Notes under the pieces: generated by a model
Told to the model about the DNA's origin: nothing
Seen by the model: only the letters and a program-made list of their open reading frames with translations
Databases searched by the model: none
In this document: positions 1-64,000 of the stretch, one piece after another
How the letters are laid out: every line of letters begins with the position of its first letter
Numbering within the stretch: the first letter of the stretch is position 1
Program-made: the position numbers and the translations under genes
From: Solitalea canadensis DSM 3403
GTDB lineage: Bacteria > Bacteroidota > Bacteroidia > Sphingobacteriales > Sphingobacteriaceae
Assembly: GCF_000242635.2 (NCBI RefSeq)
Contig: NC_017770.1
Coordinates: 3,422,669-3,486,668, forward strand
Length of the DNA: 64,000 nt
Direction of reading: 5' to 3'

Positions 1-601
1 CGCCACTTACACCCATTTCCTGCAAAGTTTTGCGATTAAAGTCTGTTCCGTCCGTTTGAACAGTATAATCAGTTTGACCTTTTGGTTGATCAGGAACCAG
101 TTTTCCGTTTATATAAACCTCGCCTTTAACCACGCTGATGGTATCACCTGCAATACCGATACAACGTTTAATATAGTTTTCCCGTTTATCAACCGGACGA
201 GGTTGTCCTGTTGCCGGATCAACATCAGCAGGATAGTTAAACACTACAACATCTCCATTTTTAATATCCTGAAAACCAGGAATACGATGGTAATCCCATT
301 GAACAGCTTCCGAATAAGCCTTCATACCCAAGATAGTATGATGAGCAAAAGGAAATGCCAATGGCGTCATCGGTGTACGGGGACCATAATTTACTTTGCT
401 TACAAACAAAAAGTCGCCTACTAACAATGATTTTTCCATTGAAGGAGTAGGAATTGTATAAGCTTCAATAAAGAAAGTACGGATAATTGTTGCAGCAACA
501 ACCGCAAAAATTATAGCATCTGTCCATTCACGGGCAGCAGATTTCTTTTTAGTATTCTCGGCAGCAGCAGTGCCGTTCTTTTTCCAAAATTTCAAATTCA
601 T
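1..601 (-). CDS. lepB: Signal peptidase I, C-terminus cut by window edge
   Basis: Type I signal peptidase, the inner-membrane serine protease that removes signal peptides from exported proteins. About 200 N-terminal residues are visible. A cytoplasmic lead is followed by one membrane segment (about residues 28-45) and the Ser-Met pair PTPSMEKSLLVGD (Ser54 the predicted nucleophile). The box with the general-base lysine, KRENYIKRCIGIAGD, follows. The long insertion between Ser and Lys boxes is common in Bacteroidota LepB. The ATG at 599-601 starts the recognised N-terminus. It is the last visible gene of the parA-parB-DUF5683-dapB-lepB block, 117 bp after dapB. The C-terminal boxes lie outside the window. 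Confidence 0.95.
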   Translation of the reverse strand, partial: MNLKFWKKNGTAAAENTKKKSAAREWTDAIIFAVVAATIIRTFFIEAYTIPTPSMEKSLLVGDFLFVSKVNYGPRTPMTPLAFPFAHHTILGMKAYSEAVQWDYHRIPGFQDIKNGDVVVFNYPADVDPATGQPRPVDKRENYIKRCIGIAGDTISVVKGEVYINGKLVPDQPKGQTDYTVQTDGTDFNRKTLQEMGVSG

Positions 602-718
602 GGTTTCTGGTTTATCACCAATGATTTTTATTGGTTTTAAGTTTCGATGTTAGTCGCGCTAAATATCTATTTTTTCTAATAATTATCAATTATTTTCTGA
701 CAATTATTATACGTAAAC

Positions 719-1459
719 CTAAAACGATAAGAGATCCTTCATTGTAAAAATCCCTTTTTTATCTTTAAGCCATTCGGCGGCTATTACAGCTCCAGTGGCA
801 AATCCTTTACGGTTAAAGGCTTCATGTCTAAGGTCAATGCGATCGATTGAAGAGATATAACTTACAGTATGTGTACCTGGAACAGCCTCCTGACGAAGAG
901 CCTCGATCAATAACGTATCTGCTGATACTTCCGGTTTTGCTTCTGTTCCATCATTTAACCAAGCCTGAAAACCTTTCTTACGCTCCATATGCTCAATAAC
1001 TCCTTCTGCCAACGTAATTGCGGTACCACTTGGATGATCCAGTTTTTGCGTATGATGAATTTCTTCCATTTCCACCTCATACTCGTTAAAACCGTTCATA
1101 ATTTTAGCAAGCACCTTATTAATATGGAAAGTGATATTAACACCAATACTGAAATTGGTAGCATGGAAAAGCGTTTTCCCTTCTTCTGCACAACGAGTCT
1201 TTATATTTTCAAATTGATCATACCAACCGGTTGTTCCAACCACAATAGGAGTTCCTGCTTGAAAACAAAGATCAATATTACCCAATACAGTTGATGGCAT
1301 ACTGAATTCAATAGCCACATCCGCCTTTCGAAGGTTTTCAACGGTTAATTCATCCAAATTAGTATCGTTGATCTTCAAAACAATTTCGTGACCTCGTTGC
1401 AAAGCTATCTGTTCGATTTCTTTGCCCATTTTTCCGTAGCCTAATAATGCAATTTTCAT
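719..1459 (-). CDS. dapB: 4-hydroxy-tetrahydrodipicolinate reductase
   Basis: NAD(P)H-dependent reductase of the diaminopimelate/lysine pathway, cytoplasmic, making tetrahydrodipicolinate for peptidoglycan and lysine. Residues 7-12 (GYGKMG) form the dinucleotide-binding loop. Residues 133-147 (EIHHTQKLDHPSGTA) hold the catalytic His pair, the Lys and the substrate-binding SGTA. At 246 aa it has the usual length for the family. Its place between the DUF5683 gene and lepB is the usual Bacteroidota order. I see no fault in the frame. Confidence 0.97.
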   Translation of the reverse strand: MKIALLGYGKMGKEIEQIALQRGHEIVLKINDTNLDELTVENLRKADVAIEFSMPSTVLGNIDLCFQAGTPIVVGTTGWYDQFENIKTRCAEEGKTLFHATNFSIGVNITFHINKVLAKIMNGFNEYEVEMEEIHHTQKLDHPSGTAITLAEGVIEHMERKKGFQAWLNDGTEAKPEVSADTLLIEALRQEAVPGTHTVSYISSIDRIDLRHEAFNRKGFATGAVIAAEWLKDKKGIFTMKDLLSF

Positions 1460-1531
1460 ATTTGAATTGTGGTTACACCGATCCTGCGTTCGCCGTCGGT
1501 AAGATTACGCAGAATAATTATTCAGAGTTAA

Positions 1532-2236
1532 CTATTTCTTCAGGGTAAATTTAAGGCTTAAGCCTACACTATAATTTGGCGCACCATTAAATGCAAAACC
1601 TTGATTAATTGAAGGTCCGATCTTTAATGACAGATCATCACTCACATCAAAATTAGAAAGTTCAGCATCTACATACGCATCAATAACTTGTGCAGCATAT
1701 AACGCAACCGTGCCTATGATAGAAATCTCACGGTTCCGCTTATAGAAATCTTTCGCACTAATGATTTGCTCATCTCGGGCATCTCCGTATTTTTCGGTAT
1801 TTGGTTTTGTATTAATATCTCCATCAGTACGGGCTATGTATTCGTTCAGAGTTTCTGTATAGTACTTCTGATTGAAATTAATTGCATAACCGAGTGCTGC
1901 AAATCCACCATATACAATTGGCAGTTTCCAATAACGTTTATTGTAAATCTGTCCTAAACCAGGTACCACTGCAGCCCTAAACAAAGCTATATTAGGATCT
2001 TTAGGAGTACGAACCCGTTTTTGCTTTACAACCGATTCTATTTCTACTGTATCCTTAGCTTTCTTGCTTGCCTTGATCGAATCGGATTTAAGTATAGATG
2101 TAGCTTTTTTAATAGAATCAGCAGGTGTTTGTGCTTTTACGAAGGTAACAGCCACAAACACTAATAACGCCGTAAAAACACAGCGAAACGTATTTATATA
2201 ATTATTTGAGTTTAAATGACTCAATACTTTATTCAC
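1532..2236 (-). CDS. DUF5683 family membrane-associated protein
   Basis: A 234-aa protein with an N-terminal hydrophobic export segment ending near the VKAQ at about residue 36. A Lys/Ser-rich linker follows, then the family core: PGLGQIYNKRYWKLP (about residues 93-107) followed by a Gly/Ala-rich membrane segment. A second hydrophobic stretch (GTVALYAAQVIDAYVDA) precedes a short beta-rich tail. The function of DUF5683 is unknown; it is found next to parB and dapB across Bacteroidota. The start is a GTG at 2234-2236 overlapping the end of parB by 8 bases, so translation is probably coupled. Confidence 0.88.
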   Translation of the reverse strand: MNKVLSHLNSNNYINTFRCVFTALLVFVAVTFVKAQTPADSIKKATSILKSDSIKASKKAKDTVEIESVVKQKRVRTPKDPNIALFRAAVVPGLGQIYNKRYWKLPIVYGGFAALGYAINFNQKYYTETLNEYIARTDGDINTKPNTEKYGDARDEQIISAKDFYKRNREISIIGTVALYAAQVIDAYVDAELSNFDVSDDLSLKIGPSINQGFAFNGAPNYSVGLSLKFTLKK

Positions 2237-3155
2237 CTATTAATTCAAGAATTCTGTTCAAATCATTGGTAGACAGAACAGGGATTTCAATTTTACCTTT
2301 TCCATTATCATCGATTCGTAAAGCTACTTTAGTGCCGAATCTTGAAGAAAGCCCATCCTGAACTTTTTTCAAGTGGAATGACATCGTAGTTGGTTCTTTA
2401 CGTTCCACAGGTTCTGTTTTCTTACCCAGATCACGAACTAACTCTTCTACTTTACGTACAGAAAGTTCTTTTTCAATGATCTGACGATAGATCCATAACT
2501 GTTTATCGATATCGCCTACGTTGATGATTGCCCTTGCGTGGCCCATAGAGATCCGTCCATCGCGAATACCCGCCTGAATAACAGGAGGCAACTTCAACAA
2601 ACGAAGATAGTTGGTTACAGTAGAACGATTCTTACTTACACGCTCGCCCAATTCTTCTTGTTTCAGTCCTACTTCATCAACCATACGCTGGAAACTGATA
2701 GCGATCTCAATTGCATTCAGGTCTTCACGCTGAATGTTTTCGATCAGACCCATCTCCAACATTTCCTGATCGTTGGCTGTACGGATATAAGCAGGAACCT
2801 CTGTTAAACCTGCAAGTTTAGATGCACGTAAACGACGTTCACCCGAAATCAACTGATACTGGTCATCATTCAGCTTACGTAATGTTAATGGCTGAATAAT
2901 GCCTTGTAATTTTATTGATTCTGAAAGTTCACCTAATGCCAGTTCATCAAAATCTGTACGTGGTTGGAATGGATTCGTATCGATTTTATCAACAGGAATA
3001 AACGAAACCGAACCAGCGGCATTAACTACAGGAGCAGGAGCTGTTGCAGTGTTTGCTGTCGGTTTGTGTAAATTTTCGTGAATTTCAGTAGTGTCATTTT
3101 CCGCCAACAAGGCGCCCAATCCCTTCCCTAAAGCACTTTTTTTAATGGCACTCAT
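2229..3155 (-). CDS. parB: Chromosome partitioning protein ParB
   Basis: Site-specific DNA-binding CTPase clamp that loads at parS and works with ParA in chromosome segregation. The 308-aa protein has an N-terminal leader (SALGKGLGALL), the ParB/Srx-like nuclease fold with NPFQPRTDF and the GERRLRASK CTP-binding box, then the helix-turn-helix domain (MGLIENIQREDLNAIE; GHARAI). A C-terminal dimerisation segment follows. It is 223 bp downstream of parA, with a predicted promoter between, and overlaps the DUF5683 gene. I did not find a convincing parS (TGTTTCACGTGAAACA-like) in the window. Confidence 0.97.
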   Translation of the reverse strand: MSAIKKSALGKGLGALLAENDTTEIHENLHKPTANTATAPAPVVNAAGSVSFIPVDKIDTNPFQPRTDFDELALGELSESIKLQGIIQPLTLRKLNDDQYQLISGERRLRASKLAGLTEVPAYIRTANDQEMLEMGLIENIQREDLNAIEIAISFQRMVDEVGLKQEELGERVSKNRSTVTNYLRLLKLPPVIQAGIRDGRISMGHARAIINVGDIDKQLWIYRQIIEKELSVRKVEELVRDLGKKTEPVERKEPTTMSFHLKKVQDGLSSRFGTKVALRIDDNGKGKIEIPVLSTNDLNRILELIGE

Positions 3156-3268
3156 TTGTATCTGATTTTAAGTTTTGAATAAAAAGTAAATTATCAATCG
3201 GTAAAATCAATAATAACTTTTGCGTCTTTTATAGTATGTCTAATTTTCTTGCAAGCTTAAATATTGCA

Positions 3269-3295
3269 TAACCCCAGCCATAATGGCTGGGGTTA
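3269..3295. repeat. Perfect 12-bp hairpin between parA and parB
   Basis: Arms 3269-3280 and 3284-3295 pair perfectly around a 3-base loop, with a G/C-rich core (CCCCAGCC/GGCTGGGG). No T-run follows on the minus strand, so it is not a textbook terminator for parA. If the promoter at 3333-3340 is real, it lies in the parB mRNA leader. Confidence 0.7.
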
Positions 3296-3332
3296 GCTAT
3301 TTTCTCAGAAATTATTTACCGATAATTTGCCG

Positions 3333-3340
3333 CAAAGGTA
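3333..3340 (-). promoter_or_regulatory. Candidate -7 box of a parB promoter
   Basis: On the minus strand TACCTTTG followed by C matches the Bacteroidota -7 consensus TAnnTTTG. No well-spaced TTTG -33 box is seen. It lies about 180 bp upstream of the parB start and would let parB be transcribed apart from parA. Confidence 0.4.
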
Positions 3341-3378
3341 ATAAAAAACCTTTTTTAGTGAATTCGGTCAATAGTTGT

Positions 3379-4185
3379 TTATTCGGCATCGTGTCCTACT
3401 TCAACTCCGGCGTCAATTGCGACCCCATTTTTACGAAGCATTTCACGTGCAAGATTTAAATAGTTAACCGCACCTTTACTTGATGCATCATGCATAATGG
3501 CCGAAACTCCAAAACTTGGTGCTTCACTTAATTTAGTGTTACGCGCAATGATTGTATCAAACACTAAGTCTTGGAAGTGTGTTTTCACTTCTTCCACCAC
3601 CTGGTTCGACAAACGTAAACGAACATCATACATTGTTAATAAAATACCTTCAATCTGTAAATTAGTATTTAAACGAGATTGAACGATCTTAATTGTATTT
3701 AACAATTTACCTAATCCCTCCAAGGCGAAATATTCACATTGAACAGGAACTATTACTGAATCTGCTGCTGCCAATGCATTGATAGTGATCAAACCTAATG
3801 AAGGCGAACAGTCAATAATGATAAAATCATACTGATCACGAACTGAATCAAGTACTTTTTTCATTTTAAACTCACGCTCTGGCAGATTGATCATCTCAAT
3901 TTCAGCGCCGACAAGGTCGATGTGGGCTGGTAATAAATCAAGATTAGGAGTTGTGGTTTTAATAATCGCTTCTTTTGGATCAAGATCATTAATGATACAC
4001 TCATAAACACTTGACTTAATACTACGTGGATCGTAGCCTGTACCTGAAGTACTATTTGCCTGCGGATCGCCGTCGACCAACAAGGTTTTAAAATCAAGCA
4101 CCCCTAAGCTGGCAGCAAGGTTGATGGCTGATGTGGTTTTACCTACTCCGCCTTTCTGATTGGCAAGCGCAATAATCTTACTCAT
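3379..4185 (-). CDS. parA: Chromosome partitioning ATPase ParA (Soj)
   Basis: Deviant Walker-A ATPase of the ParA/MinD family that moves ParB-parS complexes on the nucleoid. Residues 11-18 (KGGVGKTT) are the deviant Walker A with its signature lysine. DGDPQAN is the A' motif and IIIDCSPSLGLI the Walker B. The length, 268 aa, is typical. It heads the parA-parB-DUF5683-dapB-lepB block and is divergent from the flavin reductase gene. Confidence 0.97.
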   Translation of the reverse strand: MSKIIALANQKGGVGKTTSAINLAASLGVLDFKTLLVDGDPQANSTSGTGYDPRSIKSSVYECIINDLDPKEAIIKTTTPNLDLLPAHIDLVGAEIEMINLPEREFKMKKVLDSVRDQYDFIIIDCSPSLGLITINALAAADSVIVPVQCEYFALEGLGKLLNTIKIVQSRLNTNLQIEGILLTMYDVRLRLSNQVVEEVKTHFQDLVFDTIIARNTKLSEAPSFGVSAIMHDASSKGAVNYLNLAREMLRKNGVAIDAGVEVGHDAE

Positions 4186-4339
4186 TTAGCTGGTATGTTT
4201 AACTGTTTAAATTGCTCTATTAGGCTTATTTAGCGGCATTACAGTAATTTTAATTAGCTTTGCTGCCGTTTTTAAAGCGCCTAAAGATACAATTTAAACA
4301 AAACAATTAAAGAACTGTTACCACGATAAATTTCAACAT

Positions 4340-4861
4340 ATGATTTCAATTATTGCCGGCACCAACCGTCACGATAGCAAAACATTATTAATAGCTAAAT
4401 TTTACCAGCATTTACTCACTCAAAGAGGTGTTGAAGCAAATTTAATTTCACTCACAGATTTACCCGATAATATGATAAAATCTGATTTGTATGGTAGAAG
4501 AAGTGAACAGTTTCAAAAAATACAGGACCTGGTAAGTGCAACTCAAAAGTTTGTTTTTGTAATACCCGAATATAATGGCAGTTTCCCGGGAGTATTGAAA
4601 ACTTTTATTGATGGTTGTAAATTTCCGGAAAGCTTTTCGGGAAAAAAAACGGCGCTGGTTGGTCTTGCCGACGGAACCTATGGAAATATCCGCGGAGTAG
4701 AGCACTTTACCGGTATTTGTAATTATATCGGCCTTACCGTTTTACCAATGCGCATTCATATCCCAAGAATTAATACGGTGCTTGATGCAGAAGGACATGT
4801 TACCTGCCAAACTACATTAAAGTTTATGAATGATCAGGCGGATAAGTTTTTGACTTTTTAG
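4340..4861 (+). CDS. NADPH-dependent FMN reductase family protein
   Basis: Flavodoxin-fold oxidoreductase of the FMN_red family, 173 aa. The N-terminal loop IIAGTNRHDSKT is the phosphate-binding GTNR motif. The second flavin loop is PEYNGSFPGVLKTFID, and GLADGTYGNIRGVEH continues the fold. Members reduce flavins, quinones or azo compounds with NAD(P)H; the substrate cannot be told from sequence. It is a single gene divergent from parA, followed by a repeat cluster. Confidence 0.9.
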   Translation: MISIIAGTNRHDSKTLLIAKFYQHLLTQRGVEANLISLTDLPDNMIKSDLYGRRSEQFQKIQDLVSATQKFVFVIPEYNGSFPGVLKTFIDGCKFPESFSGKKTALVGLADGTYGNIRGVEHFTGICNYIGLTVLPMRIHIPRINTVLDAEGHVTCQTTLKFMNDQADKFLTF

Positions 4862-4957
4862 ATTACACTTATTATTGATGGGATTACACCGATTATTTTT
4901 TAAGATTGATGTAATCCTATTTTAATCGGTATAATCCTCCTTTAAATCAGTGTAATT
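4861..4957. repeat. Cluster of AATCGGTGTAATCC-like repeats
   Basis: Five degenerate copies of a 14-15 bp unit lie in both orientations: near 4862, GGATTACACCGATTA at 4881-4895, then near 4904-4917, 4924-4937 and 4944-4956. The copies at 4881-4895 and 4924-4937 form a near-perfect inverted repeat. They fill the space between two convergent genes. Confidence 0.7.
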
Positions 4958-5459
4958 ATATACTTAATTTAACCCATCCATTACCCTCAAAACCAAAATA
5001 GAATTGCTTCGGATTGATAATTTCGGCAACAAGTTCGAGGTGATCAACTAATTTCTCTCCTGATACATTATAAAAGTTTTCTGATTCGGCGATAAATACA
5101 CGGTTGCTTTTCATGGCAAACAATTCGCCTAAAAGCTCCATTGGTACTTTTTCAAAAACAGCTGAAAGCGTTTGAGGAATTGAGTTTCCTTTTATTGCAA
5201 AAATCAAAATTTCAGGATCAATCGTTTTCAGATCATTCCATAATGATGCATCCTCTGCCTTTATTGCTGTTCCGCCTGCTAAACCTAGTAACTCTTCATC
5301 TACAGTTGCCAATTTCAACGGATCCAGGCTTTCCACAATGGCAATGCTAGGTTTATCGGTTACATACTTAAGTTTATGTTCAATAATATCAATACGGGTT
5401 TCAAGGTCTTCACGTAGTTCGGCAGGAACATCTGCCAATAGTTGCGAGCGGCTATGCAT
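4956..5459 (-). CDS. Short cobalamin-binding-protein-like C-lobe, hypothetical
   Basis: A 167-aa protein with no signal peptide. It begins with a helical ELREDLETRIDIIEHKLKYV stretch, then IAIVESLDPLKL, ELLGLAGGTAIKAED, LKTIDPEILIFAI, and a C-terminal block with VSGEKLVDHLELVAEIINP and FYFGFEGNGWVKL. This order resembles the C-terminal lobe of BtuF/TroA-type ABC substrate-binding proteins (cobalamin-binding family, usually about 300 aa and exported), which end in a similar LVDSLEILAEIIHP region. It therefore looks like a half-length cytoplasmic relative. It could be a real single-lobe protein or a fixed fragment. No ABC transporter genes adjoin. Confidence 0.6.
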   Translation of the reverse strand: MHSRSQLLADVPAELREDLETRIDIIEHKLKYVTDKPSIAIVESLDPLKLATVDEELLGLAGGTAIKAEDASLWNDLKTIDPEILIFAIKGNSIPQTLSAVFEKVPMELLGELFAMKSNRVFIAESENFYNVSGEKLVDHLELVAEIINPKQFYFGFEGNGWVKLSI

Positions 5460-5584
5460 ATTTTAAATGAATTAGCTTATTTTCGTTGCAAAAGTAGAAT
5501 ATAATTAATTATGAAAGTTGAATAATGAATTATTAATACCGATTCTAATTCGTTATTCTCTTATAAAAATCCCTATCAGCATAC

Positions 5585-7225
5585 ATGAACTGTTTTAAAA
5601 AGTCTGTTCTCATTCTTTCTATTTTCTCCTTTACCATTTTAACCATTTCGTGTTCAGGCAATAAGGATAATGCTGATAAAAAGGTTTTCAATATAAACCT
5701 GGATCAGGGAATTACTTCTCTTGACCCTGCTTTCGCCCGAACGCAATTTAATTTGTGGGGAGTAAATATGCTTTTTAACGGTTTGTTGCAGTTGAATGAC
5801 AGTTTAAAGGCTGTTCCGGCAGTTGCAAAAAGTTTTGAGCTGGATAACGAGGGTCGTACTTATACATTTCACTTGCGAAATGATGTCTATTTCCACGACA
5901 ATGAACATTTTATTAATGGCAAAGGGAGAAAAGTAGTTGCATCCGACTTTGTTTATAGTTTTAATCGTATTGTTGATCCCAAAATTGCTTCTGCCGGAGC
6001 ATGGATATTTAATGATAAGATTAACCACCAGAAACCTTTTGAGGCGGTAAATGATTCTACATTTCGTATCAATCTTGAAAAACCATTCCCTGCATTTCCA
6101 AGTTTATTAACGGCTCAATATTGTTCAGTAGTGCCTTATGAAGTGGCGGAGTTTTATGGTAAAGATTTCAGAAATCATCCTGTAGGTACGGGGCCTTTCA
6201 AGTTTAAATACTGGAAAGAGGGTGAGATTATGGTTTTTCTTAAAAATGAACGCTATTGGGAAAAACTGGGTAATGACCGACTCCCCTATTTAGATGCAGT
6301 GAAAATCACTTTTATTGCCGATAAACAAACGGCCTTTATGGAGTTTCTGAAACATAACCTTGATTTCTTTAACAGCATTGATGGCAGCTATCGCGACGAT
6401 ATTTTAACCAAATCCGGAAAATTACAGGAAAAGTACAACGGCAAATTCAAGCTGATAAAAGGCCCATACCTAAACACAGAATACCTGGGGATGTTGGTAG
6501 ACAGTTCAATGGCTATTGTAAAAAACAGTCCGTTTAAAGACAAGCGTTTTCGTCAGGCGGTTAATTATGCAATCGACCGCAAACAAATGGTGAAATATTT
6601 AAGAAACAGTATTGGTACTCCCGGACATCAAGGATTTATCCCTAAGGGAATGCCGGGATTTGATGAAAATGAGGTAAAGGGCTATCAATATAATCCCGAA
6701 AAGGCTAAGCAATTATTGGCGCAAATGGGACATCCGAATGGGGAAGGTTTGCCTGAAATTACACTGCATACTTCAACCACTTATCGTGACCTGATTGAAT
6801 ATGTACAAGGCGAGTTAAGTGAAATCGGCATCAAAACCAAGGTTGAAGTGCAACCAATGGCCAGCCTTCGGGAAATGATCGCTAAGAAGAATGTGAATTT
6901 TTTCAGGGGCTCGTGGATTGCCGATTATCCGGATGCAGAGAATTATTTATCAGTTTTCTACTCCAAAAATTACGTTCCGATTGGGCCAAACTACACAAGT
7001 TTTAAAAACAAGAAATTTGATGTGCTATTTGAGCGTTCTTATTTTGAAACCAATGACTCTATCCGTTATGAGTTGTATCGCGAGATGGATAATTTGGTAA
7101 TGGAGGAAGCGCCTGTAGTGATACTATTCTACGACCAGTTGGTTAACATGTACCAGAACAATATAACCGGATACAGAACCAATGCCCTAAACCTGCTTAA
7201 TTTAAAAACGATTAAGAAGAATTAG
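5585..7225 (+). CDS. ABC transporter substrate-binding lipoprotein, family 5
   Basis: Periplasmic (lipid-anchored) solute-binding protein of the DppA/OppA family, 546 aa. It has a signal peptide with a lipobox ending ISC (Cys23). The family-5 start NINLDQGITSLDPAFA follows, then the motif YTFHLRNDVYFHDNE and a C-terminal lobe with FRQAVNYAIDRKQM. It should bind oligopeptides for import, or for murein-peptide recycling. The permease and ATPase genes are not adjacent, so it must pair with a transporter elsewhere. The gene stands alone between repeat clusters. Confidence 0.92.
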   Translation: MNCFKKSVLILSIFSFTILTISCSGNKDNADKKVFNINLDQGITSLDPAFARTQFNLWGVNMLFNGLLQLNDSLKAVPAVAKSFELDNEGRTYTFHLRNDVYFHDNEHFINGKGRKVVASDFVYSFNRIVDPKIASAGAWIFNDKINHQKPFEAVNDSTFRINLEKPFPAFPSLLTAQYCSVVPYEVAEFYGKDFRNHPVGTGPFKFKYWKEGEIMVFLKNERYWEKLGNDRLPYLDAVKITFIADKQTAFMEFLKHNLDFFNSIDGSYRDDILTKSGKLQEKYNGKFKLIKGPYLNTEYLGMLVDSSMAIVKNSPFKDKRFRQAVNYAIDRKQMVKYLRNSIGTPGHQGFIPKGMPGFDENEVKGYQYNPEKAKQLLAQMGHPNGEGLPEITLHTSTTYRDLIEYVQGELSEIGIKTKVEVQPMASLREMIAKKNVNFFRGSWIADYPDAENYLSVFYSKNYVPIGPNYTSFKNKKFDVLFERSYFETNDSIRYELYREMDNLVMEEAPVVILFYDQLVNMYQNNITGYRTNALNLLNLKTIKKN

Positions 7226-7229
7226 CGAA

Positions 7230-7361
7230 TAGCGGTTAGCTATTAGCTATTAGCAGTTGGCTTTTAGCTAATGACTAATACGCATAAACCTTACGGCTAA
7301 TAAGAATATAAATAAGCGGTTAGTATTGGCTATTTAGAAATCAGCTAATAGCTAACCGCTA
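7230..7361. repeat. AGCTATTAGC-type inverted repeat block
   Basis: A perfect 19-bp inverted repeat (7230-7248 and 7343-7361, core TAGCGGTTAGCTATTAGCT) encloses further partial copies of TAGCTAATAGC words. The same words recur at 61388-61420 and 61535-61580. It fills the gap between the solute-binding lipoprotein and the HAD gene. Confidence 0.75.
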
Positions 7362-7376
7362 AAACCTAATAGCTAA

Positions 7377-8036
7377 ATGAGTAAAGCATTTTTATTTGAT
7401 ATGAATGGCACAATGATCAACGATATGCCATTTCATTCTGTTGCATGGTTTGATATACTGAACAATGATTTGAACGCAGGCTTAACCAAAGCTGAAGTTG
7501 ATAAGCAGATGTACGGTAAAAATGACGAATTATTAGTTCGTGTTTTTGGAGCAGGCAGATTTACACAAGAGGAGATGGATGCCATTTCTCTGAAAAAGGA
7601 AAAACGTTATCAAAAGGCATTCCTTTCACATTTAAAATTAATTGACGGCCTTGACAATTTTCTTCGAACTACAGAGGCTGCTCAGGTTAAAATGGCCATC
7701 GGGACCGCTGCTATTCCTATTAATATCGATTTTGTATTAGACGGACTTAACATTCGTCATTATTTTTCTACTATCGTAAGTGCTAATGATGTTGCTGAAA
7801 GTAAACCCAATCCGGAAGTGTTTTTAAAATGCGCTGCACTTTTGGATGCCAAACCCGAAGATTGTATTGTTTTTGAAGACGCTCCGAAAGGTGTTGAAGC
7901 GGCCAGGAATGCGGGTATGAAAACAGTTGTTATCAATACGGTAATGCATACAAAAGATGAGTTTGAGCAATATGATAATGTTATTGCTTTTATTGATAGT
8001 TATAACGAGCTAGATGTTGAAAAGCTATTAGCATAA
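7377..8036 (+). CDS. HAD-superfamily hydrolase, beta-phosphoglucomutase-like
   Basis: A 219-aa HAD subfamily IA protein with the beta-phosphoglucomutase layout. Motif I is FLFDMNGTM (Asp8), followed by an alpha-helical cap, motif II around GTAAIP, the motif III lysine in ESKPNPEVF, and motif IV in CIVFEDAPKGVEAARNAGM. It should act on a small phosphorylated sugar or similar metabolite. Position 10, normally the Asp that serves as general acid/base, is Asn. Either a different residue takes this role or catalysis is altered; the rest of the active site looks intact. It starts at an ATG directly after the repeat block. Confidence 0.88.
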   Translation: MSKAFLFDMNGTMINDMPFHSVAWFDILNNDLNAGLTKAEVDKQMYGKNDELLVRVFGAGRFTQEEMDAISLKKEKRYQKAFLSHLKLIDGLDNFLRTTEAAQVKMAIGTAAIPINIDFVLDGLNIRHYFSTIVSANDVAESKPNPEVFLKCAALLDAKPEDCIVFEDAPKGVEAARNAGMKTVVINTVMHTKDEFEQYDNVIAFIDSYNELDVEKLLA

Positions 8037-8093
8037 TAAATTCTACTTTAATGTATGTCATTCCAAGGCAAAAACAACTGCCTGTGCATTATT

Positions 8094-8168
8094 TGTCATG
8101 CTGAGGAACGAAGCATCTATTTGTTTGGAGGCATTAAACATCCAGATCCTTCGTTCCTCAGGATGACA
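8094..8168. repeat. Inverted-repeat element, GAGGAACGAAG family, copy 1
   Basis: Arms 8094-8118 and 8144-8168 are 25-bp near-perfect inverted repeats around a 25-base loop. They differ at two paired positions (GC-type arm on the left, CC/GG-type arm on the right). Copy 2 at 10257-10327 lies in the opposite orientation. Confidence 0.85.
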
Positions 8169-8193
8169 ATATTATGTTAATATTCACTATAGC

Positions 8194-9108
8194 TCAAATT
8201 AAATTTCTCAATGCAACCGGAATGGTCGGATAACTAAATTCAAATCCGCTTTCAACAAGTCGTTCAGGGACCACCCTCCTGCTTTTCAAAATCAGCTCTG
8301 TTTCAGTTCCTATTAATACTGCTCCGATTTTAAGCATCCATTCTGGTGAAGGCAAACCTATCGAACAGTTCATCGCTCTGCGGAATTGATGCATCAGGAA
8401 ACGATTAGTAACAGGCGCAGGTGCTGTAATGTTAAAAATCCCAACCTGATCCTCATGATCAATTAACCACTCCACACTCCTGCAAAAATCCTCTACATGT
8501 ATCCAACTAAAAAACTGTGTTCCTTTACCTTGCTTTCCCCCTAAGCCAAATTTTACCAGGTTTTTAAAACGGATAAACACACCATCGTCTTTGCCCAAAA
8601 CAATTCCAATTCGCAAAGCAATTTTCCTTATTGAAGGGATACTTGCGCTTAAAAAAGCATTCTCCCAGGCAGTACAAACGTTTACAGAAAAACCTTCTCC
8701 ATATTCTCCAGTCGCTTCTGTCATATCCTTATCTTCAGCATGCCTGTAAATAGTTGCAGAAGCTGCATTTAACCATACTTTCGGCTTCTGAACCAGGTTG
8801 GAGATGGCAATTGTTAATGCCCCCGTTGCATTAAGCCGGGAATACAGTATTTTCCGTTGATTTTCCCGGTTATACCGGCAGTTCACACTTTTGCCCGCCA
8901 GGTTAATCAACACCGCAGCTCCCTCCAGTTCTTTACTCCATTCGCCTTGAGAAACACCATCCCATTGTACAAAACGAACATTTACATTTTCCTTTGAACA
9001 GGATATCTTTCGTGAAAGAATCACGATCTCATCAAACTGCTCTTTAAAGTGACTTGCCAGGTTTTGTCCCAGAAAGCCACTTCCTCCGGCTATAATCATT
9101 TTTTTCAT
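8194..9108 (-). CDS. TIGR01777-family nucleoside-diphosphate-sugar epimerase-like protein
   Basis: A 304-aa SDR-fold protein of the YfcH/TIGR01777 family. The N-terminal nucleotide-binding motif is IAGGSGFLGQNLA. LINLAGKSVNCRY, the family sequence AASATIYRHAED, and a C-terminal VVPERLVESGFEF substrate-domain tail follow. The reaction is not known for the family. It ends a three-gene minus-strand unit (GbsR-type regulator, small membrane protein, this gene), only 11 bp after the membrane protein, so it is probably under the same regulator. Confidence 0.9.
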   Translation of the reverse strand: MKKMIIAGGSGFLGQNLASHFKEQFDEIVILSRKISCSKENVNVRFVQWDGVSQGEWSKELEGAAVLINLAGKSVNCRYNRENQRKILYSRLNATGALTIAISNLVQKPKVWLNAASATIYRHAEDKDMTEATGEYGEGFSVNVCTAWENAFLSASIPSIRKIALRIGIVLGKDDGVFIRFKNLVKFGLGGKQGKGTQFFSWIHVEDFCRSVEWLIDHEDQVGIFNITAPAPVTNRFLMHQFRRAMNCSIGLPSPEWMLKIGAVLIGTETELILKSRRVVPERLVESGFEFSYPTIPVALRNLI

Positions 9109-9119
9109 CGAGATAGCGA

Positions 9120-9509
9120 TTAGTCATTTACAGGTATTTGCTGCTGAACAAAGTTTTTATAGTGAGAAACCGTACGTTTACGAAGTTTATAAAGCGCAAT
9201 AATGTTGGTAAAGTGTACCACCCCTAAAACCAAAATGATGGCTCCAATTTTCTCACTTAACACCTCAATTACCCCTTGCGTGGTTACAATATTGTCAAAA
9301 ACCTTCATTGCCCACACGGCATAACCAATGTTCAATAAATAAAAGCCAACCAGTAATAGCTTATTAACAGCATCTGCCAATTCCTTATTCTGCTGAAAGA
9401 TATCTACGAGAAATACTTTACCGTTTTTAAACAACGTATTTCCTACCCAAATAGTTAAACAGGCAGCGATAGGAAGATAGATCAGGTAGGTTAAAACAAT
9501 GTAGTTCAT
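9120..9509 (-). CDS. Small three-helix membrane protein, hypothetical
   Basis: A 129-aa protein with three predicted membrane segments (about residues 4-27, 48-67 and 87-107) and a basic C-terminal tail (YKLRKRTVSHYK). I do not recognise a named family. It lies between a GbsR-type regulator and a TIGR01777 epimerase on the same strand. A degenerate copy of the regulator's putative operator (9552-9571) sits just upstream of its start, so the regulator probably controls it. Confidence 0.75.
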   Translation of the reverse strand: MNYIVLTYLIYLPIAACLTIWVGNTLFKNGKVFLVDIFQQNKELADAVNKLLLVGFYLLNIGYAVWAMKVFDNIVTTQGVIEVLSEKIGAIILVLGVVHFTNIIALYKLRKRTVSHYKNFVQQQIPVND

Positions 9510-9551
9510 ATTATTAGATTTTAAAAGTTTGAAATGATTTTATATTCAGTA

Positions 9552-9571
9552 ATTTCAATAATTTTTGAAAG
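9552..9571. promoter_or_regulatory. Degenerate copy of the GbsR-type operator
   Basis: 16 of 20 bases match the central 20 bp of the palindrome at 10122-10147, including an intact TTTTGAAAG half. It lies 43 bp upstream of the membrane-protein start codon and just after the regulator's stop codon. Confidence 0.4.
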
Positions 9572-9592
9572 TTTATATTAAAAAAAAGTGCT

Positions 9593-10099
9593 CTATTTGA
9601 GCATTTTCATAAAAGTGGACAAAAACCAACTCTCATCCGCTTTCAAGAAGGTTTCGAGAGCAGAATCGGCTTTGTTTGAAAATTGGGTAATCCCTTTTAT
9701 GGTCTGGCTGTAAGCTTTATATTCATCGCTGCTTTTATCACCTTCCACATTATTCAATTCAAGCATTACTTTTAGCACCGGATCCAATTCTCGTTTTTTA
9801 CGCTGTTTCACAATCTGCATGGCCACTTTCCACATGTCTTTTTCAGCTTCAAAGAACTCTCTGCGCTCTCCAGATTTAATCACTTTGCTAACCAACCCCC
9901 AATCGATCAAATCACGCAAATTCATATTGGCATTACCACGAGAAATGTTCAACTCAGTCATTACATCTTCTGTACTCAAGGCCGAAGGCGAAACCAAAAG
10001 AAGTGCGTGTACTTGTGCCATACTTCTATTAATTCCCCAGTTAGAGCCTAATGCTCCCCAGGTTTGTATGAACTTTTCTCTTGCTTCTTTTAATTCCAT
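9593..10099 (-). CDS. GbsR/MarR-family transcriptional regulator
   Basis: A 168-aa winged-helix regulator. The family start KFIQTWGALGSNWGINRSMAQVHALLL leads into the HTH (STEDVMTELNISRGNANMNLRDLIDWGLV) and the wing (SGERREFFEAEKDMWKV), with a helical C-terminal dimerisation part. The frame stays open a further 25 codons upstream. The ATG at 10097-10099 fits the family N-terminus (MELKEAREKF) and leaves the 26-bp palindrome at 10122-10147 outside the coding region. This suggests autoregulation and control of the two genes downstream. The effector is unknown. Confidence 0.88.
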   Translation of the reverse strand: MELKEAREKFIQTWGALGSNWGINRSMAQVHALLLVSPSALSTEDVMTELNISRGNANMNLRDLIDWGLVSKVIKSGERREFFEAEKDMWKVAMQIVKQRKKRELDPVLKVMLELNNVEGDKSSDEYKAYSQTIKGITQFSNKADSALETFLKADESWFLSTFMKMLK

Positions 10100-10121
10100 G
10101 TACAAATGTAATAAACTTTCT

Positions 10122-10147
10122 AAACTTTCAAAATATTTTGAAAGTTT
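10122..10147. promoter_or_regulatory. Perfect 26-bp palindrome, probable GbsR-type operator
   Basis: The sequence 10122-10147 equals its own reverse complement, with half-site AAACTTTCAAAAT. It sits 23 bp upstream of the chosen regulator start. A second weaker copy lies before the next gene in the operon, as expected for an autoregulated repressor. Confidence 0.6.
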
Positions 10148-10256
10148 TATTTTTATTGAGAAACCCCCTGCCACCTAAAGGGGAACTTCCTTGCAAAAGT
10201 GACACTATACAACATTTTCAAGAACTAAGGGCTTCAGGAGATCTGATTAGTCTTTT

Positions 10257-10327
10257 CATCCTGAGGAACGAAGGATCTGTAAGTTCAATGTATGAAAAAA
10301 ACAGATGCTTCGTGCCTCAGCATGACA
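10257..10327. repeat. Inverted-repeat element, GAGGAACGAAG family, copy 2
   Basis: Arms 10257-10278 and 10303-10327 around a 24-base loop. The left arm is of the CC/GG type and the right arm the complement of the GC type, so relative to the copy at 8094-8168 the element is inverted. Just upstream (about 10160-10190) lies a remnant CCACCTAAAGGGGAACTT word of the CCCCTAAAGGGG repeat family. Confidence 0.8.
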
Positions 10328-10364
10328 AATTTTGTTCTACTGTCTCCTCTCTACAATGAGAATT

Positions 10365-10844
10365 CTACAATAAACCAAACTGTTTAAAATGGTGAGTAAA
10401 GTGCTTTCCATGAAACACGAGCCATTCTTCAAATGCAAGCTCACCGGTTAATGGGTTTACAGGTTTTGCATCCGGGTTATCTTTAAAGTACTGATCGAAC
10501 TGTTCCAACTCAATTCTTAACTGATTAATAGCAGTTTGCAAATCGACATATTGAAGCGTAGCAAGTCCGTCCTTAGGTAGCAAAGGGCTTTTAAAGCCTT
10601 TAGGAAGTTCGTTATCCGTATAGATTACGCCTGTCTTTATCTGTCCGGCTTTAGTTGATTCATACAAAAGAGAAATAGTATCCGTTCCGTTTGAGTACCT
10701 GATCGTTTGAATCAAATGTTCAATCATATGTTGAGGCGTCATTGATCCAAAAACAGGAGTTGCATCTGGCGACAGTTTTAACAATAAATTAAATACTTTA
10801 CTTCTATCGGTAATGCTAATAAATAGCGAGTCAGTTTTTTCCAT
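10365..10844 (-). CDS. DUF1569 / DinB-superfamily protein
   Basis: A 159-aa soluble protein of the DinB-like four-helix type. FGSMTPQHMIEHLIQTI supplies one conserved His pair and WLVFHGKHFTHHFKQFGLL at the C-terminus the others, a layout that could bind a metal. The sequence closely resembles DUF1569 domains, which also occur fused to other enzymes in Bacteroidota. The role is unknown. It stands alone between a repeat element and a terminator. Confidence 0.75.
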   Translation of the reverse strand: MEKTDSLFISITDRSKVFNLLLKLSPDATPVFGSMTPQHMIEHLIQTIRYSNGTDTISLLYESTKAGQIKTGVIYTDNELPKGFKSPLLPKDGLATLQYVDLQTAINQLRIELEQFDQYFKDNPDAKPVNPLTGELAFEEWLVFHGKHFTHHFKQFGLL

Positions 10845-10909
10845 TTCTAAATGTTCAATAAAATAAATAGGTATACTAAGATAGACTTACCCCGGAAAAC
10901 TGATTCAAC

Positions 10910-10940
10910 AAAAAACCTCAGTCGGATTAACGACTGAGGT
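10910..10940 (-). terminator. Rho-independent terminator of the 10965-11804 gene
   Basis: Stem 10915-10924 with 10931-10940 (ACCTCAGTCG), loop GATTAA, followed on the minus strand by six T. It is 25 bp after the stop codon. Confidence 0.85.
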
Positions 10941-10964
10941 CTATTTATTTAAATGATACAATTA

Positions 10965-11804
10965 TCAGATCGCATCAACATTAAAGCTATAGCTGTAAAT
11001 AGCAGATTTTGTTTTGAAAACAATGCTGAATGAGTTATCAGTTAAATAAGAAACTCTGAATTTCGTAGTTTTTTCACCATCAAGTTTTCCGACTAAGAAG
11101 ATCAGACCTCCCTCATTTAAAACCTCCTGAATTTCTAATGCTACATTAGTTTGCGATTTTGTATAATCAGGATCAGAATCCCCTAGTTTATACATTACGT
11201 TAGCAACAAATATTTTCTGTCCTGCAGTTAATGTTTCAAACTTCTTTGCATTTGGCAATTTATTAGAATATGCTACTCCGGCAACGTTTGTTTCTGTTGA
11301 AGAGCCTGGTGTATACTGACTTCCGTATCTATTTCCTTCGGTCAGATTCTGTGTTAAATAAATAAGGTTGGCACCGTTCATTGCCCCGCAAATTTTGAGC
11401 TTTTTATAAGCTCTTTCTTTTACCCGGGTCATACTCGAGTAAACTGTTGTTCCTTTTGCCTTTGCACTAACAGCATCTAACTTAAAAAGTCCGTTGGTTT
11501 CCGCCTCAACATGGGCAATCGCAATCATATCGAAATCCTCTACACTTTTTAACTCCTTAAAATTTGTTTGTTCGGCGAAAGTCTGGGTCCGACCCGATTT
11601 AAAAGCTATTTTATAAATAGTATTTTTATAAACAGTATTTATAACGTCCTCATTAGGATATACGTACTTCACTGCATCGGCAGTAACTTCTTTAACATTG
11701 CAAGCAATTTTTTCATTATTGGTAAAAATTGTATCAACCTGAGCATGGGCTGCTGTTGCAAAAAACAAGCATGCACCAATCAAATAGGTAATTTTAAAAT
11801 TCAT
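10965..11804 (-). CDS. Secreted protein of unknown function
   Basis: A 279-aa protein starting at the ATG at 11802-11804, which gives a clean signal peptide (MNFKITYLIGACLFFATAA, cut near HAQ). The mature part begins with a short beta-rich module (ACNVKEVTADAVKYVYPNED and IYKIAFKSGRTQTF) of a type common at the N-terminus of Bacteroidota secreted proteins. A mixed domain with conserved-looking KLKICGAMNGANLIYLT follows. I do not recognise a named family. It has its own terminator and follows the 11959-14439 gene on the same strand. Confidence 0.7.
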   Translation of the reverse strand: MNFKITYLIGACLFFATAAHAQVDTIFTNNEKIACNVKEVTADAVKYVYPNEDVINTVYKNTIYKIAFKSGRTQTFAEQTNFKELKSVEDFDMIAIAHVEAETNGLFKLDAVSAKAKGTTVYSSMTRVKERAYKKLKICGAMNGANLIYLTQNLTEGNRYGSQYTPGSSTETNVAGVAYSNKLPNAKKFETLTAGQKIFVANVMYKLGDSDPDYTKSQTNVALEIQEVLNEGGLIFLVGKLDGEKTTKFRVSYLTDNSFSIVFKTKSAIYSYSFNVDAI

Positions 11805-11880
11805 TAGATATGTATGTGTTTTTATAATTGGGGACAATATTACACTATTCTATTTTAATAGAAAGTAACTTATATGCAAC

Positions 11881-11913
11881 AAAAAACCTCAGTCGAACTA
11901 ACGATTGAGGTTT
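11881..11913 (-). terminator. Rho-independent terminator of the 11959-14439 gene
   Basis: Stem 11884-11895 with 11902-11913 (one G-T pair), followed on the minus strand by a T-run. It is nearly the same sequence as the terminator at 10910-10940. Confidence 0.85.
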
Positions 11914-11958
11914 ACTCCTGAAATCAGGGCGATGAAAGTTTAACTGCTGTAAAATACA

Positions 11959-14439
11959 TTACATTCCGCCTTGCTGTTGAGCATCGCCATCTTGTTTTAT
12001 ATCGTCATTATTAACACCCGATTTCTTGCTTCCAGGCTTTCCTTTTTTCTGTTGAGGATTAAAATCAACCTTACCGAAACGATAACTGAAGGAAATACCA
12101 ATTGAACGGAACGGCACAGAAGTCTGGCTCGACTGATCAAATCCGTTTCCACTGATTTTGCTGGTAAAGTCACGATACTCATTGAACGGGTTCGATAAGT
12201 TCATACCTATGCTTGCACGTTTTTCCATGAAATCCTTCTTAAAACCAATATTAAACATTGAAAATGAAGGATTTTCTCCCTGAATTGTTCTACGAGGGGA
12301 GTTAAACATTCCAAATGCTTCAATTGCAAAATCTTTTGGCAACGACCATGAAGCATTCGCATTAACACTATACAAAATACTGTTGCTGCTGTAAGTAGTC
12401 TTTACATTCGGATCATCGACATTGTAGGTGTACACATTCACATTTCCTCTCAACGTTAAGCGCTGACCGATCTGCAATGAACCAAAAAGATTTAAACCGA
12501 CAGATGAGCTACTTGCAATATTCATATAAGTGGTAGCCGAAATTCTTCCGCTATCTAACGTAGACACAACACTTTCAATTACATCATTGGTCTTTTTATA
12601 ATACAATGAGGCATTGATCGAGCTTTTACCCATAAACTTTGAATAACCTAACTCAAATGAATTGGTTTTTTCAGGTGATAGAAATGGATTACCAAATGAA
12701 ATATTCTGCGGGTCAGTTGCATCAATAAATGGATTAAGTGTTCTTAAACCTGGTCGTTGGATACGACGGCTATAACTCACCTTAAGCGAAGACATATCTT
12801 TAAAAGAACGCTGTAAGGTTATGCTTGGCACAAAGTTATTATAGCTGTTATTTACCCTGGTACCTTCAGTTGATGTAAAATCACCGGTGATTTCAGTACG
12901 TTCTAAACGACCACCTGCTTTTAATGAATAGCTTTTGTTAAAAGTTACATTAAATGATGCATATCCTGCATACACATTCTGGGTGTAATCAAATTCATTA
13001 TTACGGGAAGCTACTGGCTCGTAATTGCCCTGAGGACTTAACACTTCATAAGCGTATTTACTTGTAATATCACGGAGGATAGTTTTTCCACCTACTTCAA
13101 GCAATACCTTTTGGGATAACGGTTGAGCGTAATCAGCCTGAAAGGTTAGCTCACGGTTTTTACCTTTATTGAAGCTTCTTTCTGCACTGTCAGGAAATGC
13201 AACAATACCATCAAATAATGAATTGGTAATGGTATTATTATCATCATTACTCATCTGGAAACTCAGGCTAAGTTCCTGTTGAGGTTTGGCAAACGTTTTA
13301 CGGTAATCTGTACTCCAGTCAAGACCTGAACGTTTGAAATTATTCTCTGAATTACGGTTGTATTGCTTCCGCAATCCATCAAAATTGTCAGAGTTTGATA
13401 CCAACACAACATTCTCATTATCGTTTTTCCATTGGCTGTATTTGATACTACTGCTTAATGTACTGGTTTTGGTAAGATCATAATCAAATCCAAAGTTCAT
13501 GTTGCCACCATTTCTTCCGCTCCTGTTCGAACCATTCTGATTGTTGGTTCTTACGGTATCAGCAATAAAGCTATTCCGTAAAAACGTAGTCGACCCGTCA
13601 GCAGGAATAAAATACATACCACTGGCACCGGCATTTAATCCCAGTTTGCCTTTACGGTAATTGATACTTCCATTTCCGCGATTAAAACGAGTACCACCAT
13701 TTAAACTGATATTTCCTGTAACTCCAGCAACTTCCGTTTTCTTGGTTACAATATTGATAATACCTGCGGTTCCTTCCGCATCATATTTTGCTGAAGGATT
13801 AGTAATTACTTCAATGTTCTTAATTTGATCGGCAGGAATCATTTTCATCGCATCAGCAACGTTATTACTTACGATAGTTGAAGGTTTTCCGTTGATCAAT
13901 ACTTTTACATTTGAACTTCCGCGAAGTTCAACATTTCCGTCAAGGTCAACACTTACCATCGGTACTTTACGAAGAATATCACCTGCATCGCCGCCTTTAG
14001 AAGTAACATCCTTTTCGGCGTTATATACCATTTTATCTATCTTATTCTCCACCAACTCCTTCTGCCCTACTACAGTAACCTCGTCCAACTGCTTTCCGGA
14101 AGCCTGCAGCAAAATTTTGCCTACTTTAATATCATTATCCTGATCTGTAATGCTTATTTTTTTGGTGGCTGTGGTTTTATATCCAATAAAGGTTACCACC
14201 AATTTATAATCACCGTTGGGGATTCCGGTTAGTTTAAAAACACCCTTATCATCACTTAATCCGCCATTAATCGATTTAGCATCAGCTATCCGCATTAAAG
14301 CAATAGTGGCAAAATCAATCGGCTGCTTGCTTATTGAATCGATAACAACTCCACTGATCTTCCCGGTTCCTTTGGAGGATTGTGCAAAAGCACTGGCAGC
14401 CAACAGACCGCATAACACTGTTAGTAAAACTTTCTTCAT
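11959..14439 (-). CDS. TonB-dependent receptor-like outer-membrane barrel protein
   Basis: An 826-aa outer-membrane protein of the beta-barrel family that resembles TonB receptors (PF14905-like). In order: a signal peptide (MKKVLLTVLCGLLAASAFAQ), a carboxypeptidase-regulatory-like domain (about residues 25-110), a plug domain (ELRGSSNVKVLINGKPS; IEVITNPSAKYDAEGTAGI), and a long barrel. A Lys/Gln/Gly-rich tail ends the protein. The ATG at 14437-14439 is preferred to an upstream TTG. The ligand is unknown; no SusD-like partner is adjacent. It has its own terminator. Confidence 0.9.
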   Translation of the reverse strand: MKKVLLTVLCGLLAASAFAQSSKGTGKISGVVIDSISKQPIDFATIALMRIADAKSINGGLSDDKGVFKLTGIPNGDYKLVVTFIGYKTTATKKISITDQDNDIKVGKILLQASGKQLDEVTVVGQKELVENKIDKMVYNAEKDVTSKGGDAGDILRKVPMVSVDLDGNVELRGSSNVKVLINGKPSTIVSNNVADAMKMIPADQIKNIEVITNPSAKYDAEGTAGIINIVTKKTEVAGVTGNISLNGGTRFNRGNGSINYRKGKLGLNAGASGMYFIPADGSTTFLRNSFIADTVRTNNQNGSNRSGRNGGNMNFGFDYDLTKTSTLSSSIKYSQWKNDNENVVLVSNSDNFDGLRKQYNRNSENNFKRSGLDWSTDYRKTFAKPQQELSLSFQMSNDDNNTITNSLFDGIVAFPDSAERSFNKGKNRELTFQADYAQPLSQKVLLEVGGKTILRDITSKYAYEVLSPQGNYEPVASRNNEFDYTQNVYAGYASFNVTFNKSYSLKAGGRLERTEITGDFTSTEGTRVNNSYNNFVPSITLQRSFKDMSSLKVSYSRRIQRPGLRTLNPFIDATDPQNISFGNPFLSPEKTNSFELGYSKFMGKSSINASLYYKKTNDVIESVVSTLDSGRISATTYMNIASSSSVGLNLFGSLQIGQRLTLRGNVNVYTYNVDDPNVKTTYSSNSILYSVNANASWSLPKDFAIEAFGMFNSPRRTIQGENPSFSMFNIGFKKDFMEKRASIGMNLSNPFNEYRDFTSKISGNGFDQSSQTSVPFRSIGISFSYRFGKVDFNPQQKKGKPGSKKSGVNNDDIKQDGDAQQQGGM

Positions 14440-14736
14440 GGATTTTTTCGTAGGTCTCAAAGTTAATTTTGATAATCATATAGCATTGTAAAAACATTGT
14501 TATACCTGAGCTATATCATTCATATTTTCAATTACTTTTCAACCGTTATTTCTTAATAGTTTTAAAATGGAAATTCAACCATTCTTATTAGAGAATCGTT
14601 ATTGCCGACCGCAGTCAATAGGCATTAAATGAGAATAAGAACTTGAATTCCTTATTACGGTAAAAACCCCAATGCTAATGAGATTGATCAAAAGCAAAAG
14701 GGTTTAAATCAAAACAGAAAAAAAGTTATATCCTGA

Positions 14737-15574
14737 TTAATTAACCAGCTCTACTTTAAATTTCAATTTGGTTTCTTTTGATAACGCATCCATTTGCCCA
14801 CGCATTCCATTTTGAGGTGGCATTCCCTGACCATGTCCACCATGCGGACCACCACCCATTTCTCCTCTTCCTCCTGGCATCCCTCCTCCCATTCCTCCAG
14901 AACCACCGGGTCTTCTTCCACCACCTGGAGGGAATCCATTCCCTGTTCCACGTTCAGGTTTTGAATCACTCATTTTAAATCCGTTAATATTAAAACCGAT
15001 AGTCAGTGTTTTTTTATTAGGAGTTACGTCCTTCTCATACAAGTTAGCCAATGGAATAGCGGCCTCATAAACTAAACTTTCATCATTATTGATCAGTAGT
15101 TTCAACTGAAATTCTCCAATACTATCCAAGGCCTTTTCGCCTTGAGGAGTCTTGATAAATCCACTTATTATTGACTCTCTTTTCTGAAGAAGAAGATCTT
15201 CCATCATGATTGCCCTGTTTTTTTCATGATCAATAGGAGGCGGCATCCCATTTTTTTAAAGGAAATTCAATTGTATTATGCTCACTCGTTCCTCCATTAG
15301 CATCAAACCATAATCTAGCTCCAGAAACAAGCATTTTCATTTCAAGTTGAGGATTGATAATACGAAAAATGAGAAATAAATAACGATCATTATTAGCCAT
15401 CGCATATTCAATTCCACTATCTGTATCCGTAAAACGGATAGGCTGTCCCCACTCAGTCGGAATGCCATCTACCTGATTATTTTCTGTTGCTTTTGAGCTG
15501 GTTGCCTGTTTACCTGAAGAACACGCTGAAAACAGTACTAACGCGGTTATGGCACATTTCACTATCGATTTCAT
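14737..15574 (-). pseudogene. DOMON/CBM9-like lipoprotein gene split by a frameshift at an A7 run
   Basis: Two overlapping frames (15230-15574, 114 aa; 14737-15246, 169 aa) together match the layout of the intact 270-aa protein at 28677-29489. The first has a lipoprotein signal (LVLFSACSS), a GIEYAMANNDRYLFLIFRI beta sandwich and NTIEFPL. The second has ESLVYEAAIPLANLY, LTIGFNINGFKM, a Gly/Met-rich stretch and a KLKFKVELVN end. The break is at a seven-A run (coding strand; 15251-15257). Removing one A joins the frames as FPLKNGMPPPIDHE. This could be a recent mutation, a sequencing error, or polymerase slippage that restores the protein. It is the last gene after the TonB receptor and DUF4249 genes, 12 bp downstream. 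Confidence 0.8.
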
Positions 15575-15586
15575 ACATTTTTATAA

Positions 15587-16453
15587 CTAGTTCACTTTCA
15601 ATGACAATGTATCGGCATTGATCCCGGTGAAGATGCCTAAGCCGTTTTTAATATTTGTGGATGGATTTTTAAGATTTAGAGAACTGGACCCTGATTGCTG
15701 ATATAATGCAGCGTATTCAGGATTGATCCGATAAAGAATTAACTTATGATTACCATAATAACTAAAACTTTGAAGATTCAGATCATAAGTTCCCCCTTGG
15801 TCAGGTTGATTTCGGAAGATCGGCCGCCGGTCTGTTGACGAACTTCCACCTCCGGGAAATCCAAAGCTTATTGCTGTTGGAGCAGTTTCTATATTTTGCA
15901 CTACGATCAAATGATAATCATGGGCAGGATTTGTCCATGTTAATTTTATTGGATCAGGGAACTCGGGGCGTACGCCACTACCCATATCAAACACAGGAAC
16001 AGTAAACGTGGTTGCCGATGCTGCAAAATTTTGTGGTTTGGTTGGAATTGTTGTCTCAGCACTTACTATATTATCTTTATAATTGAACCTTAAAGTGTAC
16101 GTTTTCCCTTCAGAAATTGCCAGCTCTGAGCCCGATTGATAAATACCATCCGACACATCTACTAATGGATATTCATTAGTGCCGTCAGCTATAAAAACAG
16201 ATAAATCATTTATGGGAACCTGTGCGGTATCTGCCGTTCCGAAACCAATTTGCTGAGTAATATGCACATTTACTACCTGGCCGGGAACAAGATAGGCTTC
16301 AACAACTGGTTTATCAATTGCAGCAAGATCGGTTGTTTCTTCCGTTTCACAGGCTGAAAGTAGAGCCGTAATAATCAGTATAAAAACAAACTTCAGCTTA
16401 TATGTATACCGTTTCAGTATGCCCAGATCATACTTAACTAACTGTATGTTCAT
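15587..16453 (-). CDS. DUF4249 family lipoprotein
   Basis: A 288-aa protein with a signal peptide and lipobox LLSAC (Cys35). The family pattern follows: DKPVVEAYLVPGQVVNVHI, VFIADGTNEYPL, then GKTYTLRFNY and SAETTIPTKP. DUF4249 proteins are encoded directly beside TonB receptors in Bacteroidota and are thought to act as the cell-surface partner of the receptor, as SusD does for SusC; the ligand is not known. Here its ATG is one base after the receptor stop, so the two are co-translated or coupled. Confidence 0.9.
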   Translation of the reverse strand: MNIQLVKYDLGILKRYTYKLKFVFILIITALLSACETEETTDLAAIDKPVVEAYLVPGQVVNVHITQQIGFGTADTAQVPINDLSVFIADGTNEYPLVDVSDGIYQSGSELAISEGKTYTLRFNYKDNIVSAETTIPTKPQNFAASATTFTVPVFDMGSGVRPEFPDPIKLTWTNPAHDYHLIVVQNIETAPTAISFGFPGGGSSSTDRRPIFRNQPDQGGTYDLNLQSFSYYGNHKLILYRINPEYAALYQQSGSSSLNLKNPSTNIKNGLGIFTGINADTLSLKVN

Positions 16454-16454
16454 G

Positions 16455-19193
16455 TTATCTTAATTTAAGTGTTAGGGTTAGGTTTGGTGTAAGGCCGAGG
16501 TAATTCACATTGGTTTCAACAACCTGGTTATCGGCTATCTGAAATTCTTTGTACCAAACATTCTTTCGGTTGTAAACATTGAAAAAAGAAAGACCAATAG
16601 AACCAATGTTGGTTCCGGAGTCGGCTCCGCGTAACTCGTAATTAATAGCCAGGTCTAACCGGTGGTAATCAGGCAAGCGCGAGCCATTCTTAGCCCCTAT
16701 ATTGATAAAACTTTGTGTGGTTCCATCAAGCAAAGTAATTTCATATCCTCCTTGCGGAGCTGTATATGGTCGTCCAGTAGCAAACACCCAATCTCCTGAA
16801 AAATTCCAACGGCCAAGTTTATAGATATTCACGATTTTTAACTCGTGACGCACATCCTGACTAGCAGCATAATAATTAGGCGAATAGGCCTCAATCTTAT
16901 TTCTGGCTTCGCCAATTGAATAACTGATCCAACCGTTATAATGGCCTATTTTTTTCTGCAATAAGAATTCAATTCCCTGGGCATACCCAATACCATTGAG
17001 AAAATTCTCCTCATAAGAAACACCTCCTCTCGACGGATTAAAACGTAATGAATATTCAGTTACTCCCTTTAAATCTTTATAATAATATTCAGCACTGAAT
17101 ATGTATTGATGTGTTTCATACGAAGCCCCTAAAATATAATGTGTAGCTGAGCTAACCGGAACATTATTATTATCGGATAATATCCAGAAATCACGGCTTC
17201 CGGAAAGTACATCCTCACGTAGCACACGGTTTGCAAACTGATAATATTTACCCGTGGCCGCTTTAATCATCAACTTGTTATTAAGTTTATAATTGATAGT
17301 TAAACGAGGCTCGGTATATGTTTTTGAGGTTTGATCAAAATAAGAGAAACGCAGGCCGGGTTCAAGAGAAAGCTTATCACCTAACAAAAATTGCTGATCT
17401 TGAATGTAGATTCCGGCCACGTTTCCGGATGTATGCCTGTCTAGTACTGTAGATGTATCATTCTGGCTGTAAGTATATTTTATAGCGTAATTGATACCGT
17501 AAGCTCCAAATTTCAACTTATTATCCTTTCTCCAGGCATATTCAAAATCCGATTTAAAAGTGATGTCTTTCAGGTCATTATTTTCCAACGTTCCGGTTTT
17601 AATATCCCGACTATTACCGTCTTCATCTGTTATCGTGTTGGAATTCGAACGATCACGATCACTATAATAATTAGAATAACCTAAAACAGTAGTATTGAAA
17701 AAGCGTTCCGACCATTTGCGTGCCCAGCGTAAACTTCCACCTAGATTACCATAATTGGTCACATCATTTACATTAAATCCGAATCCGCGGCCTCCCCCTC
17801 CTCCTCCAAAACTTGGGGCGCTTGATTCTTGTGAATTATCAAGATTGTCGGTTCCATTGTAAATACTCAATGAAAGCACGTCCTTTTTTGATGGTTTATA
17901 GGTAAACTTTCCATTAAAATCATAGAAATAAGACGAAACAGTTGTGGCATTATCAAATGCATTTCCCCGACCTCCCGGTCCGCCTCCCATAGGAGCTCGT
18001 TGCTGAGCTGTTGAACTATTACTGCTATTAAACTTATTGAAAATCTTGTTGTACAACGGTCCTTTATAAGAACGTCGAGCCGCCAAAAGCAATGTTACAT
18101 TATCTCCTAACGGCGACTCTACGTATGCATTCAAGCTTAGCAGACTAATATCGCCACCGATATTAAAACCTCTGCTATTGCCTTCTTTTCCGGTAATTTC
18201 GGTAACACTTGAAAGCCTGCCACCATATTTAGGTTCAAACCCGCCTTTAAACAACTGCACATCTTTAATGGCGTTGGAGTTAAAGGCACTGTAAAAACCA
18301 TATAAATGATCTACCTGATAAACTGTAAATCCATCGTAAACAATAAGATTTTGATCCGGTGTTCCTCCTCGTATATACAAACCAGATGAGGATTCATTAC
18401 TGGCAGAAACTCCAGGCATTAGCTGAAAAGACCGCATAATATCCTTTTCACCTACATTGGGCAACATAGCCAGCTTTTGAGGCGACATTTTGATCATACT
18501 CACTTTTTCCGAGACTTTCATCAGCTCTTCTTTATCGGCAACTACAAGCACTTCTTCTAATTCATTATCGGGTTTTAATTCGATGATAAAACCTGTTTTA
18601 GGAAGATCCGGATTAAGGTGTACCGAGGTTTTATTATAGCCTAAATAATTGATGGCCAGCGTTGATGTATCTGAAGGCACTTTGTTCAAGGTAAAATAAC
18701 CATCAGCATTGGTGGCTGTTCCCAACTTGGTTCCACTAATTCCAATACTAACATAGGGCAGTGATTCGCCGCTGCTGGCGTCAATTACTCGTCCGGTTAA
18801 AATGTAATTATGCTTTACAGCAGCAATGGTTGCTTTTTCTCCAATTTGCTGTGTGGCACTGGCCATCGTTATCGGATCGATCTTTTGCTTCTTATCAAGC
18901 ACAAAAATGACATTATCAGCGCCTACGTAGTACTTGAGTCCATATTCCAGACAAATGTATTTCAATGCCACATCAAGAGGCATATCGGCATAGCGTTCGG
19001 CAAAGGAATACCGCATACGCTCACGATCAAAAGAAAATTTCAGATTATGATCAACAGCTATACTGTCAAAAACTGAGGCAAGTGATCCCCGGTAGTATTT
19101 AGAGAGCAATACGTCTTTGAGTCGTGTTTGGGCTTTCAGCGCCTTAACACATAGCAACGTCAAAACGAGGCATAAAATTAATTTTCTATTCAT
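16455..19193 (-). CDS. TonB-dependent receptor with STN and carboxypeptidase-like domains
   Basis: A 912-aa outer-membrane receptor. In order: a signal peptide, an STN (secretin/TonB short N-terminal) domain (about residues 35-105, including MPLDVALKYICLEYGLKYY), a CarboxypepD-like repeat (about 130-205), a plug domain (GVSASNESSSGLYIRGGTPDQ), and a 22-strand-type barrel with Gly-rich loops. It ends in the usual NLTLTLKLR. STN domains usually signal ligand occupancy to a FecR-type anti-sigma factor, but none is present here; a LytS/LytTR pair lies upstream instead. The gene is followed at once by its DUF4249 partner. Confidence 0.93.
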   Translation of the reverse strand: MNRKLILCLVLTLLCVKALKAQTRLKDVLLSKYYRGSLASVFDSIAVDHNLKFSFDRERMRYSFAERYADMPLDVALKYICLEYGLKYYVGADNVIFVLDKKQKIDPITMASATQQIGEKATIAAVKHNYILTGRVIDASSGESLPYVSIGISGTKLGTATNADGYFTLNKVPSDTSTLAINYLGYNKTSVHLNPDLPKTGFIIELKPDNELEEVLVVADKEELMKVSEKVSMIKMSPQKLAMLPNVGEKDIMRSFQLMPGVSASNESSSGLYIRGGTPDQNLIVYDGFTVYQVDHLYGFYSAFNSNAIKDVQLFKGGFEPKYGGRLSSVTEITGKEGNSRGFNIGGDISLLSLNAYVESPLGDNVTLLLAARRSYKGPLYNKIFNKFNSSNSSTAQQRAPMGGGPGGRGNAFDNATTVSSYFYDFNGKFTYKPSKKDVLSLSIYNGTDNLDNSQESSAPSFGGGGGGRGFGFNVNDVTNYGNLGGSLRWARKWSERFFNTTVLGYSNYYSDRDRSNSNTITDEDGNSRDIKTGTLENNDLKDITFKSDFEYAWRKDNKLKFGAYGINYAIKYTYSQNDTSTVLDRHTSGNVAGIYIQDQQFLLGDKLSLEPGLRFSYFDQTSKTYTEPRLTINYKLNNKLMIKAATGKYYQFANRVLREDVLSGSRDFWILSDNNNVPVSSATHYILGASYETHQYIFSAEYYYKDLKGVTEYSLRFNPSRGGVSYEENFLNGIGYAQGIEFLLQKKIGHYNGWISYSIGEARNKIEAYSPNYYAASQDVRHELKIVNIYKLGRWNFSGDWVFATGRPYTAPQGGYEITLLDGTTQSFINIGAKNGSRLPDYHRLDLAINYELRGADSGTNIGSIGLSFFNVYNRKNVWYKEFQIADNQVVETNVNYLGLTPNLTLTLKLR

Positions 19194-19296
19194 TCAGGTC
19201 TGTTTACTTTCCAAAAATGACCTGAATAAATAAACTCCTAAAATGAAATAGACGCTATGACTTCATGTGACGACAAAGTTCGGTTATGTGCCGATT

Positions 19297-20007
19297 TTAA
19301 CTCTTGTCGGGATGAATGTATTTCATCAGTTCATCTTTAAAATTATCGCTTAACGGAATTTCCGCTTCACCAATTCTGATGCGGTTTTTCCTGATGGAAT
19401 CAATTTTATTAGTGGATATAATGAATGATTTATGCACCCTGATAAACTTACCTGTCGGCAGCTTTTCTTCTATCGCTTTAATGTTCATTCGCGATAAAAT
19501 GGGGCGTTCCTGTTTACTGATGAATATTTTTACATAATCTTTCAACCCCTCCACATATAAAATATCACCCAAATTAACCTTAACTAAATTGTATTCAGAA
19601 TTGATAAATAGATAATCAGGTGGGCTCGTTATAGCAGCATTATTCTTATTCTTAAGATTGAATAGATCATACGCTTTATTTACGGCTTTTAAAAAGCGAT
19701 CAAAAGCAACTGGTTTCAGCAAATAATCGACAACGTTTAAGCTATAACCTTCTAACGCATATTTCTCATAGGCTGTAATAAATATCACCAACGGGCTTAT
19801 GGAAGTCGATTGTAAAAACTGGACACCAGTTAAGCCAGGCATTTGAATATCCATAAAAATGAGATCAACCTGCTCGTTGTTCAGCACTTCCATCGCTTCA
19901 AAAGGATTTCGGCAGGTGGCTATCAGGTTTAAGAAAGGGATTTTCGCAATGTTATCTGCCAGCAACTCTAATGCTAATGGTTCATCATCTACAGCAATGC
20001 AATTCAT
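19297..20007 (-). CDS. LytTR-family response regulator
   Basis: A 236-aa two-domain response regulator. The receiver domain (residues 1-120) has acidic DDE at 7-9, phospho-acceptor Asp53 (LIFMDIQMPG), the Thr in FITAYEKYA, and Lys in DYLLKPV. The C-terminal LytTR DNA-binding domain begins at about 140 (YLFINSEYNLVKVNLGDILYVEG) and includes FIRVHKSFIIS. It is 47 bp downstream of its sensor kinase on the same strand, and 103 bp upstream of the TonB receptor, which is a probable target. Confidence 0.95.
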   Translation of the reverse strand: MNCIAVDDEPLALELLADNIAKIPFLNLIATCRNPFEAMEVLNNEQVDLIFMDIQMPGLTGVQFLQSTSISPLVIFITAYEKYALEGYSLNVVDYLLKPVAFDRFLKAVNKAYDLFNLKNKNNAAITSPPDYLFINSEYNLVKVNLGDILYVEGLKDYVKIFISKQERPILSRMNIKAIEEKLPTGKFIRVHKSFIISTNKIDSIRKNRIRIGEAEIPLSDNFKDELMKYIHPDKS

Positions 20008-20054
20008 GTTATGAATTTGACTTTAAAATTTAGTTATGCAGTGTTTTTGAGGGC

Positions 20055-21080
20055 TTATTCAAGTTCAATTTTCAAATCAACTTTAAACCACTCTTCATCT
20101 TTTGATAAACGTAATTGGTGGCGTTTATCATACAATATTTTTAGGCGCCTTTCCACATTTTTCAGACCAATGCCAGAGCTAACATCTTTCTGATCGTTAT
20201 CGTTAAAACGGTTTTGAACAGTCAATGCTAATTCATTCCCCTCGGCTCGCAAATGGATGTCAATTACAGGATTATTAATCAGTCCAACACCATGCTTAAA
20301 AGCATTTTCAATATATGGAATCAATAACATGGGTTCTATCATTTTATTGCCTGCATCATTATAAACAGAGAAATTAACCTTTACCATATCGCCGAATCGT
20401 AGTTTTTGTAGGTCGATATAATTTTCCAGGTATTCTATTTCTCTTGCTACACTCACTTTTCGTTCATCGTTCTCATAGAGCATGTAACGCATCATATCGG
20501 AAAGTTGAATAATAACCGGTTCCACTTGTTGCGGACGTTTACGAGATAACGCTACCAGGCTGTTTAGAATATTAAAAATAAAATGCGGACTAATCTGTGA
20601 TCGTAAAAAAGAAAGCTCTGTTTTAAGGTGAATATTTTCTCGCTCCTTATTTTCTCTGTCGGTTTTTAGCTGATCAATAAAAAACCGATAGCTGGTGCTA
20701 ACTGCCCACATAAACAGCAGAGGAAAGGTGAAGAACATTCGCATTTCGCCATGGCCACCACGCGGTGGTCGCATTCTGCTCGGTGAAGGTATCCCGCTCT
20801 TAACCAATGAATCTGCATATACCATGCAGATTATAATTACTAAAACTGAAATTATGTACACATAAGGCGGTCTATTCCTTAAAAGCTTCGGAATAAGAAA
20901 ATACGCATTTAAATAAAAGAAACCTATAAGAGGAAGATTGAAGGTAAGAATGTGATGAAGAGAAATAAATTTGGATTGCAGCCCCGGCATATCAGGTCTT
21001 AACAACTCCGGAATAGTAAAAACTCCTATCCACGCAATCACGTGAATTAAAATGACACGAATATTCTTTAACTCTCCCAA
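20055..21080 (-). CDS. LytS/YehU-type sensor histidine kinase
   Basis: A 341-aa membrane sensor. Four hydrophobic segments (about residues 10-25, 45-65, 73-90 and 115-130) precede a coiled-coil-like linker (ENKERENIHLKTELSFLR). The His_kinase domain (PF06580) has His166 in SQISPHFIFNILN, followed by the ATPase domain with IPYIENAFKHGV (N box) and SSGIGLKNVERRL. It has no periplasmic sensing domain, so it probably senses the membrane or a partner protein. It is paired with the LytTR regulator downstream. Confidence 0.94.
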   Translation of the reverse strand: MGELKNIRVILIHVIAWIGVFTIPELLRPDMPGLQSKFISLHHILTFNLPLIGFFYLNAYFLIPKLLRNRPPYVYIISVLVIIICMVYADSLVKSGIPSPSRMRPPRGGHGEMRMFFTFPLLFMWAVSTSYRFFIDQLKTDRENKERENIHLKTELSFLRSQISPHFIFNILNSLVALSRKRPQQVEPVIIQLSDMMRYMLYENDERKVSVAREIEYLENYIDLQKLRFGDMVKVNFSVYNDAGNKMIEPMLLIPYIENAFKHGVGLINNPVIDIHLRAEGNELALTVQNRFNDNDQKDVSSGIGLKNVERRLKILYDKRHQLRLSKDEEWFKVDLKIELE

Positions 21081-21463
21081 TGCAGTTTTAGTATAATTAA
21101 TAATTTCAAAAATAGCTTTTAAGCTGTTATTTTAATCCTTATGCCGACCAACAACATGGTTTTGTAGACAAGCATTGACTCTTGATGCCAGATTCCCATT
21201 TATTATGAAAGTACCATTAATAAATTATTGCTGTTTTAATTGACAATTTGCTGAATATCAGAATAAATGTTAACTTATAGTTGAGTTCTTGTTCGGGTAA
21301 ACCAACTTCCATACAAGACAGGTATTATTTATTGTGTCGCACTTTTGTAACTTGACTTAAACTTACCCTTCGCAACTCAAAACATTGTTTCTTTCATTCA
21401 AGGCACGCTAATCCCCATCATTGTGAACCCTCTTCATTTTTAAAGCATCTTAAACATTTCAAT
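21081..21463. other. Intergenic region between divergent kinase and YegP/OmpA genes
   Basis: 383 bp between divergent genes. A TTTG (in ACTTTTGTAAC) followed 16 bp later by TACCCTTCG, near 21340-21380, is a weak match to the Bacteroidota promoter for the plus-strand gene. No open frame, RNA gene or long repeat was recognised. Confidence 0.4.
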
Positions 21464-23233
21464 ATGAATACAGAAGACTATCTAAATTTCGAACGCTACA
21501 AAAACAAACCCGCCTCATCGGTAGCCGGTTTTTCTGCTTTTCAAGACGAACAAACCAACTTGTATTATTTTGCCATGCAGGATGAAAATGCTAATGTTTT
21601 ATTAATCAGTGAAGGATATCCTTCAGAAATAGCCCTTAATAATGGCATAAATTCAGTAGTTAACAACCGGGATCTTGACGAACGTTATAAACTGAGTACG
21701 ACTAATGACGGTAAATATTACCTTAGTCTTACCGCTGCCAATTATCAGGAAATTGCCATTACCGATTTTTTTGATACAGAAGCTGAAGCTATGGCGCTTT
21801 TACCTTCGGAAAGAAAAAAAGCCGCAGCCGCATTACAAACACTAACCACGGATACTAATGGCGAAGACAATTACTTGTCATGCAGTGCTTACCGGGGACA
21901 TCCAAAATCTAGTTTCGAGGGCTTCACCACATTTACTCATTCCAACGGACAACACTATTTTGCCATGGTCGATAATGAGGACAATGTAATTTTAAGAAGT
22001 GAGGGTTACGGATCAATGCCTGCCCGGGATAATGGTGTTCAGGCTGTCATAAATAATAAAGATATACCTGAACGCTATAAAACCCGTCATTTTACTAACG
22101 GCACCCGTATTATATCATTGCTGGCTGCGAACCGAAAAGAAATTGCCCGAAGCTGTCCGATTGATGATGAACAAGGATTGTTTGGTTTGTTCCCATTACT
22201 GGCACCGCCGGCACTTGCATTAACAGGTAGCAAAGAAGACGATTACCTTGCGTGCCATGAATATACCGGCTTTGAACCAGATGAAAATGGAATAGCCCAA
22301 TTTGAAAAAAATGGTCAATATTACTTTGTGTGGTATAACAATGAGGGCAAAGTTTTACTCCGCTCAGAAGGATTTGATAAGGAAGTTAATTTGCAGGATG
22401 AACTTGCAATGGTCTTAAAACATCGCAATGACGAAAGCAAATATGAATATATTGATAAAGCTGGACACCGCATTAAAATACTAAAAGATGAATCAGGAAG
22501 AGAAGTTGGTCGTTCTTGTGCTGAAAAATATGTGGTACCAATAGCCGCTGCTTCAGTGGCCCCAGCAGCAACGACAATTCCTGTGGCAGCTCCCATTGTT
22601 GTTCCCAAGGCGGCCGAGGCTGAAGGCAAATTCAAATGGTGGTGGATAATACTCCCATTGCTGCTATTAGCGCTATTCGTATGGTGGAGAGGTTGTGAGA
22701 AGAAAAGTGAAGAAGCCAATGTGCCTGTAATTAAGCCGATTGATTCGGTAAAAATTTCATCAACAGATACCATGACTGCACCTAGAGTTGATACAGCCAT
22801 GAAAGAAGCTGTTCCGGTAGCAACTGAAAAAATAAAATCGATCTTCTTTGATTTCGATAAATCGGATCTAACTTCACAAGCAACCGCCGACCTTGACCGG
22901 GTAGTCGCTGTTTTAAATACAAATCCCGAATATAAGGTTAAACTTAATGCCTACACAGATGCTAAAGGCTCTGATGTTTATAATGCTGCACTTTCACGAA
23001 GAAGAGCCGCAGCGGCCAAAAACTATTTGGAAAGTAAGGGTATAAAATCTTCACGAATCCAGACTTCAACCTTTGGAGAGAAAGATCCTATTGCTAAAAA
23101 CACACTAGCAGACGGTTCTGACACCGAAGAAGGAAGGCGTTTTAACAGACGTGTTGAAATCTCTGTATTGAAAGATGGTGTTAAAACAGGCATTGTAGAG
23201 GAAATTGAAGTTCCTGCAGAATTAAAGAAATAA
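21464..23233 (+). CDS. Envelope protein with three YegP-like repeats, membrane anchor and OmpA domain
   Basis: A 589-aa protein of unusual build. Three DUF1508/YegP-like modules come first (about residues 5-115, 140-240 and 260-350), each with the pattern DxxYLxxxxYxG, then FxxxNxQYYFAxxxxExxVLLRSEGY and a KYxxxxxxxGRxxxxLxAxNxxEIARS end. An Ala/Pro-rich linker follows. One membrane segment (KWWWIILPLLLLALFVWW, about 396-413) leads to an OmpA-like peptidoglycan-binding domain (SIFFDFDKSDLTSQA to RFNRRVEISV, about 460-575). There is no N-terminal signal peptide, so the YegP repeats are probably cytoplasmic and the OmpA domain periplasmic. YegP function is poorly known. Confidence 0.85.
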   Translation: MNTEDYLNFERYKNKPASSVAGFSAFQDEQTNLYYFAMQDENANVLLISEGYPSEIALNNGINSVVNNRDLDERYKLSTTNDGKYYLSLTAANYQEIAITDFFDTEAEAMALLPSERKKAAAALQTLTTDTNGEDNYLSCSAYRGHPKSSFEGFTTFTHSNGQHYFAMVDNEDNVILRSEGYGSMPARDNGVQAVINNKDIPERYKTRHFTNGTRIISLLAANRKEIARSCPIDDEQGLFGLFPLLAPPALALTGSKEDDYLACHEYTGFEPDENGIAQFEKNGQYYFVWYNNEGKVLLRSEGFDKEVNLQDELAMVLKHRNDESKYEYIDKAGHRIKILKDESGREVGRSCAEKYVVPIAAASVAPAATTIPVAAPIVVPKAAEAEGKFKWWWIILPLLLLALFVWWRGCEKKSEEANVPVIKPIDSVKISSTDTMTAPRVDTAMKEAVPVATEKIKSIFFDFDKSDLTSQATADLDRVVAVLNTNPEYKVKLNAYTDAKGSDVYNAALSRRRAAAAKNYLESKGIKSSRIQTSTFGEKDPIAKNTLADGSDTEEGRRFNRRVEISVLKDGVKTGIVEEIEVPAELKK

Positions 23234-23251
23234 ATTTTAAAAATGCTTTGT

Positions 23252-23297
23252 AAAAGGCTTTAGTGAGACTAATAAAAGTTGTACTAAAGCCTTTTTT
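23252..23297 (+). terminator. Rho-independent terminator of the YegP/OmpA gene
   Basis: 13-bp perfect stem (23252-23264 with 23283-23295, AAAAGGCTTTAGT) with an 18-base loop, followed by a T-run. Confidence 0.85.
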
Positions 23298-23390
23298 GTA
23301 TCTTTTTATTTCGTTAACTGATGTTAACCGGTCGAAAAGCAGTTATATACATCTCCTTTGTTCCATCAAAAACAGAAAATTCTAAAAATA

Positions 23391-23423
23391 TTTCATAAAT
23401 AAACAAACGTTCACTTATATTTG
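23391..23423 (+). promoter_or_regulatory. Promoter of the tetR-type efflux operon
   Basis: The -7 box TATATTTG (23416-23423) is perfect; a weak -33 TTTC lies at 23391-23394. Transcription should start about at the ATG (23431), so the mRNA may be leaderless. AAACGTT at 23405-23411 could be the centre of the regulator's operator. Confidence 0.55.
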
Positions 23424-23430
23424 CTTCTGA

Positions 23431-24021
23431 ATGAGGACAAGAGACGAAAACAAAGAAGAAGCGATCCGTCAGAAAGCGATTGAATTGATTGTAACGAACG
23501 GTTTAGAGGGTTTTAGCATCCATAAATTAGCTAAAGCTGCTAATGTTTCTCCTGCCACCATCTACATTTATTATAAGGATAAAGAGGATCTGGTGGTCAA
23601 TATTACGGCTGATGTTTTTAATAAGATGCAGGAGCATAGCCTGAGAAATTTTAGTTCTGATATGTCTTTTGAGGAAGGATTAAGAATTCAATGGAAAAAC
23701 AGGGCCACTTTTTTTCTGGAGAATCCTGTTGAAGTTCAGTTTGTTGAACACCTTCGCTATTCACCGGTTTACAATAAGATTGCCCAGTGCATAAAAAATG
23801 AATTCAAAATGATTATGGGCAAGTTTGTTCATAATGCTGTTGAAAAGAAACAATTAGTACCACTTCCATTTGAAGTTTACTGGTCGGTTGCCTTCGCCCC
23901 TCTGTACCAGTTAATGAAATTTCATACACAAGGATTCAGTTACGTATCACCTGGATTTACCCTTACCAATGAAATTATGGAAGAAACCCTTCAATATGTT
24001 TTAAAAGCATTAAAGCCCTAA
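23431..24021 (+). CDS. TetR/AcrR-family transcriptional regulator
   Basis: A 196-aa repressor-type protein. The N-terminal TetR HTH spans about residues 10-57 (AIRQKAIELIVTNGLEGFSIHKLAKAANVSPATIYIYYKDKEDL), and an all-helical ligand-binding domain of the Bacteroidota TetR_C type follows. It is the first gene of an operon with a small HMA-like protein (53 bp on) and an MFS transporter. It therefore probably represses a drug-efflux unit and itself. The ATG follows the -7 box by only seven bases. Confidence 0.93.
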   Translation: MRTRDENKEEAIRQKAIELIVTNGLEGFSIHKLAKAANVSPATIYIYYKDKEDLVVNITADVFNKMQEHSLRNFSSDMSFEEGLRIQWKNRATFFLENPVEVQFVEHLRYSPVYNKIAQCIKNEFKMIMGKFVHNAVEKKQLVPLPFEVYWSVAFAPLYQLMKFHTQGFSYVSPGFTLTNEIMEETLQYVLKALKP

Positions 24022-24074
24022 ATGCTTTTTAATAATTTATTAATAAACAATCATTCATTTAATAATGAAAGACT

Positions 24075-24308
24075 ATGGACGCTCTACCTCAAAAAACAGT
24101 GTTGATATTTAAGACAAATATCAAACATCATGACGACGTCAGTGTTGTTACTCCACTATTAAACCAAACCCATGGGATACATCAATGGAATGTAGCTACA
24201 GATGATGTAGACAAAGTGCTTCGAATTGAGACCTTTCAATTACAAGCCGACGAGATAATTAACTTAATTAACAGTGCAGGTTATCACTGCGAAGAATTTT
24301 TATATTAA
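24075..24308 (+). CDS. Small HMA-like ferredoxin-fold protein, no metal site
   Basis: A 77-aa protein. It looks like the heavy-metal-associated (ferredoxin-like) fold: VLIFKTNIKHHDDVSVVTPLLNQ, HQWNVATDDVDKVLRIETF, then DEIINLINSAGYHCEEFLY. It lacks the CxxC metal site; one Cys remains near the end. Similar small proteins sit beside efflux genes in Bacteroidota, and the role is unknown. It lies between the TetR gene and the MFS gene (5 bp before the latter), so it is co-expressed with them. Confidence 0.7.
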   Translation: MDALPQKTVLIFKTNIKHHDDVSVVTPLLNQTHGIHQWNVATDDVDKVLRIETFQLQADEIINLINSAGYHCEEFLY

Positions 24309-24313
24309 ACTAA

Positions 24314-25588
24314 ATGACACAACAACCTAAAGAACAGCTCTTTTCAAAATACCAGATTTTTATCATCGCAATTTTAGCAATACTACAGTTCACCATAATT
24401 CTTGATTTCATGGTATTGTCGCCTTTAGGCGCAATACTAATGCCTAAACTGGGTATGAAAACTGATCAGTTCGGATTAGTAGTTTCAGCTTACGCATTTA
24501 GTGCAGGTGCATCGGGATTGCTGGCTGCCGGATTTGCCGATAAATTTGACAGAAAACGTTTATTAATGTTTTTCTATACCGGTTTTATAATGGGTACTGT
24601 TTTATGTGCAGTCGCACCTAACTATCAATTCTTATTAATAGCTCGTATCGTTACCGGCTTATTCGGGGGCGTTATTGGCTCTATAAGTTTTGCTATTATA
24701 ACTGATTTATTTAAAATGGAAGTCAGAGGACGAGTTATGGGATTTGTACAGATGGCTTTTGCTGCAAGTCAAATCTTGGGTATTCCAATTGGCTTGGTGC
24801 TGGCAAATCATTTTGGCTGGCATGCTCCTTTCTGGATGATTGCCGGTTTCGGGGTGCTACTAGGATTTGTTATATTAATGTATATGCGACCTGTGAGTGA
24901 TCATTTAAGCATTCAGAACGATAACAATGCCTTTCGCCATTTAACTACCACCATTTCAAAACCTGAATATATCAGAGCATTTATCGGAACAACCTTGTTA
25001 GCTACCGGTGGATTTATGTTGATGCCATTCGGTAGTGCTTTCGGCATTCACAATATTGGATTAACCATGAAACAACTACCTGTTTTGTATGGTGTTACCG
25101 GGATATTTTCAATAATTTTCGGACCATTAATTGGAAAACTGAGCGACAAGATCGGGAAGTATAAAATGTTTGTGATTGGCTCTATCATTAGTATTATTAT
25201 GGTGGCCATCTACACCAAATTGGGAGTTACTCCTTTATGGATCGTTATCGCACTTAATGTTTTGCTATTTGTTGGGATCTCATCCAGAATGATTTCGGCT
25301 TCGGCCCTAATGACGGCTATTCCAAAATTACAAGACAGAGGTGCTTTTATGAGTATTAATGCAGCCGTACAGCAAATTGCTGGGGGTATTGCAGCATACA
25401 TCGCTGGTAAAATAGTGGTTGAAACATCAACCGGCAAGATTGAACATTACGACACATTGGGCTATGTGGTAATGGTATCAATGCTAGTGGCTATTGTTTT
25501 ACTTTATTTCATTAATGCTTACGTGATGAAACAGCCTAAAGTAAACTTAAGCGCGACTCCTTCATCTGAAGCTTTAGCAGAAGCATAA
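24314..25588 (+). CDS. Major facilitator superfamily efflux transporter
   Basis: A 424-aa inner-membrane protein with 12 predicted membrane helices. The MFS signature ADKFDRKRLL follows helix 2, and the matching loop in the second half is GKLSDKIGKYKM. A proton-driven exporter of the drug or sugar efflux type is likely; the substrate is unknown. It is the third gene of the TetR operon, and its expression should rise when the TetR protein binds ligand. A strong terminator follows. Confidence 0.93.
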   Translation: MTQQPKEQLFSKYQIFIIAILAILQFTIILDFMVLSPLGAILMPKLGMKTDQFGLVVSAYAFSAGASGLLAAGFADKFDRKRLLMFFYTGFIMGTVLCAVAPNYQFLLIARIVTGLFGGVIGSISFAIITDLFKMEVRGRVMGFVQMAFAASQILGIPIGLVLANHFGWHAPFWMIAGFGVLLGFVILMYMRPVSDHLSIQNDNNAFRHLTTTISKPEYIRAFIGTTLLATGGFMLMPFGSAFGIHNIGLTMKQLPVLYGVTGIFSIIFGPLIGKLSDKIGKYKMFVIGSIISIIMVAIYTKLGVTPLWIVIALNVLLFVGISSRMISASALMTAIPKLQDRGAFMSINAAVQQIAGGIAAYIAGKIVVETSTGKIEHYDTLGYVVMVSMLVAIVLLYFINAYVMKQPKVNLSATPSSEALAEA

Positions 25589-25591
25589 AAT

Positions 25592-25625
25592 AAAAACAGC
25601 CTCAGAATAAATTCTGAGGCTGTTT
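25592..25625 (+). terminator. Terminator after the MFS gene
   Basis: 15-bp perfect inverted repeat (25594-25608 with 25611-25625, AAACAGCCTCAGAAT) with a T-rich 3' side, four bases after the stop codon. By its A/T ends it could also act toward the convergent norB. Confidence 0.85.
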
Positions 25626-25759
25626 CATTTAACACATATTGGTTGTGAGTTGACTTACAACAATTAAGTTTCTCTTTCTTCAGACTTAACTATTTAAGTC
25701 AATACTCCCCTTATAACGCAGTAACACGAGACCCTACGTTAACATTTAAACTTAATGGA

Positions 25760-28060
25760 TTAATTGTTAATAACACTTTCCTTCTCTAAATCTTTATCCA
25801 CTAAATGCATTTCACTACGATCTGTTCTGCTTTTACGTTTAAAGATCAGATCTAACACGAACCAGCATAAAGCCAGCGTTCCGATTCCGAAAATAGAGTC
25901 ACCGATAGCTCTCATCCATTTTAGGGTTATCATTTGAGGCTGTTGCATTAACTCTGCAGAGCGGGCATACCACATTCCTTTCTCAATACTTTCAATAGCC
26001 TGCCATACTCCAACTGGTAGTAAGCTCAACACAGCCATCAGGAACAAACCTATATTAATCGACCAGAATGTGAATTTTAACAATTTATCATTCCAGGTAA
26101 GATCACGGTACATGCTTCTTAAAACGAACAACATAAGTCCGATTCCAAGCATACCATATACACCAAACAATGCTGTGTGACCATGTAAAGGTGTTGTATT
26201 TAAGCCTTGCACATAGTAAAGGGCGATTGGAGGATTGATAATGAAACCGAAAATACCTGCACCCAAAAAGTTCCAGAAGGCTACAGAGATCATAAAACAG
26301 ATTGGCCATTTATAATCAGCAATCCATTTAGACGATTTTGTTAGTTGAAAATTATGATAGGCTTCATAACCCATTAACACCAAAGGAACAACTTCTAATG
26401 CACTAAATGTTGCACCAAGTGCCATTACTGCTGTTGGTGTTCCGGTAAAATATAAATGGTGGAATGTTCCGATGATACCTCCCGACATAAATACTACAGT
26501 TGACATCAGTACACTTAACGTCGCGGTTTTAGTTTTTAATAAACCCAGACGAACAAAAAGAAATGCGATTACGACTGTGGCAAATACTTCAAAAAATCCT
26601 TCTACCCATAAGTGCACTACCCACCATCTCCAATATTCAGCAATGGCCAGGTTTGTTTGTCTTCCCCACATTAATCCTGCTCCATAGAACATGGCAATAG
26701 CCGTACAAGAAATCAGGAATAAAATGATCAGGTTTTTCTCCTCCACTTTCCTTTTCAGTAATGGAAGCAATGGTCTAACCATTAAGGCAAGCCATAAGAA
26801 AAGTCCAACTAACAAGAATATTTGCCAAAATCTTCCAAGGTCTACGTACTCATAACCCTGATGTCCGAACCAAAAATTGTCAATAAGATTTAGTTTTTGC
26901 ATTACACCCATCCACTGTCCTATCATAGAACCGACAACAATGATCAATAAAGCTATGAACAGGAAGTTGACGCCAAAAATCTGAAATTTAGGATCTTTAC
27001 CACCAACCGCAGGGGCTATGTACAAACCAGTTGCAAGCCAAGCCGTTGCAATCCAGAATATCGCTAATTGTGTATGCCATGTACGAGTAACTGAATAAGG
27101 AATAATTTGTCCGAGTGGAATACCAAAAAAGCCGTTTCCTTCGACTCCATAGTGAGCTGTAATCACACCTAAAACAACCTGCAGTACGATAAGCAAGCTT
27201 ACTACAAAGAAATACTTTTTAACAGCAATCATTGAAGGTGTAAGTTTTTCTCTTATCAGAGGATCTTGTGCAGGAACAGGCAATGATTCCTCTTCTCCAG
27301 ATCTTACATGATAAAACACCATTACACCTACAAAGAATAATAACAGAATAATACTTACACCCGACCATGCTAATAAGTCTTTAGTTGGACCATTCCCAAC
27401 CAAGTCATCTGCTGGCCAGTTGTGCGTGTAAGATATTTTGGCGCCTGGCCTTTCAGTAACCGTAGCCCAGGTAGCCCAAAACAGGAATGCATTTAATTTT
27501 TTAAGTCGACCTTCTTCTTTAATTGAGTTTTTAGGAATAGCATAGTGCTCACGTAATTTATCAAATTGAGGATCATTGGTAAACAAGCGAGAATAATAAT
27601 CACTTAATGCTTTTACAGCACTTTCCCTGTCACCGGAAATACTGATGACTTTACTTTGTGGGTCATACGTATTTTTCCTTATGTCTTTTTGTAGCCTTGC
27701 TTTTAGGTAGGCTTTATTTTCTTCATTTAAATCGTCGAAGTTTACTCCATAATGTTTCTGAGCCCATGAATTAAGAATAAATACTGCTTCACGGTGTAAC
27801 CAATCTGCAGTCCAGTCAGGTGCCACGTAAGCACCATGCCCCCAAATAGACCCAACTTCTTGTCCCCCGATACTTTGCCACACATTTTGTCCATCCTTAA
27901 TTTCCTCACCGGTAAAAATGACCTCTCCTTTTGAATTGACGATTTTTTCAGGGATTGGAGGAGCTTCCTGATAAATTTTTACGCCATAATACCCCAGTAC
28001 GGAAAAGGAAATGACCATAACTAAGGCAAATAGGAGCCATAATCGTTTTGTGCTGTTCAT
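25760..28060 (-). CDS. norB: Quinol-dependent nitric oxide reductase (qNor)
   Basis: Single-subunit NO reductase of the heme-copper oxidase superfamily, reducing 2 NO to N2O with quinol at the inner membrane. The 766-aa chain has an N-terminal helix, the periplasmic domain fused in qNor (about residues 35-225, with VWQSIGGQEVGSIWGHGAYVAPDW and DPQFDKLREHYAIP), then the 12-helix NorB core. The core includes TWHTQLAIFWIATAW, WWVVHLWVEGFFEV and GTFHHLYFTGTP, whose His and Glu residues form the heme and FeB sites. No NorC or other denitrification gene adjoins, so detoxification is as likely as respiration. It lies 67 bp after an Rrf2 regulator gene. Confidence 0.96.
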   Translation of the reverse strand: MNSTKRLWLLFALVMVISFSVLGYYGVKIYQEAPPIPEKIVNSKGEVIFTGEEIKDGQNVWQSIGGQEVGSIWGHGAYVAPDWTADWLHREAVFILNSWAQKHYGVNFDDLNEENKAYLKARLQKDIRKNTYDPQSKVISISGDRESAVKALSDYYSRLFTNDPQFDKLREHYAIPKNSIKEEGRLKKLNAFLFWATWATVTERPGAKISYTHNWPADDLVGNGPTKDLLAWSGVSIILLLFFVGVMVFYHVRSGEEESLPVPAQDPLIREKLTPSMIAVKKYFFVVSLLIVLQVVLGVITAHYGVEGNGFFGIPLGQIIPYSVTRTWHTQLAIFWIATAWLATGLYIAPAVGGKDPKFQIFGVNFLFIALLIIVVGSMIGQWMGVMQKLNLIDNFWFGHQGYEYVDLGRFWQIFLLVGLFLWLALMVRPLLPLLKRKVEEKNLIILFLISCTAIAMFYGAGLMWGRQTNLAIAEYWRWWVVHLWVEGFFEVFATVVIAFLFVRLGLLKTKTATLSVLMSTVVFMSGGIIGTFHHLYFTGTPTAVMALGATFSALEVVPLVLMGYEAYHNFQLTKSSKWIADYKWPICFMISVAFWNFLGAGIFGFIINPPIALYYVQGLNTTPLHGHTALFGVYGMLGIGLMLFVLRSMYRDLTWNDKLLKFTFWSINIGLFLMAVLSLLPVGVWQAIESIEKGMWYARSAELMQQPQMITLKWMRAIGDSIFGIGTLALCWFVLDLIFKRKSRTDRSEMHLVDKDLEKESVINN

Positions 28061-28094
28061 TGTTGTTTTAGCTTATGATTTATTTATATATTTC

Positions 28095-28108
28095 GGACAA
28101 ACTTGTCC
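28095..28108. promoter_or_regulatory. Candidate operator upstream of norB
   Basis: Inverted repeat GGACAA-AC-TTGTCC lies 35 bp upstream of the norB start, in the gap after the Rrf2 gene. A related but weaker sequence (16 of 24 bases over 28601-28624) overlaps the -33 box of the Rrf2 promoter. A shared NO-responsive site for the Rrf2 protein is inferred. Confidence 0.45.
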
Positions 28109-28127
28109 TTTATTGGTTTAAATTTTT

Positions 28128-28559
28128 TTACATCAAAAAAGCTTCCCCCTCGCCTACCCTTAATACGAGTTCATAAATGGTTGTTTTTTCGATCATTTCT
28201 TTCATTTCGGTTCTTATACTCTGGAATTTATGATGCATCGGACATGGTTTTAATTCAGAACATTCCTTTAGACCTAATCCACAGCTATTAAAAGTTTCAG
28301 TTCCATCAATTGCATACACTACATGACTTAAAGTTATTAACCGGGCTGTATCATTACTTAAAAAGAAACCTCCTAATGGTCCTTTTAACGACTCCACTAC
28401 ATGGCACTTCACTAGTATTTGCAATACTTTAGCAGTAAAAGCCTCCGGAGAATTAATATGAGCGGCAATATCTTTAAGGCTAGACCGTGTATTTTTACCC
28501 GACTGAACCGCAATGTAAATTATTGCCTTAACTCCGTATTTGCAAGCTTTTGAAAACAA
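28128..28559 (-). CDS. Rrf2-family regulator with Fe-S cysteines (NsrR/IscR-like)
   Basis: A 143-aa winged-helix regulator. The family start (M)FSKACKYGVKAIIYIA is followed by the HTH (SLKDIAAHINSPEAFTAKVLQIL), the wing GPLGGFFLS, and three cysteines (93, 100 and 106) in NSCGLGLKECSELKPCPMH that match the Fe-S ligands of NsrR and IscR. The frame is open 17 codons further upstream, but a full promoter (28580-28611) lies inside that stretch. The TTG at 28557-28559, which encodes the family's first residue, is therefore the best start. Its place before norB suggests it senses NO and controls qNor. Confidence 0.9.
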   Translation of the reverse strand: MFSKACKYGVKAIIYIAVQSGKNTRSSLKDIAAHINSPEAFTAKVLQILVKCHVVESLKGPLGGFFLSNDTARLITLSHVVYAIDGTETFNSCGLGLKECSELKPCPMHHKFQSIRTEMKEMIEKTTIYELVLRVGEGEAFLM

Positions 28560-28579
28560 TTGATGTATGTTTTGATAAT

Positions 28580-28611
28580 GCAAATGTAAAAACGAAATAA
28601 TAAAAGACAAA
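28580..28611 (-). promoter_or_regulatory. Consensus promoter of the Rrf2-norB unit
   Basis: On the minus strand TTTG (28608-28611), a 19-bp spacer, then TACATTTG (28581-28588) followed by C: a full match to the Bacteroidota -33/-7 consensus. Transcription would start near 28575, about 15 bases before the TTG start. Confidence 0.75.
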
Positions 28612-28676
28612 AATATCTTTTATTATTTTGTGATTTTATAGTAAAACAGCTGTTATCTATAAAATCAAGGGGTATT

Positions 28677-29489
28677 TTAGTGAGTTGCTAACTGCAACTT
28701 CAGATTGTATTTAATAGCTTCAGTGAATATTTCATTCTCATCGGCAGCAGGATTTGGCAAACCTCCCTGAACTCCTCCATAACTACCGGCATTGCCTCCT
28801 CTCCTGTTTTGCGGGCGCATCATGGTAAATTGCTTTTCCGGAAGCAGGGCTTTATCGATACCGTTTATTCGTAATCCTACTGTTAATTCATTCTTTTTAC
28901 TCTTAAATGCTGATGCATAAAATGTATTAAACGGGATAATTACTTCATAAATCAGCGCATCATCTTCATCCCAATCGAAACCCACTTTCACACCGCTGCT
29001 ATTGTCATTAATATTCTGTTTTCCATTTGCAAAAGCATAAAAACCCGCCAAGTTCATTTCTTTATTTTCCTCTTTGGCTTTTTTGTGGAGATCTTTAATT
29101 CCGGTGCGCTCACCTGATTTAAAATCCCAGCGCGGTTTCTCTCCTGGTTTAAGCTTAGCTACAATAGGAAACTCAATAGCAGTATTTTCTTGCTTTTTGG
29201 CGGCTGTATCCAGGATCATTTTCATACCTCCAAAGAACACTTTTGCTTGTGTGGTTTTATCAAAAATGCGGAGCGCTATGTATAAATTTTCTTTATCGTT
29301 AGCGATTGCATACTTGAGGTGTCCACTTCTATCAACATTCTCATCATCAATGGCATAACTCCAGTCATTGAGCAAACCATCGGCAACAACGGGTTTTGTT
29401 CTGAAAGCACATTTGAATGTTTTTTGAGCGAAAGCTTCTACAGAAGAGAGGGAAAGAGCTACTAATAATGGAAAGACAATTTTTTTCAT
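28677..29489 (-). CDS. Secreted DOMON/CBM9-like protein
   Basis: A 270-aa exported protein with a signal peptide ending SVEAFAQ. The mature part is a DOMON/CBM9-like beta sandwich: VVADGLLNDWSYA, HLKYAIANDKENLYIALRIFD, NTAIEFPIVAKL, then LIYEVIIPFNTFY and LTVGLRINGID. A Gly/Asn-rich linker and a short C-terminal strand (KYNLKLQL) follow. Such folds bind sugars or heme; the ligand is unknown here. It is a full-length paralogue of the frameshifted gene at 14737-15574 and stands alone on the minus strand. Confidence 0.78.
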   Translation of the reverse strand: MKKIVFPLLVALSLSSVEAFAQKTFKCAFRTKPVVADGLLNDWSYAIDDENVDRSGHLKYAIANDKENLYIALRIFDKTTQAKVFFGGMKMILDTAAKKQENTAIEFPIVAKLKPGEKPRWDFKSGERTGIKDLHKKAKEENKEMNLAGFYAFANGKQNINDNSSGVKVGFDWDEDDALIYEVIIPFNTFYASAFKSKKNELTVGLRINGIDKALLPEKQFTMMRPQNRRGGNAGSYGGVQGGLPNPAADENEIFTEAIKYNLKLQLATH

Positions 29490-30050
29490 GGATTCTAAAT
29501 CAAATAAAGAGACGTAAAAACTTTAAAATGGTATAGTTAAATCGTAAACAACTTTCTGAAATAAGAATAAACTAAAACTTCTGACACCAAATATCCGTTA
29601 TGGTTTACTCTCAAAATAACTTTTTTATAATGCGTTACGCGACTGAAAAAACGTCCCTTAAATCATTGAATCCAGCTTTAAAAGTATTTTCTTTCGTCGC
29701 CTTCAGCGGGACTCACTTTTTTTCTTCAGCAAAAAAAGTGAGCAAAAAATGCCGTCGCTGCGTACAGTTCTCCTAAAGTTGATGCCTGTACTTAAATAAT
29801 CTCTTCCGAACTGTACGAGGCGATTTTACTCATATGATAATTTATGCTTTACATTCACAAAGGAAAGCAAATCGCATAACGTTTTTTCTACTTTAGAAGA
29901 TACGAATTTTGACTGCCAAAAATAACAGTTGAGCAAAAAATATCTTCAGCTACATTTTATTAACAATTCTCCGACCAAAGAGATTGTAATTATAACGCTT
30001 TAATCCAAATTTCTTATTCCTAACTTCGCAATCTTAAACAAAGTATTTTA
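29490..30050. other. Gene-free region holding a ~200-bp structured repeat
   Basis: 561 bp between divergent genes. Apart from the repeat at 29685-29881 I see only A/T-rich sequence. A near -7 box (TAACTTCGC, about 30020) may be the promoter of the ABC-F gene. Confidence 0.5.
29685..29881. repeat. Structured interspersed repeat, copy 1
   Basis: About 197 bp matching 43165-43365 over the whole length with scattered changes. It has three inverted-repeat pairs: 29712-29723 with 29731-29742 (12 bp, perfect), 29755-29769 with 29809-29823 (13 of 15), and 29820-29826 with 29869-29875 (7 bp). The second and third pairs are kept base for base in copy 2 while the loops differ. Confidence 0.8.
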
Positions 30051-31940
30051 ATGAATTTCCTTTCAGTAGAAAATATTACCAAATCATTGGGTTTACGTGT
30101 ATTGTTCAGCAACCTTACTTTTGGCATTAATCAAGGCCAAAAAGTAGCGTTGGTTGCTAAAAATGGTACGGGTAAAACCTCCTTATTAAAAATTTTAGCA
30201 GGAAAAGACAGTCCGGATACGGGCGTTGTTTCTGTACGAAAAGATATAAAAATTGCCTTCCTGGATCAGGAGCCTGATCTTCCTTTAGATAAAACCATTT
30301 TTGATGCGGTTTATGATGCAGAAAATCCATTATTAAAAACGATCATGAGCTATGAACTGGCTCTTGAGCATCCGGATGACGCTAAAAAGCTTCAGAAAGC
30401 TATTGATCAGATGGATGCGTTGCAAGCCTGGGATTACGAGATCCGTATTAAACAGATTTTAGGGGAGCTTAAAATCTACGACTTACATCAGGAAATGGGT
30501 TCACTTTCGGGCGGACAAAAGAAACGCGTTGCCATGGCAATGGCTTTGGTACAGAATCCGGACCTCTTGATTATGGATGAGCCTACCAACCATTTGGATT
30601 TTGATATGATTGAGTGGTTGGAAGAATACCTTGAATCTGAAAAAATGACCTTGCTAATGGTTACTCACGACCGTTATTTCCTTGACCGTGTATGTAATCA
30701 GATTATCGAGTTGGAAAATGGGCAGATTTATTCTTACAGCGGTAATTACAGTTATTTTATAGAGAAAAAAGCGGAACGTCAGGCAACTCAGGCGGCTAGC
30801 ATTGATAAAGCAAAAAACCTATACACTACTGAACTTGAATGGATGCGTCGCATGCCTAAAGCGCGTGGCACTAAATCTAAATCTCGTATCGATTCATTTT
30901 ATGATTTAGAAAAAGTTGCCAAGCAACGACTAGAAGATAAGAAAGTGCAACTTGACATTCAAATGAATCGGTTAGGAGGAAAAATCCTTGAGCTTCATCA
31001 TGTGCGCAAGAGCTTTGGCGACAAGAAGATGGTGGATGATTTCAGCTATGTGTTTAAACGGAATGAGCGAATCGGAATTGTTGGTGTAAATGGTGCCGGA
31101 AAATCGACTTTTCTAAAATTAATTACGGGTGAGTTGGAAGTTGACGGAGGAAAAATTGTTACCGGAGAAACGGTTGTTTTCGGTTATTATAACCAGGATG
31201 GCATGAAACTTCCGGAAGATAAACGGGTGATTGAAGTAGTAAAAGATATTGCTGAATTTATTCCATTAACAAAGGGCAAAAGTTTAACGGCAGCTCAACT
31301 GTTAGAGCGTTTTCTGTTTTCAGGTGACCAGCAATATACTTACGTATCCAAACTTTCGGGAGGTGAACGCCGACGATTGTATTTATGTACCTTGTTGATG
31401 AAAAACCCGAATTTCCTGATTCTAGATGAGCCTACCAACGATTTAGATATTATGACGTTGCAGGTTTTGGAGGATTTTCTGGAAGATTTCCCGGGCTGTT
31501 TGCTGATTGTTTCTCACGATCGTTACTTTATGGATCGGTTGACACAGCATCTTTTCATTTTTGAGGGTGATGGAATAATTACTGATTTCAATGGAAATTA
31601 CAGTGATTATCGCGATTACATGTTGATCAAAGAAGCTGAAAAATCTCGCCAAAAAACGGAAAACAAAGTCATTGAAGCTCCAAAACAAGAAATTCTGGTT
31701 GTTTCAACTACTGCTGCTAAGACTAAAAAGATGTCGTTCAAAGAGAAGCAAGAATTTGAACAATTGGAAAAGGAGATAGCACAGCTGGAGAATCGTAAAG
31801 CTGAAATTACTTCTATTTTCGAGAATCCTTCTGTAAACCCGGATGAACTTCAGAAACTTTCAGCAGAAATGGAACAGGTTGTAAATTCTCTGGAAGAAAA
31901 GGAATTGCGCTGGCTGGAGTTAAGTGAGTTGGCCGGATAA
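30051..31940 (+). CDS. ABC-F family ATPase (Uup-like)
   Basis: A 629-aa soluble protein with two ABC ATPase domains. The first has Walker A AKNGTGKTSL, signature LSGGQKKRVAMA and Walker B LLIMDEPTNHLD. The second has GVNGAGKSTF, LSGGERRRLYL and FLILDEPTNDLD. Between them lies the ABC-F linker with an Arg/Lys-rich part (WMRRMPKARGTKSKSRIDSF). A charged coiled-coil tail (about residues 555-625) ends the chain, as in Uup. It has no membrane domain, so it acts on ribosomes or nucleic acid, probably relieving translation stalls. Confidence 0.93.
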   Translation: MNFLSVENITKSLGLRVLFSNLTFGINQGQKVALVAKNGTGKTSLLKILAGKDSPDTGVVSVRKDIKIAFLDQEPDLPLDKTIFDAVYDAENPLLKTIMSYELALEHPDDAKKLQKAIDQMDALQAWDYEIRIKQILGELKIYDLHQEMGSLSGGQKKRVAMAMALVQNPDLLIMDEPTNHLDFDMIEWLEEYLESEKMTLLMVTHDRYFLDRVCNQIIELENGQIYSYSGNYSYFIEKKAERQATQAASIDKAKNLYTTELEWMRRMPKARGTKSKSRIDSFYDLEKVAKQRLEDKKVQLDIQMNRLGGKILELHHVRKSFGDKKMVDDFSYVFKRNERIGIVGVNGAGKSTFLKLITGELEVDGGKIVTGETVVFGYYNQDGMKLPEDKRVIEVVKDIAEFIPLTKGKSLTAAQLLERFLFSGDQQYTYVSKLSGGERRRLYLCTLLMKNPNFLILDEPTNDLDIMTLQVLEDFLEDFPGCLLIVSHDRYFMDRLTQHLFIFEGDGIITDFNGNYSDYRDYMLIKEAEKSRQKTENKVIEAPKQEILVVSTTAAKTKKMSFKEKQEFEQLEKEIAQLENRKAEITSIFENPSVNPDELQKLSAEMEQVVNSLEEKELRWLELSELAG

Positions 31941-32003
31941 ATTCGGATAAATATTTTAAGATAGCTGCGAAGTGTATTGTTATTTTTCATAAATTGACCG
32001 CAT

Positions 32004-32076
32004 GTCTTCGTAGCTCAGTTGGTAGAGCAACAGACTCTTAATCTGTGGGTCGAGAGTTCGAGCCTCTCCGGGGACA
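32004..32076 (+). tRNA. tRNA-Lys (anticodon CTT)
   Basis: A 73-base cloverleaf. The acceptor is GTCTTCG with CGGGGAC (two G-T pairs), the D stem GCTC/GAGC, and the anticodon stem ACAGA/TCTGT around loop CTCTTAA, so the anticodon is CTT (Lys, codon AAG). The T stem is GAGAG/CTCTC with loop TTCGAGC, and the discriminator is A. No CCA is encoded. A terminator follows. Its 3' end is repeated at 35587-35656. Confidence 0.96.
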
Positions 32077-32127
32077 CTGTAAAAGAAAAGCTTAATCATA
32101 GTTGATTGAGCTTTTTTTATGTGTGTA
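32055..32127 (+). repeat. Direct repeat 1 (tRNA-Lys 3' end plus terminator), putative att site
   Basis: From the T loop through the acceptor 3' strand, the terminator hairpin and the downstream TTATGTGTGTA, this segment matches 35587-35656 with only a few substitutions and short gaps. The pair flanks the Lnt-like gene cluster. Confidence 0.75.
32086..32118 (+). terminator. Terminator of tRNA-Lys
   Basis: Stem 32086-32098 with 32103-32115 (AAAAGCTTAATCA, one G-T pair), loop TAGT, then T-run. A slightly altered copy lies inside direct repeat 2. Confidence 0.85.
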
Positions 32128-32157
32128 TAGCAGATTTGCGTTTTAGCATTCTATTTC

Positions 32158-33675
32158 CTATTTCCAACATAAATAAATTTTAAGACTCTGCAAGCATAGT
32201 AGTAGTATAATACTGATTAACAGCCAAAAACTTAAGAAAAGTGGATATTTTGAATAAAATGTTTGCTTCTCTAAAAGCGATGCGATAGCAACAGCTGTGC
32301 AAGCTTTGTATGGTGACAAGGACTTAATAAGGTTACCTTTATCCGTGATTAAGCAGGCAATGCCTTGATTGGAAGATTTAATGATATAACGACGGTTCTC
32401 AATGCTTCGAATACGTGCCATGTCGTTATACAAACTGATAGCAAACCTCGAACCTTTAAAACAGCGTTCACTCGCCTGAATAGTAATAATATTGGACTTA
32501 GCACTATTTTTTAAAAAGAAAAAGCTGTTTAATAATTCACTGCAAATTGCAGGGAAGATCTTAAGGTCACCACTAACATACAAGTCATTCTTTTCGTTGT
32601 TAATGGTGAAGAGATCTTTTTGGTTAAGGTATTTCGATAAATTATAAGGAGTTCGCTCGCTGAACGGTACTAATATTTTTTTGGTTCTGTAACCACGAAT
32701 ACCCTCATTGGTAATGAAGGATGTGGCATTATAGCAATGATAATAAAACTTAAACGTGCTGTCATAGTTTGCATTATCTGTTTTTTCAGCAGCTTCATTA
32801 ATGGTTATACCCCACATTACTGTACTCTTAGGATATTTTTTCAGTAAGCTTTTAATGGTTGCAACTTCATACGAATTATCAATCGAGTTTGTCCATACCG
32901 GAGTGACATAAGGTGTTTCAGTTGAAACAACAAGATCTATTGTGGAATCTAGTCTTGATTTTATCAATTTGATCAGCTTATTTGTTAATGCTTTTTCAGA
33001 CTGGTTGTAATTCAATGATGGTTGCATAAACAATACTTTGATATGGCCAACTGGTACCGGGTTCTTGTTGTAAAGATAATTTGAGATGATTAACGGCAAA
33101 TTGATAATGAACAGTAAACAAACACCAAGAAACACGTAAATACGTTTGAATTTAATGCATTGACAACCGATTAGAAATAACACCAGATTTATAGACATTA
33201 TCCAAAGTGTACCGCCCACAACACCCGTGTATTCATACCATTGTATTAATTTAGGATAAGCACCCAGCAAATTACCAACTACAGGCCATGACCAAATAAC
33301 ATTTGTGCTTATCCAACCTGTTTCCAACAAAGCCCACAGACAGATAAAGAACAGCAATGTTTTTATTACAGACATGTGCTTTCGTAAAAGTTCAGTAAGT
33401 ACAAAGGGTAACAGCATAATTAGCGAAGCGAGAAATAAAATGAAGGTGGACCAAAACAAATTCTCACTGATCATCCAATAGCCGACACATATGTTCCAAA
33501 GCAGCAATTGACAAAAAAATACTGATAACTTACACCAATAGCTAACACAGCTAAGTAATTGGAAGAAAACAGGAATGAATACCACGAATCCAAAAATGAA
33601 ATGTACGTGCCAAGTAAGAACGGTTAATATAATATTGATAACGAATGAAATCAGAAAAGTAAAATTTCTGTTCAT
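32158..33675 (-). CDS. Apolipoprotein N-acyltransferase-like (Lnt) protein
   Basis: A 505-aa inner-membrane enzyme of the Lnt type. About seven hydrophobic segments (residues 1-205) are followed by a periplasmic nitrilase-like domain (about 210-465) and a last membrane helix (475-498). The catalytic triad of the family is present: Glu253 in STETPYV, Lys333 in KKILVPFSER, Cys378 in PAICSELL. Glu340 (PFSE) is also kept. Lnt adds the third acyl chain to lipoproteins. This copy is divergent (ICSE instead of the usual CYE) and sits in the putative island with a lipoprotein gene, so it may serve particular substrates. A housekeeping role cannot be excluded. Confidence 0.85.
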   Translation of the reverse strand: MNRNFTFLISFVINIILTVLTWHVHFIFGFVVFIPVFFQLLSCVSYWCKLSVFFCQLLLWNICVGYWMISENLFWSTFILFLASLIMLLPFVLTELLRKHMSVIKTLLFFICLWALLETGWISTNVIWSWPVVGNLLGAYPKLIQWYEYTGVVGGTLWIMSINLVLFLIGCQCIKFKRIYVFLGVCLLFIINLPLIISNYLYNKNPVPVGHIKVLFMQPSLNYNQSEKALTNKLIKLIKSRLDSTIDLVVSTETPYVTPVWTNSIDNSYEVATIKSLLKKYPKSTVMWGITINEAAEKTDNANYDSTFKFYYHCYNATSFITNEGIRGYRTKKILVPFSERTPYNLSKYLNQKDLFTINNEKNDLYVSGDLKIFPAICSELLNSFFFLKNSAKSNIITIQASERCFKGSRFAISLYNDMARIRSIENRRYIIKSSNQGIACLITDKGNLIKSLSPYKACTAVAIASLLEKQTFYSKYPLFLSFWLLISIILLLCLQSLKIYLCWK

Positions 33676-33756
33676 ATTAAATAACAGGAGTAATGAAAAA
33701 GGGATGGCATTGCCTTCCCTTAATTAAAAAATTATAAAGAAAAAATAATGTATTTC

Positions 33757-34587
33757 TTATTGATACTTAGCAAAATTACCAATTGAAGTGATAGCCTGTA
33801 AGTCCATTATCTGCTGCTGGCCATCCACTTCAACCGTAACGATTTTAAAGTTACACCTTCCTATACTAAATGAAAGAAATGCACCTTTAGGAATACCTTT
33901 GAAGTCTTCTTCGGAAAAGGTATATGTTCCTGTATCTTCAGTAATAATTGGGTTGTAAAAAGAAGTTTTATAGCCACCCTCAACAAACTGTTGATTATCA
34001 GAAGAAGCCGTATAATCAATGGTCATAACTACACCTTTATCATTTTTTGGGTCAGCATTCCATGTTACTGTTGCTCCTGGTTTAATATATGAACGACTTC
34101 CTTCATCAGCTGGTCCCGTTGGAATAGAAAGTATACGAATTGCTTCCGGCACGTACATTTCTTCAGTGTTCATATCTCCGGTCGTACTGTTTGTTATTTT
34201 TCCATTTAACGAAAACTTTACTGTTTTACCGTAAATGTTTTTACCATCTGTATCTAAATTGTAACTATTATAATTGGGATTGCCTCCACTACTTTCAATC
34301 TTTTTATTCTTAACCAAAGAAATGTTATTTACATGTATGGCTTGAACTGTCTTATTATTAAAAGAATAATAATCCATTTGAAAACTACGGTCTTTATAAT
34401 CTTGTGATGTTTGTGTACTAAAAGTCTGAATTATTACACCTCCGTCAACCAATATGTTGGCATGACCAACATATTGAGCAATTAATGAATTGTTTGCCTG
34501 CTTTTTTTGACTGGGATTAACACCTTCATTTTGACAAGATGCTCCTAACAATGCAACTGCTGATAATACTAATAAACGCTTTTCCAT
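33757..34587 (-). CDS. Putative lipoprotein, unknown function
   Basis: A 276-aa protein with a lipoprotein signal (MEKRLLVLSAVALLGASC, lipidated Cys18). The mature part looks beta-rich, with no family I recognise: VGHANILVDGGVIIQTF, KTVKFSLNGKI, GATVTWNADPKNDKGVVMTIDYT, TGTYTFSEEDFKGIPKGAFLSFSIGR. The pattern is that of an Ig-like or carbohydrate-binding-type sandwich, but that is a guess. It lies between the Lnt-like gene (81 bp) and a secreted-protein gene (24 bp), and is probably in one transcript with the latter. Confidence 0.7.
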   Translation of the reverse strand: MEKRLLVLSAVALLGASCQNEGVNPSQKKQANNSLIAQYVGHANILVDGGVIIQTFSTQTSQDYKDRSFQMDYYSFNNKTVQAIHVNNISLVKNKKIESSGGNPNYNSYNLDTDGKNIYGKTVKFSLNGKITNSTTGDMNTEEMYVPEAIRILSIPTGPADEGSRSYIKPGATVTWNADPKNDKGVVMTIDYTASSDNQQFVEGGYKTSFYNPIITEDTGTYTFSEEDFKGIPKGAFLSFSIGRCNFKIVTVEVDGQQQIMDLQAITSIGNFAKYQ

Positions 34588-34611
34588 ATTTCTGTTAATT
34601 TTTACTTTAAA

Positions 34612-35154
34612 TTATTCACATACTTCATATCCAAAATAATTCATCTTTATTTGGGTATTATAGCCACCAAAACCTCGACTTGTTACGCTACCCTTATAGT
34701 TAGTTCTTGCAGATTTACCTTTGGTCAACTGATACAGATCATTGCGTATTGAACACATATCAGAAAATTCAACACTGATTTCATATTCATAATTGTACAA
34801 GAAATTCGGAATAGTTAACGCATAACTACCATTAGATGAAGAGATGTAATACATATCTGTTTTATTTGTGTTTAAATTTTTCACACTAACCCTACAGAAA
34901 AATTTATTTACATCACCTTTCACAGTAGCACCAACAGTTCCAAAAGGATTAGCTTTATTCCCATTTGGAAACTTGGCTTCCAAAAAATCAAGTAAGATGG
35001 TGCCACTTTTAGGCTGGTTGGTATAAGCGTTTCCAGTATTCATTGGATGACTTTTTAAGCCAAATCCACCGCCACCCCCTCCTGCTGTTAAGGTCATAAA
35101 ACATATCAGTACGAACCCTAATAAGCTAATTGGTTTAAGAAAATTTTTAATCAT
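34612..35154 (-). CDS. Secreted protein with Gly-rich N-terminus, unknown function
   Basis: A 180-aa protein. A signal peptide (MIKNFLKPISLLGFVLICFMTLTAG) is followed by six glycines, FGLKSHPMN, and a single beta-rich domain (ATVKGDVNKFFCRVSVKNL, GSYALTIPNFLYNYEYEISVEF) that resembles a carboxypeptidase-regulatory or Ig-like module. It contains three Cys after the signal peptide. It is the first gene of the three-gene set in the island. No family was recognised. Confidence 0.65.
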   Translation of the reverse strand: MIKNFLKPISLLGFVLICFMTLTAGGGGGGFGLKSHPMNTGNAYTNQPKSGTILLDFLEAKFPNGNKANPFGTVGATVKGDVNKFFCRVSVKNLNTNKTDMYYISSSNGSYALTIPNFLYNYEYEISVEFSDMCSIRNDLYQLTKGKSARTNYKGSVTSRGFGGYNTQIKMNYFGYEVCE

Positions 35155-35586
35155 AATTCATTCAGATGTTTTTAAAGTGATATTATGACTTGAAAATTAT
35201 TAGAAAAACAAGCAAAATTCTATTCGAAAAAAACTTAAAATCATCCAATATGTGCTTTTTTTCACAGGCGCCATTAAGGGGACGGCAACAGTTAATTAGA
35301 GGTGTAAAACAAACGATTTACATAGCCAAAAATGCTTTTCTTCTGAAGAGAGTTTCACTTAAACTATTTTGGTAAATGCATTACAATTTATTTATGAGGT
35401 ATGCAAAGTGGGTACAGACTATTTACTTATAGCTGTAAAGTGTATATAATTATCCAAATAGTCCATCTGGTTTATGACTGAGATATTTATTACAGAAACG
35501 ATATAGGTAGAGACTTATATGAATACAAATATTAACAATTGCTAAAGGTTAATTACTATGACGTAGGCATCTTGCAACTATTTAAT
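35155..35586. other. A/T-rich intergenic stretch inside the putative island
   Basis: No supported gene. A 61-codon plus-strand frame at 35190-35375 has no recognisable features. The stretch carries upstream signals for the minus-strand trio but I could not place a promoter. Confidence 0.4.
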
Positions 35587-35656
35587 AGTTCGAACCTCTC
35601 CGGGGGCACTGTAAAAGAAAGCTTAATCTTATTTGATTGAGCTTTTTATGTGTGTA
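35587..35656 (+). repeat. Direct repeat 2, partial copy of tRNA-Lys 3' end plus terminator
   Basis: It starts in the T loop (GTTCGAACCTCTCC), keeps an acceptor 3' strand CGGGGGC plus A, and continues through the same terminator hairpin and TTTTTATGTGTGTA as at 32055-32127. No 5' half of a tRNA precedes it. Confidence 0.75.
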
Positions 35657-35728
35657 GAAAACTTTTTAAACGATTTTTAGAGACACTCCTCATACCTTGA
35701 TAATTTACATTTTCAAATTTCTCAAAAA

Positions 35729-37082
35729 TTAGAACATCCTTTTCATGATTTGTGAGATACTCTGTGGCTCTTTAACCTTTCTAATCAGACTAAAATGACA
35801 GCCTCTTTTCCCTCCTTCATAAGTAATCAACCTTAGGTCCCTCATACGATTTTCCAGAATAGTTGTGCTTACTTTAAACTCATCTGCTAACGAAGTAATC
35901 ATAACTTGAAAATCTCGAATATTACAAGGTTGATTATCTAAAAAAACAGATCCTAGTTTACTAATGCCCTCTCTCATTTGCCAGGCCTCTAATTTACCAA
36001 GAACACATCGATATGGCATAATCAGTGCAGCTGCGAACTGATTAGCTTGCCATTCAAGCCAATGCTTTTCGTTAGTTAACAAATATTTACCTGTAGCAGA
36101 ATCATAAGCGGAATCATTCAAATTATCATAAATCATTTGTGACATTTGTACATTTGTGTGCAAAAAGAAATGAGCAATTTCATGGGCACAAACAAATGCA
36201 AATTGCTCTGTATCTCTTAAAGACACATCAATGAAAATCTTTTTATTTTCAATATCACAATAACCGTTAAGTTTCTTGCCTTTATCAATAGGTATGATTT
36301 GATCCGTTATAGTTTCAAGGTTAAAATTTTCCTTAAGGTAAATTATAAAATTATCGATAGGAAAATATTTAAAATCAGAGAGTATTGATGGATTAAAATC
36401 CTGTATAATACTAATAGTTATATTTTCAATTAATTGATGAGATAACTTTTGCAAACCAACTGCATTGACACCTGGCTGCTCCCAATCAACTGAGAAAGAT
36501 AGTTGCCTTATTAAGAAATCTTTTATGTTATTGTCCCAATCTGGCTCCAAGCCATTGCAATCATCATAAATGTGATTAATTTCCTTTAATTGAGCAATCT
36601 GTTTTTCAGATGAATCAACATACTTATCAAAAATATACTTTCCTTTCTATTCTTATTGTGCAGAACTATCTTGGATTTTTGATTTTTATCAACTTCGATA
36701 AGCATTAGATCCTTTGATCTAGCCAAATTTGTAAGCAGATTCTTGTAATTTACCCGTTGTTATAAAAACACCTTTAACTTTTTTTCCTGCAACTTGGTCT
36801 ATTTTACTTACAAATTCTTCTATATCATTTATTGGAACTGAAACGCTATAATCTTTACATTCGATAAGGTATAATATATGACATCTTTCAGCACTTTCTG
36901 GCCAGACCTCTATACTTAAGTCAAAAACAATATCATTTTCCCTATCTCTCGAATAATAGGGTCGCTTACGAAAAAACTCTACAACATGTTGGTATTAAAC
37001 CAAGTTGACCTTCATTGATGGCTGAAATAATTATTTCATATGCTTTTTCTTCAAATAAATCGCCTTTTAAGGTAGTATTCAT
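35729..37082 (-). pseudogene. Decayed Mrr-type endonuclease / ImmA-IrrE metallopeptidase fusion
   Basis: Read across three frame changes this is one gene of about 450 codons. From the ATG at 37080-37082, frame 1 gives MNTTLKGDLFEEKAYEIIIS to LIP. After a shift near 36990, frame 2 gives FFRKRPYYSRDREND, then IVFDLSIEVW, LYLIECKDY (PD-D/ExK type) and VPINDIEEFVSKIDQVAG. A second shift near 36722 leads to ARSKDLMLIEV. A third, at a T-run near 36635, enters the 273-codon intact C-terminal part. That part has the ImmA/IrrE zinc site HEIAH and EWQANQFAAALIMP. Mrr-like domains cut DNA, and ImmA/IrrE proteases cleave repressors of mobile elements or stress regulators. The C-terminal frame has no good start of its own. 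Confidence 0.82.
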
Positions 37083-37173
37083 TATCCGCTAATTATTTGA
37101 GCAAAATAATAAAAAAACACTGAGTATATGTATTAAAAGTTTTTATCGGCTAACGTTTTTAGTAAAAAACTTC

Positions 37174-38115
37174 CTAAAACGGCAGCGTTGCCAGATCAAC
37201 ATTACCCCCTGAGATAATAATCCCAATTCTCTGACCTGCAAACCGCTCTTTGTTTTTGATAATAACAGCCAAGGCAACTGCCGAAGATGGTTCAACAATT
37301 ATTTTCATTCGTTCCCAAATGAGTTTCATGGCAGCTGCGATTTCTTCGTCATTCGCTAACAAAATCTCGCTCACATGTTCACGAATAATTGCTAATGTCC
37401 TTTCACTTAAAGTAGTTAACAATCCATCTGCAATGCTTGAAATATAAGGAGGTTTCTCCACCTTGCCGCTTTTGAATGATAAAACTGCATCGGCAGCACC
37501 TTCGGGTTCTGCGCCTACTACTTTGGTAGATGGGGAAAAATAATGTGCGGATAAGGAGGTACCACTTAAAAGTCCGCCGCCTCCAACAGGCGTTATTATA
37601 GTATCGAACGTAAACGTTGAATCTTCAATCAATTCCTTTGCAGCGGTAGCTTGCCCGGCAATTACCCGGTCGTTGTCGAATGGATGGACTAAAACTGCTC
37701 CACGAGTTTCAATTATTTCCTTTACACCTGCTTCCCGTGCATCTAACGTAGGTTCACATTCAATTACTTCGGCTCCATAACCTAATACTGCATTTTTCTT
37801 TACAATCGGCGCTGTTTTAGGCATTACAATATAGGCTGGAAGCCCCACCTTTTTTGCCGCGTAAGCAACGGCTTGAGCATGATTACCAGACGAATGGGTT
37901 GTTATTGCCTGCGCTTCATTATTGGCAGCTACTTGCAATACAGCATTTAACCCTCCCCTAGCTTTAAAAGCCCCAATTTTCTGAAAGTTTTCACATTTAA
38001 AGTAAATCGCTGCTCCGGTCAATTCATTAATTGTATGGTTGGTAAAAACGGGGGTATGGTGTATATGGTCACGAATTCTTTCGTGCGCTTTTTGGATATC
38101 TTCTACGGTAATCAT
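37174..38115 (-). CDS. Threonine dehydratase / serine racemase-type PLP enzyme
   Basis: A 313-aa fold-type II PLP enzyme. The PLP lysine lies in KIGAFKARGG (about residue 52), the substrate loop is SSGNHAQAVAYAA, and the phosphate-binding tetraglycine is VGGGGLLSG. A conserved IISGGNVDL end follows. It deaminates threonine or serine to 2-oxo acids, or racemises serine. At this length it lacks the ACT regulatory domain of biosynthetic IlvA, so a catabolic role is likely. It is divergent from the GNAT pair. Confidence 0.92.
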   Translation of the reverse strand: MITVEDIQKAHERIRDHIHHTPVFTNHTINELTGAAIYFKCENFQKIGAFKARGGLNAVLQVAANNEAQAITTHSSGNHAQAVAYAAKKVGLPAYIVMPKTAPIVKKNAVLGYGAEVIECEPTLDAREAGVKEIIETRGAVLVHPFDNDRVIAGQATAAKELIEDSTFTFDTIITPVGGGGLLSGTSLSAHYFSPSTKVVGAEPEGAADAVLSFKSGKVEKPPYISSIADGLLTTLSERTLAIIREHVSEILLANDEEIAAAMKLIWERMKIIVEPSSAVALAVIIKNKERFAGQRIGIIISGGNVDLATLPF

Positions 38116-38169
38116 TTTATATTTACAATTGAATTCAATGCAAATTATCAGAAAAATTTCAGATCTCTC

Positions 38170-38694
38170 ATGAATAATATAACAATCCGAAAAGTAACCT
38201 TAGTCGATTTACCCGAACTTCAGAAAATTGGAATACAAACCTTTAGGGAAACCTTTTCAGCAGAGAACAGTGATGAGGATATGCAAAAATACCTGGACGA
38301 AAAATTCAATGACATTCAGGTATCAAAAGAGTTGAATAACCCTGATTCTGAATTTTACTTTGCGATTTTAGAAGGTGAAATCGTCGGTTACTTGAAAATG
38401 AATTTCAAAGACGCTCAAACAGAATTGAGGCATAATGATTATGCTGAGATAGAACGTATCTATGTATTAGAAGATTTTATTGGCAAAAAAGTGGGTCAGT
38501 TGCTCTTTGACAAGGCGTTGGAAGTAGCAGACTCTTATAAAGTTAATTTTGTTTGGCTGGGTGTTTGGGAAGAAAACTATCGGGCTATTCGCTTCTATGA
38601 AAAAAACGGTTTCGAGACGTTTGATAAGCATATTTTCAGGTTGGGAAATGATGAACAAACTGACCTTATGATGAGAAAACAGATTACCCACTGA
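38170..38694 (+). CDS. GNAT family N-acetyltransferase
   Basis: A 174-aa acyl-CoA-dependent acetyltransferase. Motif A lies in IERIYVLEDFIGKKVGQLLFDKAL (pyrophosphate-binding loop), and the C-terminal NYRAIRFYEKNGFETFDKH is the family's motif B. The frame is open 45 codons upstream into the divergent dehydratase gene. The ATG at 38170 gives the usual N-terminus (ITIRKVTLVDLPELQ). It resembles the PaiA/YjgM-like polyamine or amino-acid acetyltransferases, but the substrate is unknown. A second GNAT gene follows 4 bp later. Confidence 0.92.
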   Translation: MNNITIRKVTLVDLPELQKIGIQTFRETFSAENSDEDMQKYLDEKFNDIQVSKELNNPDSEFYFAILEGEIVGYLKMNFKDAQTELRHNDYAEIERIYVLEDFIGKKVGQLLFDKALEVADSYKVNFVWLGVWEENYRAIRFYEKNGFETFDKHIFRLGNDEQTDLMMRKQITH

Positions 38695-38698
38695 AGAA

Positions 38699-39265
38699 AT
38701 GAAAAACATAACAATAGAAACAATTACAAATGGTGATATTGAACAATGCCGGGATTTATGTAATGAACTGATGGCTTTTCAAAAATCGAAGGCGTTTATT
38801 GCACCTGAGAAATTTGACCTGATGACTTTCGACACGAGGATGAAGAAGAGTTATGAAAGTTCAATGGCTAGTCAGGTTGTTGTTATTAAAGATGATGGCT
38901 TTCCTGTCGGTTATGTTTTTTCTACAATTGATGTAATCGATAGTAGTAAAAATGGATTCCCTGAATGGGCGCCGAAGGTTGAAAATGGAAAGAGTTTTTA
39001 TCCCGATTGGGTAGAATTGCCACAGAAAATAGGTTGTCTCAATAACCTGTATCTACGTGATGAATACCGAGCGTTAAAATTTGGCTCAAAACTAGTTGAA
39101 ATGTCTATGGAGTGGCTTGAAAGCTTTTCGGATGTGAATTTGATATTTATCTATATATCAAATGGAAACGATGCCGCGTTGAGTTTTTATCTCAATCGTG
39201 GTTTTACCTTTAGCCATGATGTTTTTGGTGGTTTTATTAAGGCTGTTTATAAACTTAAGGAATAG
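38699..39265 (+). CDS. GNAT family N-acetyltransferase
   Basis: A 188-aa acetyltransferase that overlaps functionally with its upstream neighbour. ITIETITNGDIEQCRDLCNEL opens the fold. VVVIKDDGFPVGYVFSTID is the central strand pair, and CLNNLYLRDEYRALKFGSKLVEMSMEWL the acetyl-CoA loop region. GNDAALSFYLNRGFTF closes it. The two GNAT genes are not close copies of each other, and the substrates are unknown. Only four bases separate it from the preceding gene, so the two are co-transcribed. Confidence 0.88.
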   Translation: MKNITIETITNGDIEQCRDLCNELMAFQKSKAFIAPEKFDLMTFDTRMKKSYESSMASQVVVIKDDGFPVGYVFSTIDVIDSSKNGFPEWAPKVENGKSFYPDWVELPQKIGCLNNLYLRDEYRALKFGSKLVEMSMEWLESFSDVNLIFIYISNGNDAALSFYLNRGFTFSHDVFGGFIKAVYKLKE

Positions 39266-39375
39266 AAAAAAATCTATCACTGTTCAGAAAATTTAGCTCC
39301 TAAATGCTCTAATTTTTTATTACATTTAAGCTATTAGGCTTATTTGTAATTAATTAACATTAGAATAATGTAATT

Positions 39376-39858
39376 ATGAAAAACATAATTTTAAAAGGAG
39401 CATTAGTAGGATGTGTAATAAGTTTATTATTCGCCTGTAAAGAAAAAAAGGAAGAGCCTGTGGTGATTGATAAAGAACAAATCAAAAAAGAAATTCAGGC
39501 CAAAGAAAATGAATTTGCAGAGACCTATAACAGCGGAGTATTAAAAAACATTGGTTATTATGCCGATGATGCGACAAGTTTTTTCCAAAACAGGGCTCCA
39601 TTAGTTGGCAAAGAAGCAATTATAACCTTTTTACAATCCGACTTAGCTGCAAATACCGACAGAATTACATTTACAACAAATGAAGTTTTTGTATCAAACG
39701 ATGGAAATCTAGTGGTAGAAATCGGTTCTTTTAAAGTTGTTGATTCTGTAAATGTTCCGATTAATACAGGAAATTACATGACGATGTTTGAGAAAAGAAA
39801 TGGCAAATACGTTGCCGTACGTGATATGAGTACATCAGATGGCATGTCGGTTCAATAA
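39376..39858 (+). CDS. SnoaL/DUF4440-like lipoprotein
   Basis: A 160-aa protein with a lipobox (LLFACK, Cys21). An NTF2-like cone fold follows: IQAKENEFAETYNSGVLKNIGYYADDATSF, PLVGKEAIITFLQ, and a beta end GNYMTMFEKRNGKYVAVRDM. This is the DUF4440/SnoaL pattern. Such domains bind small molecules or act as dimer scaffolds; the role here is unknown. It stands alone on the plus strand, with a convergent gene after it. Confidence 0.85.
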   Translation: MKNIILKGALVGCVISLLFACKEKKEEPVVIDKEQIKKEIQAKENEFAETYNSGVLKNIGYYADDATSFFQNRAPLVGKEAIITFLQSDLAANTDRITFTTNEVFVSNDGNLVVEIGSFKVVDSVNVPINTGNYMTMFEKRNGKYVAVRDMSTSDGMSVQ

Positions 39859-39962
39859 GAACAAACATTAGTAATGTAACAAGTTCCTACTTTTTAATCG
39901 TTCTTTTCGGAATACCTTATTTGTAAAGTATTTTGAGGGCATCACTCCTTTAAAAAAAATTA

Positions 39963-41060
39963 TTAACGCCTTCTTCCGCCTCCTCCTCCTCTGGAACCGC
40001 CACCACCCATTGAACGACCACCACCACCCATTGAACCCGACCTTGACGATGGAGAGGAATAGCTTGGTGATTGCCTATTAGATGTTGATGGAGATTGGCG
40101 ATTTGATACAGACGGAGACTGACGATTAGACGTAGAAGGAGACTGCCGGTTCGACATAGAAGGAGATTGACGATTCGATACAGAAGCTCCATTTCCAGGC
40201 CTGTTCGATGGCATGGTTGATGCACGAGCTCCGCTTCCTTGTCGATTACCTGATCCATTACCATAATTACCCCTGGCCCTATTATCCGACACGGTATTAG
40301 ATCTCATTTTGTTGTTATTGTAATTATTAAAATTGTTCCTATTCCCATTATTAATAATTACGTTATTATTTCCCCCGTAATGACCTCCATAATAACCGTG
40401 GTGATGGTAATAATGATTACTACGATAGATGCCTACTGCCATAACCGTTGCAAATCCAAACCATGGTGGATAATAGCCGTAATAATAAGGAGGTGCATAA
40501 GGTACATAAGCTGGTGAATACACATATTGTACAATTGGTGCCGACTGCACAACTACAGTGGTTGCAGGTACATCTACTGTAACGGGGTTGTCGCCGGTAT
40601 ACCCTGGGTTAGCGGTAACTGATGAATTTCCTTTAGGCTCAATAATATAATCTTTACCATATAGTTCCTCGTCACCAACAATCTGCAAACTAACTTTTTT
40701 ATCCTTATCTCTGTCTAATAAGATTACTGCAACATCTTGTGTTTCTTTTTTGGTGACATCAACCTGAAGTATAAATGTGTAGGAATCATCCTTTTTTTTA
40801 GTCACTACTTTGATAAAATCAACTTTTTTATCCAGGTTTAAATCCAGGTTATTGATCTTGGTTTTCTCATCATTCAATGATTTTTCAAAGCCTTCAATCG
40901 TTTTTGACTTTTGAAATAAATCCAAAACGGCATAAAGATCCAGATTATCTCCAGCTAATCCTAACGTCGGGATAGAATCTGCCTTATCTTGAGAAAAAGT
41001 AGGCAAGCTTAATAGCATACATAATACGGTTGCTAAACATGACATCAAAAACTTTTTCAT
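39963..41060 (-). CDS. Secreted protein with tandem NRQSPS repeats and Gly/Arg tail
   Basis: A 365-aa exported protein with a signal peptide ending LPTFSQ. A globular part (about residues 25-150) contains KTIEGFEKSLNDEKTKINNLDLNLDKKVDFIKV and VAVILLDRDKDKKVSLQIVGDEELYG. A Pro/Tyr/His-rich stretch (about 165-235), an Asn-rich stretch, five tandem SNRQSPS(M/T/V) units (about 295-332) and a Gly/Arg-rich end follow. The low-complexity part suggests surface or matrix attachment. I recognise the build as common in Bacteroidota, but no function is known. Confidence 0.75.
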   Translation of the reverse strand: MKKFLMSCLATVLCMLLSLPTFSQDKADSIPTLGLAGDNLDLYAVLDLFQKSKTIEGFEKSLNDEKTKINNLDLNLDKKVDFIKVVTKKKDDSYTFILQVDVTKKETQDVAVILLDRDKDKKVSLQIVGDEELYGKDYIIEPKGNSSVTANPGYTGDNPVTVDVPATTVVVQSAPIVQYVYSPAYVPYAPPYYYGYYPPWFGFATVMAVGIYRSNHYYHHHGYYGGHYGGNNNVIINNGNRNNFNNYNNNKMRSNTVSDNRARGNYGNGSGNRQGSGARASTMPSNRPGNGASVSNRQSPSMSNRQSPSTSNRQSPSVSNRQSPSTSNRQSPSYSSPSSRSGSMGGGGRSMGGGGSRGGGGGRRR

Positions 41061-41258
41061 AACAAGTTAATTTACAACACCATATACAAGTTAAGAAATA
41101 TTAGGAACACTTTAAGTACTATTTTTTCAAGTAAGCTTTCGTTAAAATAAGACAGTAAAGCCCCTTCCGCCAATAAAAGTTACATCCTTATTTCTCCTAT
41201 CCGGTAGTAAGCCTCCATATTGTATATTTTATAGCTTTTCACAAGACAAGCTATAAAA

Positions 41259-41291
41259 CAAAAAAATCCTTCCAGTAACCGAAAGGATTTT
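41259..41291 (-). terminator. Terminator of the RibD-like gene
   Basis: 9-bp stem (41263-41271 with 41283-41291, AAAATCCTT), 11-base loop, T-run on the minus strand. It is 23 bp after the stop codon. A second 8-bp hairpin (TATAGCTT, 41230-41237 with 41248-41255) lies just beyond. Confidence 0.8.
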
Positions 41292-41313
41292 AATAATATC
41301 ACCTATTGTAAGA

Positions 41314-41868
41314 CTACTTCACTTCGTAACTCAACAAAACCACCCCACTTTTAAACACCCTTGATCCAGTTAACTTTAAATTCAGTTGATGTTTTAGGCC
41401 TTTAAAAATTGGTGTTCCCTCACCTAATGCTACCGGATCAATCATAATTTCATAACCGTCAATTAAACCTGCATCAGCAAATTGAGTGATGATGCTTCCA
41501 CTACCTAAAATTGTCAAATCTTCTCCGGAAGTCTTCTTTAGTTCTTTTATCCGGGTTACAATATCTCCATTGATTATTTGGGTATTGCTCCAATCGGCTT
41601 TTTTTAATGTAGTTGAAAAAACTATTTTCTGTGCATTATTCATTCCTGCCGCCACGTTTGGATCATTTTCAATAGCAAATGGTGTTGGCCAGTAGCTTGC
41701 CATTAGTTCATAGGTTACACGACCAAACAACAGGATATTCTCAGACTTAAGCGATTGGCTTGCGTACTCGTTTTCTTCAGAACCGTGCTTATGCCAGCTG
41801 GTATCATTACCCGGACCTTTATAAAACCCATTTAATGTTAAAAAATTATAGGCTGTTAACTTTCTCAT
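41314..41868 (-). CDS. Dihydrofolate reductase family protein (RibD C-terminal-like)
   Basis: A 184-aa NADPH-dependent reductase-like protein. The opening is LTAYNFLTLNGFYKGPGNDTSW. ENILLFGRVTYELMASYWPT is the cofactor-region hallmark, and DLTILGSGSIITQFADAGLIDGYEIMIDPVALGEG is the conserved C-terminal core. The family is related to the RibD reductase domain and DHFR. Stand-alone members such as this are usually of unknown substrate. It is followed by its own terminator. Confidence 0.9.
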   Translation of the reverse strand: MRKLTAYNFLTLNGFYKGPGNDTSWHKHGSEENEYASQSLKSENILLFGRVTYELMASYWPTPFAIENDPNVAAGMNNAQKIVFSTTLKKADWSNTQIINGDIVTRIKELKKTSGEDLTILGSGSIITQFADAGLIDGYEIMIDPVALGEGTPIFKGLKHQLNLKLTGSRVFKSGVVLLSYEVK

Positions 41869-41929
41869 CGTATTACCTTTAATTGTTTTTCAATCAATAA
41901 GTTACTCCTAAATCTGCAAAGAGTCAATT

Positions 41930-42445
41930 TTACTGCTTGTGGACTGATTTGTAAATATTTTTTAATTGGTTACAGTGTCGTTGAAGATGAACATTAAAAA
42001 AGTGCAGCCATTCATAACGAGTAAGAAAACCCATAAAGGGAACTTCAAAATCAAGACACACCTCTTCTAAATCTCTTGACGTTATAAATTCAAGATTTTC
42101 ATGCTTAAGAGCTGCTAACCTTTCCAATTGGCTTTTGATAGCAAATGGACCGTCTGAAGGGTGAACAAATTCAGGAGCATTCATTTTAGTATTAAAATCA
42201 AGAAATAACCCCTTCAATGTTTCAACATGCAGATCAAATGGTCGCTCTGCTTTGGTTGTTGAGCCATCCGGCAAGCCGTCTACAGCTTTACTAATATGAT
42301 CAGTAACCTGTCCGGCAGTCCAACCTCCGAACACTGGTTTCCTATTTAATTCTTGCTCACTAAACATAGAGAGTTGTTGAGAATATACATCGAAAGCATT
42401 TTTAAGTTCCTCTCGTAATTCTGTTTTTAGGTCGATTAATTCCAT
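41930..42445 (-). CDS. DinB family protein
   Basis: A 171-aa four-helix-bundle protein. WTAGQVTDHISKAVDG gives the first metal-binding His, and WLHFFNVHLQRHCNQL near the C-terminus gives the other two (HxxRH pattern). DinB-like proteins bind a metal and often act as thiol-dependent transferases or hydrolases; no specific substrate can be named. It lies 61 bp upstream of the RibD-like gene on the same strand and may share its transcript. Confidence 0.88.
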   Translation of the reverse strand: MELIDLKTELREELKNAFDVYSQQLSMFSEQELNRKPVFGGWTAGQVTDHISKAVDGLPDGSTTKAERPFDLHVETLKGLFLDFNTKMNAPEFVHPSDGPFAIKSQLERLAALKHENLEFITSRDLEEVCLDFEVPFMGFLTRYEWLHFFNVHLQRHCNQLKNIYKSVHKQ

Positions 42446-42582
42446 AGCGTTTAAGTTATTTACTCAAATTTAGCGCCTCTTTTACAAATAGATACGTGTC
42501 AAATCCGACATACTCAGGGGCTGTTTGCGACAATCAAATTATTGTCGCATTAAACCCTTTAAAATGTCGTGATCAACCCAAC

Positions 42583-42610
42583 TTTGCTTATAATTCCATC
42601 AGTATATTTG
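42583..42610 (+). promoter_or_regulatory. Promoter of the VOC gene
   Basis: TTTG at 42583-42586, 16-bp spacer, TATATTTG at 42603-42610: a close match to the Bacteroidota consensus, about 32 bp before the start codon. Confidence 0.55.
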
Positions 42611-42641
42611 TTATAACCAATTGATTTAAAACAACAAGCAT

Positions 42642-43094
42642 ATGGAAACTATCAATCAAAAGATCACTCCTTTTTTATGGTTTGATAAGAATGCTGAAGA
42701 AGCTGTTAATTTTTACATCTCAGTATTTAAAGATGCCAAGATTAAAACTGTTCAACGGGTTAACGGAGCAGTATTAACAATAGCATTTGAATTAAACGGA
42801 CAAGAATTTGTTGCCTTAAACGGAGGGCCAATGTTCAAGTTTACTGAGGCTGTTTCTTTTGTAATTTATTGCAAGGACCAGGGAGAAATTGACTACTTCT
42901 GGAAATCGTTAGCTGAAGGCGGACAGGAACAACAGTGTGGCTGGCTAAAGGATAAATTCGGTTTATCATGGCAAGTGGTTCCGGCTAACATTGATAAATT
43001 ACTTAATCCCGGTGACCCTCAAAAAACCGACAGAGCTATGCAAGCCTTAATGAAAATGGTTAAGCTTGACATTAAAGCATTACAAGAAGCTTAA
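42642..43094 (+). CDS. VOC family (PhnB-like) protein
   Basis: A 150-aa protein of the glyoxalase/PhnB type (PF06983). It has ITPFLWFDKNAEEAVNFYISVFKDAKI, FELNGQEFVALNGG, DQGEIDYFWKSLAEGG and CGWLKDKFGLSWQVVP. The paired beta-alpha-beta-beta-beta units usually hold a divalent metal. The family is often misnamed 3-demethylubiquinone methyltransferase; the substrate is unknown. It stands alone and is followed by a repeat element. Confidence 0.92.
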   Translation: METINQKITPFLWFDKNAEEAVNFYISVFKDAKIKTVQRVNGAVLTIAFELNGQEFVALNGGPMFKFTEAVSFVIYCKDQGEIDYFWKSLAEGGQEQQCGWLKDKFGLSWQVVPANIDKLLNPGDPQKTDRAMQALMKMVKLDIKALQEA

Positions 43095-43164
43095 ACTTAA
43101 CCAGTTGTGCGATTTAAAATAACTCAAAAACGTCTAATAGTGCAATAAACACAGTTTGATGAAT

Positions 43165-43365
43165 TATTTTCTTCCGCCGCATTCAGCGGGACTCACTTTT
43201 TTTCTTCAGCAAAAAAAAGTAAGCAAAAAATGCCGTCGCTGCGTACAGTTCTTTGACAGTTAATGCGAGTATTTAAATCATCTCTTCCGAACTGTACGAG
43301 GCGATTTTGGCTAATATGATAATTTATGCTTTAAATTCACATATGTGAAATCAAATCGCACAACG
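43165..43365. repeat. Structured interspersed repeat, copy 2
   Basis: About 201 bp matching 29685-29881. The pairing arms 43236-43250 with 43290-43304, and 43301-43307 with 43353-43359, are identical to those of copy 1. The first hairpin (CTCACTTTTTTT) is partly decayed here. It lies in a 414-bp gap between two plus-strand genes. Confidence 0.8.
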
Positions 43366-43378
43366 GGTTAAATTTAAG

Positions 43379-43421
43379 CAACAAACGGAGGTACAAATAA
43401 TTTGTACCTCCGTTTGTTGTT
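43379..43421. terminator. Strong hairpin terminator with 19-bp stem
   Basis: Perfect stem 43379-43397 with 43401-43419 (CAACAAACGGAGG...), loop TAA. It lies 285 bp after the VOC gene and 14 bp after repeat copy 2, so it could end the VOC transcript through the repeat, or a transcript of the repeat itself. The A/T flanks would let it work in either direction. Confidence 0.65.
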
Positions 43422-43508
43422 TAGCCTTAAAACTCATTAGGCAGCTTTGGATCATACAATAGAATTCTGTACGCCGTCGTTTTGTACATATTACCTGTTT
43501 GAATTATT

Positions 43509-44060
43509 ATGAAATCAGAGAAAGAAAAAATGATTGCCGGTGAATTGTATCTCGCCTATGACCAGGAACTAGTAAACGACAGATTTAATGCAAAACAACT
43601 ACTCCGTAAATTAAACGTTGATGAGTATGTTGTTTCTGAAAAATCCAACGCTCTCCTGAAACAACTCATCCCAAACTCACTTACCAATTTATACATTGAG
43701 CCTCCGTTTCATTGCGATTATGGTTATAATATTTATTGCGGAGAGAATGTGTACTTCAATGTAAATTGTGTGGTGCTGGATACAATGCCAGTAAAAATTG
43801 GTTCCAATGTGTTTTTCGGTCCGGGTGCGCATATCTATGCAGCTTCTCACCCATTGAATGCGATTGCCAGGAGAACAGAGGAATTTTCGAAACCGGTAAT
43901 TATTGGCGACGATTGCTGGATTGGAGGCGGCGCTATTATTTGTCCGGGTGTTACAATTGGCGACCGCTGCGTAATTGGTGCCGGAGCGGTTGTCACCAAA
44001 GATATTCCTGACGATTCTCTTGCTGTCGGGAATCCTGCCAAAGTGATCAGAAAATTATGA
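43509..44060 (+). CDS. Maltose/galactoside O-acetyltransferase-type sugar acetyltransferase
   Basis: A 183-aa left-handed beta-helix enzyme of the Maa/LacA group. The N-terminal Mac domain (EKMIAGELYLAYDQELVNDR) is followed by hexapeptide repeats containing IYCGENVYFNVNCVVLD, the catalytic His in IYAASHPLN, and DDCWIGGGAIICPGVTIG to GAGAVVTKDIPDDSLAVGNPAKVIR. It transfers acetyl from acetyl-CoA to a sugar 6-hydroxyl. Its stop overlaps the convergent neighbour by 6 bases. Confidence 0.95.
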   Translation: MKSEKEKMIAGELYLAYDQELVNDRFNAKQLLRKLNVDEYVVSEKSNALLKQLIPNSLTNLYIEPPFHCDYGYNIYCGENVYFNVNCVVLDTMPVKIGSNVFFGPGAHIYAASHPLNAIARRTEEFSKPVIIGDDCWIGGGAIICPGVTIGDRCVIGAGAVVTKDIPDDSLAVGNPAKVIRKL

Positions 44061-44432
44061 GTTCGACCGATTAGCAAAGTAATATTTAATCACAACCTTC
44101 TTTAGCTCACGCTCAAGAATCATTTCTGTGAACTTTTCGGCCGGTGGAATTGTTAAATCATCCATAAGTACTTTTTTAGTTTGTACTTCAGGAATATCAA
44201 TCCGGTACAATAAATTGAAAAATTTATCTGGTTTGGTTTCCATCAGCGCTTTAACAACCGGCATCAACCGGCTTTTCAGTTCATCATAAAAGGTGTCTGG
44301 CAAATTTGAAAGATCAAGCTGAACGCTGATGTCATTAAAATCTTTTTCGAGTTGACTGATCAATCCGCTTAAGAGCTTTTTCTCCAACTTTGCCTGATCA
44401 ATATTAGCCAGGTAATGATTCAATTCATTCAT
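44055..44432 (-). CDS. Small hypothetical protein
   Basis: A 125-aa soluble protein, mostly helical by its pattern, with no family I recognise. MNELNHYLANIDQAKLEKKLLSGL opens it, and FFNLLYRIDIPEVQTKKVL and PPAEKFTEMILEREL follow near the end. The ATG at 44430-44432 is preferred to a TTG two codons before. It is convergent with, and overlaps by 6 bases, the acetyltransferase gene, and is divergent from pncB, sharing a 104-bp control region with it. Confidence 0.7.
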   Translation of the reverse strand: MNELNHYLANIDQAKLEKKLLSGLISQLEKDFNDISVQLDLSNLPDTFYDELKSRLMPVVKALMETKPDKFFNLLYRIDIPEVQTKKVLMDDLTIPPAEKFTEMILERELKKVVIKYYFANRSNS

Positions 44433-44536
44433 CCTCAAAGTTTGGATTTATCTTTCAATAAAAAGAATCAACGTCTTATTTATTGATTAAGTTCTTTAAA
44501 TTTAAGAGAAGCGACTTTATAAATCATTTATTACCA

Positions 44537-45727
44537 ATGGATATTATTTCTCCCTCTTTTCAACTCCTCTCACTGCTCGACAATGATTTCTATAAATTTA
44601 CGATGCAGCATGCTGTTGTAAAACAGTTCCCCAATGCTAAAGCCCGCTATCAATTCATCAACAGAGGAAAACATGAATTCCCCATTGGTTTCGACAGTGC
44701 TTTACGACAGGCAGTTGATGCCATGGCTGGTTTACAACTAAGCAAAGAGGAAAAAAACTTTCTTACCCAAACTTGTCCTTATTTAGATCCGGCTTACCTT
44801 GATTTCCTGCAGGGCTATCGTTATGATCCCAGTGAGGTGATCATACAACAAAATAATACAGCTATTTCCATCTCCATTGAGGGTTACTGGTACCGGACTA
44901 TTTTATGGGAGGTGCCCTTGTTATCGCTCGTCAGTGAACTTTACTATCGATTAACTAATCAGCAACGTGTTAATGACGAACAGGTTATTGCTATCACAAA
45001 AGATAAGATCGAGAAATACAATAAATTAGGAGTAACTGTTGCCGACTTTGGTACCCGCCGCCGACATTCCTACCAGGTACAACGATTGGTGATCGATACG
45101 TTGAGAAGAAGTGAAGGCAAAAGTTTCATTGGAACAAGCAATGTTCACATGGCCATGTTGTATCAAACAAAACCAATTGGCACACATGCGCATGAATGGT
45201 TTATGTTTCATGCCGCACGCTATGGCTTTAAAATGGCTAATTCATTAGGGTTGGAACATTGGGTGGATGTTTATCGCGGAGATTTAGGAATTGCGCTTTC
45301 AGACACCTACACCTCGAACGTTTTCTTTGAACAATTTGATAAGAAGTTTGCCAAACTTTTTGATGGTGTGCGACATGATAGCGGTGATCCGGTCGAGTTT
45401 GCGGAGAAAACCATCCGTCATTATGAAAAACTAGGAATTAACCCACTCTATAAAACCATTATTTTTTCAGATGCCCTGAATTATGATAAAGTGGAAGTTA
45501 TTGCAAACTATTGCAAGGGAAAAATTGGCGTTTCTTTTGGAATTGGTACCAATTTAACCAATGATGTTGGTTTAAAGCCCATGAATATGGTGATTAAATT
45601 AACGGAAACCCTGCCTCAAAATAAAGAATGGACACCCGTTGTAAAACTTTCGGATGAGAAAGGAAAATATACCGGAGAACCGAAAATGATTGAATTAGCA
45701 AAGACTATTTTAAGTATTCCATATTGA
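44537..45727 (+). CDS. pncB: Nicotinate phosphoribosyltransferase
   Basis: First step of the Preiss-Handler NAD salvage path: nicotinate plus PRPP (with ATP) to nicotinate mononucleotide. The 396-aa chain starts near MDIISPSFQLLSLLDNDFYKFTMQHAV. It contains VADFGTRRRHSYQVQ, the autophosphorylated-His region TKPIGTHAHEWFM, LFDGVRHDSGDPVEFAEK, and IGVSFGIGTNLTND near the end. The ATG at 44537 fits the family better than a TTG 18 codons earlier. Confidence 0.96.
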   Translation: MDIISPSFQLLSLLDNDFYKFTMQHAVVKQFPNAKARYQFINRGKHEFPIGFDSALRQAVDAMAGLQLSKEEKNFLTQTCPYLDPAYLDFLQGYRYDPSEVIIQQNNTAISISIEGYWYRTILWEVPLLSLVSELYYRLTNQQRVNDEQVIAITKDKIEKYNKLGVTVADFGTRRRHSYQVQRLVIDTLRRSEGKSFIGTSNVHMAMLYQTKPIGTHAHEWFMFHAARYGFKMANSLGLEHWVDVYRGDLGIALSDTYTSNVFFEQFDKKFAKLFDGVRHDSGDPVEFAEKTIRHYEKLGINPLYKTIIFSDALNYDKVEVIANYCKGKIGVSFGIGTNLTNDVGLKPMNMVIKLTETLPQNKEWTPVVKLSDEKGKYTGEPKMIELAKTILSIPY

Positions 45728-45983
45728 TCATATAAATGTCATTTCACCCTTAATGTTCAAAAAGTACCATATTGTCGGCAAATAATACCGCATAAACACC
45801 CATTAATCTAATATTTTTGTGAATACCACAAGTAAGAGTACTACACTGTTAGCGATTAGCAAAAGTATTACCTGCCGCAGTTTAAATTTTCCAAGTTTTC
45901 TTACTGTTTAAATTCACACTTAATATAAATGCGTATGTAGCATCAGTACTTAACAAATTTTCTTTTACTTAAATAACAACATC

Positions 45984-46739
45984 ATGAAAAGATTAGTAGG
46001 AAAAGTAGCAATTATTACCGGTGGAGCCGGGAGCATTGGTAAAACAACTGCAAAACAATTCTTGAATGAAGGAGCCAAAGTTTTTTTGGTAGATATGAGT
46101 AAGGAAGCTTTACAAAAAGTAGCTGATGAATTGGGTGAAAATGTAGCTTACACTGTAGCTGATGTTACTAAAGCAGCCGACGTGGAACGATACGCAAAGG
46201 AAGCCGTTGATAAATTTGGTAAAGTCGATATATTCTTTAACAATGCCGGTATTGAGGGTGTTGTAAAACCTATCATAGATTATCCAGAAGACATATTTGA
46301 CAAGGTGATGGCCGTTAATGTGAAAGGCATGTGGCTGGGTTGTAAATATGTTCTTCCGCAAATGAATGACGGAGGAAGCATGATTATTACTTCATCCGTT
46401 GCGGGTATTGCAGGAACTCCAGGTGTAAGTGCTTATGTAACCAGTAAACATGCTGTAATTGGTTTAATGAGAACTGCAGCGCTTGAAGCTGCATCGCGAA
46501 AAATCAGGGTAAATACCATTAACCCTTCACCTGTGGATAACCGTATGATGCGATCTCTGGAAGATGGTTTTGCGCCGGGTCATAGCACCGAAGCAAAAAA
46601 AGGCATGGAATCCGGAATTCCATTAGGCCGATATGCTCAACCCGAAGAAATTGCTGATCTGGTAGTATTCCTAAGCAGCGATGAAAGTAAATTTATTACG
46701 GGTACCGTTCAGGTGATAGCTGGCGGCATGGGAGCTTAA
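45984..46739 (+). CDS. SDR family oxidoreductase
   Basis: A 251-aa classical short-chain dehydrogenase/reductase. The cofactor loop is TGGAGSIGKTTA, an acidic residue at the end of strand 2 (VDMS) favours NAD(H), FFNNAGIEG is the NNAG motif, and the catalytic Ser-Tyr-Lys lie in ITSSVAGIAGTPGVSAYVTSKHA. The substrate is not predictable. A second SDR gene follows 37 bp downstream; the two are related but clearly diverged. Confidence 0.93.
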   Translation: MKRLVGKVAIITGGAGSIGKTTAKQFLNEGAKVFLVDMSKEALQKVADELGENVAYTVADVTKAADVERYAKEAVDKFGKVDIFFNNAGIEGVVKPIIDYPEDIFDKVMAVNVKGMWLGCKYVLPQMNDGGSMIITSSVAGIAGTPGVSAYVTSKHAVIGLMRTAALEAASRKIRVNTINPSPVDNRMMRSLEDGFAPGHSTEAKKGMESGIPLGRYAQPEEIADLVVFLSSDESKFITGTVQVIAGGMGA

Positions 46740-46776
46740 TTATCTGCTTACTCACTCAAAAAGAAAGGATGTTATC

Positions 46777-47529
46777 ATGAAATTATTAGAAAATAAAGTT
46801 GCATTGGTTACAGGTGCAGGTTCAGGTATTGGTAGGGAAATAGCCTATTTATACGCAGCAGAAGGTGCCAAAGTAGTTGTCGCCGATATTGATGAAAAGG
46901 GCGGCAACGAAACGGTATCCGAGATTCAAAAGAAATCGGGAGAAGCATTTTTCATTAAAGCTGATTCTTCAAAACCTGAAGAAAATGAACACCTTGTTTC
47001 CGAAGCCGTTAATAAATACGGCGCTTTACATATCGCATGTAACAATGCAGGTATTGGCGGACCATCCGCGCCTGTTGGCGAATATCCGATTGATGGTTGG
47101 GATAAAGTAATTGCAATTAATTTATCGGGTGTGTTTTATGGAATGCGTTACCAATTACCCGCTATTATTAAGTCTGGTGGTGGTGTAATTATCAATATGG
47201 CCTCTATATTAGGCCAGGTTGGTTTTAGAAACTCGGCTGCCTATGCAGCTGCAAAACATGGAGTTGTCGGCTTAACCCAAACCGCAGCATTGGAATATGC
47301 TCCTCAAGGAGTAAGAGTAAATGCAGTGGGTCCTGGATTTATTTCAACTCCTCTTATTGAGAAAAATATGGATGAAGCTGCCCGCAGCGGATTAGTTAGC
47401 TTGCATCCGATAGGTCGATTAGGTAAACCGGAAGAAGTAGCAGAATTAGTCTTATGGCTGAGTTCTCCAAAAGCTTCATTTGTAACCGGTTCTTACTACA
47501 ATGTCGATGGTGGTTATCTTGCCCAATAA
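46777..47529 (+). CDS. SDR family oxidoreductase (glucose-1-dehydrogenase-like)
   Basis: A 250-aa classical SDR. TGAGSGIGREIA is the cofactor loop, VADIDEKGG has Asp for NAD(H), ACNNAGIGGPSAP is the NNAG motif, and the active site lies in INMASILGQVGFRNSAAYAAAKHG. The C-terminal SFVTGSYYNVDGGYLAQ is typical of the glucose-1-dehydrogenase/3-oxoacyl-ACP reductase group. It is the second of two tandem SDR genes, with a terminator after it, so the pair forms a short operon. Confidence 0.94.
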   Translation: MKLLENKVALVTGAGSGIGREIAYLYAAEGAKVVVADIDEKGGNETVSEIQKKSGEAFFIKADSSKPEENEHLVSEAVNKYGALHIACNNAGIGGPSAPVGEYPIDGWDKVIAINLSGVFYGMRYQLPAIIKSGGGVIINMASILGQVGFRNSAAYAAAKHGVVGLTQTAALEYAPQGVRVNAVGPGFISTPLIEKNMDEAARSGLVSLHPIGRLGKPEEVAELVLWLSSPKASFVTGSYYNVDGGYLAQ

Positions 47530-47548
47530 TTAATTTAATATATAGTTT

Positions 47549-47587
47549 AAAGACCGTTCTTAACTTAATAGGCGGTCTTTTCTTTTT
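47549..47587 (+). terminator. Terminator of the SDR operon
   Basis: 8-bp stem (47549-47556 with 47573-47580, AAAGACCG), 16-base loop, then TCTTTTT. Confidence 0.8.
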
Positions 47588-47771
47588 AACTTGAATTACC
47601 ATCAGCTAAAGCACAGTGAACTTAGCAGGATTCGCCCTATCTTATCCAATGACTGAAGTTCAACAACAACGTCGTCATAATTAAATGACATTGAGCTAAG
47701 TCAACAGTCAATGAAAAACTCATTTGCTTGTTCTATGTTTTTTTAGTCAATTTGGCCATCAATCAATACAA

Positions 47772-48593
47772 ATGCAAACAGGACCTATCGGAGTTTTTGA
47801 TTCAGGATACGGGGGATTAACCGTTCTTAAAGAAGTTGTCAAACATTTACCTCAATATGACTATCTCTATTTGGGAGATAACGCACGTGCACCTTACGGA
47901 ACCCGTTCGTTTGAGACCGTTTACCATTATACATTAGAGTGTGTAAACCATTTGTTCAGCATGGACTGTTCACTAGTGATCCTGGCTTGCAACACTGCTT
48001 CGGCAAAAGCGCTCCGTAGTATTCAGCAAAATGATCTTCCTAAAATGGATGGTAACAAACGTGTATTGGGTGTTATTCGCCCGACAGCTGAGATCATCGG
48101 ACGATTTACAAAGAGCAATGAAGTAGGTGTTATGGGAACTGCCGGAACCGTCGCTTCTCTATCCTATCCTATTGAAATGGAGAAATTTTTCCCGGAAACA
48201 AAAGTTTACCAGGAAGCTTGTCCGATGTGGGTACCATTGGTTGAGAACGATGAATACGACAGTCCGGGAGCAGATTATTTTGTTAAACAACATATCGATC
48301 GGATATTAAGCAAAGGAACATCAATAGATACCATTGTGCTGGGTTGCACACATTATCCATTACTAATCGGTAAAATATTAAAATACCTTCCTTCTAACGT
48401 TAAACTGCTTTCACAGGGAGAAATTGTGGCCAATAGTCTTGTCGATTATTTAAACAGGCACCCTGAAATTGAAGAAAAATGCAGTAAAGGTGGTGGCCGT
48501 CGATTTCTAACAACCGATTCAGCTGAATCATTTGATAAACATGCTAGTCGCTTTTTCGGTAAGCCGATACAATCGGAACATCTGGCACTTTAG
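47772..48593 (+). CDS. murI: Glutamate racemase
   Basis: PLP-independent racemase that makes D-glutamate for peptidoglycan, 273 aa. The start MQTGPIGVFDSGYGGLTVLKEV follows family practice; an open 16 codons upstream is left out. The two catalytic cysteines lie in LACNTASAKAL and LGCTHYPLLIG, and YLGDNARAPYGTRS is a further signature. No cell-wall gene adjoins. Confidence 0.95.
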   Translation: MQTGPIGVFDSGYGGLTVLKEVVKHLPQYDYLYLGDNARAPYGTRSFETVYHYTLECVNHLFSMDCSLVILACNTASAKALRSIQQNDLPKMDGNKRVLGVIRPTAEIIGRFTKSNEVGVMGTAGTVASLSYPIEMEKFFPETKVYQEACPMWVPLVENDEYDSPGADYFVKQHIDRILSKGTSIDTIVLGCTHYPLLIGKILKYLPSNVKLLSQGEIVANSLVDYLNRHPEIEEKCSKGGGRRFLTTDSAESFDKHASRFFGKPIQSEHLAL

Positions 48594-48707
48594 TAAGTAA
48601 ACTATGCAAAACTCTATTTGTCAAACTCCTAAAAAATTAACAGTTTTTCAATTCATTTCATTTACTTTAAGGCTTAGATAATAGTAGACCGTATTTAGCA
48701 TTGTTCC

Positions 48708-50312
48708 ATGAAACACCTGTTTACCTTTTTTGCGCTTCTGTTTTCATGTAATTTAATCTTTGCCAATGGAGTACCTGATAGTACACTGATAAAATTGGAT
48801 GCTGCAATAGATAATCACCAGTTTTATGAGGATCAAAAGATTAAACAGCTAAAAGTTTTAAAAGAACGGGCTCAACGATCAGAAAAACTTAGTCTGGAAC
48901 AACAATACAAACTTTACTCAGCATTGTATGATGAATACCGTTCATACAGCTATGATTCGTCATTTGTATACATCAATAAGCTTCGTGCAATTGCCGACAA
49001 ACTTAACGATCCGGTAAAACAGGAGGCTGTTAAAATTAAATTGGGCTTTATATTATTATCGTCGGGTATGTTCAAAGAAGGTTTTGACACTTTGCGAGTT
49101 GTAAAAACCAAACTGTTGCCCACTCCACTAAAGCAAGAGTTCTTCTCATTAATGGGAGCATCTTATTACAATTTGGGCGATTACAATAAAGACAATTTTT
49201 ATACAGCAAAATATAACCAATTAGGTAGTCGCTATATTGATTCAGCATTGGCGATAAGTGACCCTAACTCATATGAATACTTATCCTCACAAGCTTTAAA
49301 ATTCCTGAAAGAAAACAAAACGGATAGTTCTCTGAAGCAATTTCAAACAGTTTTGGAGAACTTTAAACTTAGTAAACATCAATACGCAATCGTAACTTCT
49401 ACATTAAGCGATATTTATATCCGAAAGGGAGAAACAGATCAGGCGATACAACTTTTAGCTGAAGCTGCAATAGCAGATATTCAGTCTTCAACAAAAGAAA
49501 CAACGGCCATATTAATTCTCGCCAACCTACTTTATCAGAAAGGAGATGTAAAACGTGCTTATGATTATATAAAATATGCATCTGAAGATGCAGCATTTTA
49601 TGGAGCCCGTCAGCGTAAAATTCAGGTAAGCGCTATTATGCCAATTATTGCCGGAGAGAAATTAAACAGTATTGAAGCTCAAAAAAGGGCATTGATTTTA
49701 TACTCTTCTATTATTACCCTCCTTTCCTTATTGGTAATTGGTTTTGTAGTGATCATCTTTAAGCAAGTTAAAAAACTGAAAGAGGCTGAAAAAACGATTA
49801 AAGCATCGAATACCTCACTACAGGCGATGAATCACTTATTAATGGAAGCTGAAAAAATCAAGGAAGAATACATTGGTTACTCCTTCCACATTAATTCTAA
49901 GTACATTGATAAGATCGAACGATTCAAGAAAAATATCGATCAGAATCTTACTGCAAGAAAATTTGATGAAATTAAGTTGCACGTAAACCGGATCGACCCT
50001 AAAAAAGAGCGGGAAGAATTGTATCATGGATTCGACAAAGTTTTCCTGCGATTATTCCCCCATTTCATCACCGATTTTAATTCGTTATTCAAAGATGATG
50101 ATCAGATCAAACTTTCAGGTATTGAGTTACTAAACACTGAACTCCGCATTTTTGCACTCATTCGATTAGGCATTACGGACAATGAGAAGATTGCACAGAT
50201 CCTTGATTTCTCCGTTAACACCATTTATTCCTATAAAACCCGTATAAAGAACAGATCATTGGTTCCTAATGAAGCGTTTGAAGACCGGATAATGGCCATA
50301 AAAGCCATTTAA
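48708..50312 (+). CDS. DUF6377 family TPR/HTH transmembrane regulator
   Basis: A 534-aa Bacteroidota-type regulator. A signal peptide (SCNLIFANG end) leads to TPR-like helical repeats in the periplasm (about residues 25-320), one membrane segment (ILYSSIITLLSLLVIGFVVIIF, about 328-349), a coiled coil (about 352-392) and a cytoplasmic part. That part ends in an HTH-like helix set (LRIFALIRLGITDNEKIAQILDFSVNTIYSYKTRIKNRS). Proteins of this family are coded beside SusC/SusD loci, and it is taken to sense the glycan and switch on the genes downstream. Confidence 0.88.
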   Translation: MKHLFTFFALLFSCNLIFANGVPDSTLIKLDAAIDNHQFYEDQKIKQLKVLKERAQRSEKLSLEQQYKLYSALYDEYRSYSYDSSFVYINKLRAIADKLNDPVKQEAVKIKLGFILLSSGMFKEGFDTLRVVKTKLLPTPLKQEFFSLMGASYYNLGDYNKDNFYTAKYNQLGSRYIDSALAISDPNSYEYLSSQALKFLKENKTDSSLKQFQTVLENFKLSKHQYAIVTSTLSDIYIRKGETDQAIQLLAEAAIADIQSSTKETTAILILANLLYQKGDVKRAYDYIKYASEDAAFYGARQRKIQVSAIMPIIAGEKLNSIEAQKRALILYSSIITLLSLLVIGFVVIIFKQVKKLKEAEKTIKASNTSLQAMNHLLMEAEKIKEEYIGYSFHINSKYIDKIERFKKNIDQNLTARKFDEIKLHVNRIDPKKEREELYHGFDKVFLRLFPHFITDFNSLFKDDDQIKLSGIELLNTELRIFALIRLGITDNEKIAQILDFSVNTIYSYKTRIKNRSLVPNEAFEDRIMAIKAI

Positions 50313-50551
50313 AAGCCTTTATTTGTTCATATTTCGTTAATATTCAATCTCACACTTATCTTTAGTAACAATCTAATTATCAACTAATTAAAAACTATAA
50401 CTGACTTTATTTTCTATATTCTGTTTTAGTTTATTGCGCTATCCTCTTTTTCCTACTTCTTTTGTCTTATCCACATGCTATCGTTGGCATGGGAAACAAT
50501 CAGTTTATAGAACGACCAGTTTTTATTAACCAATTTATTCAACTAAGACAA

Positions 50552-51079
50552 ATGAAAACAAGAAGTCAAAAAGCTCTTTTTGGCTGTCTGCTGATGTTCA
50601 TTATTGCTACATCTGTGGGCTGTGAAAAGAAAGACGACGGAAGCTACGTGGCCCCTATTACCCGTTACGAAAAAATCAATGGTAAATGGCAGCTTACCAA
50701 CCTGACCCAAACAGACGAACTTGCCAAAGCTACAGGAGGAACCTTAACCCAGGTTGCTTTATTCTCAAAATTTGGTTTTAAAGATTTGCAAATGACCTTT
50801 AATGTCGATGCACAAGGTGAACCTACCAGTTACTCGGTTAGCGGAACAGCTCCTGAACTTTTCGCAAAATCAGGTTTTTGGAGTATGGATTCTCCATTTA
50901 CTACCGGAAAAACTGCCAAAATGTATTTGTATGCAGATGAGGCGAAATCACAAAAAACGGATGAATTGGAGGTAACTACCGTTCCGGGAGCAACCAATGT
51001 ATTAGAGCTTCGCCTCGTACGTTCATCAGAAGGTACCCCTTTCCTATCCTATCAATTTTCTTTAAAACCTGTTGAATAG
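50552..51079 (+). CDS. DUF5004-like lipoprotein of the PUL
   Basis: A 175-aa protein. The ATG at 50552 gives a lipoprotein signal (KALFGCLLMFIIATSVGC, lipidated Cys at about 24), while the frame is open 30 codons upstream. The body (KINGKWQLTNLTQTDE, FGFKDLQMTFNVDAQG, AKSGFWSMDSPF, LELRLVR) is a lipocalin-like DUF5004-type barrel. Members occur with SusC/SusD proteins and are probably surface-exposed; their role is not established. It heads the five lipoprotein and receptor genes before the GH genes. Confidence 0.75.
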   Translation: MKTRSQKALFGCLLMFIIATSVGCEKKDDGSYVAPITRYEKINGKWQLTNLTQTDELAKATGGTLTQVALFSKFGFKDLQMTFNVDAQGEPTSYSVSGTAPELFAKSGFWSMDSPFTTGKTAKMYLYADEAKSQKTDELEVTTVPGATNVLELRLVRSSEGTPFLSYQFSLKPVE

Positions 51080-51097
51080 CATCTAAACACTATAAAG

Positions 51098-52198
51098 ATG
51101 AAACGACTTTTACTCTCGATAGCATTATTAATGCTTCCATTCATAGGTATGTGTCAGAATACGATCAAAGAGATCTGGACACAACCCGCAATTTTCAAGG
51201 CTGATGAACCAGTTACCTTATTTTTCGACCTGAAAGGAACCCAATTAGAAGGTGAAACCACTGCTGTTTATTTATGGTCATGGTTTCCATCTGAACCAGA
51301 TGCCGGCAACTGGCAAAGCTCTTCTGAATTTGCAAAACTTACTCATGTAGATGCGGATGTATGGAAAATTACCATGACTCCAACCGATTATTACCATGTG
51401 GCTACAGATCAGATTGTCGCTTTATACGGTTTGTTGAAAAACAAAGACGGATCAAAGGTTACAGATGCCTTTGCTCCTGATAAGGGCAATGCCATCAACC
51501 TGTACAACTTTACTGACATTAAGAGTACTAAGATCAGTGATTTTTATCCTAAAACCATCAAAGGTGACCGCCCGTTCTCGATCATCATCAACGCTAATAA
51601 AACCTGGAGCGACTGTGCTACCAACGCAACTCAGGGAGCATTAGCTACAGCTTCTGAGGTTCATATTCACTCCGGATTAAACGATTGGAAAGTTATTGTA
51701 GAAAACAATCCGGCTAATCTTTCTAAAACCAAACTTACCCACTTAGGTGATGGTATTTACCGCATGGATATGATTCCATGGGAATACTACGGCCAGCAGA
51801 TTGCGATTACTAAAGTGAATGCAGTTTTCGCTAATGACACCTGGTCTAAACTAGGGCTTAGCACCAATTGCGCCGACTTCCTGTTCAACAGCACCGGTAT
51901 CGAAATAGTAGTTCCAAGCTATAATATCTTCCCTCAGAAAATAACTAAGAAAGATATCCTTACGCTTGTTGCCGTAAACGGTGATTTAGATGCATCAGAT
52001 TTGAATTACGAGGTAACAATGGGTAATCAGAAAGCAACCGGAAAGTTTGAGGGAGTTAAGCCAAATTATCGCGCTTACATCGATCTGGTAACTCCTTTAA
52101 AAGGTCAATCGGTCGACAAGATTCATGTTACCATTAAAACCAACACGGGAAATAATCTGCTTGATACAGATGTTGCCCTAACTCCAATTGGTAATTAA
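51098..52198 (+). CDS. Secreted two-module surface protein of the PUL (SusE/F-position)
   Basis: A 366-aa exported protein with a signal peptide ending GMCQ. It has two related modules, about residues 25-130 (AVYLWSWFPSEPDAGNWQ, VWKITMTPTDYYHVATDQIVALYGLLKNKDG) and 150-275 (EVHIHSGLNDWKVIVEN, IYRMDMIPWEYYGQQIAITKVNAVFAND), and a third beta-rich C-terminal domain. The duplication resembles starch-binding SusE/SusF proteins and surface glycan-binding proteins. I cannot name a family. It lies 18 bp after the DUF5004-like gene and 18 bp before SusC. Confidence 0.7.
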   Translation: MKRLLLSIALLMLPFIGMCQNTIKEIWTQPAIFKADEPVTLFFDLKGTQLEGETTAVYLWSWFPSEPDAGNWQSSSEFAKLTHVDADVWKITMTPTDYYHVATDQIVALYGLLKNKDGSKVTDAFAPDKGNAINLYNFTDIKSTKISDFYPKTIKGDRPFSIIINANKTWSDCATNATQGALATASEVHIHSGLNDWKVIVENNPANLSKTKLTHLGDGIYRMDMIPWEYYGQQIAITKVNAVFANDTWSKLGLSTNCADFLFNSTGIEIVVPSYNIFPQKITKKDILTLVAVNGDLDASDLNYEVTMGNQKATGKFEGVKPNYRAYIDLVTPLKGQSVDKIHVTIKTNTGNNLLDTDVALTPIGN

Positions 52199-52216
52199 TC
52201 TATAAGAACTACTACA

Positions 52217-55192
52217 ATGAACGTACATAAACTATTAAAATATAAACTGGCATTGCTCCTGTTCTTATGCATGAGCATCATAGCCAACGCAAATAGTAAC
52301 AGTTATCTGTTTGCAGACATTACCGTTAAAGGATCTGTATTAGATAATAAAGGAACACCACTACCCGGCGTTTCGGTAACGGTAAAAGGATCAAGTACCG
52401 GCACTACTACTGATGCCGATGGAAAATTTAGTTTAAAGGTGGATGACAAGGCTGTTTTGCGCTTTGCATTCATTGGGTTTGAAGCGGTAGAATTACCTGC
52501 CAGTTCTTCTGCCATGAGAATTGTATTACAAGAAAGTGTAACTAACCTTTCGCAAGTAACTGTGGTGTCTATCGGATACGGTACAGCCCGTAAAAACGAC
52601 CTTACCGGTGCTATCAACTCTGTAAACGCTAACAAGTTTAACAAGGGAGTAATTACTTCTACTGAACAGGTATTACAGGGTCGCGTTGCTGGTTTAACCG
52701 TTAACCGTGCAGGCGGTGATCCGGTAAATGGTTCATCTATGCGCTTACGCGGAGGAACTTCGTTAACTGCCAGCAGTTATCCTTTGGTGGTAGTTGATGG
52801 TGTTTTAGGAGCTGATATTAATACAATTTCTCCTGATGACATTGAGTCGATGGATGTATTAAAAGATGCTTCTGCGGCTGCTATCTATGGAGCCAGAGCT
52901 GCTAATGGTGTAATTATCGTTAATACTAAGCGTCCTGCTAGCGGTCGTGTAAAAATCGACTATACAGGTTATGCTTCTTTTGGTTATGCAGCAAACACGA
53001 TCGATATGTTATCTGCCAACCAGTGGAGACAATATGTGAGAGACAAAAATATTGGCGGAGCAGTGGATTACGGAGCATCAACCGATTGGCAAGATGCTGT
53101 GACTCAAAATGCATTTTCGCAAAACCATAGTCTTTCACTTTCAGGAGGAACAGAAAAAAGCTCTTACCGTGCTTCAGTAAATTTCCTTCAAAACAATGGC
53201 GTTGTTATCACCAGCAAATTGAATCGTATTAACGGAAAAATTAACGTAACTCAGAAAGCGATCAAGGATAGGCTAAACATTGATGTAAGCTTGAGTTCTA
53301 CTTATGATGAATTCAATCCTATTGATTATAGTGCATTGCGTTACATGTACAATGTAAACCCAACAATGCCAATTTTCGATGCTGATGGTAATTATTTTGA
53401 GGCAAGAGGAAATCTTGATTATAACAACCCTGTTGCGCAACTTAAACAACGTAGAAATGATCAGACTCGTAATCGCTTTTTAGGAGTTACGAAGTTTGAT
53501 TTTGAAATAATTAAAGGATTAAAGGCTGTTGCCAACCTTTCATACATCAACAACTCATTTGAGAATTTATTTTATGTACCTTCAAACTCCATGAGTGGCC
53601 AGTCAGATCAAGGGTTTGGTCAGCAAGACGGTAATACCGTTAAGGAAAAACTGATGGAGCTTTACATGAACTATGATACCAAGTTTGGTAATGATCATGT
53701 GCTGAATGTGGTGGGTGGTTATTCTTACTTCGACAGTACTAATGAATGGTATGGCTTACAACGCAGAGGTTTTGACTCAGACATCTTTGGTTATTATAAC
53801 CTAGGTTCTGGTCAGGATTACCGTGTGGGCGATCTGTGGAACGGAAAAGCAAACTGGAAACTGATCTCTTTCTTTGGTCGTGCAAGCTACAACTACAAAG
53901 GCAAGTACATGATTTCTGGAACATTACGTAATGACGGTTCTTCGAAATTCGGCTCAAACAACAAATGGGGACTATTCCCCTCAGGTGCGATCGGCTGGAA
54001 CATGGCTGACGAAAACTTCATGAAAGACGTTCAGTGGTTAGATCAATTAAAATTAAGAGTTGGCTATGGTTTAACCGGTAACCAGGAGGGTATTGCACCT
54101 TATACTTCATTAGCTTTAACCGGCCCGCTTAATGGCGAGTTGTATTATGATTCGGCAAGCAACAGCTGGAAAAACGCCTATGGACCAATTCAGAATCCTA
54201 ATCCTAACTTAAAATGGGAAACAACTACTCAGCTAGATATCGGTGCTGACTTCACTCTATTCAAAAGATTAACCGGTACTGTTGATTTCTACAATAAGAA
54301 AACTAAAGACTTGTTGTATACCTATCGTGTTCCTCAACCTCCTTACTTGTATAGCACTATCCTTGCCAATGTGGGTAACTTAACCAATAAGGGTGTTGAG
54401 TTAACGTTAAGTGCCAATGTTTACAATACTGATAATTTCAAATGGAACATCGACTTTAACGTGGCTAAAAATAAACAAGAAATCACCAAACTGTCTAACC
54501 AGGTTTATACTACCGAAGCTGTTTACAGTGGGTTATTGGTTAACCGTGGTTTCTCAAATATCTATACTCAAGTTATCAAAGAAGGTTATGCTCCTGGTAC
54601 TTTCTGGGGACCAAAATATCTTGGACTTGACGAAAATGGCAAATTCATTCTGGAAGATTTGAATGGTGACGGACAAATAACTGAAGCTGACGGACAGTTT
54701 TTAGGTGATTCACAACCTGACTTTAGCGGAGGTTTAGGTATGAGCTTCAACTACAAAAACTGGGATGCTGGTTTCTCGATGTATGGCTTATTTGGTCAGA
54801 AGTTATTAAACGCAACCGGAATGAGTATTACTGACGATAATCGTTTGCCTTCAAATAACGTACCTGATGAATCATTAAAAGATCAATTAACTGACCAGGC
54901 TCGTTTCTCAAGTTACTGGATCGAAAACGGATCATTTGTTCGCTTACAGTATTTAACCTTAGGATACAAGTTCAACACTAAAGCTACTTCATGGTTACGC
55001 AATGCACGTGTTTACGTAACTGGTGAAAACCTGTTCGTGATCACTAAATATAAAGGTGCAGATCCCGAAGTTAGTCTGGATGGTCTTTCAATGCCTGGTA
55101 TTGACAACTTCATTACACCAGCCGGAAGCAGCAACCCTGGTTCATATCCTAAAGCAAGAACATTCTCATTAGGATTAAGCTTATCATTCTAA
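52217..55192 (+). CDS. SusC-like TonB-linked outer-membrane receptor
   Basis: A 991-aa receptor. A signal peptide is followed by the CarboxypepD-like module (ITVKGSVLDNKGTPLPGVSVTVKGS, about residues 34-110), then the SusC plug (SIGYGTARKNDLTGAINSVNANK) with the LRGGTSLTASSYPLVVVDGV and YGARAANGVIIVNTK marks of the family. A large barrel ends in ARTFSLGLSLSF. It imports oligosaccharides across the outer membrane with its SusD partner, driven by TonB. It is followed 8 bp later by SusD. Confidence 0.97.
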   Translation: MNVHKLLKYKLALLLFLCMSIIANANSNSYLFADITVKGSVLDNKGTPLPGVSVTVKGSSTGTTTDADGKFSLKVDDKAVLRFAFIGFEAVELPASSSAMRIVLQESVTNLSQVTVVSIGYGTARKNDLTGAINSVNANKFNKGVITSTEQVLQGRVAGLTVNRAGGDPVNGSSMRLRGGTSLTASSYPLVVVDGVLGADINTISPDDIESMDVLKDASAAAIYGARAANGVIIVNTKRPASGRVKIDYTGYASFGYAANTIDMLSANQWRQYVRDKNIGGAVDYGASTDWQDAVTQNAFSQNHSLSLSGGTEKSSYRASVNFLQNNGVVITSKLNRINGKINVTQKAIKDRLNIDVSLSSTYDEFNPIDYSALRYMYNVNPTMPIFDADGNYFEARGNLDYNNPVAQLKQRRNDQTRNRFLGVTKFDFEIIKGLKAVANLSYINNSFENLFYVPSNSMSGQSDQGFGQQDGNTVKEKLMELYMNYDTKFGNDHVLNVVGGYSYFDSTNEWYGLQRRGFDSDIFGYYNLGSGQDYRVGDLWNGKANWKLISFFGRASYNYKGKYMISGTLRNDGSSKFGSNNKWGLFPSGAIGWNMADENFMKDVQWLDQLKLRVGYGLTGNQEGIAPYTSLALTGPLNGELYYDSASNSWKNAYGPIQNPNPNLKWETTTQLDIGADFTLFKRLTGTVDFYNKKTKDLLYTYRVPQPPYLYSTILANVGNLTNKGVELTLSANVYNTDNFKWNIDFNVAKNKQEITKLSNQVYTTEAVYSGLLVNRGFSNIYTQVIKEGYAPGTFWGPKYLGLDENGKFILEDLNGDGQITEADGQFLGDSQPDFSGGLGMSFNYKNWDAGFSMYGLFGQKLLNATGMSITDDNRLPSNNVPDESLKDQLTDQARFSSYWIENGSFVRLQYLTLGYKFNTKATSWLRNARVYVTGENLFVITKYKGADPEVSLDGLSMPGIDNFITPAGSSNPGSYPKARTFSLGLSLSF

Positions 55193-55200
55193 TCTCAAAA

Positions 55201-56679
55201 ATGATCGTCATGAAAAAGAAACTATTATATCTACCATTAATACCACTATTGTTAACGGTTAACAGTTGTACGAACCTTGATGAGAAGTTATACAGTACCA
55301 TCCCTACCGATGAGTATGGTAAAACCCCTCAAGAAATTGAAACTATTGTGGGCCGTGCCTATGCCTCATTACGCGGCTATGCAGGTCACTTCCCACTTGA
55401 TTATACTTATGAGTTGAATGAAAATGCTTCTGACGAAGCAGTAATCCCAACACGTGGTACAGACTGGTATGACGGTGGGGTTCACCAACGTGTTCAGCGC
55501 CACCAGTGGAGAGCCGATGAAAACCTTATTCAGGCTACCTGGGAAATGCTTTATTCAGGTATCACTATTGTTAACTCAATTATTTATCAGGTAGACCAGT
55601 CTACCCTTACAGATGCTCAAAAAGCAAATGTAAAAGCCGAATTAAGAGGCATCAGAGCTTATTACTACTACCGCCTGTGCGATATGTTCGGTAATGTTCC
55701 TTTACAAACAGATTACACCGATCAGGAATTAAAAGCAAAATCACCACGTGCAGAAGTGTATGCTTTCATTGAAAGTGAACTGAAGGACATCGTAGGCAAA
55801 TTACCTGCTACCGGATATGGTAAGTTCACTAAAGCTGTTGGTTATAGTTTACTGGCTCGTTTATACCTGAATGCTGAGGTATTTGCAGGAACTCCAAAAT
55901 GGCAGGAATGTATTGATGCCTGCGATCAGGTAACCGGATATTCGCTTCAACCTAATTTCCTTGATAATTTCTTAACAGAAAATCAGGGCTCGGTGGAGAA
56001 TATCTTTGTTATTCCTTACGATGCTACTGTAACCTTGGGTAACTATAAACAATCACTTGCATTGCACTATCAGGCAAGAGTAGCATTCCAAACAACTGCT
56101 GATTTTGTAAACGGTTATTGCTGCGAACCTGGTGTGTACGGAAAATTCGAAGAAACTGATGCTCGCCGTAAAGGTTTGCTGCAAGGTCCTCTTTTAGCTC
56201 CTGATGGTTCTCAATTATTACAATCAGATGGTAATCCGGTGAACTTTACAGATGCGGTAAGCCTTGAAAGCGCTACCCAAAGTGATGGTGTAAGAGATGT
56301 TAAATACCAGATTTCTAAAGGTGATAAATGGGAAAGGAGCAACGACTATGTGTTGATCCGTTATGCAGAAGTGACGTTAATGAAAGCTGAAGCGTTGGTC
56401 AGGTTAGGCCGTGCCGGACAAGCGCAGCCTTTGGTTGCAGCGGTAAGACAAAGAGCTGGCGTTACAACACCTGAGACAATTGATATCGACTTCCTGTACG
56501 ATGAGTTGTTAAGAGAGTTCTTATTTGAAGAACACAGAAGAACTGATCAGATTCGCTTTGGCAAATTTGGTGTGCCAGGTTGGGAGATGAATGTAACAGA
56601 AAAAACCCGTGAGATTTACCCGATTCCAACTTCAGCTATTCAAACCAATAATAAGCTAATTCAGAATCCGGGATATTAA
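55201..56679 (+). CDS. SusD-like (RagB) outer-membrane lipoprotein
   Basis: A 492-aa surface lipoprotein with lipobox LLTVNSC (Cys near 23), the glycan-capturing lid of the SusC transporter. The SusD/RagB body has ATWEMLYSGITIVNSIIYQV, a TPR core with ELRGIRAYYYYRLCDMFGNVPL, and the typical C-terminal sequence DELLREFLFEEHRRTDQIRFGKF ending in IYPIPTSAIQTNNKLIQNPGY. There are two possible ATGs (55201 and 55210). It ends the receptor set; an inverted repeat separates it from the enzyme genes. Confidence 0.96.
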   Translation: MIVMKKKLLYLPLIPLLLTVNSCTNLDEKLYSTIPTDEYGKTPQEIETIVGRAYASLRGYAGHFPLDYTYELNENASDEAVIPTRGTDWYDGGVHQRVQRHQWRADENLIQATWEMLYSGITIVNSIIYQVDQSTLTDAQKANVKAELRGIRAYYYYRLCDMFGNVPLQTDYTDQELKAKSPRAEVYAFIESELKDIVGKLPATGYGKFTKAVGYSLLARLYLNAEVFAGTPKWQECIDACDQVTGYSLQPNFLDNFLTENQGSVENIFVIPYDATVTLGNYKQSLALHYQARVAFQTTADFVNGYCCEPGVYGKFEETDARRKGLLQGPLLAPDGSQLLQSDGNPVNFTDAVSLESATQSDGVRDVKYQISKGDKWERSNDYVLIRYAEVTLMKAEALVRLGRAGQAQPLVAAVRQRAGVTTPETIDIDFLYDELLREFLFEEHRRTDQIRFGKFGVPGWEMNVTEKTREIYPIPTSAIQTNNKLIQNPGY

Positions 56680-56691
56680 TCCTAAAAGGAT

Positions 56692-56773
56692 ACACACCCC
56701 CAACCCCTCTCAAGAGGGGAACCCTATCGCGTGCAATAGGAAAATCCCCTCTTGAGAGGGGTTGGGGGTGTGT
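56692..56773. repeat. 29-bp perfect inverted repeat between SusD and GH genes
   Basis: Arms 56692-56720 and 56745-56773 (ACACACCCCCAACCCCTCTC...) are exact complements around a 24-base loop that itself holds CCTAT/ATAGG. It is of the C-run type repeat seen again at 60310-60508. It lies 12 bp after the SusD stop, so it could stop or slow transcription into the enzyme genes. Confidence 0.85.
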
Positions 56774-56821
56774 TCTAAAAGATGTTGACACTCCCTCATT
56801 ACAAGGGTAAAAGCAGATAAC

Positions 56822-58057
56822 ATGAAAAAGACTTTATTGTTAATTGGTACGACTCTATCGTTATGGGCTTGTGGAAAGTCTTCGGATGATTCACAGCCCA
56901 AACAAGAGGAGTTCAAGGTAACCGCCCACGCACCTATCCCGGTTCAAAAAACCGTAGCTAAAAAGGTGTATGTGCATTTGATGCCTTGGTTCGAATCAAA
57001 AGAAACCAGTCCGGATGGAAAATGGGGCCAGCACTGGACCATGCAAAACAAAAACCCTGATATTATTGATGGCAGCGGTAAAAGACAAATAGCAGCTCAT
57101 TTTTATCCTCTTACAGGCCCTTATGCTTCGGGAGATGCTTCTATTATTGAATACCAGCTGTTATTGATGAAACTTTCGGGAATCGATGGTGTGTTTATTG
57201 ACTGGCCCGGAACAACGAACCTTTACGATTATCCTTTACTGGTAAAAAATACCGAGAAATTGATTGCCAAGTTGGATAAAGTAGGTTTAACCTTTGCCAT
57301 CGTTTATGAGGATCAAAACATCAATATTGCTTACAACGCCAAGGTTATCACAGATAAACTTGCTGCAGCACAGCAAGACATGATCTATCTGCAGCAAAAT
57401 TATTTCAACAAATCTTCTTATATCAAAGCTGATCGGAAACCGTTACTATTGGTTTTCGGTCCGCAAACATTTGGTTCTGAAGATGAGTGGACCAATGTTT
57501 TCAACCCACTTAATCCAAAACCTTCATTTTTTACTTTATGGAACACTTCCAGTAAGGCAGGAAAAAATGCGGTCGGTGAGTTCGCCTGGGTTTATCAAAA
57601 CAATCTTACAGATCTGCAAAACTTTTACGGTAACAGTTATAAGGGAATTAAAATCGCCTCAGCCTACCCTGGCTTCAAAGATTTTTATTCTGAAGGAGGC
57701 TGGGGATCTAAACTGTTTACAATTGATCATAACAATATCAGTACATTTAATTCAACGCTTGACCTTGCTTTACAAAGCGGATCAAACAGCATTCAACTGG
57801 TAACATGGAATGATTACGGAGAAGGAACTATGATCGAACCTACCAAAGAATTTGGTTATGGCTTCTTGACTGCGTTGCAATCAAAACTGGGAGTTTCCAA
57901 TTCACAGACTGATCTGGAACTTATTTCTAAGCTCTACGAACTCAGGAAAAAATTCCCTAATGCTGCCGAGAACCAGAAAAAAATGGATCAGGTGTTTTAT
58001 AACCTGGTTTCCGGAAGAATCAATGAAGCTAAAATCTTAATTCAGAAAATTAACTAA
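56822..58057 (+). CDS. Glycoside hydrolase family 71/99-like lipoprotein
   Basis: A 411-aa lipoprotein (LSLWACGKS, Cys17) with a TIM-barrel-like enzyme domain. KVYVHLMPWFESKETSPDGKWGQHW opens it. GIDGVFIDWPGTTNLYDYP is the core strand region, TFAIVYEDQN follows, and LVTWNDYGEGTMIEPTKEFGYGF is the C-terminal active-site-type motif of GH71/GH99-like proteins. Known members cut alpha-1,3-glucan (GH71) or act as endo-alpha-mannosidases (GH99). The acid and base residues cannot be fixed here. It is encoded between SusD and the GH97 gene. Confidence 0.78.
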   Translation: MKKTLLLIGTTLSLWACGKSSDDSQPKQEEFKVTAHAPIPVQKTVAKKVYVHLMPWFESKETSPDGKWGQHWTMQNKNPDIIDGSGKRQIAAHFYPLTGPYASGDASIIEYQLLLMKLSGIDGVFIDWPGTTNLYDYPLLVKNTEKLIAKLDKVGLTFAIVYEDQNINIAYNAKVITDKLAAAQQDMIYLQQNYFNKSSYIKADRKPLLLVFGPQTFGSEDEWTNVFNPLNPKPSFFTLWNTSSKAGKNAVGEFAWVYQNNLTDLQNFYGNSYKGIKIASAYPGFKDFYSEGGWGSKLFTIDHNNISTFNSTLDLALQSGSNSIQLVTWNDYGEGTMIEPTKEFGYGFLTALQSKLGVSNSQTDLELISKLYELRKKFPNAAENQKKMDQVFYNLVSGRINEAKILIQKIN

Positions 58058-58223
58058 TCATGAACCAAGCTTAGCTCGCCCAACTATTTATTCACGTCAT
58101 CCCGACACCGTATGATTCTCATTTAATGATGAGCAGGATAAATTCTACGTGTCAGCAAATTAAACATGATCGTAGAATAACAACACTGCAAACACAAACG
58201 AGAATTATATAAATCTTTCAAAA

Positions 58224-60227
58224 ATGAAAAAAATCGCATTGCTCTGTCTCTTTCTCATTGCATGTACAACCTATTCAAGTTGTCAGAATAAGGCGCAGTC
58301 ATTATCGGTAAAATCACCGGACGGAAACATTCAAATTGCATTCATACTCAAAGATGGAGTTCCTTATTACTCGGTGACGAAGAAAAACTTAACACTGATA
58401 GCCGAGTCTCGCTTAGGTTTTACCATAAAAGATCAGCCGGCTCTTGATAAAGATTTTAAGGTTGTATCTTCTAAAAATGACTCTTTTGATGAAACCTGGA
58501 CTCAACCTTGGGGAGAGGTAAAAGACATCCGGAATAACTATAAAAGCTTAACAATCGCTCTTCAGGAAAAAGGTGGTAAAAAACGCAAAATGAACATTGT
58601 GTTTAAAGCTTACAATGACGGTATTGGTTTTAGGTATGAAATTCCTGAACAAGCTTCATTAAAAGAATACCAAATAACTGATGAGCTTACAGAGTTCGCT
58701 ATGACTCGCGATTATGATACATGGTGGATTCCTGCGTATGGCGACGAACAAGACTCTGAATACCTTTTCACAAAAAGCAAACTATCAGCGCTGAATCAAA
58801 ACGTTCATACTCCGCTTACAATGGAGCTTAACGATAGCTTATTTGTAAGTATTCATGAAGCAGCCTTAGTAGACTATGCTTCTATGACATTAAAGCCGGA
58901 AGGATTAAAGCTTAAAGGAGATTTGGTTCCATGGTCAGATGGTATTAAAGTAAAAGTTTCAGGCGCATTAAAAACACCTTGGAGAAGCATTCAGATTGCC
59001 GATAAACCTGGCGACTTAATTACTTCTTACCTGATTTTAAACCTGAATGACCCAAACAAGTTAACTGATATTTCTTACATCAAACCAGGAAAGTATACCG
59101 GAATCTGGTGGGGCATGCACCTTAAAACTCAATCATGGGGCTCAGGATCGATACATGGGGCTACCACAAAAAATGTGGAAGAAATGATTGATTTCTCTAA
59201 AAAACATAACATTCAGGGTGTATTGGCAGAAGGCTGGAATACTGGTTGGGATGGCGACTGGGTAAAGGATGGAGGATTCAGCTTTACTCAATCGTACCCT
59301 GATTATGACTTAGCTAAACTAAGTAAATATGCACAGGAGTGTGGTATTACCCTAATTGCACACCATGAAACAGGCGGAAATGTTGCTAACTACGACCGTC
59401 AATTGCTTGATGCTTATAAACTATTACAGGATAATAACATCCATGCTGTTAAAACAGGTTATGTTAATAAACGTATCAATGGCAAAGAATACCACCAGGG
59501 ACAATTTATGGTGAACCATTACAACCGTGTAATGCAGGTAGCTGCTGATCATAAAGTAATGCTGGATGTTCATGAGCCAATAAAAGATACCGGTTTACGC
59601 AGAACTTACCCTAACATGATGACACGCGAAGGTGCTCGTGGAACTGAATATGAAGCATGGAGTTCAGGCAATCCTCCTGCCCACACTACAATTTTACCTT
59701 TCACCCGTGGCTTAGCCGGACCAATTGATTATACTCCTGGCATCTTCGATATACTGTTTAAAAATGACAGTAATTTCAGGGTTCACACTACACTTGCCAA
59801 ACAACTGGCGCTATATGTGGTAATTTACAGTCCGCTGCAAATGGCTGCTGATCTTCCACAGAATTATGTTAATCAACCGGCATTTAAGTTTATCGAAGAT
59901 GTTCCAACAGATTGGGATAACACCAAAGTTTTGGATGCCAAAATCGGACAGTTTATTACCGTTGTTCGCAAAGACCGCAAAACCAACGATTGGTACTTGG
60001 GTAGTATTACCAATGAAAACAGCCGTTCAATAAATATAAAACTTGATTTCCTTACTCCAGGCAAAAAATACATAGCCGAAGTTTATGCAGACGGGGCCGA
60101 TTGTAATTGGGAAACCAACCCATTACCTGTCTCAATTACTCAGACAGAGGTTAATGCTGATTCTACTTTAAAACTTAACCTGGCTTCAGGTGGTGGACAA
60201 GCGATCAGGTTCAAAGCAATAGATTAA
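58224..60227 (+). CDS. Glycoside hydrolase family 97 (SusB-like alpha-glucosidase)
   Basis: A 667-aa exported enzyme with a lipoprotein-like signal (Cys14/Cys20). An N-terminal beta-sandwich (about residues 28-285) is followed by the TIM barrel (YTGIWWGMHL, VLAEGWNTGWDGDW) and a C-terminal beta domain. Glu382 (HHETGG), Glu451 (DVHEP), Glu469 (MTREG) and Glu475 (GTEYEAW) have spacings of 69, 18 and 6. These are identical to those I recall for SusB Glu439/508/526/532. The Glu in HHETGG marks the inverting, Ca-dependent alpha-glucosidase type and not the retaining alpha-galactosidase type. It is probably periplasmic. Confidence 0.94.
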   Translation: MKKIALLCLFLIACTTYSSCQNKAQSLSVKSPDGNIQIAFILKDGVPYYSVTKKNLTLIAESRLGFTIKDQPALDKDFKVVSSKNDSFDETWTQPWGEVKDIRNNYKSLTIALQEKGGKKRKMNIVFKAYNDGIGFRYEIPEQASLKEYQITDELTEFAMTRDYDTWWIPAYGDEQDSEYLFTKSKLSALNQNVHTPLTMELNDSLFVSIHEAALVDYASMTLKPEGLKLKGDLVPWSDGIKVKVSGALKTPWRSIQIADKPGDLITSYLILNLNDPNKLTDISYIKPGKYTGIWWGMHLKTQSWGSGSIHGATTKNVEEMIDFSKKHNIQGVLAEGWNTGWDGDWVKDGGFSFTQSYPDYDLAKLSKYAQECGITLIAHHETGGNVANYDRQLLDAYKLLQDNNIHAVKTGYVNKRINGKEYHQGQFMVNHYNRVMQVAADHKVMLDVHEPIKDTGLRRTYPNMMTREGARGTEYEAWSSGNPPAHTTILPFTRGLAGPIDYTPGIFDILFKNDSNFRVHTTLAKQLALYVVIYSPLQMAADLPQNYVNQPAFKFIEDVPTDWDNTKVLDAKIGQFITVVRKDRKTNDWYLGSITNENSRSINIKLDFLTPGKKYIAEVYADGADCNWETNPLPVSITQTEVNADSTLKLNLASGGGQAIRFKAID

Positions 60228-60264
60228 TTTCTTCTCATAATATATTGGTTTTTTTATCATTTGC

Positions 60265-60293
60265 AGTCCCGGCTAAGCCGGGACTATTTTTTA
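60265..60293 (+). terminator. Terminator of the PUL enzyme genes
   Basis: 9-bp stem AGTCCCGGC/GCCGGGACT (60265-60273 with 60277-60285), loop TAA, then ATTTTTT. It is 38 bp after the GH97 stop. Confidence 0.85.
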
Positions 60294-60309
60294 ACCTATT
60301 GGGTGGTGA

Positions 60310-60508
60310 ACCCCTAACCCCTAAAGGGGAATATGTATCGCTTGGACAATTCGCACTATCAGCACTAGATAGTGCGAATTGTACGCAGTCTCGACTTAGT
60401 CGAGAGCATTCTTTCACTTACTTTTTTCCCAATTAATAATCTTGCCAAATTGTAAAAATTGTTTTTTTTATCTCAAGCGACAAGAATTCCCCTTTAGGGG
60501 TTAGGGGT
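60310..60508. repeat. Nested inverted-repeat element
   Basis: Outer 22-bp perfect inverted repeat (60310-60331 and 60487-60508, ACCCCTAACCCCTAAAGGGG plus AA). Inside lie a 15-bp perfect hairpin (60346-60360 with 60368-60382) and a 7-bp hairpin (60389-60395 with 60399-60405). No open frame of note is inside. It fills the gap between GH97 and the GDPD gene. Confidence 0.85.
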
Positions 60509-60603
60509 ATTTTTTAAAGAGATAACGTAATGGTTACACTAAGCTGCCCAAAAACTAAGCATCAATTTTTATATTGCGGACCGTATTAATTTTTCGACTT
60601 ATT

Positions 60604-61380
60604 ATGAGATTCCTTTATTTACTAGCCTTTATCACCGTATATGCATCCTCTGCCTTTGCTCAGAAAAACACCTGGAACGACAATATTGTAATTGCCCATC
60701 GTGGTGCGTGGAAGAAGAATAATTTACCGGAAAACTCTATTGCTGCATTAAAGCAAGCAATAAAATTAAAATGCTATGGTTCTGAATTTGATGTTCACAT
60801 GACATCAGACAGCATACTTGTAGTTAATCATGATCCCGAATTCTTAGGTATTAAAATCGAAACATCAACTTATGATGAGCTTTTGCAAAAAAGCTTATCA
60901 AACGGTGAAAAGATCCCTACCCTTTCAAATTACCTGAAAGCCGGAATGAAACAAAAAAAGACCAAGCTTATCTTAGAAATAAAACCATCCGTTATCAGTC
61001 CAGAAAGAACTCTTGCTTTAACTGAAAAAGTGGTAGCGATGGTAACTAAATTAAAAGCAGATAAGTGGATTGAATATATTAGTTTCAGCTACGACGCCAC
61101 CAAAAAAGTAGTGGAGTTAAAACCTCAGGCAAAGGTTTACTACTTAAAAGGTGATGTTTCCGCAGAACAGTTAGCAGCAGATAAATTGTACGGTGCCGAC
61201 TATCATTTCTCTGTTTTCAAAAAAGGAGACTGGTTTGCTGACGCTAAAAAATACAAATTACACCTGAATGCATGGACGGTAAATAAAGAAGAAGATATGA
61301 ACTGGTTGCTGGATAATAAAGTTGATTTTATTACCACCAATGAGCCGGAACTGCTTTTTGAGTTGATTGGAAAAAGGTAG
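60604..61380 (+). CDS. Glycerophosphodiester phosphodiesterase family protein
   Basis: A 258-aa exported enzyme (signal peptide MRFLYLLAFITVYASSAFAQ; the ATG at 60604 chosen for this). The GDPD TIM barrel has VIAHRGAWKKNNLPENSI (catalytic His-Arg and Glu), the metal-binding EFDVHMTSDSILVVNHDPE with its second catalytic His, then KLILEIKPS, and LHLNAWTVNKEEDMNWLLDNKVDFITTNEPE at the end. It hydrolyses glycerophosphodiesters to glycerol-3-phosphate plus an alcohol. It stands outside the PUL, after the terminator and repeat. Confidence 0.94.
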   Translation: MRFLYLLAFITVYASSAFAQKNTWNDNIVIAHRGAWKKNNLPENSIAALKQAIKLKCYGSEFDVHMTSDSILVVNHDPEFLGIKIETSTYDELLQKSLSNGEKIPTLSNYLKAGMKQKKTKLILEIKPSVISPERTLALTEKVVAMVTKLKADKWIEYISFSYDATKKVVELKPQAKVYYLKGDVSAEQLAADKLYGADYHFSVFKKGDWFADAKKYKLHLNAWTVNKEEDMNWLLDNKVDFITTNEPELLFELIGKR

Positions 61381-61387
61381 TGACTAT

Positions 61388-61580
61388 ATAGCTGTTAGCC
61401 GTTAGCTATTAGCTGTTAGCATTGTTAACCGATGTATAAAGGGCCAATAATTAACAGCTAAAAAAACATAAAAGGCTTCAGCCAAACAACAATGTTTGGC
61501 TGGAGCCTTTTTAATTTGCTAATGACTCACTACTAACAGCCAAAAACTAATGGCTAAAAGCTAATAGCTAGCAGCTAATA
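61388..61580. repeat. AGCTATTAGC-type repeat block
   Basis: TAGCTATTAGCTGTTAGC words at 61388-61420, an AACAGCTA at about 61453, and inverse words (CTAATGGCTAAAAGCTAATAGCTAGCAGCTAAT) at 61535-61580 flank a terminator. The words are those of the block at 7230-7361. Confidence 0.7.
61470..61513 (+). terminator. Terminator between the GDPD and helicase genes
   Basis: 18-bp stem (61470-61487 with 61494-61511, AAAAGGCTTCAGCCAAAC, one G-T pair), then T-run. It lies 89 bp after the GDPD stop. Confidence 0.8.
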
Positions 61581-61588
61581 AAAAACCG

Positions 61589-61597
61589 TACCTTTGC
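61589..61597 (+). promoter_or_regulatory. -7 box of the helicase promoter
   Basis: TACCTTTGC is a perfect -7 match. The -33 region falls in the AGCTATTAGC repeat and has no TTTG. It lies 86 bp before the start codon. Confidence 0.5.
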
Positions 61598-61682
61598 AGC
61601 AGTTACACTCCGCAAACAGGAATGTACTTAACCCCAGACTGCTGAGTTTTATTTATAAACAGCATTCTGCCATACAACATTC

Positions 61683-63005
61683 ATGACATTTAACGAATTA
61701 AATTTAATAGACCCCATATTAAAAGCCCTGCAATCAGAAGGTTATACACAACCCACCCCTATTCAGGAACAATCAATCCCAGTTGCCCTAAAAGGCCAGG
61801 ATTTATTGGGTTGCGCACAAACCGGAACCGGTAAAACAGCGGCCTTTACCATTCCCATTTTACAATTATTACATCCGATTGTTCGTCACGAACAAGGAAC
61901 AACTCCAATAAGAGCCCTTATTCTTACGCCAACTCGTGAGTTAGCCATTCAAATAGGAGAAAGCATTGCAGCCTACGGGAAAAATCTGAAGCTTAAACAC
62001 CTGGTTATCTTTGGAGGCGTTAATCAACTAAACCAAACGGTAGCGCTAAGCAAAGGAGTAGATATTTTGGTAGCAACTCCAGGACGTCTGCTTGATCTGA
62101 TGAACCAAAAATTCATTCATTTACATAAGGTTCAATTCTTTGTACTAGATGAAGCCGACCGTATGCTCGATATGGGCTTTGTGAATGATGTGAAAAGGGT
62201 GATTGCCAAATTGCCTGAAAAACGTCAGACACTATTCTTCTCAGCTACTATGCCTCCCGTTATCCAACAATTGGCCGACAGCATTTTAAGTAAGCCTGTT
62301 AAGGTTGAAGTAACTCCGGTGTCATCAACTGCAGAAACCATTAATCAGTCTGTTTACATGGTTGATAAAGGCAATAAACGCGCATTATTGACCCATTTAC
62401 TAGAAAACGATGGAATTGGTTCTGCATTAGTCTTTACCAAAACTAAACATGGCGCGGATCGTATTGCTCGTGACCTCAACAAGCACAAGATCAAAGCCGA
62501 AGCTATTCATGGTGACAAATCGCAGAACGCACGTCAACGCGCCCTAAGCAACTTTAAATCAAAAGATATCCGGATATTGGTAGCCACAGATATTGCTGCC
62601 AGAGGAATTGACATTGATGACCTGTTACATGTGATCAATTTTGATATTCCTTACGAAGCAGAAACATATGTGCATCGTATTGGCCGTACAGGAAGAGCCG
62701 GAGCCAGCGGAACAGCTTTAACCTTTTGTGATCCGGAGGAAATGACCTACCTGAAAGATATTGTTAAACTGATAGGTAAGTCTATTCCTACTGTGGAAGA
62801 TCATCCTTTTCCAATGACTATTCAACGTTACCTGGAGGTTCAACAACAAGCAACCGACAAGAAAAACGATAATCGAGGAAGTAAAAGAGGATTTTCTCAT
62901 AATAAAAACCGCGGAGGAGGTCAGGGACATAGCAGTAAAAAACAGCAACACCGAAAAGGTCAGTCAAAATCCACCTCGGCATCTAAAGGAGGTCCAAAAA
63001 GATAA
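61683..63005 (+). CDS. DEAD-box RNA helicase (RhlE-like)
   Basis: A 440-aa ATP-dependent RNA helicase. The Q motif is [14 protein letters not shown], Walker A (I) [10 protein letters not shown], Ia [28 protein letters not shown], then [16 protein letters not shown] region [10 protein letters not shown], and [16 protein letters not shown] basic, Gln/Gly/Ser-rich tail (about residues 390-440, [18 protein letters not shown]) binds RNA. The short core with such a tail fits RhlE-type proteins, which act in ribosome assembly, RNA decay and cold growth. Confidence 0.95.
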
Positions 63006-63010
63006 TATAG

Positions 63011-63037
63011 AAAGCCTTGCTTTGAGCAAGGCTTTTT
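63011..63037 (+). terminator. Terminator of the helicase gene
   Basis: 11-bp perfect stem (63011-63021 with 63025-63035, AAAGCCTTGCT), loop TTG, then T-run. Confidence 0.9.
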
Positions 63038-63265
63038 TGTTTTTACTAGTGCTCACTACTGGCAAAAATGTATACAATATAAAGTTGAGACAGAAATGTT
63101 AGGCTATCTGACCCTATTGCAGCTTAAATAAATAGTTGAAAAATAACATTTTACAGTTATCTGTAAGCATAATCAATACTTAATCAAGTTTTACCATCAA
63201 TTTAACAATGATTCTAATCAGAGTTTATCATTACATAAATCGCTCAAGACCTGACTATTATCATG
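63038..63265. other. A/T-rich upstream region of the small-peptide gene
   Basis: About 230 bp with no open frame and no repeat I recognise; it precedes a consensus promoter. Confidence 0.4.
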
Positions 63266-63294
63266 TTTGACATAAAATTAGTAAGTTACCTTTG
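63266..63294 (+). promoter_or_regulatory. Consensus promoter of the Cys-rich peptide gene
   Basis: TTTG (63266-63269), 17-bp spacer, TACCTTTG (63287-63294). The mRNA would start near 63300 with a leader of about 55 bases that holds a 7-bp hairpin (CACTAAT/ATTAGTG, 63313-63330). Confidence 0.75.
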
Positions 63295-63356
63295 TATCAT
63301 AATAAAAATGGAACACTAATTGACATTAGTGAATTGTTCATCTAAAATTCTTTGTT

Positions 63357-63551
63357 ATGAAAGCTCCTGCTTCAACTTCGATATTAAACTCGAAAGAAAT
63401 AACTGCTAATAAGGCAACTCAAAAATATACCCTTCAGAATTATGACTACCAAAAATATTTGGGTGGAAGAAAATCACGCAAATATGGCTCGTGCTCAACG
63501 TTAGTCTATGATGAGAGTTATGAACATTGCTATTATTGTAACGCCGACTAA
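63357..63551 (+). CDS. 64-aa peptide with Gly-Gly site and Cys/Tyr-rich C-terminus, candidate precursor peptide
   Basis: A 64-aa product with no signal peptide or membrane helix. The first 35 residues are Ser/Thr/Asn/Lys-rich (KEITANKATQKYTLQNYDYQ). Gly36-Gly37 follow Tyr-Leu, and the last 27 residues hold Cys46, Cys58 and Cys61 plus five Tyr (GSCSTLVYDESYEHCYYCNAD). This leader/GG/Cys-rich core build is like that of Bacteroidota ribosomal peptide precursors with a double-glycine site. No modification or ABC export gene lies within the window. The promoter before it and terminator after it support a real gene. Function unknown; other small proteins could look like this. Confidence 0.6.
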   Translation: MKAPASTSILNSKEITANKATQKYTLQNYDYQKYLGGRKSRKYGSCSTLVYDESYEHCYYCNAD

Positions 63552-63583
63552 CTATTTTTAATGCTCTATATCTTTCATACTAG

Positions 63584-63615
63584 AAAGCGTCCTGATTAAA
63601 ACAGGACGCTTTTCA
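63584..63615 (+). terminator. Terminator of the Cys-rich peptide gene
   Basis: 11-bp perfect stem (63584-63594 with 63602-63612, AAAGCGTCCTG), loop ATTAAAA, then TTTC. It makes the small gene a single transcription unit. Confidence 0.88.
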
Positions 63616-63694
63616 CATTATGGAGTTTTGTTACAATTCTCTCCCAATAAAAATATTATATTAGTAGTAATTACGCATTATTCGTTACTACAGT

Positions 63695-64000
63695 ATGAAA
63701 TATCTTTCCCTTCTGGCATTACTTTTCATTTTAAGCAGTTGCGGTGGTTCTGATCCTAATTCGGTTTCTCCAGTGGGAACTTTAACAGCCTACGTTGATC
63801 TTTATGATGAATTTGGCAATAAACAATCCTCTTCAGATGGTGCAAAAGTAACGCTTAACAACATTAGTCCTAAAAAATCCGGTATCACTGATAAAAATGG
63901 GCGATGTGAGTTATTAAATACCAACCCAGGTAAATATGACATTGTATTTAGCAAATCAGGGTATGGCGACTTTTGGATGTTCCAGGTAAATCATAATCAA
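63695..64000 (+). CDS. Putative lipoprotein with carboxypeptidase-regulatory-like domain, cut by window edge
   Basis: The first 102 residues are visible. A lipoprotein signal (MKYLSLLALLFILSSCGG, Cys16) is followed by a CarboxypepD_reg-like or Ig-like module (GTLTAYVDLYDEFGNKQ, GAKVTLNNISPKKSGITDKNGRCELLNTNPGKYDIVFSKSGYG). That module type is common at the start of Bacteroidota surface proteins. The rest lies outside the window. Confidence 0.8.
   Translation, partial: MKYLSLLALLFILSSCGGSDPNSVSPVGTLTAYVDLYDEFGNKQSSSDGAKVTLNNISPKKSGITDKNGRCELLNTNPGKYDIVFSKSGYGDFWMFQVNHNQ

What the first reader, a model, noticed from the sequence alone, without database searches (positions are those of the whole stretch)
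32004..35656. tRNA-Lys flanked by a distant copy of its own 3' end: a small island without integrase
The sequence from the T loop of tRNA-Lys through its terminator (32055-32127) recurs at 35587-35656 with few changes, and no 5' tRNA half precedes the second copy. This is the mark left by a tRNA-targeting integrase. The enclosed ~3.5 kb holds three unlinked-looking envelope genes and no integrase, so it is either a decayed island or a non-autonomous one.
Basis: partly seen in the sequence, partly recalled or inferred. Interest (0 to 1): 0.6.

Follow-up and report, generated by a model that had tools for sequence, protein, structure and literature searches.

The report
Decayed gene island beside tRNA-Lys
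A short stretch of foreign-looking DNA sits next to a lysine tRNA gene and is bounded by a worn copy of that gene's own end, most likely the leftover of an old mobile element that has lost its insertion enzyme; this is an ordinary kind of genomic relic, though a relative in a sister species shows how such elements use this site.

Summary
The repeat is real. tRNA-Lys(CTT) is at 32004-32077. Its T loop through its terminator (32055-32127) recurs at 35587-35656 at 90% identity (E 2e-20 against the whole genome), with no detectable 5' half.

The integrase reading holds up. Of 101 family genomes searched, 7 have a second, partial 3' copy on the same contig, all in tRNA orientation. Five of these have a tyrosine recombinase beside one copy and a sixth a truncated one. 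In the genus, a 30.7 kb Solitalea agri contig with overlapping ends carries a recombinase beside a 68 bp tRNA-Lys 3' end plus terminator, 96% identical to the chromosomal site. Its limits are close to the window's.

The three genes were not found at this site in the three other genus genomes. No recombinase trace was found near the island, and no C50-type recombinase in this genome at E 1e-25. I read it as an immobile relic keeping a probable operon: an apolipoprotein N-acyltransferase paralog, an orphan lipoprotein and an orphan secreted protein. No exact empty site was found, and a decayed tandem tRNA is not fully excluded.

The parts
32004..32077 (+). tRNA-Lys(CTT), intact; proposed insertion target
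   Evidence: ARAGORN
32055..32127 (+). left copy of the repeat: T loop to end of tRNA plus terminator
32158..33675 (-). gene 1: apolipoprotein N-acyltransferase (Lnt) paralog, 505 aa
   Evidence: TIGR00546 E 2e-28, below its cut-off; PF20154 E 5e-4, below cut-off; phmmer to PDB 5n6m E 9e-6; 28% identical to the genome's other Lnt, sharing E253, K332, C378
33757..34587 (-). gene 2: probable lipoprotein, 276 aa, lipobox LGASC read by eye
   Evidence: no Pfam or NCBIfam hit; only the own genome of 121 family genomes matches
34612..35154 (-). gene 3: probable secreted protein, 180 aa, signal sequence read by eye
   Evidence: no Pfam or NCBIfam hit; own genome plus one weak hit (E 5e-4) in 201 family genomes
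35155..35586 (.). non-coding stretch where a recombinase and its arm sites would be expected; none found
35587..35656 (+). right copy of the repeat: displaced 3' end of tRNA-Lys plus terminator, no 5' half

Best explanation
The 3.5 kb between 32128 and 35586 is the shrunken remnant of an element that a tyrosine recombinase inserted into the 3' part of tRNA-Lys(CTT). The element carried a copy of the tRNA from about the T loop through the terminator, so integration rebuilt an intact tRNA with its terminator on the left and displaced the original 3' end to the right, where the two have since drifted to 90% identity. The recombinase gene and its arm sites were lost later, so the island is now immobile and keeps a three-gene envelope operon. 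Shown: the repeat, its polarity, the missing 5' half, the genes not being at this site in relatives, and a recombinase beside the same kind of core in the genus. Inferred: the integration event, the loss of the recombinase, and that the three genes came with the element.
For: Repeat far beyond chance (E 1.7e-20), 3' copy downstream and in tRNA orientation, no 5' half. Of 101 family genomes, 7 show the same arrangement at this tRNA, 5 with a recombinase beside a copy and 1 with a truncated one. S. agri C50: ends overlap by 71 identical bases, recombinase, and 188 bp away a 68 bp core 96% identical to tRNA-Lys position 61 through the terminator. G003:C7:348-504 is 82% identical to that element end plus core. 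Upstream synteny is kept while the 3' side is variable in four genus genomes.
Against: No exact empty site: the sequence right of copy 2 was not found beside tRNA-Lys in any relative. No recombinase or recombinase fragment in the island and no paired arm-like motif. Terminators of this type also follow tRNA-Met. The island end before copy 2 is not similar to the C50 element end. G+C of the island (0.31-0.37 in 500 bp windows) hardly differs from its surroundings.
Confidence: 0.83

Rival explanations
1. Tandem duplication of tRNA-Lys with its terminator. The second copy then lost its 5' half by deletion or by arrival of the three genes; no integrase was involved.
For: Two full tRNA-Lys(CTT) genes close together occur in G008 (1.2 kb) and G108 (166 bp). 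In G003 a decayed 5' half of tRNA-Lys (C33:252-222, by eye) follows the intact one. The repeat includes the terminator, as a duplicated unit would.
Against: No 5' half before copy 2, although the 3' side is still 90% identical. The repeat starts in the T loop, close to where the core of the S. agri element starts. The site is a repeated recombinase target in the family.
Confidence: 0.12
2. A non-autonomous element still mobilised in trans by a recombinase that recognises both copies.
For: Both copies and terminators are largely intact; minimal islands at this tRNA exist elsewhere (G068 5.9 kb, G077 0.76 kb).
Against: No C50-type recombinase in this genome at E 1e-25; no matching core beside another recombinase in this genome; no paired arm-like motif; copies differ by 10%.
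Confidence: 0.04
3. Chance or convergent similarity of tRNA terminators.
For: Similar terminators follow tRNA-Met in this genome.
Against: The similarity runs unbroken into the tRNA-Lys T arm and acceptor (21 of 23 bases), E 1.7e-20 genome-wide.
Confidence: 0.01

Closest known systems
tRNA-targeted genomic islands as collected by Islander (PMC4383910; passages seen)
   Same: intact tRNA gene, cognate 3' fragment downstream in the same orientation, interval over 2 kb
   Different: no integrase gene in the interval, so Islander's own filter would reject it
S. agri MAHUQ-68 contig C50 element (G001:C50)
   Same: core made of tRNA-Lys 3' end plus terminator, starting in or near the T loop
   Different: 30.7 kb with recombinase, Ku, SRAP and type I restriction genes; shares no gene with the window island (its only match to the window's relatives is the core and the G003 end; no window match was listed)
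Islands at the same tRNA in other genera of the family (G016, G018, G056, G058, G064, G068)
   Same: same target tRNA, 3' copy downstream in direct orientation
   Different: core starts at tRNA positions 25-32 rather than 52; 5 of 6 have a full-length recombinase, G068 a truncated one
Lnt, apolipoprotein N-acyltransferase (gene 1 only)
   Same: overall homology and conserved Glu, Lys, Cys positions
   Different: a second, diverged copy, below the curated cut-off, next to an orphan lipoprotein gene

Membership tests
tRNA-targeted genomic island (Islander rules) | cognate tRNA fragment, 3' fragment downstream, same orientation | tested here: met
tRNA-targeted genomic island (Islander rules) | fragment not within a full-length tRNA gene; interval 2-200 kb | tested here: met
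   one tRNA in the window; 3459 bp between the copies
tRNA-targeted genomic island (Islander rules) | integrase gene inside the interval | tested here: not met
   hence 'relic', not a member by these rules
tRNA-targeted genomic island (Islander rules) | unoccupied site in a close relative (added by me) | tested here: inconclusive
   G001 and G002 have no second copy in the 38 and 35 kb read downstream, but their 3' flanks differ from the sequence at 35657
Tandem tRNA duplication | second copy retains or shows traces of the 5' half | tested here: not met
Integrative mobilizable or conjugative element | relaxase or transfer genes in the interval | tested here: not met
   genes 1-3: no such Pfam or NCBIfam hit
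Lnt (gene 1) | catalytic Glu, Lys, Cys (identity of the triad recalled) | tested here: met
   E253, K332, C378 conserved with the genome's other Lnt; Lys and Cys segments align to 5n6m
Lnt (gene 1) | curated profile score | tested here: not met
   TIGR00546 99.6 bits against a cut-off of 132.9
Lnt (gene 1) | N-acyltransferase activity | not testable with these tools
   needs an assay

The most novel reading that the evidence does not exclude
The three genes are a cargo module in which a diverged Lnt paralog N-acylates a dedicated, genome-specific lipoprotein partner, and the module travels as a minimal cassette moved in trans by a Solitalea recombinase group whose core is the tRNA 3' end together with its transcription terminator.
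Probability: 0.05. Interest if true: 0.55.

Novelty: new member of a known kind. Interest (0 to 1): 0.27.

Why it matters
It documents tRNA-Lys(CTT) as a repeatedly used insertion site in this family of Bacteroidota, with stages from a probably circular element, through islands with a recombinase, to one with a broken recombinase, to this relic. It also suggests that a recombinase group in Solitalea carries the tRNA end together with its terminator, so that integration would restore transcription termination as well as the tRNA; the S. agri element makes that testable. The relic itself changes no general idea.

Tried and rejected
Recombinase traces in the island and up to 44.6 kb: only chance-level fragments. 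A decayed 5' tRNA half before copy 2: not significant. Core patterns in the viral-contig collection: 0 matches for the window core and 0 for the S. agri core. Gene 2 in genome contigs and viral contigs: no confirmed relative (short-peptide patterns, so distant relatives would be missed). Gene 3 in plasmids and viral contigs: none. AlphaFold2 without alignment for genes 2 and 3: poor models (mean pLDDT 33.2 and 50.3), so no fold search was run. PADLOC: no meaningful hit for genes 1-3 (gene 1 to GajB at E 0.005 taken as chance). Further recombinase loci of G003 (4 fetched of its 6 matches) as examples of 'tRNA end plus terminator': one abuts a full tRNA-Met (L233). For two others (L232, L235) a long terminator hairpin follows, but the tRNA end could not be identified with the 10 distinct tRNAs on hand, and L234 is unclear; I do not count those three. 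The one search count is a lower bound: weak copies like the window's own fall below its threshold, and cases split over two contigs (G114, G003, G001) were left out of the seven.

Full report
Observation. The window holds one tRNA, tRNA-Lys(CTT) at 32004-32077. Its 3' part and terminator (32055-32127) recur at 35587-35656, with 66 of 73 aligned columns identical and E 1.7e-20 against the whole 5.2 Mb genome. The other seven matches of the query in the genome are weaker; six of them lie at other tRNA genes (tRNA-Met, Lys(TTT), and a Thr/Tyr/Gly/Thr cluster) and one, at 438231, was not typed. The 60 bases before copy 2 align to two tRNA-Lys 5' halves no better than shuffles. Both copies fold as terminators.

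Setting. The genome shares its genus with Solitalea agri MAHUQ-68: the ABC-F match and contig length of G001:C3 are those of record NZ_JAMWYS010000024.1. In all three other genus genomes held, the same ABC-F gene (name recalled; Pfam ABC_tran) precedes tRNA-Lys(CTT). Downstream, the next well-conserved landmarks are 44483-45727 and 47724-48593 (a nicotinate phosphoribosyltransferase and a glutamate racemase, names recalled). They lie 12 and 16 kb after the tRNA here and 31 and 33 kb after it in G001; the second lies about 29 kb after it in G002. In between, gene content largely differs: of the window ORFs there, only 41314-41868 (35%, G002) and 41930-42445 (46%, G001 and G003) had counterparts at E 1e-8, while G001 and G003 share several genes with each other (by eye). 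Directly after the tRNA there are three kinds of terminator in four genomes: the window and G003 share one kind, G001 and G002 each have another. G001 and G002 show no second tRNA-Lys 3' copy in the 38 and 35 kb read downstream.

The site is a repeated target in the family. With a 60-base tRNA-Lys 3' query, 60 of 101 genomes matched at E 1e-4. Second, partial 3' copies on the same contig occur in 7 (G016, G018, G056, G058, G064, G068, G077), all in the tRNA's orientation and on its 3' side, 0.76 to 36 kb away. Five have a tyrosine recombinase directly beside one of the two copies. For G058 only the SAM-like domain PF13102 passed E 1e-3 and the catalytic profile PF00589 did not, although the protein matches the other recombinases. 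G068 has only an arm-domain piece of 177 aa; none was found in G077. Two more genomes, G008 and G108, have two full tRNA-Lys genes close together, so tandem duplication also happens here.

The closest mechanism is in the genus. S. agri contig C50 (30,723 bp) has identical 71-base ends and would close into a circle of 30,652 bp; a k-mer overlap of a circular contig is the simple reading, not proof of a free circle. It encodes a recombinase with Arm-DNA-bind_5, Phage_int_SAM_5 and Phage_integrase domains. Starting 188 bases from that gene is a 68-base stretch 96% identical to tRNA-Lys positions 61-128 of the same genome's chromosome, that is the 3' end of the tRNA and its whole terminator. In the G001 chromosome stretch read around tRNA-Lys, that core is the only match to C50. 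G003:C7:348-504 is 82% identical over 158 bases to the end of that element plus core, and is followed by a FocA-like gene (name recalled) that by eye is the one lying about 10 kb after tRNA-Lys in G001. G003's site therefore looks occupied by a related element, though the adjacency of its two contigs was not shown. One of four fetched G003 relatives of this recombinase abuts a full tRNA-Met. In all five loci examined (C50 and these four) a pair of GGTAAAACA-like motifs 12-13 bases apart precedes the recombinase; I take them as arm sites (noticed by eye, then scanned). The window core begins at tRNA position 52 and runs past the terminator, while six of the seven family islands begin at positions 25-32 and G077 at 45. 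The start of the window core points to the Solitalea type. The end beyond the terminator is less discriminating, since the G058 copies are also identical through theirs and the alignments of G056 and G068 run on more weakly.

What is left in the window. No recombinase trace is found between 31.9 and 44.6 kb, no paired arm-like motif (one single weak match at about 35303, 0.19 expected), and no relative of the C50 recombinase at E 1e-25 in this genome, whereas 37 of 61 genomes searched have one. The seven PF00589 places in the genome, six over the cut-off, all lie more than 800 kb away. The interval holds three minus-strand genes with short gaps. Gene 1 is an Lnt paralog, 28% identical to the genome's other Lnt at 3867072, with Glu, Lys and Cys positions conserved; 120 of 121 family genomes have a hit, the best other one at 136 bits and 28% identity. 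Gene 2 matches only the own genome of 121. Gene 3 matches the own genome and, weakly, one other of 201. This fits imported cargo but does not prove it; the G+C profile does not set the island apart.

Conclusion. By strict Islander rules it is not a member, because the integrase is missing (passages of PMC4383910 seen), so I call it a relic of that kind. That integrases prefer certain sub-regions of tRNA genes is established (Williams 2002, not held; recalled, and cited in PMC8371274, passages seen). The paper searches 'Solitalea' with 'genomic island' and 'tRNA-Lys' with 'integrative', 'attachment site' and 'Bacteroidetes' listed three papers and one; from titles and abstract starts none describes this locus.

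Noticed in passing
G001:C50 (loci L138, L140, L141): 30.7 kb S. agri contig with identical 71-base ends, a recombinase and a tRNA-Lys 3' core; also Ku, SRAP and type I restriction genes among the 12 ORFs scanned, no relaxase among them.
   Followed up: partly
G001:C50 and G003 C3, C13, C15, C32 (L232-L235): Pair of GGTAAAACA-like motifs 12-13 bp apart upstream of each of five related recombinases, probably arm sites.
   Followed up: partly
window 43098-43380: Interspersed repeat of about 270 bp with more than 30 places across the genome (about 71-95% identity), one of them at window 29682-29881; none listed in the three other genus genomes.
   Followed up: no
window 35729-37000: Just right of copy 2: an ImmA/IrrE-type M78 peptidase gene (PADLOC capP E 7e-13) and upstream of it a frame-broken, restriction-endonuclease-like stretch (by eye); possibly the remnant of another mobile element.
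   Followed up: no
G003:C33:252-222 (L071): A decayed 5' half of tRNA-Lys follows the intact tRNA-Lys; unexplained, and a point for tandem tRNA copies at this locus.
   Followed up: no
window 32004-32077: The tRNA-Lys(CTT) body differs from that of the three other genus genomes with paired changes in acceptor and anticodon stems (by eye).
   Followed up: no
L129 (G008:C6) 2500-3600: A ParE-type toxin domain lies in the 1.2 kb between two full tRNA-Lys genes.
   Followed up: no
window 37174-38115: A PLP-dependent lyase whose best NCBIfam profile is beta-hydroxyaspartate dehydratase BhcB (E 1e-126, under the cut-off); only 31-33% identical matches in the other genus genomes among the best hits.
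   Followed up: no
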